Source: a virus
Virus record (IMG/VR): IMGVR_UViG_3300024348_000195
Span: 1-27,569 of that record
Direction: 5' to 3' (one strand)
DNA: 27,569 nt
A program made the translations under genes and the position numbers. Positions 1-27,569 of this stretch are shown here, one piece after another (positions within the stretch are counted from its first letter, which is position 1; each line of letters begins with the position of its first letter). The notes under the pieces are model-generated. The model was given only the letters and a program-made list of their open reading frames with translations. It was not told the DNA's origin and ran no database searches.

Positions 1-5
1 CAAAG

Positions 6-34
6 TTGCTAAAAAGTAGTATATAGGCTATAAT
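6..34 (+). promoter_or_regulatory. Sigma70-like promoter for the endolysin
   Basis: TTGCTA at 6-11, a 17-base spacer, then a perfect TATAAT at 29-34. Transcription should start near 41, giving a leader of about 50 bases before the endolysin start at 91. Unlike many promoters in this window, this one keeps a leader with a Shine-Dalgarno sequence (AGGAGA, about 80-85). Confidence 0.7.
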
Positions 35-90
35 TATATAAGAGACCTAGGCATGTCTTTAAACTGCCCCTTAATATTAGGAGATAAAAA

Positions 91-741
91 ATGGCAGCAA
101 AGGGTAGTCTAGAAGCAATCATTGAGGTTGCAAAGAAAGAAGTGGGCACAATTGAAGGCCCTAAAGATAATGAAACAAAATACGGCGCATGGATGAAGGT
201 AAACTTCCAACCATGGTGCCAGTCATTTGTTTCTTGGTGTGCAATGACGGCAGGGGTTGCAAAGTTTCCAAAGTCTGCATCAACAGTAGCAGCATCAGAT
301 CAGTTTAAAAAAGAAGGCCGTTGGTCAGATGCACGTAATGATGATCCACAAGCAGGAGACTGGATTTATTTTGATTTTCCAGATGACGGTGTAAATCGTA
401 TTTCACATGTTGGTCTTTGCATTAAGAACAATGGAGATGGAACTATCCAAGTTATTGAAGGAAATACTTCAGGGACTGCAAAAGGAGATCAGCGCAATGG
501 TGGAATGTGTGTTGAAAAGACTCGTGGCTATGTAAAGAACAATAAGAAAAAGTTAGTTAACGCTGTTGTTGGTTGGGGTCGTCCAGTTTATACTGGAGAA
601 GAAAATGCTCCACTACTAAACAAGTTAGCAGCAACGCCCGCTACAGTTAAGGCTACTTTGGCAGATTCTGTAAAGCAGGCTGAAAAACCTACTGCAAAGA
701 AGTTATCTGGTGGCGGAGGGAAAGGTCCTGTGGCCCTATAA
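91..741 (+). CDS. Endolysin with CHAP-type (NlpC/P60-like) cysteine peptidase/amidase domain
   Basis: Predicted to cut host peptidoglycan at the end of infection. The 216-residue protein has the CHAP layout: the catalytic cysteine in PWCQSF (C43), a histidine in ISHVGL (H106), and IEGN (E123/N125) as the likely third polar position. The domain fills roughly residues 5-165. The tail (about 170-216) is Ala/Lys-rich and ends in a glycine run; it may act as a linker or wall-binding tail, but no known binding repeat is seen. There is no signal peptide, so release should depend on a holin, and one lies at 11469-11744. The start has a good AGGAGA site. Amidase or endopeptidase activity cannot be decided by eye. 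Confidence 0.85.
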   Translation: MAAKGSLEAIIEVAKKEVGTIEGPKDNETKYGAWMKVNFQPWCQSFVSWCAMTAGVAKFPKSASTVAASDQFKKEGRWSDARNDDPQAGDWIYFDFPDDGVNRISHVGLCIKNNGDGTIQVIEGNTSGTAKGDQRNGGMCVEKTRGYVKNNKKKLVNAVVGWGRPVYTGEENAPLLNKLAATPATVKATLADSVKQAEKPTAKKLSGGGGKGPVAL

Positions 742-809
742 TGAAGTTAAACAAGAAAAGCATATACAGGTCTTTGTCGTGGCAATTAGTTCAAATAGGT
801 AAGGGGTAA
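741..809 (+). CDS. Possible 22-residue peptide
   Basis: A short frame whose ATG overlaps the endolysin stop by one base (TAATG) and which ends five bases before the next gene. The peptide is basic, and its YRSLSWQLV stretch faintly resembles the N-terminus of DUF2061 proteins such as the one at 4073-4276. It may be a translational coupler, a gene remnant, or nothing. Confidence 0.25.
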   Translation: MKLNKKSIYRSLSWQLVQIGKG

Positions 810-813
810 TATA

Positions 814-1443
814 ATGTTTATTGGTAATGACGCAATTAGTCCAACAAATATAATTGGCGGATGCATTGGTGAATATAAAAATCTTTGGGACTTAGATAAA
901 ATTAATCAATACATCAATAGTGTTGAAGGTATAGTTAAAGATAAAAATTCAGAAATTATTTTTAAAAAAGCAGTGGTAATGGATGAGTTAAATGGAATTG
1001 AAAATAATACAACTAATAGAACAAATTATGATCTTTCTTTAACAGAACAAGCATTTAAAAATAAAAATTTAAAAGATATAAATAATGATTTTTATTTAAC
1101 ATTAAATTCCGCTGTAAATAATTTTCAAGAAATTTTTGGAATTGAAGGTTCTTTGTTTTTTGTTGAGCCATTTAACCTATTAAGGTATCAAGGTGGACAA
1201 CACTATGATGCTCACTATGATGGTTCAACAGCAGAAAAAAGATCTGTTTCTGCAATTTTTTATATGAATGATAATTATGAAGGTGGAGAACTTGAATTTG
1301 TCAACTATGGAATAAAAATTAAACCAAGTGCGGGATCAATGTATTTATTTCCATCAAACTGGGCATATAGACATATTGCTCATCCAGTAACATCTGGAAC
1401 TAAATATGCAATAGTTACATGGTTACACGATAGATTACAATAA
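814..1443 (+). CDS. Prolyl-4-hydroxylase-like 2-oxoglutarate/Fe(II) oxygenase
   Basis: Predicted to hydroxylate a peptidyl residue, most likely proline, using 2-oxoglutarate, O2 and Fe(II). The catalytic core lies in residues 118-205. YQGGQHYDAHYDG carries the iron ligands H134 and D136, YEGGELEF follows, and RHIAHPVTSGTKYAIVTW supplies the distal iron ligand H187 and the 2-oxoglutarate-binding lysine K197. The spacing and the PVTSGTKY string are typical of the P4H alpha family, and 209 residues suits a single-domain microbial P4H. The N-terminal 110 residues are less conserved and may choose the substrate. It is one of two oxygenases of different families here (see 2448-3017). A GT60-like enzyme at 9924-10844 could act on hydroxyproline. 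The real substrate is unknown. Confidence 0.88.
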   Translation: MFIGNDAISPTNIIGGCIGEYKNLWDLDKINQYINSVEGIVKDKNSEIIFKKAVVMDELNGIENNTTNRTNYDLSLTEQAFKNKNLKDINNDFYLTLNSAVNNFQEIFGIEGSLFFVEPFNLLRYQGGQHYDAHYDGSTAEKRSVSAIFYMNDNYEGGELEFVNYGIKIKPSAGSMYLFPSNWAYRHIAHPVTSGTKYAIVTWLHDRLQ

Positions 1444-1616
1444 TGCCAACATATGATTATCAATGTAGTGTTTGTTCTATTTCTATTGAATTCAAAAGAG
1501 AATTTGGTGAAGATAGAGAACCTTCTTGCTGTAGTCAAACAATGACAAGACAATGGTCTGCTCCTACCGCTATATTTAACGGTAATGGATTTTACTCAAC
1601 CGACAACAGAAAGTAG
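1443..1616 (+). CDS. FmdB-like small zinc-ribbon protein
   Basis: 57 residues; its ATG overlaps the stop of the hydroxylase gene by one base. It starts MPTYDYQC and has CSVC (8-11), then a CC pair (29-30), and ends in the GNGFYSTD string common to FmdB-type zinc-ribbon proteins of phages and actinobacteria. The family was named as a putative regulator, but its role in phages is unknown. The pattern is clear, the function is not. Confidence 0.72.
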   Translation: MPTYDYQCSVCSISIEFKREFGEDREPSCCSQTMTRQWSAPTAIFNGNGFYSTDNRK

Positions 1617-1625
1617 CAGTATAAT

Positions 1626-1856
1626 ATGAATATGACAATTACAGAAGATGTTGCAGAAAAAGAATGGTTATTAAAAGCAACAGATCGTTGTGATTCTTGT
1701 GCATCAGAAGCACTTGTAAAAGTAACTGGAATATCTGGAGATCTGATGTTTTGTGGTCATCATTACAACAAAATAATGGATAATCCTGAAGGATATAAAA
1801 AAATGATGTCATTTGCAATTACAGTTGTTGATGAACGAGAAAAACTAATTAATTAA
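1626..1856 (+). CDS. DUF7455-like small zinc-binding protein
   Basis: 76 residues. The pattern TDRCDSCASEALVKV, then GDLMFCGHHYNK, matches a small actinobacterial zinc-knuckle family that I recall as DUF7455 (CxxC followed by CxHH). There is no clear ribosome site. TATAAT ends directly before the ATG but is too close to serve as its promoter. It sits between the zinc-ribbon and sulfotransferase genes. Function unknown; restriction to actinobacteria and their phages would support the host guess. Confidence 0.6.
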   Translation: MNMTITEDVAEKEWLLKATDRCDSCASEALVKVTGISGDLMFCGHHYNKIMDNPEGYKKMMSFAITVVDEREKLIN

Positions 1857-1861
1857 TTAAA

Positions 1862-2455
1862 ATGTTAATTAATGAAAATAACTACTCTAATGTTTTATTT
1901 ATTCATATTCCAAAGACTGCTGGAACATCTATATTTAATTTTATTTACAACAAAGGCTTAGATCCATGGAATAGGACTTTTCCAAGAAGTCATGAATCTT
2001 ACATTTCTTTAAAAAATAATAACATAATAGATAGTAATGTTTTTTCATTTTCTGTTGTAAGAAATCCATATACAAGAACATATAGTTGTTTTCACCAATT
2101 TAATAAAACAAATAAAACAGACATATCTTTTATTAAATACCTAAAAAATATTAAAAATAATGAAATTTCTTTAAGGACACCATTATTACATCTACCTCAA
2201 TCACATTATATTGTTGATGAGTTAGACAATATAGCGGTTAAAAAAATATATAGATTTGAAAACTTAAAAGAATTTGAGTTTGATTTTACGTGTAATCTAA
2301 GGTTTGACAATATTGGAAACTATATGGTAGACTTATATAATAAAGATTATACAGGTGAGGCAATAGAACTGACTCAAACATTATACGATTCAGATTTTCT
2401 TCGCTTTAAATATTCTAAAAATTTTGACTATTCAATTGGAGTTGCTCATGACTAA
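1862..2455 (+). CDS. Sulfotransferase family protein
   Basis: Predicted to move a sulfuryl group from PAPS to a hydroxyl or amine on a glycan or peptide. Both PAPS-binding signatures are present: the 5'-phosphosulfate loop IPKTAGTS (16-23) and the 3'-phosphate site VVRNPYTRTYS (65-75). The IPKTAGT form is typical of the Sulfotransfer_2 group, which acts mostly on carbohydrates. The protein has 197 residues and no membrane anchor, as expected for a cytoplasmic bacterial or phage enzyme. It is very AT-rich compared with the gene at 3019. The APS kinase two genes downstream could supply PAPS. A second sulfotransferase lies at 17825-18373. The acceptor is unknown. Confidence 0.85.
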   Translation: MLINENNYSNVLFIHIPKTAGTSIFNFIYNKGLDPWNRTFPRSHESYISLKNNNIIDSNVFSFSVVRNPYTRTYSCFHQFNKTNKTDISFIKYLKNIKNNEISLRTPLLHLPQSHYIVDELDNIAVKKIYRFENLKEFEFDFTCNLRFDNIGNYMVDLYNKDYTGEAIELTQTLYDSDFLRFKYSKNFDYSIGVAHD

Positions 2456-3017
2456 AATATTAGAAGACTTTAATTTTAAAAATCATGGCAATTATGATAT
2501 AGATAATATAAAAAATATTATAGTTAAACTTTCAAATGAGTGGTTTGTTAATACTTCAAGACAAGATACATATGATACACATAAAAATACAATTTCATAT
2601 TTTATGTATCAAACAGACTTAAATTGGAAAAATGGAGAAACTTTTCTAGTTAATGCTAAAGCAGAAGATAAAAAACTTTTAGAACTAATTGAGCCAATAA
2701 TTAAAGATTTAGAAATAATTCATAATGGAGTAAGAGGAAATGTTCTTTTTATAAAATTAGTAGCAGGAACAGACATTGCTCCACACCATGATGGTGGAAA
2801 CTATTTAGACTGTACTAGAAGGCACCATGTTCCAATTATAACTTCTGATAAAACATTTTTTAGTGTTGGTTTAGAAAAAATTAATATGGCAACAGGAGAG
2901 TGTTGGGAAATTAACAATACAAGACTTCATTCAGTAGAAAATAATAGTGATATAGATAGAGTTCATTTACTTATTGACATTATGCCAAATAAATATTTAG
3001 AAAAGAAAAACAATTAA
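2448..3017 (+). CDS. Aspartyl/asparaginyl beta-hydroxylase-like Fe(II)/2OG oxygenase
   Basis: The ATG at 2448 was chosen over an upstream TTG because GGAG (2438-2441) sits six bases before it and it overlaps the sulfotransferase stop. The 189-residue protein shows the Asp/Asn hydroxylase pattern: APHHDGG with iron ligands H113 and D115, RRHHVPIITSD (124-134), GECWEINNTRLHSVEN with distal H161, and DRVHLLIDI with the probable 2OG-binding R171. The family hydroxylates Asp/Asn residues in proteins, or free amino acids and lipids in some bacteria. It is clearly a different fold branch from the P4H-like enzyme at 814. The substrate cannot be inferred. Confidence 0.8.
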   Translation: MTKILEDFNFKNHGNYDIDNIKNIIVKLSNEWFVNTSRQDTYDTHKNTISYFMYQTDLNWKNGETFLVNAKAEDKKLLELIEPIIKDLEIIHNGVRGNVLFIKLVAGTDIAPHHDGGNYLDCTRRHHVPIITSDKTFFSVGLEKINMATGECWEINNTRLHSVENNSDIDRVHLLIDIMPNKYLEKKNN

Positions 3018-3018
3018 A

Positions 3019-3780
3019 ATGATTATTCAAATTATGGGGCTACCAGGTTCTGGCAAAACAAAATTAGCAAATTCACTAAAAGAACGCATTAACGCTATTC
3101 ATCTTAATGCAGATGAGGTTCGTGCAACAGTCAATTCAGATCTAGGGTTTGCTCCAGAAGATAGACTTGAGCAGGCCCGTCGTATGGGTGAGATGGCAAG
3201 ACTTATCTCTAAGCAAGGAGTTGCTCCAGTCATTGTTGATTTTGTGTGTCCAACAGACTTAACTCGTGTAGCATTTGGTAAGCCAGATATTTTAGTATTT
3301 ATGGATACAATTGCAGAAGGTCGCTTTGAAGACACAAATAAAATGTTTGAACGACCAACAGAGTTTGATGTATCATTTATTAGCCACAACTTAGATGCAG
3401 AAGCAAAGGCATCTCACATCATTGATAAGTTTAGTCTTCATGATTGGTCTGCACCTACAACTCTTATGCTGGGTAGGTACCAGCCCTGGCACGAGGGCCA
3501 CCACGCCCTTTACAGGGAGGCTGGCAAGAGAACTGACCAAGTACTTCTTGGAGTCCGTAATACCTACAATACAAGCGAAAAGGATCCTCTTAAGTTTGAT
3601 CAGGTAAAAGAATACATTGCTAAAGATGAGTTTATGGACGGGGCATTAGTACTAAGACTACCTAACATTACCAACATTGTATATGGTCGTGATGTAGGAT
3701 ATAAGATTGAGCAAGTAGATTTGGGGGCAGACATTCATGCTATTTCTGCAACTCAAAAGCGAAAAGATCTTGGCATATGA
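3019..3780 (+). CDS. APS kinase (CysC-like) fused to an HxGH nucleotidyltransferase domain
   Basis: Residues 1-140 are APS kinase-like: a P-loop GLPGSGKT (7-14), LNADEVR in place of the usual DGDNVR, then NSDLGFAPEDR and the RRMGEMARL helix typical of CysC. This half should make PAPS from APS and ATP. Residues 147-253 form a small nucleotidyltransferase with GRYQPWHEGH (152-161, HxGH), IVYGRDVGY (220-228) and ISATQKR (242-248). The last two recall the GRD and SGTxxR motifs of ATP sulfurylase, but the domain is only about 105 residues and HxGH is also general to NMN and cytidylyl transferases. A compact bifunctional PAPS synthase is possible, not shown. About 3471-3540, coding the HxGH motif, is unusually GC-rich. 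Confidence 0.82.
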   Translation: MIIQIMGLPGSGKTKLANSLKERINAIHLNADEVRATVNSDLGFAPEDRLEQARRMGEMARLISKQGVAPVIVDFVCPTDLTRVAFGKPDILVFMDTIAEGRFEDTNKMFERPTEFDVSFISHNLDAEAKASHIIDKFSLHDWSAPTTLMLGRYQPWHEGHHALYREAGKRTDQVLLGVRNTYNTSEKDPLKFDQVKEYIAKDEFMDGALVLRLPNITNIVYGRDVGYKIEQVDLGADIHAISATQKRKDLGI

Positions 3781-4076
3781 ATAAGTTAACCTACGTATGG
3801 AAAATTGCTAAAGACAGATGGATGCGTCCATATGATGAAATTATTTTGCGTTTTAATACAAAAGCAAAAGAAGGCGATTCATTGGTATGGAGAGTATATG
3901 TAAATGGTGTTGAACACCTTGCTAGTGGGTTTGAAGTTCATGGATACATGTATGATCAAATTTCATATGAGGCAGAAGTTAAAAAATTTAATGTTGGATG
4001 TAAGGGAAGAGTTCGCTGGGATGGAACTAAAGCGGTAATTATTACAGCAAGAAAGCAACCAGAGGCAGCATTTTGA
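3777..4076 (+). CDS. Conserved-looking hypothetical protein
   Basis: 99 residues, starting in an ATGA overlap with the APS kinase gene, so probably co-translated. It has no membrane segment and no cysteine pair. The middle is rich in aromatic and beta-forming residues (VWRVYVNGVEHL, ASGFEVHGYMYDQ), suggesting a small beta-sheet protein. I do not recognise the family. Confidence 0.6.
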   Translation: MNKLTYVWKIAKDRWMRPYDEIILRFNTKAKEGDSLVWRVYVNGVEHLASGFEVHGYMYDQISYEAEVKKFNVGCKGRVRWDGTKAVIITARKQPEAAF

Positions 4077-4276
4077 AAGTAACAAAAGCAAGATCGCTTG
4101 TTAAGGCATTAAGTTATAGAGTTTGGGGTACATTATCATCATTTGTTGTTGCCTATGTACTTACCAAAAACGCTACACTTTCAGGGGCAATTGCCTTCTG
4201 GGAAACGGTAGTTAAAGTATTTATCTACTATGCTCATGAGCGTGGATGGAACTATATACAATGGGGGAGAAAATAA
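4073..4276 (+). CDS. DUF2061 small membrane protein
   Basis: 67 residues from a TTG start that overlaps the preceding stop by four bases. The pattern RSLVKALSYRVWGTLSSF, then a hydrophobic stretch (about 22-50) and YYAHERGWNYIQWG, matches DUF2061, a family of two-helix membrane proteins of unknown role with a conserved HER motif. Two transmembrane helices are likely. Its position right after a sulfate-activating gene may be meaningful; a survey of DUF2061 neighbours would tell. Confidence 0.8.
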   Translation: MKVTKARSLVKALSYRVWGTLSSFVVAYVLTKNATLSGAIAFWETVVKVFIYYAHERGWNYIQWGRK

Positions 4277-4683
4277 TGTATGAATACTATGTAAGAAAAG
4301 TAGAGAACGTAGTAGATGGAGATACCATTGACGTTCTTATTGATTTAGGGTTTGATATTATATTTGGATCCCGTGTGAGATTGGCTGGTATTGATACCCC
4401 AGAGTCTCGCACAAAGGATCTTGCTGAGAAGGCTCTTGGTCTTGAAGCAAAGGAGTACCTAAAGAAATCTCTTAAAGATGCTAAGTCTGTTGTAATTAAG
4501 ACTGAAAAGATGGATTCATCTGAAAAGTATGGTCGCATTTTAGGCTGGGTATATGTAGATGGCAACACAGTATCTATTAATGACATGATGATAAATGATG
4601 GTTATGCCTGGGGATATCTTGGAGATACTAAAGTTAAAGATTTTGCAGCACTCAAAAAGGCTAGACTAAAATCAGGTAAGTAA
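4276..4683 (+). CDS. Staphylococcal-nuclease-like (thermonuclease) endonuclease
   Basis: The start at 4276 is chosen for its GGGGGAGA site (4263-4270) and one-base overlap with the DUF2061 stop. The 135-residue protein carries the SNase active-site set: VDGDTIDV (Ca-binding D16 region), RLAGIDTPE (R35, D40, E43) and KYGRILGWV (R87). The family cuts DNA and RNA with calcium and gives 3'-phosphates. There is no signal peptide, so it probably works in the cytoplasm, for example in host DNA breakdown. All key residues are present. Confidence 0.88.
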   Translation: MYEYYVRKVENVVDGDTIDVLIDLGFDIIFGSRVRLAGIDTPESRTKDLAEKALGLEAKEYLKKSLKDAKSVVIKTEKMDSSEKYGRILGWVYVDGNTVSINDMMINDGYAWGYLGDTKVKDFAALKKARLKSGK

Positions 4684-4907
4684 TGAATGCAAAAAGTCAA
4701 GCACTTCTTGAACATTTAATTATGCAAGGTGCAATTGAGATGGCTGGCATTGATGCTAATGGAGAAATGACTTATGCAATTACAGATAAGTTACAAGAAG
4801 TTCATCCAGAACTATATATGGAACTCAAAAGTGAGTTTGAATATAATATGTTTGAGATGATTCAGGCTGGTCCAAAAATTATGACTTGGAAGATTAGGAC
4901 AAACTAA
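4683..4907 (+). CDS. Small protein, shorter member of a duplicated pair around thioredoxin
   Basis: 74 residues, one-base overlap with the nuclease stop. Residues 8-48 (LLEHLIMQGAIEMAGIDANG, then a KLQEVHPELY motif) align well with residues 8-49 of the protein at 5152-5481 (LINNLILQGALEVAGLDSET, then KLQEVMPDMY). The two flank a thioredoxin gene, which suggests a local duplication. Mostly helical and acidic; function unknown. Confidence 0.65.
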   Translation: MNAKSQALLEHLIMQGAIEMAGIDANGEMTYAITDKLQEVHPELYMELKSEFEYNMFEMIQAGPKIMTWKIRTN

Positions 4908-5159
4908 ATGAATACTATTTTATATTTTACAGCAGACTGGTGTAATCCTTGTCAAAGAACAAAACCCTTTGCTGAAGAGTTAATCCGTGACGGGGCTAAT
5001 ATTAAGTTTATTGATGCAGATTCAGAAATAGAGATGGTCAAGAATTTTAAAATTATGTCAGTTCCTACCTATGTTGTTTTAAAAGATGGACAAGAAGTTC
5101 ATCGTGCTAATGGTGCAAAGACAAAAGAACAGTTACAAGGATTGATTAATTATGAGTAG
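4908..5159 (+). CDS. Thioredoxin/glutaredoxin-like protein
   Basis: 83 residues, a compact thioredoxin fold: ILYFTADWCNPCQRTKP holds the redox motif C12-N-P-C15, followed by the beta strand IKFIDAD and the cis-proline in IMSVPTYVVLKDG (P53). The CNPC motif differs from the classical CGPC, which shifts redox potential. Phage thioredoxins often support ribonucleotide reductase or reduce active-site cysteines; no partner is seen here. It starts directly after the preceding stop and overlaps the next gene by eight bases. Confidence 0.85.
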   Translation: MNTILYFTADWCNPCQRTKPFAEELIRDGANIKFIDADSEIEMVKNFKIMSVPTYVVLKDGQEVHRANGAKTKEQLQGLINYE

Positions 5160-5481
5160 CAATGAAGATGATCTAATAAATAATTTAATTCTTCAAGGGG
5201 CTTTAGAGGTTGCTGGATTAGACTCTGAAACTGGAGAGTTCTTATATGCTGTAACCCCTAAACTGCAAGAGGTTATGCCAGATATGTATGAGGACCATCT
5301 TAAGGTGGTAAATAAAGACCTATTAAATTTATGGGAAAAGGGATACCTAGATATTGATTTTTTTTTAACAGATCCAATAGTTACTATATCTGAAAAGGGT
5401 CTGGACAAAAATGAGGTCTCTAAACTTACTAAGCCAGAAATCTGGGCATTAGAAGAAGTCAAAAGACTACTAAAGAACTAA
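5152..5481 (+). CDS. Longer paralogue of the 4683-4907 protein
   Basis: 109 residues, overlapping the thioredoxin gene by eight bases. The N-terminal half is related to the protein at 4683-4907 (see there), while the C-terminal half adds a region (VTISEKGLDKNEV, then a basic helix) that looks like a small winged or helical tail. No enzymatic motif. An adaptor or virion role is possible, but nothing in the sequence shows it. Confidence 0.65.
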   Translation: MSSNEDDLINNLILQGALEVAGLDSETGEFLYAVTPKLQEVMPDMYEDHLKVVNKDLLNLWEKGYLDIDFFLTDPIVTISEKGLDKNEVSKLTKPEIWALEEVKRLLKN

Positions 5482-5485
5482 AATC

Positions 5486-5494
5486 TGATATAAT
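5486..5494 (+). promoter_or_regulatory. Extended -10 promoter
   Basis: TGA directly before TATAAT (5489-5494) makes an extended -10 element in the 38-base gap before the next gene. No good -35 is seen. A strong AGGAGG (5508-5513) precedes the ATG at 5520, so the short transcript leader would hold a ribosome site. Confidence 0.55.
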
Positions 5495-5519
5495 GAATAT
5501 CTAAAGTAGGAGGATTGCT

Positions 5520-6146
5520 ATGCCAGTAGGGAAGCCAGTAGGAGAATATAAGGTTATTACAAGCCTAGAAAAGTCAATGCCTGTAGAAGGTGATTTTGTT
5601 ATTACAACAGGAGAAGATGAAACATATGTTGGAATTATTCAATATGTGATGGTGGATGGCATGTTTGGAATAGAATACTCTGACTATTCATTAAAAGCCT
5701 CAACAGAAGAGCCAGTAGTCCTAGTCCGTATTCTTGAATTTGAGGAAGACTATGGTTGGGATGAAACTGAATATTTAATTGGTGTAAAGGCCTCTATGGT
5801 AACAAAAATTGAACCATTATTTATTCCAGATCTTCAAAATAATAATTCTATGAATTCAGATGTTGCTATGGCAATGTACGATTCATCAATTGGCAAGGCA
5901 AAAAAGCCTAACTATGCAGATATAATTAAGCCCAGTTCAGGTGGATCAAAACCATCTAATCCAAAACTTTATGCAAGAGTTGTTCAAGCAGCAAAAGATA
6001 AGTTTGATGTATATCCTTCTGCAGTTGCAAATTCTTGGGTAGTACAAGAATATAAAAGACGTGGTGGAACATACAAGTCTGATCAAGCATCTACAACAAA
6101 AAGTATTTGGGATGGATCGTTTGATCCAAAAGGTTTAATCAAATAA
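5520..6146 (+). CDS. Phage protein with C-terminal YPSAxANxWVVxEYKRRGG domain
   Basis: 208 residues with its own promoter and a perfect AGGAGG site. The first 110 residues are acidic and strand-rich. A Ser/Gly/Pro linker (about 138-150) leads to a basic C-terminal domain (150-195: LYARVVQAAKDKF, then VYPSAVANSWVVQEYKRRGG). I know this C-terminal pattern from many phage and giant-virus proteins of unknown role. DNA or RNA binding is plausible from its charge but not shown. Confidence 0.7.
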   Translation: MPVGKPVGEYKVITSLEKSMPVEGDFVITTGEDETYVGIIQYVMVDGMFGIEYSDYSLKASTEEPVVLVRILEFEEDYGWDETEYLIGVKASMVTKIEPLFIPDLQNNNSMNSDVAMAMYDSSIGKAKKPNYADIIKPSSGGSKPSNPKLYARVVQAAKDKFDVYPSAVANSWVVQEYKRRGGTYKSDQASTTKSIWDGSFDPKGLIK

Positions 6147-6280
6147 TGCCAAAGAAAAAAGCACAATCATTTAATGCAACACAAATTAAGGACGGAAAGA
6201 TTGTACGCATGAATAAAAACGGTACAGTTAAATCTATTCTTGGTCCATATGAAGTTAAGCATCCAAAGAAAGATAAGTAA
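6146..6280 (+). CDS. Small basic protein (44 residues)
   Basis: The ATG and stop each overlap their neighbours by one base (TAATG), which supports real translation. Very lysine-rich (MPKKKAQSF; HPKKDK at the end), with a central KDGKIVRMNKNGTV that looks like a beta hairpin. Function unknown. Confidence 0.6.
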   Translation: MPKKKAQSFNATQIKDGKIVRMNKNGTVKSILGPYEVKHPKKDK

Positions 6281-6648
6281 TGGCAGATACATACTCTCCT
6301 AACGATGGCATGAAGTCTGCAGCACGACGTGCTTTAAAGTATAAAGAAGATGGCAAAGCAACAGGTGCTGGTACTCCAGTAGGCTGGGGCAGGGCAACAG
6401 ATATTGTAAATGGTACACCTATGTCTCTTGATACTGTTAAGAGAATGTTTTCTTTCTTTTCACGTCACGAAGTGGATAAAAAAGGAAAAGATTTTGATAA
6501 CTCAGAAAACCCATCTAATGGCAAGATTATGTGGTTAGCCTGGGGTGGAGATGCAGGGTTTGCTTGGAGTCGTGCTATAGTTGAGCGTGAAAAAAATAAA
6601 ACAGAAAAATTATGGATAGGAAGTCCATTTAGTTTAAGGGGGAAATAA
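6280..6648 (+). CDS. Phage protein with SLDTVKRMxSFFxRHEVDKKG motif
   Basis: 122 residues. GMKSAARRALKYKEDGK, then GWGRATDIVNGTPMSLDT, VKRMFSFFSRHEVDKKG and GKIMWLAWGGDAGFAW follow a pattern common in phage genomes, alone or as a domain of larger head proteins. The family name and role are not known to me. It is helical and basic at the front. The downstream gene uses an AAGGGGG site inside this gene's 3' end, so the two are coupled. Confidence 0.72.
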   Translation: MADTYSPNDGMKSAARRALKYKEDGKATGAGTPVGWGRATDIVNGTPMSLDTVKRMFSFFSRHEVDKKGKDFDNSENPSNGKIMWLAWGGDAGFAWSRAIVEREKNKTEKLWIGSPFSLRGK

Positions 6649-6650
6649 GT

Positions 6651-6908
6651 ATGGAACAACTGACTGTTGCAGAATATAACCAATTACTTAGTTATTATAA
6701 GAATAAAGTATTAGAACTTGAGTTTAATTATCTTTTGCTTCAAATTGAAAGTAAAAGATCAATAGACAAAAAAAATAAAGATTTAGATGATGAAATTGCG
6801 GTTTATAGAAAGGCTATAGATGATGAAAGATTGGCATTTTTAGAAATTCATAAAAAAGAATTAGAAAAAAATAAATTAAAAAAGAAAACAATTCCAACAA
6901 AGAAATAA
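6651..6908 (+). CDS. Coiled-coil protein
   Basis: 85 residues, almost entirely helical with heptad spacing of Leu/Ile, and a lysine-rich end (KKELEKNKLKKK). No cysteines and no membrane segment. Probably forms a coiled-coil oligomer. A GGGGGA ribosome site precedes the ATG. Function unknown. Confidence 0.65.
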   Translation: MEQLTVAEYNQLLSYYKNKVLELEFNYLLLQIESKRSIDKKNKDLDDEIAVYRKAIDDERLAFLEIHKKELEKNKLKKKTIPTKK

Positions 6909-6909
6909 A

Positions 6910-7326
6910 ATGAATTATCTTATTGTTTTCTTGACAACCATAGCCTTTTGCGCTATAATTATAATAATAAATAAAAAAAGAAATAAATCTTTTAGTAAGG
7001 TATTATATCGTCAAAGCGATATGCATAATATATTAAAAGATATTTTCTTTAAAGATATTTTTGATGATAAAGTTATTACTTCTCAATCTAAGATTTGGAA
7101 AGAGAAGCAAACAACTAGGGTTGTCATAATAAATGAAAAAGCATATTGGGTGTCAAATAACATGTTTTATGTTGGAGATACGGTGGATGGAAAAGTTAGG
7201 CCAGAAACTGGCAAGCCTTTAGACACAACCAAGATGTCAAAAAAAGAAGTAGATAAAATGTTATTCATCCTGGATAACTTAAAGAATGGGAAACTAAATG
7301 ATAGTGGCAGTGCAGGGAACCAGTGA
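6910..7326 (+). CDS. Single-span membrane protein
   Basis: 138 residues: an N-terminal transmembrane helix (about 3-21, with an unbroken isoleucine run), then a basic KKKR stop-transfer and a cytoplasmic domain of about 110 residues with no known motif. N-terminal membrane anchors like this are common in phage accessory proteins. A perfect consensus promoter (6931-6959) lies inside its first codons. Confidence 0.62.
   Translation: MNYLIVFLTTIAFCAIIIIINKKRNKSFSKVLYRQSDMHNILKDIFFKDIFDDKVITSQSKIWKEKQTTRVVIINEKAYWVSNNMFYVGDTVDGKVRPETGKPLDTTKMSKKEVDKMLFILDNLKNGKLNDSGSAGNQ
6931..6959 (+). promoter_or_regulatory. Perfect consensus promoter inside a coding region
   Basis: TTGACA (6931-6936), 17 bases, TATAAT (6954-6959), within the membrane-helix codons of the 6910-7326 gene. 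It could drive the genes from 7298 on, including WhiB and the halogenase. The codons needed (LTT, AII) could produce it by chance. Confidence 0.5.
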
Positions 7327-7648
7327 GTTTGATGACTATAACCTATTCCTTCGTGCTATAAGCGTTGCTTTATCTGGAATGAAAGAAGAAGAAAAAGATT
7401 TTATAATTTATTCTGCTGGTCCAACAAAGATCAATTCTTTTGTTTCAGAGTTTTCAAACCTTTCAGAAAGAGGAATGAAAGCCAGGGGTCGTAAAATAAA
7501 GTTTTATAAGGTTCCAGAAAGTTGGTTATACAACAATATGGAAAACATAAACTATTTTGCTTTTCTTAGTAAACCAAAAGAGCCAGTATCAAAATTAACA
7601 ACTTTTGCAGAATCAAAAAATGTAGAAGTAGGAATCTTCCGTTACTAA
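7298..7648 (+). CDS. Possible Rossmann/SLOG-like small protein
   Basis: 116 residues, overlapping the preceding gene by 29 bases. The layout beta (MIVAVQGTSEFDD), helix, beta (DFIIYSAGP), helix, beta (RKIKFYKVP) resembles small Rossmann-like proteins of the DUF2493/SLOG kind, where the first loop after the beta strand binds a nucleotide. The GTSEFDD loop fits this only loosely. The fold guess is low confidence; the gene itself is likely. Confidence 0.55.
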   Translation: MIVAVQGTSEFDDYNLFLRAISVALSGMKEEEKDFIIYSAGPTKINSFVSEFSNLSERGMKARGRKIKFYKVPESWLYNNMENINYFAFLSKPKEPVSKLTTFAESKNVEVGIFRY

Positions 7649-7661
7649 AAGAAAGAATATC

Positions 7662-7871
7662 ATGATAATCAATTCGTTGGCACAAATGGAAAAAATTGTT
7701 CAAAGAAATAAAGAACTTGCATGGGTTGGCTGGGACGTTGTAGAACGTAAAAGATCAGATCTTGCCAGAACATCACCAAGCGGTGTACGTGTAAAACATG
7801 CCTGGTACCTACAAAAAACCTTTAACCTTAATCGTAATGGTTGGGACATTCCAAACAAATACGGTCAGTAA
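7662..7871 (+). CDS. Conserved phage small protein
   Basis: 69 residues, ending directly before WhiB. ELAWVGWDVVERKRSDLA and NRNGWDIPNKYG are a recurring pattern in actinophage hypothetical proteins as I recall. Basic, with many tryptophans; a small nucleic-acid-binding or adaptor protein is possible. No function known. Confidence 0.6.
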   Translation: MIINSLAQMEKIVQRNKELAWVGWDVVERKRSDLARTSPSGVRVKHAWYLQKTFNLNRNGWDIPNKYGQ

Positions 7872-8156
7872 ATGAAGCAACATTTATGGAAAGATGAAGC
7901 AGCCTGTCTTGGGCTTGATACTAATATATTTTTTGATAAGTATGAGGATGATGTAGAAGTGCGTCCAATTGTAGACTCAATCTGTCAAAGATGTCCAGTA
8001 TCAAATATTTGTTTTGCTAATGGTGTATCTGGTAAAGAGTATGGTGTTTGGGGTGGAGTATTCCTTGAACTTGGAAATATATCTAGAGAGTTTAATAAAC
8101 ATAAAACTAAACAAGACTGGGCCAATACCTGGCAAGCATTGACGATGGAAAAGTAG
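7872..8156 (+). CDS. whiB-like: WhiB-family Fe-S transcriptional regulator
   Basis: 94 residues with the four iron-sulfur cysteines in the WhiB arrangement: C12, then C38, C41 and C47 (CQRCPVSNIC), followed by the GVWGG turn (58-62). In the family, the cluster senses redox or NO and the protein binds the domain-4 region of the main sigma factor. The short C-terminal part lacks the strongly basic DNA-binding tail of many WhiB proteins but ends KHKTKQDW. WhiB proteins occur only in Actinobacteria and their phages, so this gene is the best evidence for the host. Phage WhiB proteins can repress host whiB genes; whether this one does is unknown. Confidence 0.9.
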   Translation: MKQHLWKDEAACLGLDTNIFFDKYEDDVEVRPIVDSICQRCPVSNICFANGVSGKEYGVWGGVFLELGNISREFNKHKTKQDWANTWQALTMEK

Positions 8157-8387
8157 TTGTACACAGATCAAATGCGTAGAGCCTTTCACTCTATCCTTCC
8201 TCCAAATAACTTTAAGATAGATTTAATTGATAATGAACATTTTTTAACAATTAAATTAGATGAGTATGTGTTTGCAAGGATGGTTCATGATGATAAAATA
8301 CAAGCCTTACAATATGTATTAAGCATTAAAAAAGCATTAGAAATGGAAGGTGCTATAGTTTTAGTTACAAGAGAGGCAATAAAATGA
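8157..8387 (+). CDS. Hypothetical protein between WhiB and halogenase
   Basis: 76 residues from a TTG directly after the WhiB stop; GGAA about eight bases upstream supports it. An ATG at 8172 is the alternative but has no ribosome site. Layout: short helix, strand pair (NEHFLTIKLDEYVFARM), helix (DKIQALQYVLSIKKALE), strand (AIVLVT). The gene ends in an ATGA overlap with the halogenase. Function unknown. Confidence 0.6.
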   Translation: MYTDQMRRAFHSILPPNNFKIDLIDNEHFLTIKLDEYVFARMVHDDKIQALQYVLSIKKALEMEGAIVLVTREAIK

Positions 8388-9928
8388 AAAACATAGTCAT
8401 TGTTGGCGGTGGGACTGCTGGTTGGTTAACAGCATTATATGCAAAAAAAACCTTTCCAAATGACAATGTTTCTGTTGTTCAAAGCAAGGAAATAGGAATT
8501 TTAGGGGCTGGAGAGGGAAGCACTCCAAACTTAGTTGCGCTATTTGATTATTTAGAAATACCAGTTTCTGATTTAATATCAAAAGCAAAAGCAACTATAA
8601 AAACAGGTATTAAATTTACAAATTGGTCAAAGGATAATAATTTTTATTATCATGATTTTGGTAAAAAATTTACATTGCCAAATGAAGACTTAATAAGTTA
8701 CAAACTTTCTGATTATGACGTTCAACTACAAGAAGATACCTTGCATATTATGCAAATTAATGAAAAAAATCAACCAGCATTTTCTTCTAGATATTCAGAA
8801 AAAAATTTAGTTCCATTTGTTTATAATGATACTTATAAAAATTCTAGCAACCCTATATATAATTTTGATCAAATGGGTAGTTGGTCCATTCACTTTGACG
8901 CAAAACTTTTAGCAAAATTGCTTGAAGAAATTGGATTAACTAGAGGTATTAATAATATTTTTGGAACTGTAAAAGATATTAATTCTGAAAATAATATTGA
9001 TATAGATAGTATAACTCTTAATGATGAAACTAAAATTAAAACAGATTTTATTTTTGACTGCACTGGATTTTATAAAGTTTTTATAGGAAAACATTTTAAA
9101 TCAGAGTGGGTAAGTTTTCAAGAATCTCTTCCAATGAAAAAAGCAATTCCATTTTTTATTGATATTGATAAAGAGAATATACCAGCATATACTGAGTCCA
9201 TTGCAATGAACTATGGATGGATGTGGAAGATTCCATTACAGCATAGATATGGTTGTGGGTACGTATATGATTCTGACTTTATTTCTAATGAAGATGCTAA
9301 AAAAGAAATAGAAAAATTTTTAGGATTTGAACCAGATTATCCTAAAGTTGATCCATTTTTATTTAATCCTGGATGTTATAAGGAAATATGGAAAGGAAAT
9401 TGTTTAGCGGTAGGGTTAGCATCAGCATTTGTTGAGCCTTTAGAAGCAACTTCTATTTTTCAAACAGTTGTAATGTTAAGATCATTTTTTGCAAATAAAC
9501 ACCACATTTTTAATAGAAATAACAAATATATTGAAAATTTTAATAAAGCATATTTAAAAAATACAGAAGAAGTAATGGATTTTATTTATTTACATTATAT
9601 GACAGATAAAAATAATAATGATTTTTGGATTAACTTTACAAATAAAAATAAAATGACAGAAAAATTAAAGGAAAAAGTTTTTTTATTAAATCAATCTATT
9701 TTAGCAGATTGGGATACAACGGTTCCATTTAGTAGCACAAGTTATTATCAGGTATCTTTTGGCATTAATTTATTAAATATTAATAATATTAAAGAAATTA
9801 TTAATGAAAACAATTTATCAAGATTTAATAAAAATGTAGAAAAAAATGAATTGATTATGAAAGAACTTTCTGACAATTTTATAACTCATTCTAACTTCTT
9901 AAAATTTATGGGAGGCTTTCAAGATTAA
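8384..9928 (+). CDS. FAD-dependent (tryptophan-type) halogenase
   Basis: Full-length, 514 residues. Flavin-dependent halogenases make HOX from FADH2, O2 and halide and pass it to the substrate through an active-site lysine. All family signatures are here: FAD fold GGGTAGW (8-14), GEGSTP (43-48), the catalytic lysine in TIKTGIKF (K73), the WxWxIP motif in GWMWKIP (W279-P284, which blocks mono-oxygenation), and the catalytic glutamate in FVEPLEATS (E354). The enzyme therefore looks active. The substrate may be free or carrier/protein-bound; it is not predictable. Cyanophage VirX1 is the known viral precedent for this family. It needs a flavin reductase, probably from the host. The start overlaps its neighbour (ATGA) and the end overlaps the next gene (ATTA). 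Confidence 0.93.
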   Translation: MKNIVIVGGGTAGWLTALYAKKTFPNDNVSVVQSKEIGILGAGEGSTPNLVALFDYLEIPVSDLISKAKATIKTGIKFTNWSKDNNFYYHDFGKKFTLPNEDLISYKLSDYDVQLQEDTLHIMQINEKNQPAFSSRYSEKNLVPFVYNDTYKNSSNPIYNFDQMGSWSIHFDAKLLAKLLEEIGLTRGINNIFGTVKDINSENNIDIDSITLNDETKIKTDFIFDCTGFYKVFIGKHFKSEWVSFQESLPMKKAIPFFIDIDKENIPAYTESIAMNYGWMWKIPLQHRYGCGYVYDSDFISNEDAKKEIEKFLGFEPDYPKVDPFLFNPGCYKEIWKGNCLAVGLASAFVEPLEATSIFQTVVMLRSFFANKHHIFNRNNKYIENFNKAYLKNTEEVMDFIYLHYMTDKNNNDFWINFTNKNKMTEKLKEKVFLLNQSILADWDTTVPFSSTSYYQVSFGINLLNINNIKEIINENNLSRFNKNVEKNELIMKELSDNFITHSNFLKFMGGFQD

Positions 9929-10844
9929 AATCTTTATATCTATAGCATCTTTCCGTGATCCAGAACTTGAGTGGACCATTAAGAGTGCCATTAACAATGC
10001 CAGTAATCCAGAAAATTTATACTTTGGTGTTGTTTATCAGGGCCTACCACTAGAAATGCCAAACTTTGACTTTGTTCCAAACTTGTCACTTGTGACTATG
10101 CACTCTAAAGAGGCCAGAGGAGCAGGGTATGCAAGAGCAAAAGCCATGGAACTATACAATAATGAAGACTACTTCCTTCAAATTGACTCACATACAAGGT
10201 TTGTTCCTGGGTGGGACTCATTGTCTATTGATCAACTAGAAAGGGCTAAGAATATTTCTGGTCATCAATCAGTTCTTCTTTCATACTTCCCAGCACCTTT
10301 TGAGCCAGAAAGTAATGGTGGTATGCATTTAATCAAAAAACATCCAAAGATAAAGTCATATCCAACTAGACAAAAAGTAGCATTAAATAGAAAGAATCAG
10401 TGGACAGCAGAAAGACTTGAATTTATAAATAGAGCAAAAGAAGATCCAGAAATATCAGAGACTGTTCTTGGTGGCTTTATGTTTTCTTATGGAGCAATGG
10501 TTAATGAACTTCCATATGATCCAGACCTAAGTTTTTTTGGTGAAGAGATTTGTTTTGCTATGAGGGCTTGGACTAGAGGCTGGGATATTTATTCCCCTGC
10601 AAAAAATATTGTTTATCATTTTTATTCTCGTGGTGGATACTATAAGATTTGGGGAGATAGAAACCTAAGAGGTTTATCTTGGAAAGAGTTAGAAGAAATA
10701 TCATACAAGAAACAAAAAAGAGTTCTTTGTGGTAAAGAGGAGGGCATCTTCGGTGCTGGGAATATTAGAACTCTTGAAGAGTATGAAATCTTTACTAATA
10801 CTAACTTTAAAGATTTTTATAGTTTGACAAAAATTGAGGATTAG
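9924..10844 (+). CDS. GT60-like GlcNAc-transferase (PF11397 family) with an ATT start
   Basis: 306 residues if started at ATT 9924; the first ATG in frame (10056) would delete 44 residues that are clearly part of the domain (IFISIASFRDPELEWTIKSA, the family's opening strand). GGAGG at 9911-9915 lies eight bases before the ATT, and ATTA overlaps the halogenase stop just as ATGA overlaps do elsewhere. No ATG, GTG or TTG exists between the in-frame upstream stop and 10056. Key residues: QIDSHTRFVPGWD (86-98, metal-binding DxH) and LSFFGEEI. GT60 enzymes such as Dictyostelium Gnt1 add GlcNAc to hydroxyproline, which fits the P4H-like enzyme at 814. Donor and acceptor are inferred only. Confidence 0.82.
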   Translation: MKIFISIASFRDPELEWTIKSAINNASNPENLYFGVVYQGLPLEMPNFDFVPNLSLVTMHSKEARGAGYARAKAMELYNNEDYFLQIDSHTRFVPGWDSLSIDQLERAKNISGHQSVLLSYFPAPFEPESNGGMHLIKKHPKIKSYPTRQKVALNRKNQWTAERLEFINRAKEDPEISETVLGGFMFSYGAMVNELPYDPDLSFFGEEICFAMRAWTRGWDIYSPAKNIVYHFYSRGGYYKIWGDRNLRGLSWKELEEISYKKQKRVLCGKEEGIFGAGNIRTLEEYEIFTNTNFKDFYSLTKIED

Positions 10845-10852
10845 GATATACT
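10824..10852 (+). promoter_or_regulatory. Consensus promoter giving a leaderless mRNA
   Basis: TTGACA (10824-10829), 17 bases, TATACT (10847-10852), then six bases and the ATG at 10859. Transcription should start at or next to the ATG. It overlaps the 3' end of the GT60-like gene and opens the lysis-related unit. Confidence 0.75.
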
Positions 10853-10858
10853 TAAAAC

Positions 10859-11302
10859 ATGTGGAGTGTGGATATGAAAGATATTTTTATTGTTTTTTTT
10901 GCAACATTGACAGTTTGTTTTGCACTGTCATATATTTTAGTTTTAAAACAATCCATTAAACTTAAAAGAGATATTTCAAAATTATTTATTGAAAACACTT
11001 TGCTTCAAGAGTATGTTGATCTAACAAAATCTACAAAAACAAAAGAAGACTCAGACGAATCAATACACAAAGAGAATTTTATTAAGTTTCTTTCTGACTC
11101 ACGAGACTGGGCTTTTTCATATATTGAAAGCGTACAAAAAGGATTAACAAAGTTTGTTAGTGATGTTGATGCAGATGTATCACATTTTGATGAATATGGA
11201 GATGCATTGTCTATGTCAAGACCAGACTATCCATCTATGAAAAATATTTCAAAGGCATATAAAGAATTAAAAACACTTCTTCCAGAGGATGAAATAAAAT
11301 AA
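10859..11302 (+). CDS. Membrane-anchored coiled-coil protein
   Basis: 147 residues from the leaderless ATG at 10859; an ATG at 10874 with GGAG (10863-10866) is an alternative that would need a start site further upstream. One transmembrane helix (about 7-26) is followed by a coiled coil (KQSIKLKRDISKLFIENTLL) and an acidic soluble part. It stands first in the XapX-holin unit, so a spanin-like or lysis-control role is possible. Actinophage lysis genes vary widely and I recognise no family. Confidence 0.65.
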   Translation: MWSVDMKDIFIVFFATLTVCFALSYILVLKQSIKLKRDISKLFIENTLLQEYVDLTKSTKTKEDSDESIHKENFIKFLSDSRDWAFSYIESVQKGLTKFVSDVDADVSHFDEYGDALSMSRPDYPSMKNISKAYKELKTLLPEDEIK

Positions 11303-11460
11303 TGAGAGATATATTATTATCAACACTAACAGGTTTTGGGTGTGGCGTAGTCTTTGCTGCATTCAAATTACCAGTTCCAGCACCGCCAGTTTTGGCGGGA
11401 GTCGCAGGAATTGTAGGGCTATGGGCTGGATATGCTATACTAATAAAGGTTCTATCCTAG
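11302..11460 (+). CDS. XapX-domain (DUF1427) membrane protein
   Basis: 52 residues with one-base overlap on the preceding stop. GFGCGVVFAAFKLPVPAPPVLAGVAGIVGLWAGY carries the diagnostic FKLPVPAPP turn between two glycine-rich transmembrane helices. XapX proteins are small inner-membrane proteins of unknown function. Directly before the holin, it may be a second holin-like or antiholin protein. The gene is too short for usual size cut-offs. Confidence 0.8.
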   Translation: MRDILLSTLTGFGCGVVFAAFKLPVPAPPVLAGVAGIVGLWAGYAILIKVLS

Positions 11461-11468
11461 GAGGAAAC

Positions 11469-11744
11469 ATGAACACAGAACAACTAAAGGCACTACTTGC
11501 ATCATACGGACGTTCAGTCCTTGCATCAGGCCTTGCACTATACATGGCAGGAGTAACAGATCCAAAGGATCTATGGACTGCCCTTGTTGCAGCCATTGCA
11601 CCTGTTGCAATTAGAGCAATCAATCCTAACGACAAGGCTTTTGGTCTACTACCAGATGCTAAGGCCGTAGAGACCGCTCTGAAGGCTGCTAAGGCACCTG
11701 CAAAGAAGAAGGCACCTGCTAAGAAGGCAGCGCCAAAGAAGTAA
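11469..11744 (+). CDS. r1t-like phage holin
   Basis: 91 residues from the ATG at 11469, which has a perfect AGGAGG (11459-11464). Two membrane segments (about 14-30 and 36-53) flank the AGVTDPKDLW turn, followed by IRAINPNDKAFG and a lysine/alanine-rich tail of AKKKAPAKK repeats. This layout is the common actinophage holin. It should open the membrane so that the endolysin at 91 can reach the wall. The local codon choice is more GC-rich than in its neighbours, as often seen in highly expressed phage genes. Confidence 0.82.
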   Translation: MNTEQLKALLASYGRSVLASGLALYMAGVTDPKDLWTALVAAIAPVAIRAINPNDKAFGLLPDAKAVETALKAAKAPAKKKAPAKKAAPKK

Positions 11745-11761
11745 TATTTACTTACAGAATT

Positions 11762-11793
11762 GCCAGTCTAGAGATAGGCTGGCTTTTTTGTTT
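11762..11793 (+). terminator. Rho-independent terminator
   Basis: GCCAGTCTA and TAGGCTGGC form a nine-pair stem with one G-U pair around a GAGA tetraloop, followed by TTTTTTGTTTT. It ends the + strand block. The convergent sugar cluster stops at 11793, in the T run. No matching T run faces the - strand. Confidence 0.88.
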
Positions 11794-12824
11794 TAAGAAT
11801 TAATAATATCTATATATTTTTGTTTTAATGACTCTCTTGAAAAATGTTCAAACCCTAAATTAAATGCTTTTGTTTTCATTGCTTGTTTATCACTAACAAT
11901 ATAGTTATCAATAAGTTTAGCAAGTGATTTAGGATTAACAGACCAAACACCAACAGTTGCTTTAGCCTTAAACCTATCAATTTTGTCAGCCTCTAGTGTC
12001 CATTCATCTGGTAATACAGTTGTATTAGGAGAAATCCTGGGCATAAAAACTGGTAGCCCACTCATCAATGCCTCATTCATTGGTAAACATAAACCAGCAT
12101 ATCTTCTAGGCAATACCATTGCATCGTAACCAGAGTAGAGATCCTGTTTGTTTGCAACGTTATCTGTTTCTATAATAACTCTTTCATCTGTTGTTTTAAT
12201 CTCTAAAGGTGTTTGTGTTTTAATAACTAATTTATAATCTTCTCTTGAATAATTAAGCATCTGAATAACCGTTTCGGTACCGTTGCGATCTTTAACGGCT
12301 GCCTTGCCAGCAACATGCAAGATCCTTCTATGGTCTTGTGTATTTATATTTCTTACATCTTTAAATAACTCTGCGTCAGTTGGTGGCGGTAGATGAATAA
12401 CTTCACATCTATCACCATATAGATTCTTGATATCATTTATATGCCAAGTGCTTGGAGCCAATAATACATCTGGCAAGGACCAATCTTCGTGTTGTAAGTT
12501 ACCTAAAAATTCATAGTTATATTGAAGAATTGTTTTTATACCAGCCATTCTAGCCATGTCAACAAGTTGTTGTGAGTAAAATGTTTCACAACTAATAACA
12601 ACATCAAGGTTTTGTAAAAATGCTTTTACTTCTCCTTGTCTAGGAAACCCTCTGTCTGTCGTAATACAGTCATAACCTGCATACCACTCAGGATGTTGTT
12701 CATTTTGATTAAAAAAACTTGAGTTAATGAGTAAAATTTTGTCAGGATTTAACATGTTTACTAGTTCTCTGGTTTGATTACCCAGGCCAGTGTTGTCAGA
12801 TCTTGCTATGATTCCTAGTCTCAT
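11793..12824 (-). CDS. GT-B glycosyltransferase (GT4-like)
   Basis: 343 residues. The C-terminal half holds the donor-binding signature YAGLCLPMNEALMSGLPVFMP, with the E-x7-E-like pattern of GT4 enzymes, and a preceding HVAGKAAVKDRNGTE segment like the GT4 linker. The N-terminus (MRLGIIARSDNTGLGNQTRE) is the glycine-rich acceptor-side loop. It should transfer a sugar from a nucleotide donor in the cytoplasm. It is the last gene of a six-gene - strand cluster and overlaps its upstream neighbour by four bases. Confidence 0.8.
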   Translation of the reverse strand: MRLGIIARSDNTGLGNQTRELVNMLNPDKILLINSSFFNQNEQHPEWYAGYDCITTDRGFPRQGEVKAFLQNLDVVISCETFYSQQLVDMARMAGIKTILQYNYEFLGNLQHEDWSLPDVLLAPSTWHINDIKNLYGDRCEVIHLPPPTDAELFKDVRNINTQDHRRILHVAGKAAVKDRNGTETVIQMLNYSREDYKLVIKTQTPLEIKTTDERVIIETDNVANKQDLYSGYDAMVLPRRYAGLCLPMNEALMSGLPVFMPRISPNTTVLPDEWTLEADKIDRFKAKATVGVWSVNPKSLAKLIDNYIVSDKQAMKTKAFNLGFEHFSRESLKQKYIDIINS

Positions 12825-13579
12825 TCTTTATATCCCCAAAAATTATCATCTGTAGTAAATTTTTTATGACCATCACGGCCATCTAAATGGTAAGACCTTT
12901 TAATGTTTGTGTCAGGATGATAGATCCATAACTTGTGTATATCCCAGCCATCTTTGTTAAAAATATCATATGGCAAAATATCATCTTGAACCCTGCCATG
13001 AAAGGTATCTTCTATAAAAAAGAATTTGTCACATGATGGCAAGACAACATCTCTATAATAACTTTTGGTTGTTAAGTGTGGACGTTGGCTCCATTGTGCA
13101 GTCTGTAAAAATCCATCCTCTAAATCAAACATTAAGTGCTTGTGAGGTTCTGGAATAAAGGCTTCAAAGTGAAAACGAATAGTGTTTGCTTTGCCATACT
13201 CAATCATATCTAAACACTTTTCCCAATCAATGGGGTCAAGTGTAAGAGGAGCATCTCCCTCAACATAAAGAAGCAATGATGTTTTTATTTCTGACATTGT
13301 TCTACGCATCATTCCTGTTTGGTGTATATGACTCTCAAAAACCATTGGCAAAACATTTTTATATTCATGCAAACATTTCCATAAAATACGATTTTTATAT
13401 TCATCATAGTCTGCTTTGCGGTGATTTTGTTCTCTTCTTAATCCATCAATTTGCATGATTATCTCGTTATCTGGAAAATGAAATCTAATAGACTTAATTG
13501 TTTCATCTATGATATCTGTACTTGGATGAGATGGCAAAACAGAAGTTACCACAACAATAGTTATATCTCTTTTATGCAT
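12821..13579 (-). CDS. GT-A type glycosyltransferase-like protein
   Basis: 252 residues. The start, ITIVVVTSVLPSHPSTDIIDETIKSI, is the GT-A nucleotide-sugar strand with its following helix; DNEIIMQIDG and LLLYVEGDAP supply acidic residues in the place of the DxD metal site. A family 2-like fold is likely, but only part of the motif set is visible. It overlaps the next gene upstream by eight bases, so it is co-translated in the sugar cluster. Confidence 0.68.
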   Translation of the reverse strand: MHKRDITIVVVTSVLPSHPSTDIIDETIKSIRFHFPDNEIIMQIDGLRREQNHRKADYDEYKNRILWKCLHEYKNVLPMVFESHIHQTGMMRRTMSEIKTSLLLYVEGDAPLTLDPIDWEKCLDMIEYGKANTIRFHFEAFIPEPHKHLMFDLEDGFLQTAQWSQRPHLTTKSYYRDVVLPSCDKFFFIEDTFHGRVQDDILPYDIFNKDGWDIHKLWIYHPDTNIKRSYHLDGRDGHKKFTTDDNFWGYKE

Positions 13580-14444
13580 TTAGTTGCTCCATTATTCTAC
13601 TACCTAAATCTCTTTTATATTTAATCCACCAAGAAACAACTTTGTGCATATTGCTTGGATAGTTTTCTAATAAATCTGGCAGAAGTTCTTGAATATTATT
13701 CCAGTTATCTAAAGATTCAACAGGGAATTCGGGACCAAACATTTTTTTATAAAACTTTGTCTCTGTCATGCTTGGATCTAGTTTATCTGCAATTGGAAGA
13801 GTTAATAATTCTATTGATTCAAAGAATCTAAATGTATCTATTACTGCTGCCCCAGATGGACATGGAGCAATCTTTGCACTTGAAAGTTTGGCATAGTAAT
13901 CTTTTGGCTTATCTCCAAGTGAAAACCCTTTTGTTGGTCCATAGAGTGAATTTTTTAACCTTGGCATAACTGAGGCTAATTCTTTTCTCCTTGAGTGTGT
14001 TATCTGTCCACCAAAATATACATCATATTCTTTTTCTTTATACTCTGGAACGTTGTCCTTTAGGTGTTGTGGAACTCCAATTGGCATCTTGTTATATTGA
14101 TCATGCTTTTCATGAGGGTATTGAATCCATATCTCAATATTATTATGTCTAATTTTACTTACATCAAACCTAGCATTCTCATCTCCATTAATAAATAAAA
14201 CAACTCTAGAAAGTTTATTTAATTCATTAGACAAGAGTTCTTCATTGCCCGCAGTCTGTGGTCCAGGAATTACAACAAAGGCTTTATCTGCTTTTGGAAT
14301 CTCTGTAACCCTTGTTTGATCTACTTCATACTTATCAAATATTTCTTTTAATAATCCATAATCCCATTTGTCATTTGCATAGTCTTGTCCATCATGAGAA
14401 TATAAGTATGCGTTATATTGATTCATAATATAAGTGAACCTCAT
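13572..14444 (-). CDS. Exostosin/GT47-like glycosyltransferase
   Basis: 290 residues from ATG 14444; an ATG at 14426 is also possible, and neither has a clear ribosome site. The C-terminal half reads like the exostosin domain: YFGGQITHSRRKEL, then SLGDKPKDYYAKLSSAKIAPCPSGAAVIDTFRFFES and LLTLPIAD, matching the SKFxLxPxG...sxRxxEal...PVi pattern. Such enzymes extend glycan chains. It overlaps the methyltransferase gene by 32 bases. Confidence 0.68.
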   Translation of the reverse strand: MRFTYIMNQYNAYLYSHDGQDYANDKWDYGLLKEIFDKYEVDQTRVTEIPKADKAFVVIPGPQTAGNEELLSNELNKLSRVVLFINGDENARFDVSKIRHNNIEIWIQYPHEKHDQYNKMPIGVPQHLKDNVPEYKEKEYDVYFGGQITHSRRKELASVMPRLKNSLYGPTKGFSLGDKPKDYYAKLSSAKIAPCPSGAAVIDTFRFFESIELLTLPIADKLDPSMTETKFYKKMFGPEFPVESLDNWNNIQELLPDLLENYPSNMHKVVSWWIKYKRDLGSRIMEQLNA

Positions 14445-15126
14445 GCTGATAGTCTAAAATTATTTCAGTATAACCTAATCCTTTAATCCATTGTCTAAGA
14501 TTATATAAAGATTCATTCCATTGCTGTAGCATAAACTCAGGGTGTCCAGATAACCAAATCTTTGGTTTGTGCTCTCTAAGCACCCTCTCAGCCCCTCCTA
14601 GGACCCTCCACTCACTACCCTCTACGTCCAAGGAAATGGCGGTAGGTGGTTTAATACCATGATCATATACACAGGAGTCTATAGTAATCTGACCATATGT
14701 TTCTCCTTCAAGGTATAGTTCTTTAAATCCGTGGGCTGCTTCAATTACATCGTTAACTTCTGGTGGCCATTCATTATAATATATTCTTGAAAGACTGTTT
14801 ATCTTATCAGATGCAAATCCAGGAATACAAACCATTGGAAGATCTAAATTGTTTGCACTCCAGAGTAGTGGAAAGTGTGACCAGACTTTGGGGTTTGGCT
14901 CAAATACAACTACTTCCGCACCCCACATTTGACATAGTGCAGCAAACTCGCCTTCTTCTGCACCAACATAATACATAACATCTCCAGAAAAAATATTTTC
15001 AGACATGTGTTTTAGTCTTGGTTTTTCCCAACCATGTGGTTGATACCAATCAGGACGTGCAGCACGATGCTCTGGTAAAGTAATTTCAAACTCACCATTA
15101 ACTATTACTTTTTTCATCTCAGTCAT
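14413..15126 (-). CDS. FkbM-family SAM-dependent methyltransferase
   Basis: 237 residues. The SAM site YVGAEEGEF (53-61), FEPNP (75-79) and the FkbM signature SLDVEGSEWRVLGGAERVL (165-183) are all present. The family methylates hydroxyl groups, often on sugars, so capping or decorating the glycan made by this cluster is likely. An ATG at 15117 is an alternative start. The codons for the VEGSEW motif (about 14578-14640) are markedly richer in G and C than the rest of the gene, like the patch in the APS kinase fusion. Confidence 0.85.
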   Translation of the reverse strand: MTEMKKVIVNGEFEITLPEHRAARPDWYQPHGWEKPRLKHMSENIFSGDVMYYVGAEEGEFAALCQMWGAEVVVFEPNPKVWSHFPLLWSANNLDLPMVCIPGFASDKINSLSRIYYNEWPPEVNDVIEAAHGFKELYLEGETYGQITIDSCVYDHGIKPPTAISLDVEGSEWRVLGGAERVLREHKPKIWLSGHPEFMLQQWNESLYNLRQWIKGLGYTEIILDYQHEVHLYYESI

Positions 15127-16006
15127 CTTGTAACCAATCCATTAAAGATACTTTTGGTGTCCATCCCGTTAAACCTTTAAACTTTTCATTAGACGCAAGA
15201 GTTTCTTGCACTTCCCCAATTCTTGACGGGATAAACTTAACATCATTTGAAATCATATTAGCAATATCAATTATAGAGTAATTACTTCCATACCCAATGT
15301 TATACACCTCACCAAAGCCATGACTTACTTCAGATGCAAGAATGTTTGCTTCTACTACATCAGATATATGTGTAAAGTCTCTGCTCTGAGATCCGTCTCC
15401 AACAACTGTCAATGGTTTTCTTTCATGATATTGCTTTAAGAATAATCCTATTACTGGTGCATACTGACCTTTTAGTGGTTGTCTATCTCCATAAACATTA
15501 AAGTATCTAAGTGATATAGTCTCAAGACCATAAAGATTATAGTAAACTCTTGCAAGGTTTTCACCGAATACTTTTGCTGCAGAGTATGGTGTTAGTGGGT
15601 CAGATGGTTGTGTTTCTATGTTTGGAAGTATTGCTTTCTTACCATAGGCAGATGATGTACTAGAATAAACAAACTTCTTTACTTTTGCTAAGCGAGATAG
15701 TTCTAATACATTAGCAGTTCCCACTGCGTTAGACTCAATAGATTTTCTAGGGTTTAAGATTGCTGGCTGAATTCTTGCATCAGATGCAATATGGAATACA
15801 TAGTCAATTCCATTAAATAAATGCTCTATCTGTTTATAATCACATATATCATATTTATAATTATTTGCTTTTGGGTTCCAGTAAAATTGCTCATGACACT
15901 CTGCTGACTCATTATCTATACAGATAACATTATGACCAAGGTCTATAAGTTTATCAACAAGGTTGGATCCAATGAATCCTGCTCCTCCAGTTACTAAGCA
16001 ATTCAT
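15119..16006 (-). CDS. NAD-dependent sugar epimerase/dehydratase (extended SDR)
   Basis: 295 residues. NAD-binding GGAGFIGS (7-14), the SSTSSAYG strand (115-122), and the catalytic YxxxK as Y141-SAA-K145. RYFNVYGDRQP and RDFTHISDVV are the usual substrate-side motifs of UDP-glucose 4-epimerase and related enzymes. It should make the sugar nucleotide used by the neighbouring transferases; the exact sugar cannot be told. It overlaps both neighbours by four to eight bases. Confidence 0.88.
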   Translation of the reverse strand: MNCLVTGGAGFIGSNLVDKLIDLGHNVICIDNESAECHEQFYWNPKANNYKYDICDYKQIEHLFNGIDYVFHIASDARIQPAILNPRKSIESNAVGTANVLELSRLAKVKKFVYSSTSSAYGKKAILPNIETQPSDPLTPYSAAKVFGENLARVYYNLYGLETISLRYFNVYGDRQPLKGQYAPVIGLFLKQYHERKPLTVVGDGSQSRDFTHISDVVEANILASEVSHGFGEVYNIGYGSNYSIIDIANMISNDVKFIPSRIGEVQETLASNEKFKGLTGWTPKVSLMDWLQDD

Positions 16007-16959
16007 TTAATACCCAACTCTTCTAAGATTGCAGTCCATCTATGGACATAAGTATGTTCTTTCTTTGTACGGTTATGACCGTTAACTCTGATTCTTTCTC
16101 GTACTAAAGAGTTTTCAAGATACTGATCTATCTTATCTCTTAAGTTATTAAAGTCTCCGTGCTTGTAGAATACAACTTCATCAGGCATAAAGTATTCATC
16201 TAAGCCCTTAATTTCTGGGTAGATGGTAAAACCACCACGACCAGTAGATTCAAACAATCTATCACTAGTATAATAGGGATACTCAAAGCCTATGTTAAGA
16301 CTATCTCCTACTGCGATCTTACTCTTAGCATAGATACGGTTTAATGCATCACCACGAATAGTTCCAGTATCTCCATCGCCACCAACGTGAAGGAATCGTT
16401 TGCCGTATGTCTTTCTTAAGAAATCAATTAGTTCTGGGCGATACTTGTGTTCATGGTGATATCTTCTACTGCCAACAAAAATAACATCGTACTCAAAGTT
16501 TTGTGTGTCATAGTCTGGGTGGATGTAACATTCTTTATCGTATACCCCTGCAGGCATGAAGTGGCCTTTTACTGCGGTATTGTGATCAAACCAATCAGCC
16601 ATAAGTTTATCTACGGTAAAGAAATGTCCAATAGTTCTATAGAAACTATCATGCTTAAGATCGTTTTGTCTATCAAGGCCAAACCATAAATCTAAATGAT
16701 ATGTCATTGTTGGAACACCACTAGAGTTAAGTTTATTAAGAACTTCATCCATTGTAATATTTCCAATGGTTTCCCAGCCATGTGTGTGTACCCAAATAAA
16801 TAGATCAGAGGTTGATGCTTTTTCTAGGATGGTTTGTGTCTTGGCTTTACGCTCCTGCAATTTTGTCACGGTATGGCCTAAAGACTCTAAACTACTAGCA
16901 TGATGATTCTCACTACTATAAGATACTTCAAAATTGCCAAGAAAAACTATATTAGCCAA
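16003..16959 (-). CDS. CgeB-like glycosyltransferase (Glyco_trans_1_2)
   Basis: 318 residues from a TTG at 16959, supported by AAAGGGG five bases upstream. The N-terminus (IVFLGNFEVSYSSENHHASSLESLGH) is the acceptor domain, and YTSDRLFESTGRGGFTIYPEIKGLDEYF is the donor-side signature of the CgeB/Glyco_trans_1_2 group. It is the first gene of the sugar cluster, with a TATAAT -10 at 16982-16987. The group adds sugars to spore or surface polymers in bacteria. Confidence 0.78.
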   Translation of the reverse strand: MANIVFLGNFEVSYSSENHHASSLESLGHTVTKLQERKAKTQTILEKASTSDLFIWVHTHGWETIGNITMDEVLNKLNSSGVPTMTYHLDLWFGLDRQNDLKHDSFYRTIGHFFTVDKLMADWFDHNTAVKGHFMPAGVYDKECYIHPDYDTQNFEYDVIFVGSRRYHHEHKYRPELIDFLRKTYGKRFLHVGGDGDTGTIRGDALNRIYAKSKIAVGDSLNIGFEYPYYTSDRLFESTGRGGFTIYPEIKGLDEYFMPDEVVFYKHGDFNNLRDKIDQYLENSLVRERIRVNGHNRTKKEHTYVHRWTAILEELGIK

Positions 16960-16981
16960 GACTACCCCTTTGTTTTAATCT

Positions 16982-16987
16982 ATTATA
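16982..16987 (-). promoter_or_regulatory. -10 box of the sugar cluster, one base after a tRNA gene
   Basis: TATAAT (reverse strand) lies one base beyond the 3' end of tRNA-Arg; a 17-base spacer would put the -35 inside the tRNA T arm, where the match is poor. The expected start near 16976 leaves a leader with AAAGGGG. It may be a promoter or a chance match; the cluster could also be read from upstream. Confidence 0.5.
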
Positions 16988-16988
16988 G

Positions 16989-17061
16989 CACCTCTGGCAA
17001 GAATTGAACTTGCGACACCAGGCTTAGAAGTCCTGTGTTCTATCCACTGAACTACAGAGGT
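16989..17061 (-). tRNA. tRNA-Arg (UCU)
   Basis: Seven perfect acceptor pairs (ACCTCTG with CAGAGGT), D arm GTTC...GAAC, anticodon loop CTTCTAA giving UCU, T arm GCAAG-TTCAATT-CTTGC. One mismatch closes the anticodon stem. CCA is not encoded. It reads AGA, a very common arginine codon in this genome. Confidence 0.93.
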
Positions 17062-17062
17062 A

Positions 17063-17136
17063 TGGAGCGAGTGACCAGAATTGAACTGGCACAACCAACT
17101 TGGAAGGATGGCGCACTACCATTATGCAACACTCGC
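17063..17136 (-). tRNA. tRNA-Gly (UCC) with encoded CCA
   Basis: Acceptor GCGAGTG with CACTCGC is fully paired; the anticodon loop CTTCCAA gives UCC; T arm GCCAG-TTCAATT-CTGGT. The anticodon stem has one mismatch (T-T). The 3' CCA is encoded (17063-17065), unlike its two neighbours. One base separates it from tRNA-Arg. Confidence 0.93.
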
Positions 17137-17140
17137 CTTG

Positions 17141-17214
17141 TACACCAGATAGGACTTGAACCTATGATAGCCGAATTATGAGTTCGGTGCCTTAACCAAC
17201 TTGGCTACTGGTGC
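17141..17214 (-). tRNA. tRNA with CAU anticodon (Met elongator or Ile2)
   Basis: Acceptor GCACCAG with CTGGTGT (one G-U pair), D arm GCCA...AGGC, anticodon stem CCGAA/TTCGG with loop CTCATAA, T arm ATAGG-TTCAAGT-CCTAT. The anticodon stem lacks the three G-C pairs of an initiator, so elongator Met, or Ile2 with lysidine, is more likely. Its first 23 bases overlap the end of the Endo VII gene. Confidence 0.92.
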
Positions 17215-17563
17215 TTAAGTAATTAATTGCTCTTTCTAACCTATCGGTGTTATCTTGAAATACGCCAAGTCCACGGTTACAGTTATGGCAAATATGTCCT
17301 CTAAATGTATTAGTCATGTGGTCATGATCTACTACCCATATACTAGCATTTCCTCCAGTACCTTTTAATTCTTCTTCATTCTTTAAACAGATAGGGCAGA
17401 TATGATCTTCTTCTGGATATCCCCAGACCCTTCTTAACTCTAGCCTTTGTTTTGCCAATTTGGAAGCACAAGACCTACACTCTGGCCTTAAATATTTCCC
17501 ACCAGAAGATGGCGAAAATTGGGACTTATCTAAATCAAGCCCACATTTGCTACAAACCTTAAT
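17192..17563 (-). CDS. Recombination endonuclease VII-like HNH nuclease, probable ATT start
   Basis: Endo VII resolves branched DNA before packaging. Read from ATT 17563, the 123-residue protein gains an N-terminal double zinc knuckle (C4/C7, C29/C32) typical of phage Endo VII: (M)KVCSKCGLDL, then YLRPECRSC. An in-frame TAA lies directly upstream, no ATG/GTG exists in between, and AAGG precedes the ATT; a TTG at 17458 would lose both knuckles. The core has C56/C59 and C92/C95 for zinc, DHDH (79-82) and N96, matching the T4 Endo VII D40/H41/N62 set. The last eight codons lie inside tRNA-Met, with the stop in its D loop, so processing of the tRNA would destroy the mRNA end. Confidence 0.85.
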   Translation of the reverse strand: MKVCSKCGLDLDKSQFSPSSGGKYLRPECRSCASKLAKQRLELRRVWGYPEEDHICPICLKNEEELKGTGGNASIWVVDHDHMTNTFRGHICHNCNRGLGVFQDNTDRLERAINYLSTSSQVG

Positions 17564-17644
17564 TTACTTGACCTTATAGGTCATAACAAAATAACATGCT
17601 ATATACCCAGCAATAAATGCAGGGATTAAAAATAAAATATTAAT
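17564..17644 (-). CDS. Possible 26-residue membrane peptide, ATT start
   Basis: The frame starts at ATT in an ATTA overlap with the upstream stop and ends directly before the ATT of Endo VII. It would encode one transmembrane helix (MNILFLIPAFIAGYIACYFV) and a short basic tail. A GAGGAAG stretch lies upstream. The exact fit between neighbours argues for it; its size and start argue for caution. Confidence 0.4.
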   Translation of the reverse strand: MNILFLIPAFIAGYIACYFVMTYKVK

Positions 17645-17741
17645 CATCTTCTTCCTCAAATTCTCTAAGGGCATTGTTGTTATCGTTACAATAATTACAA
17701 TCGCCGTGCTCTAATCTGTTACCGCAATAATTACAAAACAT
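17640..17741 (-). CDS. 33-residue zinc-ribbon protein
   Basis: MFCNYCGNR then CNYCND gives two CxxC knuckles, with an acidic end (EFEEEDD). A good AGGAGA site precedes the ATG, and a promoter lies at 17751-17778. One of many tiny zinc proteins in this window; function unknown. Confidence 0.6.
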   Translation of the reverse strand: MFCNYCGNRLEHGDCNYCNDNNNALREFEEEDD

Positions 17742-17750
17742 ACTTCTCCT

Positions 17751-17778
17751 AACATATCTATTCTATCAGGTTTGTCAA
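17751..17778 (-). promoter_or_regulatory. Promoter of the zinc-ribbon/Endo VII/tRNA unit
   Basis: On the - strand, TTGACA (17773-17778), a 16-base spacer and TATGTT (17751-17756). The heptamer AGGTTTG (+ strand 17768-17774) overlaps the -35 box, as if a regulator could block it. A Shine-Dalgarno sequence follows, but much of it lies close to the expected start site. Confidence 0.55.
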
Positions 17779-17824
17779 ACTTTTGCAACTATGGCAGAAA
17801 TATAAGATTAATTTAAATATATAT

Positions 17825-18373
17825 CTATATAATGCTTTTAGAAAGTGCCTCATTGTATAACTTATAACATTTTGATAAATTATACTTTTCTAATGATTGT
17901 TTTGAAAGATTATAATATTCATGTGTTTTTGATGTTGCAATATTTCCATCTTCAAGAGTTGCTGTTTTTTTAAACCACTCAAATTTATTAATTTCTTCAA
18001 TTGTATTTATTTTATTGCCATTAAACTTTTCACATATTAAGTTAGAAACTTTGTCAATTTTATTTTCTATGCCATTAAAATTAATTATAAATTCTATATT
18101 CTGTAATATATAATTATAAAAACTTTCATATTGTTGAATTCTTGCATCACATGCAAACTGATGATTATGATTATAGTCTTCTAAATCTTTATACTGCATA
18201 GTAATCATTGAAGCAATGCTATCAAAAGGATCTCTAATTATTGTAATTATTTTTTTGTTATTAAAGATTTTGTCATGTGTTTTTCTTATATTAAAATCTG
18301 TTGTATTTTTTAAATAATGAAATAAAAAATTAGATCCAGATCTAGGATATGTACTTACTGTTAAGTTTATTAT
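17825..18373 (-). CDS. Second sulfotransferase family protein, probable ATA start
   Basis: The first ATG in this frame (18208) would lose the PAPS-binding half. Reading from ATA 18373 gives 182 residues with the 5'-phosphosulfate motif STYPRSGSNFLFHYL (7-21) near the N-terminus and the 3'-phosphate motif IIRDPFDSIASM. An in-frame TAA (18382-18380) closes the frame six bases upstream, so the start must be TAT, AAA or one of two ATA codons; AAGGTGG (18389-18383) sits nine bases before the first ATA. The motif style YPRSGS differs from the IPKTAGT of the 1862 gene, so the two are not recent duplicates. Last gene of the operon from 20016; very AT-rich. Confidence 0.75.
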   Translation of the reverse strand: MINLTVSTYPRSGSNFLFHYLKNTTDFNIRKTHDKIFNNKKIITIIRDPFDSIASMITMQYKDLEDYNHNHQFACDARIQQYESFYNYILQNIEFIINFNGIENKIDKVSNLICEKFNGNKINTIEEINKFEWFKKTATLEDGNIATSKTHEYYNLSKQSLEKYNLSKCYKLYNEALSKSII

Positions 18374-18392
18374 TTTATATTACCACCTTAAG

Positions 18393-18512
18393 TTAGTCTT
18401 TATCTGGTATTTCATCAAATCTGCGATAGCCTTTTCTAACTAATAATTTTGCTATTTGAAATGTAGCAATTAAGTATCCAAAAAACATACCCCAAAGTAT
18501 ATTTAATAACAT
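18393..18512 (-). CDS. 39-residue membrane protein
   Basis: One transmembrane helix (about 4-24, MLLNILWGMFFGYLIATF) followed by a basic stretch KLLVRKGYRRF and an acidic end. GGTGG lies eight bases upstream of the ATG. It sits between two operon genes with two bases to the upstream stop. Function unknown. Confidence 0.55.
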   Translation of the reverse strand: MLLNILWGMFFGYLIATFQIAKLLVRKGYRRFDEIPDKD

Positions 18513-18513
18513 A

Positions 18514-18723
18514 TTAATATCCACCTGTGCACTCATTTCTTGTGTGATATAGTCTAATCTTTGTCATAATTTTGCGGGACGGACCAGAAAGATCTTCTTT
18601 ACAGGTTAAACATTTATAAGACCATTCCCCAGTAAAGAAATCATGTACATAACCTTTAGCATTAATATACTTTCTGGCTACAAAGGTTTGAAATGGATCA
18701 GGAATCTTTAGTGATTGATTCAA
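18514..18723 (-). CDS. Small zinc-binding protein (TTG start)
   Basis: About 69 residues from TTG 18723, chosen for GGGA five bases upstream; longer starts would overlap the neighbour even more, and an ATT at 18705 is an alternative. The core FQTFVARKYINAKGYVHDFFTGEWSYKCLTCKEDL has a CxxC and a later RNECTGGY, which may complete a zinc site with a histidine (YHTRNEC). Function unknown. Confidence 0.55.
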   Translation of the reverse strand: MNQSLKIPDPFQTFVARKYINAKGYVHDFFTGEWSYKCLTCKEDLSGPSRKIMTKIRLYHTRNECTGGY

Positions 18724-18865
18724 ATCTGTCCCAATGCCCCATAATACTACCAACAAATATATCTCCAGTTTCTCTATCTACAAGAAAATACTTCTCTGGA
18801 CACTTAGTCTTAACTGTAAGGCTAATAGATTGTTCTAATTCTTCAAACTTTTTTGATTCTCTCAT
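18698..18865 (-). CDS. Small hypothetical protein (55 residues)
   Basis: The ATG 18865 overlaps the upstream stop (ATGA) and has AGGAAGAGGA just before it. A helix (KKFEELEQSISLTVKT) is followed by a strand-turn part KYFLVDRETGDIFVGSIMGHW. No known motif. Its tail overlaps the next gene by 26 bases. Confidence 0.55.
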   Translation of the reverse strand: MRESKKFEELEQSISLTVKTKCPEKYFLVDRETGDIFVGSIMGHWDRFESITKDS

Positions 18866-19137
18866 TCCTCTTCCTTTTCCCAATAGGCTTTACCAAAAGC
18901 ATCATAGTCATCCCAACCCTCATCTGACATGTCTATTCTCATTTGATCTATCTCGTTCTTCCATTTATCAGTATCTATTATATAGTATGTTCCCCAACGC
19001 TCATAAGGTTTATTTAAAATTACCCACATTTTTGCGTGGTATTTATAACGAAATCCTAAGTTACTATCTAATTCCTCATCTAAATCAATAGCCTTAACAA
19101 GGTGATTACCTGCATATTCCCCACAAAAATTACCCAT
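18862..19137 (-). CDS. Hypothetical acidic protein
   Basis: 91 residues from ATG 19137, which lies 20 bases after the preceding stop; the frame is open further up but that part overlaps the 19157-19279 gene, and an ATA at 19155 is an alternative. Rich in Trp/Tyr (WVILNKPYERWGTYYIIDTDKW) with an acidic C-terminus (YWEKEEE). No motif recognised. Confidence 0.55.
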   Translation of the reverse strand: MGNFCGEYAGNHLVKAIDLDEELDSNLGFRYKYHAKMWVILNKPYERWGTYYIIDTDKWKNEIDQMRIDMSDEGWDDYDAFGKAYWEKEEE

Positions 19138-19156
19138 CCATCGTAATGGAAGTATC

Positions 19157-19279
19157 TTAGTCTTTTGAATCTTTGTTGAATGGTTCATCTTTAGGTACCC
19201 ACACTTTCTTTCCATCTTTCCATACAGGCCAATAGCCTAGGCTACGCCAGTCCATCTGAGTTATTTTAGGCTCTTTCAT
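19157..19279 (-). CDS. 40-residue hypothetical protein
   Basis: ATG 19279 with AAGGG six bases upstream. The sequence MDWRSLGYWPVWKDGKKVWVPKDEP is tryptophan-rich and likely a small beta structure. It starts inside the 3' end of the 19266-19385 gene. Confidence 0.5.
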   Translation of the reverse strand: MKEPKITQMDWRSLGYWPVWKDGKKVWVPKDEPFNKDSKD

Positions 19280-19385
19280 TCATACCCTTACCAAAAAGTA
19301 TTAAGCATTCCCAAAGAATTAAACATTTAGTGCATTGTATACCATCTTTCCTCATATACCAAGTATGTCTACACTCTTTTGACAT
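19266..19385 (-). CDS. 39-residue zinc-ribbon-like protein
   Basis: MSKECRHTWYMRKDGIQCTKC holds the pattern C-x-H followed by CxxC, then a hydrophobic LILWECLILFG and a basic end. It overlaps both neighbours in the operon. Function unknown. Confidence 0.5.
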   Translation of the reverse strand: MSKECRHTWYMRKDGIQCTKCLILWECLILFGKGMNERA

Positions 19386-19485
19386 ATGCACACCAAATCC
19401 TGCTATCTGTCATGGTTTGATGAAGTTCCCAGAATAATGGATCTTTAACACTCATCTCACATTTTAGGCATTCTTGAGGTTTCAT
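19369..19485 (-). CDS. 38-residue zinc-knuckle protein
   Basis: The ATG overlaps the upstream stop (ATGA) with GGAAGAGAGAAG before it. MKPQECLKCEMSVKDPLFWELHQ has a CxxC at 6-9 and a later histidine and cysteine that could close a zinc site. Function unknown. Confidence 0.5.
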   Translation of the reverse strand: MKPQECLKCEMSVKDPLFWELHQTMTDSRIWCAYVKRV

Positions 19486-19691
19486 TCTTCTCTCTTCCAA
19501 TGCAGGTAAGATTTAATATAAACTGCTGCATATGCAAGGGCACTGAAAATAAAACCATATTGATCTGTATGAATAGCATACGCTATCCAAAGACATTCAT
19601 TAAATAGCAGTACAAACCATCCCCATATAGTTTTACGACCAACAAAGAAAATGCCTGTTACACCAATAACTGCCAATATCCATGACCACAT
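19482..19691 (-). CDS. Small multi-span membrane protein
   Basis: 69 residues, almost all hydrophobic, probably three helices: ILAVIGVTGIFFVG, TIWGWFVLLFNECLWIAYAI and YGFIFSALAYAAVYI, ending in the basic HWKREE. The GRKTIWGW and NECLWIAYA strings recur in actinophage membrane proteins that resemble a small part of PnuC-type transporters. A transport role is not shown. Confidence 0.65.
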   Translation of the reverse strand: MWSWILAVIGVTGIFFVGRKTIWGWFVLLFNECLWIAYAIHTDQYGFIFSALAYAAVYIKSYLHWKREE

Positions 19692-19696
19692 TCTAT

Positions 19697-19876
19697 TTAC
19701 TCAAAATCTACTTGGTTTTCAAACATATTGGTCATGTAATTGCCTTCTCCTCTTGCCAACTTTGCAGCAAGCATACGCATACCAACTGCGTTTAGTTGAG
19801 AATTATCTTCCCCAAGCGATATTGATTCAATACCCCTAGCAATTTCTTCTCGTAATGTCATTTCATCTAGGCTCAT
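19697..19876 (-). CDS. Small helical protein (59 residues)
   Basis: ATG 19876 overlaps the upstream stop (ATGA). Residues 1-45 are helical (LREEIARGIESISL, then NAVGMRMLAAKLARGEG). No cysteines, no membrane span. Second gene of the operon from 20016; function unknown. Confidence 0.55.
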   Translation of the reverse strand: MSLDEMTLREEIARGIESISLGEDNSQLNAVGMRMLAAKLARGEGNYMTNMFENQVDFE

Positions 19877-20016
19877 AATTTACCAACTAAAATAGCAGCC
19901 ATCTTAAGACCCCTAACAACTCCATCATGATAATCTTGATTTTTAATAACCTTAGTAGTGTCCCAAATTCGATAGGACTCTTTGTTTATTAGTTCGGAAA
20001 TTTTTTGGTTTGTCAT
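19873..20016 (-). CDS. Small protein starting a leaderless mRNA (47 residues)
   Basis: The ATG at 20016 is six bases after a perfect TATAAT, so the mRNA should begin at the start codon. The protein has the short helices QKISELINKESYR and YHDGVVRGLKMAAIL. It is the first of about eleven co-transcribed genes ending with the sulfotransferase at 17825. Function unknown. Confidence 0.6.
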   Translation of the reverse strand: MTNQKISELINKESYRIWDTTKVIKNQDYHDGVVRGLKMAAILVGKL

Positions 20017-20022
20017 ACTTCT

Positions 20023-20051
20023 ATTATACAGTCTATAGGTTTATCTGTCAA
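20023..20051 (-). promoter_or_regulatory. Perfect consensus promoter, leaderless
   Basis: On the - strand TTGACA (20046-20051), 17 bases, TATAAT (20023-20028), six bases, ATG. All twelve consensus bases match, so this should be a strong early promoter for the operon running down to 17825. Confidence 0.85.
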
Positions 20052-20078
20052 GTTTATAGCAATATGTATTAAATTATT

Positions 20079-20780
20079 TTATTCATAATTTTTGCGTACC
20101 CAAAATGTTTTTTTATACCAACCAGATAAAACTAACAACGAACTTTGTTTGTGAAGATTCCCAATTTTTAATAATCCTGGTATTTTTTTAGATTTCCAAT
20201 TCTCTTGACGAAATAATATTAATTGTGCTATAGGTGTTCCTTGTGGAATAATTCCTTCAAAGCCTTTTTTAATAAAAAAGGGTGCACTGCCCTTAGACTG
20301 CATGACCAGCCCTCCATCAAAAATTCCACTTAATGTTGTAAAAGGTAAATCATGTCTATTTAATGGATGTGTAAATAGCGCACTATATCCTTTTGGAATA
20401 GTAAGTGCAACATTAGTTTTCCAAACATACTCAAGTGGATAATGTCCAAAAGGCACAATATTTTCATTTGATATTTCTCTCCAAGTTGGACATAACTCAT
20501 CTGCACCTAATGCCCAAGTTAAAAATGGAGATCCATTATTATCTTTTACATAAACATCAAATGGAAGGGTAATAACATAACCATTTGTCATTGAATCTAA
20601 AAATGGTACACAAAGTTTTATTGTATGATTAAGTCCAGTTTCTACCTCAAACATTTTTTTATCTTTCCATTTAGGAATTTTTTTATACCACTCTGGAACA
20701 ACTGTTTTTGATGGAACAATTATATTTTGATATTCTTCTACCCCTGACTCATACTTTAATATTGGAGTTTTTTTAAACAT
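20079..20780 (-). CDS. Conserved phage protein of unknown function, beta-rich
   Basis: 233 residues from ATG 20780, chosen because a promoter places the mRNA start there; a GTG at 20804 is in frame but upstream of the start site. The pattern VPEWYKKIPKW, then LPFDVYV, YSALFTHPLNRHDLPFTTLSGIFDGG and IPQGTPIAQLILFRQENW suggests a double-stranded beta-helix (cupin-like) fold with few metal-binding residues visible. Similar proteins occur in marine and freshwater phages as far as I recall. Function unknown. Confidence 0.68.
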   Translation of the reverse strand: MFKKTPILKYESGVEEYQNIIVPSKTVVPEWYKKIPKWKDKKMFEVETGLNHTIKLCVPFLDSMTNGYVITLPFDVYVKDNNGSPFLTWALGADELCPTWREISNENIVPFGHYPLEYVWKTNVALTIPKGYSALFTHPLNRHDLPFTTLSGIFDGGLVMQSKGSAPFFIKKGFEGIIPQGTPIAQLILFRQENWKSKKIPGLLKIGNLHKQSSLLVLSGWYKKTFWVRKNYE

Positions 20781-20785
20781 ATCTA

Positions 20786-20814
20786 AGCATATCATATTTG
20801 CCACGGTATGTCAA
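20786..20814 (-). promoter_or_regulatory. Promoter, leaderless, for the 20079-20780 gene
   Basis: On the - strand TTGACA (20809-20814), 17 bases, TATGCT (20786-20791), five bases, ATG. The -35 overlaps the stop codon of the upstream zinc-protein gene. Confidence 0.7.
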
Positions 20815-20978
20815 GAATGCTCCTTACACACAGGCATAGGGATATTCTCCACAGTATCAAAGCAATGTCTGGGTTTGGAACATATATAACATAGGCTCCA
20901 GAGTTCTTTATTATTTAATCTTACTTTCTGGAAGTACTGTTGTTGAAGAGACTGCTTTTCTTTTTTAGACAAAGACAA
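20811..20978 (-). CDS. Small zinc-binding protein (TTG start)
   Basis: 55 residues from TTG 20978, one base after the phosphatase stop; the start is uncertain because no good ribosome site is seen. LWSLCYICSKPRHCFDT and MPVCKEHS give a CxxC, an HC pair and a C-x2-H, a likely zinc site. The front part is a lysine/glutamine-rich helix. Confidence 0.5.
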   Translation of the reverse strand: MSLSKKEKQSLQQQYFQKVRLNNKELWSLCYICSKPRHCFDTVENIPMPVCKEHS

Positions 20979-20979
20979 C

Positions 20980-21348
20980 TTAAATTGTCCAAAACTTCTT
21001 CATATCTGGTAAGGTTGCTGGATCTTTTGTAGGTATGCCTGCTTTAGCATAGGCTGCTCTCATAGTAGGATTATTATCAATAGCAAGATTAACTGATCCT
21101 TTAAGTTTTAAACCTACTTCATATTTATATTTTGCGGTATCAGAACTAGAACCAGGATTCATAATAAGACGAGAGTACTTAACACCTGCTGCTCGTAATG
21201 CTTTAACTGTTTCTGACCTTTGAGATTCATTTCTTCCAGTTACAATTATTAATGAACCTGGAAGTGAATTTACATAATCAATTACTCTTTGAATAGGTTG
21301 TGTGCCATTTCTTAGCAGGGTATCGTCAATATCACAAATTGTAGCCAT
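20980..21348 (-). CDS. HAD-superfamily phosphatase (PNK 3'-phosphatase-like)
   Basis: 122 residues with the HAD motifs: I DIDDT (D6, D8), II IVTGR (T37), III a lysine in AKYKYEVG (about K75) and IV AIDNNP (D91). This compact form, without a large cap, resembles the phosphatase half of T4 polynucleotide kinase and phage nucleotide phosphatases. It might remove 3'-phosphates in nucleic-acid repair or act on nucleotides. It starts six bases after a TATACT, so its mRNA is probably leaderless. Confidence 0.8.
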   Translation of the reverse strand: MATICDIDDTLLRNGTQPIQRVIDYVNSLPGSLIIVTGRNESQRSETVKALRAAGVKYSRLIMNPGSSSDTAKYKYEVGLKLKGSVNLAIDNNPTMRAAYAKAGIPTKDPATLPDMKKFWTI

Positions 21349-21387
21349 AAATAGAGTATATCAGGTTAATTGCTTTATAATGTAGGT
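21349..21387. promoter_or_regulatory. Divergent pair of -10 boxes with two leaderless starts
   Basis: The 39 bases between two opposite ATG codons hold TATACT for the - strand (21355-21360) and TATAAT for the + strand (21376-21381), each six bases from its own ATG and 15 bases apart. Neither has a -35 match, because each -35 position falls on the other's -10 box. The two genes probably compete for polymerase. Confidence 0.6.
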
Positions 21388-21711
21388 ATGGAGCAAGCAG
21401 TACTATACCTACTATACAGTCCAACACATAGGGCTATCAAGATAGGCATATCAGATATCTCAGGTAAAAGGTTTGCAAGCCACAGGCAACATGGTTGGAT
21501 ATTAATTAAGTATTGGCACTTTTTTGAACGGTATAGGGCAAAAGAAGTAGAAACTACAGTACTAAGAACACTAAGGGATAGATACGGACACTATCTAACT
21601 AAAGAACAAATGCCACATGGGGGATATACAGAGACCTTTGATGCAAATAAAGTAACCAGGAGAATGTTGATCCGTATGGTTAATAAGGCGATTAAAGATC
21701 AAGGTTTGTAG
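21388..21711 (+). CDS. GIY-YIG-like (T5orf172/MUG113 type) nuclease domain protein
   Basis: 107 residues from ATG 21388, six bases after TATAAT; a TTG at 21370 is upstream of the expected mRNA start. VLYLLYSPTHRAIKIGIS is the GIY-YIG start in its T5orf172/MUG113 form, followed by R29/H33 region ASHRQHGW, a glutamate in EVETTVL and a final GGYTETF. The family cuts DNA, often as homing or repair nucleases. It is the only + strand gene in the right half. Confidence 0.72.
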   Translation: MEQAVLYLLYSPTHRAIKIGISDISGKRFASHRQHGWILIKYWHFFERYRAKEVETTVLRTLRDRYGHYLTKEQMPHGGYTETFDANKVTRRMLIRMVNKAIKDQGL

Positions 21712-21805
21712 GTTGTCTATCATCATCCATAGCCCCACAAACAGTACATGTTACCTGGCCATCAAGGTCTAGTTCATAATCACAGCCATACTTTGTACAT
21801 GTCAT
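21692..21805 (-). CDS. 37-residue zinc-ribbon protein
   Basis: MTCTKYGCDYELDLDGQVTCTVCG has C3 and C8 followed by CTVC, a zinc-ribbon arrangement. It starts with an ATGA overlap and its last 20 bases overlap the end of the + strand GIY-YIG gene. Function unknown. Confidence 0.55.
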   Translation of the reverse strand: MTCTKYGCDYELDLDGQVTCTVCGAMDDDRQPTNLDL

Positions 21806-21945
21806 TTTATATCCTTAGATACTAGATACTTTTCCATGAGTTGATCAAAGACTTCTTTGCACTTGGCATCGTTCCAACCATTTTCCATAGCAGTAGTAGA
21901 TACGGCTTCTCTTAGTTGACGGCTATACCAGAATAGTTCGTTCAT
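21802..21945 (-). CDS. Small helical protein (47 residues)
   Basis: Two helices (NELFWYSRQLREAVSTTAM and KCKEVFDQLMEKYLV) around ENGWNDAKC. It lies two bases after the upstream stop and overlaps the next gene by four. Function unknown. Confidence 0.5.
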   Translation of the reverse strand: MNELFWYSRQLREAVSTTAMENGWNDAKCKEVFDQLMEKYLVSKDIK

Positions 21946-21947
21946 AT

Positions 21948-22067
21948 TTATGGTTTTAATATCATTTCAGCATCACAAGGACAGATTATTGACTCTGGCA
22001 ATGTATGGACTTTTGTGTTGATTGCAATGGTTGTTGCACACTCTGGACACTTATAAGTTTTCTTCAT
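21948..22067 (-). CDS. 39-residue zinc-ribbon protein, leaderless
   Basis: MKKTYKCPECATTIAI and IICPCD give CxxC and CxC knuckles. The ATG is exactly six bases after a TATGAT -10 box with a perfect TTGACA 17 bases above. First gene of a three-gene unit. Confidence 0.6.
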   Translation of the reverse strand: MKKTYKCPECATTIAINTKVHTLPESIICPCDAEMILKP

Positions 22068-22073
22068 ATATCC

Positions 22074-22102
22074 ATCATACCATTCGGCGGAAAAATTGTC
22101 AA
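22074..22102 (-). promoter_or_regulatory. Leaderless promoter for the 21948-22067 gene
   Basis: On the - strand TTGACA (22097-22102), 17 bases, TATGAT (22074-22079), six bases, ATG. The spacer holds one of two copies of TTCGGCGGAAA (22083-22093 and 22113-22123), a possible operator. Confidence 0.75.
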
Positions 22103-22145
22103 GTTTTTAAAGTTCGGCGGAAATAGAGGTAACAAACCTTCCCCT

Positions 22146-22158
22146 GCCCTAAAAGGGC
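22146..22158 (-). terminator. Short hairpin after the 22160-22381 gene
   Basis: GCCCT and AGGGC pair around a three-base loop directly after the stop codon. No T run follows, so termination is uncertain; it may only protect the mRNA end. Confidence 0.35.
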
Positions 22159-22159
22159 A

Positions 22160-22381
22160 CTATTGGTTAATATCCCCAATATGCGATACTTCTACAGCAA
22201 ATCTATATCTTGTATTATTTTTAAGAGCAGCAGAGACTTTACGGCCACCTACTTTAATTACAGGCTTAGACTTCATTGGCTTACGCTTACCTTTGATCCT
22301 AGGCCCCTGCCTATGCATGTTCCTGGTAGTAGGCAAAGATGTAACAAATAGATTAGGTTCTGAGGTTTGCATATTAATCAT
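22160..22381 (-). CDS. Hypothetical basic protein (73 residues)
   Basis: ATG 22381 overlaps the upstream stop (ATGA). Very basic (PRIKGKRKPMKSKPVIKVGGRKV) with a strand-like end YRFAVEVSHIGDIN. It may bind nucleic acid. No family recognised. Confidence 0.55.
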   Translation of the reverse strand: MINMQTSEPNLFVTSLPTTRNMHRQGPRIKGKRKPMKSKPVIKVGGRKVSAALKNNTRYRFAVEVSHIGDINQ

Positions 22382-22647
22382 TTTGAACACTCAAGATGCT
22401 TGGTCTTTTTATTTTTCTTATTCCATAACATTTCTTCTTTAACTAATATACCATTATTGCAAACACAGCACAGCCCCGAATACTGACTTATTATTTTAAT
22501 CCACTTAGGACCTTTAGTCTTCTTATTAGTTTTCTTAGGCTGGGCTTTGAGTTCTTTCTTTCTGGCTGGTGTTAAGATGTTTCCAGCACTATCGTAGCGC
22601 ACAGTACTAAATGCATTATTTTTTGTTCTTACTTGTTTAATGTGCAT
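22378..22647 (-). CDS. Basic protein with a C-terminal zinc knuckle
   Basis: 89 residues; AAAGGG lies about nine bases before the ATG. The lysine-rich middle (KKELKAQPKKTNKKTKGPK) leads to SGLCCVCNNGILVKEEML and KHLECSK. The order CxxC, then GxxxKxxxM, then HxxC looks like a treble-clef zinc finger that reads DNA or protein. Function unknown. Confidence 0.6.
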   Translation of the reverse strand: MHIKQVRTKNNAFSTVRYDSAGNILTPARKKELKAQPKKTNKKTKGPKWIKIISQYSGLCCVCNNGILVKEEMLWNKKNKKTKHLECSK

Positions 22648-22658
22648 ATATCTGCCCT

Positions 22659-22874
22659 TTAATAGTTTCTATATTTCCAATTTAGCAGGGTATAGACAAA
22701 CTCCCCATACCAAACCTTACTACAACGCTTAATACCATCTTCCCCATAGTGATCATACATAAATAGGATTAGTTTGGCTTTATCCCTAGTCCTAGTAAAC
22801 TTACCGCAATAGATGCAGGATTCAAAAATATACTTAGGCAAAGGTTTGTCAAAATCTACATCGTTTTTCTTCAT
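22659..22874 (-). CDS. Small zinc-binding protein, leaderless
   Basis: 71 residues from ATG 22874 (a TTG just before it would lie at the edge of the mRNA). SCIYCGKFTRTRDKAKL, then KRCSKVWYGEF gives CxxC and a later C. First gene of a three-gene unit with 22378-22647 and 22160-22381. Confidence 0.6.
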   Translation of the reverse strand: MKKNDVDFDKPLPKYIFESCIYCGKFTRTRDKAKLILFMYDHYGEDGIKRCSKVWYGEFVYTLLNWKYRNY

Positions 22875-22880
22875 CAAACC

Positions 22881-22909
22881 ATCATATCAAAAAATTCGGG
22901 GGAAGTCAA
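22881..22909 (-). promoter_or_regulatory. Leaderless promoter for the 22659-22874 gene
   Basis: On the - strand TTGACT (22904-22909), 17 bases, TATGAT (22881-22886), then GGTTTG and the ATG. The six bases match part of the AGGTTTG heptamer. Confidence 0.72.
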
Positions 22910-22939
22910 GATAGTATCGTAATCCATAGTATAAACACA

Positions 22940-23080
22940 TTATGGCATACATAGCATACAGGCACAGTTTACTTCATGATAGTATGCTGGATTACATTTA
23001 GGACATTTGTCTGTTGGTTGGTTAATATAGGAAGGAACCTCAAACATTAAACCACAGTTAAAGCATAGTATATTTGCCAT
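22940..23080 (-). CDS. 46-residue zinc-ribbon protein, leaderless
   Basis: LCFNCGLMFEV and KCPKCNPAYY are two CxxC knuckles, and the C-terminus adds CACMLCMP, so there are six or seven cysteines in 46 residues. It is the gene nearest the left side of the putative origin. Function unknown. Confidence 0.6.
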   Translation of the reverse strand: MANILCFNCGLMFEVPSYINQPTDKCPKCNPAYYHEVNCACMLCMP

Positions 23081-23086
23081 GTATCC

Positions 23087-23115
23087 AGCATATCACAGAT
23101 GGCCAGAAAGATCAA
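23087..23115 (-). promoter_or_regulatory. Leaderless promoter for the 22940-23080 gene
   Basis: On the - strand TTGATC (23110-23115), 17 bases, TATGCT (23087-23092), six bases, ATG. It lies about 30 bases from the first DnaA box, so DnaA or origin melting could affect it. Confidence 0.68.
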
Positions 23116-23145
23116 TACCGTTTGAAATATGGGATGGTTTGAAGG

Positions 23146-23198
23146 TTATCCACAAGGTTTATGGCTAAATAATGTTAGTTATCCACAAGTTATCCACA
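23146..23198 (+). other. Putative origin: three DnaA boxes
   Basis: TTATCCACA, the perfect DnaA box, occurs at 23146-23154, 23179-23187 and 23190-23198, all in the same direction. The first two are 33 bases apart and the last two 11, so all face the same side of the helix. An AT-rich stretch (about 23199-23236) and a tandem AAAGTGGAGGA pair (23233-23253) follow. The gap 23081-23603 holds no gene I can support. Confidence 0.7.
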
Positions 23199-23355
23199 AT
23201 TAAATGTTACTGATATTTTTTAGATTTATCTTAAAGTGGAGGAAAGTGGAGGATAGTGGGTTATTGGGCACTTATTAGAGGGGCTCGTAATCCCGCAGCG
23301 GACAAACCTCCCCTTCCCAAACCTTCAAACCTTTACATATCAAACCTTTGCCTGG

Positions 23356-23384
23356 ATTATACTCCCAAACCTCCCATTTGTCAA
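23356..23384 (-). promoter_or_regulatory. Perfect consensus promoter in the origin region, no ORF downstream
   Basis: On the - strand TTGACA (23379-23384), 17 bases holding an AGGTTTG, TATAAT (23356-23361). Transcription would run left through four more heptamers toward the DnaA boxes. The first downstream ATG is followed at once by TAA. A non-coding or primer RNA is possible. Confidence 0.7.
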
Positions 23385-23603
23385 CCATATTTGATAACGA
23401 TTTGATAACAAAACCCTATATAAAACCTTGCAGAAATGTGAGAAAAATGTAGAAAACCTTACATAAAAATCTATAAAGGTTTGATAATATTCTAAAATCC
23501 AGGGAAAAATATATGTCCTTCGTAATGTCTTTTATACTATGGGGTTTGGTATATCTTTCTGGATCCCCCAATAAATTCCGTGGGTTCGTAATGTCTGATA
23601 AGA

Positions 23604-23720
23604 CTATTTGAAATGCTTGCGACGCAAGACCGCCAAAATACGGCGGTATATAGAAGGATGATCTTTACCCCTAGTATAACTACGAGAGTTACCAAACCTT
23701 GCAAAGTATCTTTTAGGCAT
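23604..23720 (-). CDS. Possible 38-residue basic protein, leaderless
   Basis: ATG 23720 is six bases after TATAAT (23727-23732), though without a -35 match. MPKRYFARFGNSRSYTRGK...IYRRILAVLRRKHFK has about one third basic residues, fitting nucleic-acid binding. Its last part contains two GC-rich hairpins (23616-23628 and 23629-23647), which may be the reason for this sequence instead. Moderate to low confidence. Confidence 0.4.
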   Translation of the reverse strand: MPKRYFARFGNSRSYTRGKDHPSIYRRILAVLRRKHFK

Positions 23721-23746
23721 ATAATTATTATACACTGGCTTTAAGG

Positions 23747-23807
23747 TTTGACATGCAAAGGTTTGTATGGTATAAGGGTTTGACAAACAAGGTTTGATAT
23801 GCTAGAA
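23747..23807 (+). promoter_or_regulatory. Tandem + strand promoters with the heptamer in each spacer
   Basis: P1: TTGACA (23747-23752), 17 bases, TATAAG (23770-23775). P2: TTGACA (23779-23784), 17 bases, TAGAAT (23802-23807). Both spacers contain AGGTTTG and both -35 boxes overlap or abut another copy. Downstream there is only the antisense of - strand genes, so an RNA, not a protein, is the likely product. Confidence 0.65.
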
Positions 23808-23907
23808 TCCTGCAAAATTTTTTATTGGTTCGTAATGTCTAGAATCCTGGGAAAAAGATCTTCGATTCGTAATAAGGTTTGATGGTTGAAAGGTTTGTCG
23901 AAAAATC

Positions 23908-24186
23908 TCAGTCTTCTGCAGCAGCGATTTCTAAAACCTCATCAAGGGTCATGCCTTCAATGATGTCATCTTCAGTTAGTTTGATAGATTGAAGAAACAT
24001 CTCAAATGTATCAATTATATATCTGCGTCCATCATCTGAAACCTCTACAACTAATCCCTGTGAGGTTAGATATGCCAGTGGTAAACCTAGATCGTTATAC
24101 TCTATGAATGCCCTGAAATCTTTCTCTTCCTTGTAGCCTTCATATAACTGCCCCAGGATTACGCACTGGGTTGCAAAGTCTGTCAC
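23908..24186 (-). CDS. Acidic small protein, last of a three-gene unit
   Basis: 92 residues from a GTG overlapping the upstream stop (GTGA). Helix-strand-helix: TQCVILGQLYEGYKEEKDFRAFIEYND, a strand (LVVEVSDDGRRYI) and an acidic helical tail ending in AAAED. The winged-helix-like order is a weak hint at DNA binding, but the charge is strongly negative. Codons here are richer in G and C than on the left. Confidence 0.6.
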   Translation of the reverse strand: MTDFATQCVILGQLYEGYKEEKDFRAFIEYNDLGLPLAYLTSQGLVVEVSDDGRRYIIDTFEMFLQSIKLTEDDIIEGMTLDEVLEIAAAED

Positions 24187-24458
24187 TTAGTTTCCTGTGC
24201 CTTGAAAAAGTCAGCAGGGTTGTCATACATTGTCTCAGGGTCAATCTCTCTGATGTCACAAAGAGTACGCCATGCTAACTCTAACTGTGACTTACCTGCC
24301 TCTGTAGGCTCTGCCCAACCACCTGCAACAAAGTCTGCAAGACCAAGACCGTCTTCAAGGTCTTTCCAAAAGTCAGAAGGCAGATACTCTACATCTTCTA
24401 ACTCTAATGCGTCTGTATTAATCTGTGAAAGAATAATAGCAATCTTACCAAAGTCCAC
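24183..24458 (-). CDS. Acidic hypothetical protein
   Basis: 91 residues from a GTG. Similar overall layout to the next gene: KIAIILSQI, an acidic loop, then GLADFVAGGWAEPTEAGKSQLELAWRTL. The GWAEPTEAGK stretch resembles a wing of a small winged-helix protein. It overlaps its neighbours by 4 and 14 bases. No function assigned. Confidence 0.58.
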   Translation of the reverse strand: MDFGKIAIILSQINTDALELEDVEYLPSDFWKDLEDGLGLADFVAGGWAEPTEAGKSQLELAWRTLCDIREIDPETMYDNPADFFKAQETK

Positions 24459-24681
24459 TTCTCCACCGCTCTCTCTGTAGGTTGGGGTCTAGAATACCTT
24501 CTTTTTCATACTGGGCACTCTCAATCATAGCAATTAATCTATTGTATGTCAAGTGTGGCAATACCCTTGCCAACATTATTCCTGTTTGGTCAAGGTCTAA
24601 GTTTAGGTCTTCTATGATAGTTTTAATTCTCATGGCTACACGCTCTTCAGGCGTGATACCCTTACTAATCCTAAAAGTCAT
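24445..24681 (-). CDS. Small helical protein, first of three
   Basis: 78 residues; ATG 24681 with AAGGGG upstream, and a promoter at 24699-24727. Mostly helical (EERVAMRIKTIIEDLNLDL, then IMLARVLPHLTYNRLIAMIES), with a basic end. No motif recognised. Confidence 0.6.
   Translation of the reverse strand: MTFRISKGITPEERVAMRIKTIIEDLNLDLDQTGIMLARVLPHLTYNRLIAMIESAQYEKEGILDPNLQRERWRSGLW
24524..24552 (-). promoter_or_regulatory. Internal promoter for the 24183 and 23908 genes
   Basis: On the - strand TTGACA (24547-24552), 17 bases, TATGAT (24524-24529), within the 24445-24681 gene. It would start an mRNA about 60 bases before the GTG at 24458. Possibly chance. Confidence 0.4.
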
Positions 24682-24698
24682 TTAGTCCCCTTCTATCC

Positions 24699-24727
24699 AT
24701 TATACCAAAAAGATAGGGGGAGGGCAA
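24699..24727 (-). promoter_or_regulatory. Promoter for the 24681-23908 unit
   Basis: On the - strand TTGCCC (24722-24727), 17 bases, TATAAT (24699-24704). It keeps a short leader with AAGGGG before the ATG. The -35 lies within the hairpin of the upstream terminator. Confidence 0.6.
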
Positions 24728-24752
24728 CCCACCACAGTTCACCCTCCACCCT
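24706..24752 (-). terminator. Probable terminator after the 24771-25127 gene
   Basis: On the - strand AGGGTGGAGGG can pair with CCCTCCCCCT (one bulge) around a 17-base loop, followed by ATCTTTTT. Located 19 bases after the stop, it would end the long operon from 27040. The loop is large, so efficiency is unclear. Confidence 0.45.
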
Positions 24753-24770
24753 TTAGCAGGAAGAGTGACC

Positions 24771-25127
24771 CTACTCCCCCACCAGCGCAGCGACAGGCAT
24801 ATACGCCTGTACAAATAGGTCCCATTGGACTGGTACGTTATCAGTAACAGTCTTATTAACAAAATCAATAATCACTGTCTGCTCACCTAGGTCAAAGTTA
24901 TCCCCAGTCACAGAATAAATACCAAACCCTGTTTCATCTAAAATGTTATGCTGAATAAGATAACTGATCATCATACGTGTTCCATATGCAGCGTCACCCC
25001 ATCGTGGCTTTGAATGCTCTAGGGCTCCAGCAATGTCCCGCTCCCATCCATCCTGTCCCCAGTGGCTGTATAGGACAACCGATGAGTCAGTACCGTCTTT
25101 AAATACAAAGTTAATCCGTGCTCCCAT
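24771..25127 (-). CDS. Conserved phage protein with LYSHWGQ motif
   Basis: 118 residues from ATG 25127, which overlaps the upstream stop by one base (TAATG). INFVFKDGTDSSVVLYSHWGQDGWERD is followed by RWGDAAYGTRMMISYLI and TGFGIYS. I recall this pattern from actinophage proteins without known function. The His-Trp-Gly string and conserved acidic residues suggest a binding site. Confidence 0.68.
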   Translation of the reverse strand: MGARINFVFKDGTDSSVVLYSHWGQDGWERDIAGALEHSKPRWGDAAYGTRMMISYLIQHNILDETGFGIYSVTGDNFDLGEQTVIIDFVNKTVTDNVPVQWDLFVQAYMPVAALVGE

Positions 25128-25273
25128 TATTCGTCTACCTTCCAAGATACAATTGATAATTGGTTTAATACTTCATTGCAGAGGTCTGTCTCATTATCTG
25201 ATTCAGCCTCATATGTAAAATTCATAAAATGGCCATTGGGTTCAAATATTACTTCTACTTCATAGTTAGGCAT
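25127..25273 (-). CDS. 48-residue acidic protein
   Basis: ATG 25273 overlaps the upstream stop by eight bases; the end overlaps the next ATG by one. NYEVEVIFEPNGHFMNFTYEA forms two strands, then an acidic helix. Function unknown. Confidence 0.55.
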   Translation of the reverse strand: MPNYEVEVIFEPNGHFMNFTYEAESDNETDLCNEVLNQLSIVSWKVDE

Positions 25274-25712
25274 TTTGGGTCTCCAATCCAGTAAGTTTCA
25301 TTTCTTCAAGGGTAGCACAGTTAGGGCATTTTTCCAAATCAACTTCTTGAAATGCATCTCTAATAATATTATCAGGGTCCTCTAACTCTGAGTCACAGTT
25401 CTCGCAGTAATACCACGGTACCCCAACTTGAATCTGAATGGTCGTATCAGGTGGACAAGGTACCTCAGTAACAAAATATCCTATGCGGTTAACAAATCCC
25501 CAACCGCTCCAGATGTACATGCCACCGTCGTCCCCGTCACCAAACATCCATATTTTATCATTGTCCTGTGACTTAACGAATTCTACTTCAGGGCCATATG
25601 TCTCAAACATGTGACCATCAAATGAAGAGGTAACCTCAATGTGATTCTTAATAGGCTTATAAGTGTCAAACCATTCTTCCTCAGTCATCTCAATGAAGCG
25701 CTCATTATTCAT
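25266..25712 (-). CDS. Phage protein with C-terminal zinc ribbon
   Basis: 148 residues from ATG 25712 in an eight-base overlap with the upstream stop; the open frame continues upstream but only as antisense overlap with another gene. The body reads EEWFDTYKPIKNHI, then DGHMFETYGPEVEFV, IWMFGDGDDGGMYIWSGWGFVNRIGYFVTEVP, and ends with a zinc ribbon (YYCENCDSE...KCPNCA). The first part is a recurring phage family of unknown function as I recall. Confidence 0.66.
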   Translation of the reverse strand: MNNERFIEMTEEEWFDTYKPIKNHIEVTSSFDGHMFETYGPEVEFVKSQDNDKIWMFGDGDDGGMYIWSGWGFVNRIGYFVTEVPCPPDTTIQIQVGVPWYYCENCDSELEDPDNIIRDAFQEVDLEKCPNCATLEEMKLTGLETQNA

Positions 25713-25923
25713 CTGAGTCAGCCAATTGAACAGGTGAAGCGTATTCCTTATTAAATATGATTTGATAGGCAGCAGATAGCCCGTCCGCAAAACCATTTGC
25801 TTCTGTGCGTTCCATTGATAACATTGCGTCACCATAGTCGCCGTCTTCTTCTTCCTTTGCTATCTCTAAGAAATCTAAAGTAGCCTTGTCAATCATTTGT
25901 TCTAGCATTTCTTGCGGGGTCAT
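25705..25923 (-). CDS. Acidic helical small protein
   Basis: 72 residues; GAGGAGAAG lies just before ATG 25923. Two helices (EMLEQMIDKATLDFLEIAKEEE and NGFADGLSAAYQII) around an acidic loop. It resembles its two upstream neighbours in size, charge and the final GxxxAxxxxY-type helix. Function unknown. Confidence 0.58.
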   Translation of the reverse strand: MTPQEMLEQMIDKATLDFLEIAKEEEDGDYGDAMLSMERTEANGFADGLSAAYQIIFNKEYASPVQLADSDE

Positions 25924-26159
25924 CGCTTCTCCTCTATGTGTTTACGGTCTATAGATAAATTATAGGTCATGGCATATACATTTGTCAAGGCCTCTAGGTA
26001 CCCTTCCAAAAATCTATCGTCATTGTCTCCGTCCATGACTTCTTCTGTCTCCAGCATTTCAACCTTTAGGTAGCCGTGGATAACATCAATTAATGGGATA
26101 GTTACATCTTCAAGTGACTTGACTAAATATTCGGGTATGAAAGGATACTTATCGCTCAT
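25920..26159 (-). CDS. Acidic helical small protein
   Basis: 79 residues, overlapping both neighbours. LVKSLEDVTIPLIDVIHGYLKVEM, an acidic loop (DGDNDD), then FLEGYLEALTNVYAMTYNL. Shares the layout of the 25705 and 26149 proteins. Contains an internal consensus promoter on its own strand. Confidence 0.58.
   Translation of the reverse strand: MSDKYPFIPEYLVKSLEDVTIPLIDVIHGYLKVEMLETEEVMDGDNDDRFLEGYLEALTNVYAMTYNLSIDRKHIEEKR
25959..25988 (-). promoter_or_regulatory. Internal consensus promoter
   Basis: On the - strand TTGACA (25983-25988), 18 bases, TATAAT (25959-25964), followed by a leader of about 30 bases with GAGGAGAAG and ATG 25923. Likely a secondary start for the last genes of the operon. 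Confidence 0.55.
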
Positions 26160-26349
26160 CTAATACTCTTAACAAGTGGTAGCAAGCAATCATCTGTCCA
26201 TTGAGAGAGACATCTTCTATCTCTAAGGATTGGTATTCATCTGAGTCATAGTCGTCATAGAATCCCATTTCCTTTTGCAGTTCCTCAGAGTCTTGCTCCA
26301 AGGATATAAGGTGCGCCTTAATATATTCTCTGAATGTGTTTAGGTCCAT
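26149..26349 (-). CDS. Acidic helical small protein
   Basis: 66 residues. FREYIKAHLISLEQDSEELQKEM, an acidic loop (DDYDSDEY), then LNGQMIACYHLLRVLDE. Third of three proteins with the same layout. The ATG overlaps the upstream stop by ten bases. Confidence 0.58.
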   Translation of the reverse strand: MDLNTFREYIKAHLISLEQDSEELQKEMGFYDDYDSDEYQSLEIEDVSLNGQMIACYHLLRVLDER

Positions 26350-26504
26350 TGGGATGACTCTCTTAGGGCAGGGTCAAAGATTTCACAATAACATCCATGG
26401 CATAACATAAAGTTATCTGCTTCATCAACGTTAAGTTTATTTCTGCAGAGTGTGCAGTCGTAATCAGTAAAGGTGGCAAATCGGGTATATATAATATTGT
26501 TCAT
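26340..26504 (-). CDS. 54-residue zinc-finger protein
   Basis: DYDCTLCRNKLNVDEADNFMLCHGCYCE has CxxC and CxxCxC, a treble-clef or RING-like spacing. It starts four bases after the upstream stop. Function unknown. Confidence 0.58.
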   Translation of the reverse strand: MNNIIYTRFATFTDYDCTLCRNKLNVDEADNFMLCHGCYCEIFDPALRESSQWT

Positions 26505-26508
26505 AATA

Positions 26509-26730
26509 CTAAGTATACGGGTTGGTGTTGATTTTTACAAGTTGTGGGGGTGTGACTTCAATCACAGGTTCAAAGAGAGGCGCATTGCCGTTTGATGTAC
26601 CAATATTAATTATATTAGCAGATCCACAAGGACACCAGCCTCGCCACTCCCTAATATTTTTCAGGGTAGTTATCTCAATCAGAGCATCACAATCAGTACA
26701 TAGATAATCATACTTAGTCCAGTTCCACAT
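26509..26730 (-). CDS. Zinc-ribbon protein (73 residues)
   Basis: MWNWTKYDYLCTDCDALIEITTLKN, then RGWCPCGSANI gives a CxxC/CxC zinc ribbon in the first 40 residues, followed by a proline-rich tail. The ribbon recalls the FmdB and RPB9 type. The ATG overlaps the upstream stop (TAATG). Confidence 0.62.
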   Translation of the reverse strand: MWNWTKYDYLCTDCDALIEITTLKNIREWRGWCPCGSANIINIGTSNGNAPLFEPVIEVTPPQLVKINTNPYT

Positions 26731-26879
26731 TAGTCAAAGTACCCTTCTGCCCATAGTCCTTCTAAGAAACTAGATACTTCTTCTAATCCCTTGGAAATGC
26801 CTGAATTGCCTAATTGTTTACAAGCAATATTAATAGTGGCAAGCATCATATTTATATCAGATACTTCATAGCCTAACAT
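26730..26879 (-). CDS. 49-residue helical protein
   Basis: NMMLATINIACKQLGNSG and KGLEEVSSFLEGLWAEG form two helices. It overlaps the upstream gene by seven bases and the next by one. Function unknown. Confidence 0.52.
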   Translation of the reverse strand: MLGYEVSDINMMLATINIACKQLGNSGISKGLEEVSSFLEGLWAEGYFD

Positions 26880-27040
26880 AGTCCACCCCCATATTCATAC
26901 ATTAAATCCATTGCCATATGTAATTTACAATCACATTCTCCACCATTCATGTTATCCATGAAATCAAAATGAGAAAAATTCTCATCATATATTTTTTGCA
27001 TTAGTTCATCTACTGTGTAAGGTTTTGTAGTGGTAGTCAT
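26873..27040 (-). CDS. 55-residue small protein, leaderless, first of a ten-gene operon
   Basis: ATG 27040 lies six bases after TACAAT. VDELMQKIYDENFSHFDFMDNMNGGECDCKLHMAMDLM has a CxC with nearby histidines, a possible metal site. It heads the operon running to 24771. Function unknown. Confidence 0.58.
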   Translation of the reverse strand: MTTTTKPYTVDELMQKIYDENFSHFDFMDNMNGGECDCKLHMAMDLMYEYGGGLC

Positions 27041-27046
27041 ATATTA

Positions 27047-27075
27047 ATTGTAGCCGAAATCGTGGAAAAATGCAA
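27047..27075 (-). promoter_or_regulatory. Leaderless promoter of the right-hand operon
   Basis: On the - strand TTGCAT (27070-27075), 17 bases, TACAAT (27047-27052), six bases, ATG. Just upstream are two palindromes: TTACGTAA (27080-27087) and GTGATA-AA-TATCAC (27097-27110), good candidates for a regulator's binding sites. Confidence 0.6.
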
Positions 27076-27129
27076 ATCCTTACGTAATCGTAAAGAGTGA
27101 TAAATATCACATTGTCGAAAAATTTCTTG

Positions 27130-27203
27130 CGATCCGTATGGGACTTGAACCCATGACCTCCACCGTGACAGGGTGGCGAACTAACCAACTATTCTAACGG
27201 ACC
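27130..27203 (-). tRNA. tRNA-Asp (GUC)
   Basis: Acceptor GGTCCGT with ACGGATC (one G-U pair), anticodon stem CCACC/GGTGG with loop CTGTCAC giving GUC, T arm ATGGG-TTCAAGT-CCCAT. CCA is not encoded. It lies between the DUF932 gene and the right-hand operon. Confidence 0.93.
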
Positions 27204-27245
27204 AAATGGTGAGCAGTTTTAATTCTTGCTCAGGAATTTTTTTAG

Positions 27246-27569
27246 TTATGCAATCTGCAAAGTGTTTTGCACAATTTTTAGCAAACGATTTTTTTCTGCA
27301 TTGATAGCAGGGTCAAATCCGCTTGCGCTTGCAAGGATAGATTCGTTAGAACCACCACGAGCAGAACGATACCAATCAAGGCGTTCAGTTAGTGCATTGA
27401 AAGCACCCCACGCATTACCAGCAATCATACCATTAAACTCGCCTGTATAAATGTCGTTGATAACATCTACCTTGTTTTCCCACTTCTTGAAAGCACCCTT
27501 AGAATCTTTTTCTGGCTTAGGGTATGCAGCAAGAATGATGTCGTTGAATTGCTTAGCATTGACTTCTTT
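27246..27569 (-). CDS. DUF932 phage/plasmid-like protein (C-terminal part)
   Basis: The gene runs off the right edge; 107 C-terminal residues are visible. AGNAWGAFNALTERLDWYRSARGG and SGFDPAINAEKNRLLKI match the C-terminal block of DUF932 (TIGR03299-type) proteins, widespread in actinophages. Their role is unknown, though they have been linked to DNA metabolism by context. Codons are more GC-rich than in the left half. A GAGCA/TGCTC hairpin follows the stop, with a T run only on the opposite strand. Confidence 0.82.
   Translation of the reverse strand, partial: KEVNAKQFNDIILAAYPKPEKDSKGAFKKWENKVDVINDIYTGEFNGMIAGNAWGAFNALTERLDWYRSARGGSNESILASASGFDPAINAEKNRLLKIVQNTLQIA

Follow-up and report, generated by a model that had tools for sequence, protein, structure and literature searches.

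DnaA boxes in phage genomes are already known, and in E. coli, with R1 written as TTATCCACA, the unwinding element likewise sits on the 3′ side of this box. Bacterial origins are predicted to have in common a pair of DnaA boxes, up to 16 bp of spacer and three or more NAN triplets (PMC8287927). In Helicobacter, the trios located downstream of the boxes read CTA on the complementary strand, one being 3′-GAC-5′ (PMC8235120). Moreover, the T5 injection stop signal has been described as containing repeats, palindromes and DnaA boxes (PMC13250531). The phage locus analysed here resembles a bacterial origin with a basal unwinding system in its tandem, same-strand, high-affinity boxes, its short spacer and its AT-rich, trio-like NAN run on the expected strand. 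However, it is phage-borne, its spacer places the run 8 nt from the proximal box, its trio-like triplets are rarely GAT, no dnaA or dnaN adjoins it, its boxes are exchangeable, and 10-bp GTGGAG repeats and an inward promoter are added. Theta plasmid and P1-type origins likewise combine DnaA boxes, an AT-rich stretch and short direct repeats, but no rep gene was recognised alongside this locus, and 10-bp repeats with scattered GGTTTG are found instead of iterons of ~20 bp.

The window, that is, the whole stretch of DNA that was analysed, is a linear 27.6-kb IMG/VR fragment of a lake-virus genome. Scanning all of it returned three exact TTATCCACA boxes on the + strand, without any mismatch and with start-to-start spacings of 33 and 11 bp, and no further exact copy (Table 1). 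Under Markov models of order 1 to order 3, the expectation for the entire window is 0.44–0.55 boxes, and that for three boxes on one strand in a 53-bp span is 2.6e-8 to 5.2e-8. These results agree with an earlier, sequence-only reading, which had described three perfect boxes in the same direction at these spacings as very unlikely by chance. That reading had also placed them in a gene-free region next to an AT-rich stretch and a tandem purine repeat, all of which were recovered. The AT-rich stretch (86% AT over 36 bp) belonged to the least stable 1–2% of the 30–36 bp windows (98th percentile of instability), the purine repeat comprised 2.7 copies of AAAGTGGAGG, and no ORF of at least 50 aa in the ORF list overlapped positions 23116–23302. 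A coding explanation for the element was rejected, given that no ORF of at least 50 aa runs across it and 1-bp indels occur between the boxes.

Table 1. Features of the candidate origin and its surroundings, in window coordinates.
Feature	Position	Strand	Basis or remark
Non-coding control region with the element and GGTTTG/TCGTAAT repeats	23081..23907		ORF list, repeat enrichment; between leftward small genes
DnaA box 1, TTATCCACA	23146..23154	+	Exact match; position most variable, spacing near multiples of 11
Conserved element according to the family model	23175..23292	+	90.7 bits, E 1.2e-25; window itself among the 29 seeds
DnaA box 2, first of the conserved doublet	23179..23187	+	Exact match; family comparison
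DnaA box 3, next to the AT-rich core	23190..23198	+	Exact match; family comparison
AT-rich stretch, candidate unwinding element with TTACTGAT core	23199..23234		86% AT; TTACTGAT near-invariant
Trio-like run TTA CTG ATA TTT TTT	23207..23221	+	Opposite strand 3′-NAN-5′; 8 nt past the proximal box; resemblance to DnaA-trios only
Three 10-bp purine repeats AAGTGGAGGA (GTGGAG iterons)	23233..23259	+	Repeat scan, family alignment
TCGTAAT motif closing the element	23285..23291	+	Further copies at 23520, 23586, 23830, 23867
GGTTTG cluster (23303, 23318, 23326, 23341, 23366)	23303..23371	-	Between promoter and element
Leftward sigma-70 promoter TTGACA-17-TATAAT, pointing into the element	23356..23384	-	Perfect consensus; kept in ~90% of relatives
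Rightward promoter-like site TTGACA-17-TAGAAT	23780..23808	+	In relatives, TTGACA enriched on the + strand at 400-700 bp to the right of the element

Relatives were taken from a total of 51 viral contigs, which were fetched through the neighbouring protein at 24771–25145 (phrog_31860), a selection blind to the boxes. The element model was built on 29 seed sequences, the window included. As most seeds were drawn from the 51-contig set, the seed loci match by construction in the following counts: 47 of the 51 contigs matched at E<1e-5 and 3 more weakly, while one locus (L016) was cut off before the element site. Among the 50 element carriers, near-duplicate loci included (42 distinct 120-nt contexts), 36 presented an exact doublet spaced by 11 or 12 bp, 6 presented at least two boxes at another spacing or with one mismatch, and 8 presented none; these family counts are not independent observations, since the sequences are related. 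Furthermore, a pattern scan of viral contigs, selected for boxes and used for anatomy only, gave at least 120 loci, so the element appears to be common. No close DNA relative was found among sequenced phages. Acquisition of the element from a host or plasmid origin was also considered and rejected, with no plasmid match and two hits in genome collections. One of these was a chance match, and the other was the element itself, at 105 bits, in a 22.9-kb contig of a Chitinophagaceae MAG (L326, CANGYR010000020.1), which is probably a misbinned actinophage contig.

Across the family, the element was ~120–150 bp long; the site pointed out by the sequence-only reading was real, but the feature proved larger than described there. 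The boxes always lay on the + strand and at one end only (2.49 per 100 bp vs. about 0 elsewhere nearby), at distances near 11, 22, 33, 44, 55, 66 and 77 bp. The phasing claimed for the window thus holds family-wide, as the 29 distinct spacings clustered at 11 bp (phase concentration of 0.62 at 11.0 bp) and none of 20,000 random sets was as strong. In nearly all relatives, the proximal box was separated from the element end by 102–108 bp, and it was followed in order by eight bases, the near-invariant TTACTGAT, A/T bases, GTGGAG repeats at 10 bp and TCGTAAT. The middle base of successive triplets past the box was T with frequencies of 1.00, 1.00,.94,.92,.80 and.70, then.22, and central-T runs had a mean of 4.76 vs. 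2.90 in shuffled tails. The trio-like run comprised 5–6 central-T triplets and lay 8 nt past the box. Because AT-rich DNA readily yields such runs, this layout supports the origin reading without proving it. The CTG of the run would match the 3′-GAC-5′ trio of Helicobacter (PMC8235120). Regarding the GTGGAG repeats, they were lost in some members that keep the boxes. Reading them as weak inverted DnaA boxes (TCCTCCACT vs. TTATCCACA, 6/9 by eye) is possible but unsupported, because GTGGAG varies independently of the boxes.

Conservation of the boxes had been suggested as a check of the site, and it was borne out in most relatives, with at least two boxes kept in 42/50, but not in the eight that had none near the element. 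The latter retained the core and the trio-like run, which therefore need not serve DnaA, and carried GGTTTGA repeats at the box position (1.75 GTTTGA per 190 bp vs. 0.40 in the others). On the tree of the neighbouring gene, the box-less state required at least five changes; no more than two of these are imposed by well-supported branches, and some might be merely apparent, produced by recombination between the gene and the element. It is possible, though short of probable, that the phage origin contains a plug-in initiator module, with which most lineages would dock host DnaA and others would repeatedly have swapped the boxes for GGTTTGA arrays, probably read by a phage-encoded protein, with the same melting core and promoter. 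Alternatively, the origin might be run mainly by a phage protein binding GGTTTGA and/or GTGGAG, host DnaA being an accessory dropped by some lineages. This would fit the box-less members and their state changes, as well as the density of GGTTTG in the window and the 50 relatives, which was ten times higher at the element (8.1 per kb) than elsewhere (0.8 per kb), with boxes or without. Nevertheless, the GGTTTG copies were irregular in spacing and strand, and the boxes are widely kept with tight phasing. Moreover, the selected proteins of the window and of a 116-kb relative (G003) that were scanned included no recognised initiator, many small genes being without assignment, and no candidate gene was found for such a protein. 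This alternative is considered clearly unlikely.

The gap around the element extends over ~830 bp without a good gene, three overlapping minus-strand ORFs of 51–60 aa being listed at 23416–23786. Leftward small genes lie to its left and more leftward genes follow from 23908 on its right, and a zinc-ribbon-like ORF of 46 aa, judged by eye only, was located at about 22943–23080. Two features of this gap were absent from the sequence-only reading, namely its richness in GGTTTG (both strands) and TCGTAAT to the right of the element and the minus-strand promoter (23384–23356). The repeat cluster occurred once per ~110-kb genome in 6/6 near-complete relatives, where GGTTTG was densest in a window that coincided with the element or was no more than about 1 kb away, and TCGTAAT was densest beside the element. 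Furthermore, GGGGAAAA-N10-TCGTAAT units were found at 23480–23890 of the window and in the same region of relatives, always on the + strand and 34–49 bp apart in the relatives; a role of these units as late-gene promoters was discarded, as almost no copies appeared beyond the control region. Elsewhere in the window, a tryptophan-halogenase-like gene (8384–9928) and glycosyltransferases with an epimerase (11793–16959) were observed.

The promoter pointing into the element had 11 or 12 of the 12 consensus bases in 116/128 relatives, compared to a shuffled maximum of 10. In relatives such as L022, L244 and L251, a leftward hairpin resembling an intrinsic terminator was seen by eye ~160–180 bp to the right of the element; it immediately precedes the conserved promoter, which it would insulate from the upstream operon. 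Such a near-perfect promoter directed straight into the element is what would be expected if the boxes served transcription control or DnaA capture. According to this explanation, they would lie in the leader of a leftward transcript, where DnaA would block or tune the transcript, or be titrated to disturb host replication, with replication starting elsewhere. It would also account for the DnaA boxes at other intergenic sites, next to TGTGA-N6-TCACA palindromes, and for the exchange of boxes with GGTTTGA repeats, which also sit between promoter and element. However, a simple operator needs no box pair, no fixed spacer and no near-invariant AT-rich core, and no conserved RNA fold was found; this explanation is regarded as somewhat unlikely. 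A conserved non-coding RNA or structured leader is barely credible. The region is conserved and probably transcribed, and a C-rich, G-poor stretch of the leftward transcript might serve for Rho loading, but RNAalifold gave 0 pairs over 34 sequences, single folds were mostly near shuffled energies, and there was no Rfam match besides tRNAs.

Relatives also had a second group of DnaA boxes at several short intergenic spots outside the window, e.g. in L004 (reverse complement, about 17.3–19.8 kb), 7–10 kb right of the phrog_31860 gene. These boxes were often adjacent to palindromes of the form TGTGA-N6-TCACA (CRP/GlxR-like) and to GACACGCC motifs, included a pair spaced 42 bp in many genomes, and were present even where the main element had no boxes.

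A comparable arrangement was found in the Streptomyces phages Sham and Faust (Stanwilliamsviridae), where a doublet identical over 24 bases (AGTTATCCACAGGTTTATCCACAG) has the same orientation relative to the early genes. In contrast, the remainder could not be aligned and other repeats (GTTGAAC and TGTATTGCTACAA) were present there. The doublet lies in a gene-free gap of 1.4–1.5 kb that holds 3/3 and 3/4 of their exact boxes, which supports the origin reading, and we know of no function assigned to this gap. It also contains a TGTGACGTGCGTCACA palindrome (Sham, L328:5648-7038; Faust, L329).

In view of the T5 injection stop signal, with its repeats, palindromes and DnaA boxes (PMC13250531), a T5-type control of DNA entry was counted among the rival explanations; the element would then halt genome entry after the first segment. 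The gene-free, repeat-rich early region with DnaA boxes found here resembles that signal, and T5-like Salmonella phages carry a similar doublet in a pre-early gap. By contrast, the present locus has a conserved AT core and a trio-like run, without long palindromes or a shown terminal-repeat context; its contigs lack end repeats, with no known placement near a genome end, and in Sham a distance of 6.6 kb separates the box gap from the end, and the 787-bp terminal repeat does not include it. Entry control is considered very unlikely. In the T5-like Salmonella phage UTK0009 (L330:5400-6220), the pre-early intergenic gap contains TTATCCACAGGTTTATACACAGGTTATCC.

Genes for a DnaB-like helicase, a primase, a Pol III alpha subunit and a UvsX-like recombinase were identified in G003 at about 21–29 kb, ~40 kb from the element. 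The polymerase showed ~53–55% identity with its counterparts in Streptomyces phages belonging to Stanwilliamsviridae, which, together with a distant match to Actinomycetia phage DSL-LC01, suggests an actinobacterial host. The DnaA C-terminal domain (DnaA_C) was found in none of 14 related records, while 10/14 control genomes were positive. Together with the conservation, helical phasing and fixed orientation of the boxes, this makes it very probable that host DnaA binds them in vivo. Of the sequence-only reading, the implied binding of host DnaA is well supported by sequence, while its putative origin depends on anatomy, with GC skew against it. From the box pair, the spacer, the trio-like AT core, the single repeat-rich locus, the incoming promoter and the phage helicase, primase and polymerase, we infer with about even confidence that the element (~23146–23292) is a host-DnaA-assisted replication origin, or its core, of a large freshwater actinophage group.

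In such an origin, host DnaA would occupy the phased, same-strand boxes on one helix face, a step with strong sequence support, and a DnaA filament would grow 3′-ward across the 8-nt spacer and cover the AT-rich TTACTGAT core with its DnaA-trio-like triplets, so that the duplex would open. The transcript entering from the promoter may aid opening or prime synthesis; R-loop priming by a G-rich transcript was not favoured on reasoning, because the transcript is C/U-rich. The phage DnaB-like helicase, primase and Pol III alpha, known from the relative, would then be loaded, and the GTGGAG and GGTTTG repeats are probably bound by another, regulating protein. On the other hand, the further DnaA boxes at other intergenic sites of the same phages count against the origin reading, as do the eight box-less relatives, the loss of GTGGAG in some members and the ~40-kb distance to the replication genes. 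The same applies to the GC skew, proposed earlier as a check, as no turn was detected at the element and the cumulative skew in the six near-complete relatives turned with gene direction, although such a turn is not strictly required of an origin and is only weakly informative in phages. The four-fold-site skew of leftward genes to the left vs. right of the element was inconsistent.

As far as could be tested, neither this conserved, trio-like element in phages nor the swapping of its docking module has been described, no account of the element having been found in the literature searched, where subscription papers were mostly absent. With the sequence model of the element, these phages can be recognised in metagenomes. 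If the origin reading is true, common uncultured freshwater actinophages would start replication by host DnaA on a compact trio-like origin, which would accompany a phage-borne bacterial-type replisome. Furthermore, if the module exchange is true, its natural occurrence in relatives would make it possible to ask directly which features of an origin have to fit the initiator and which need only melt.
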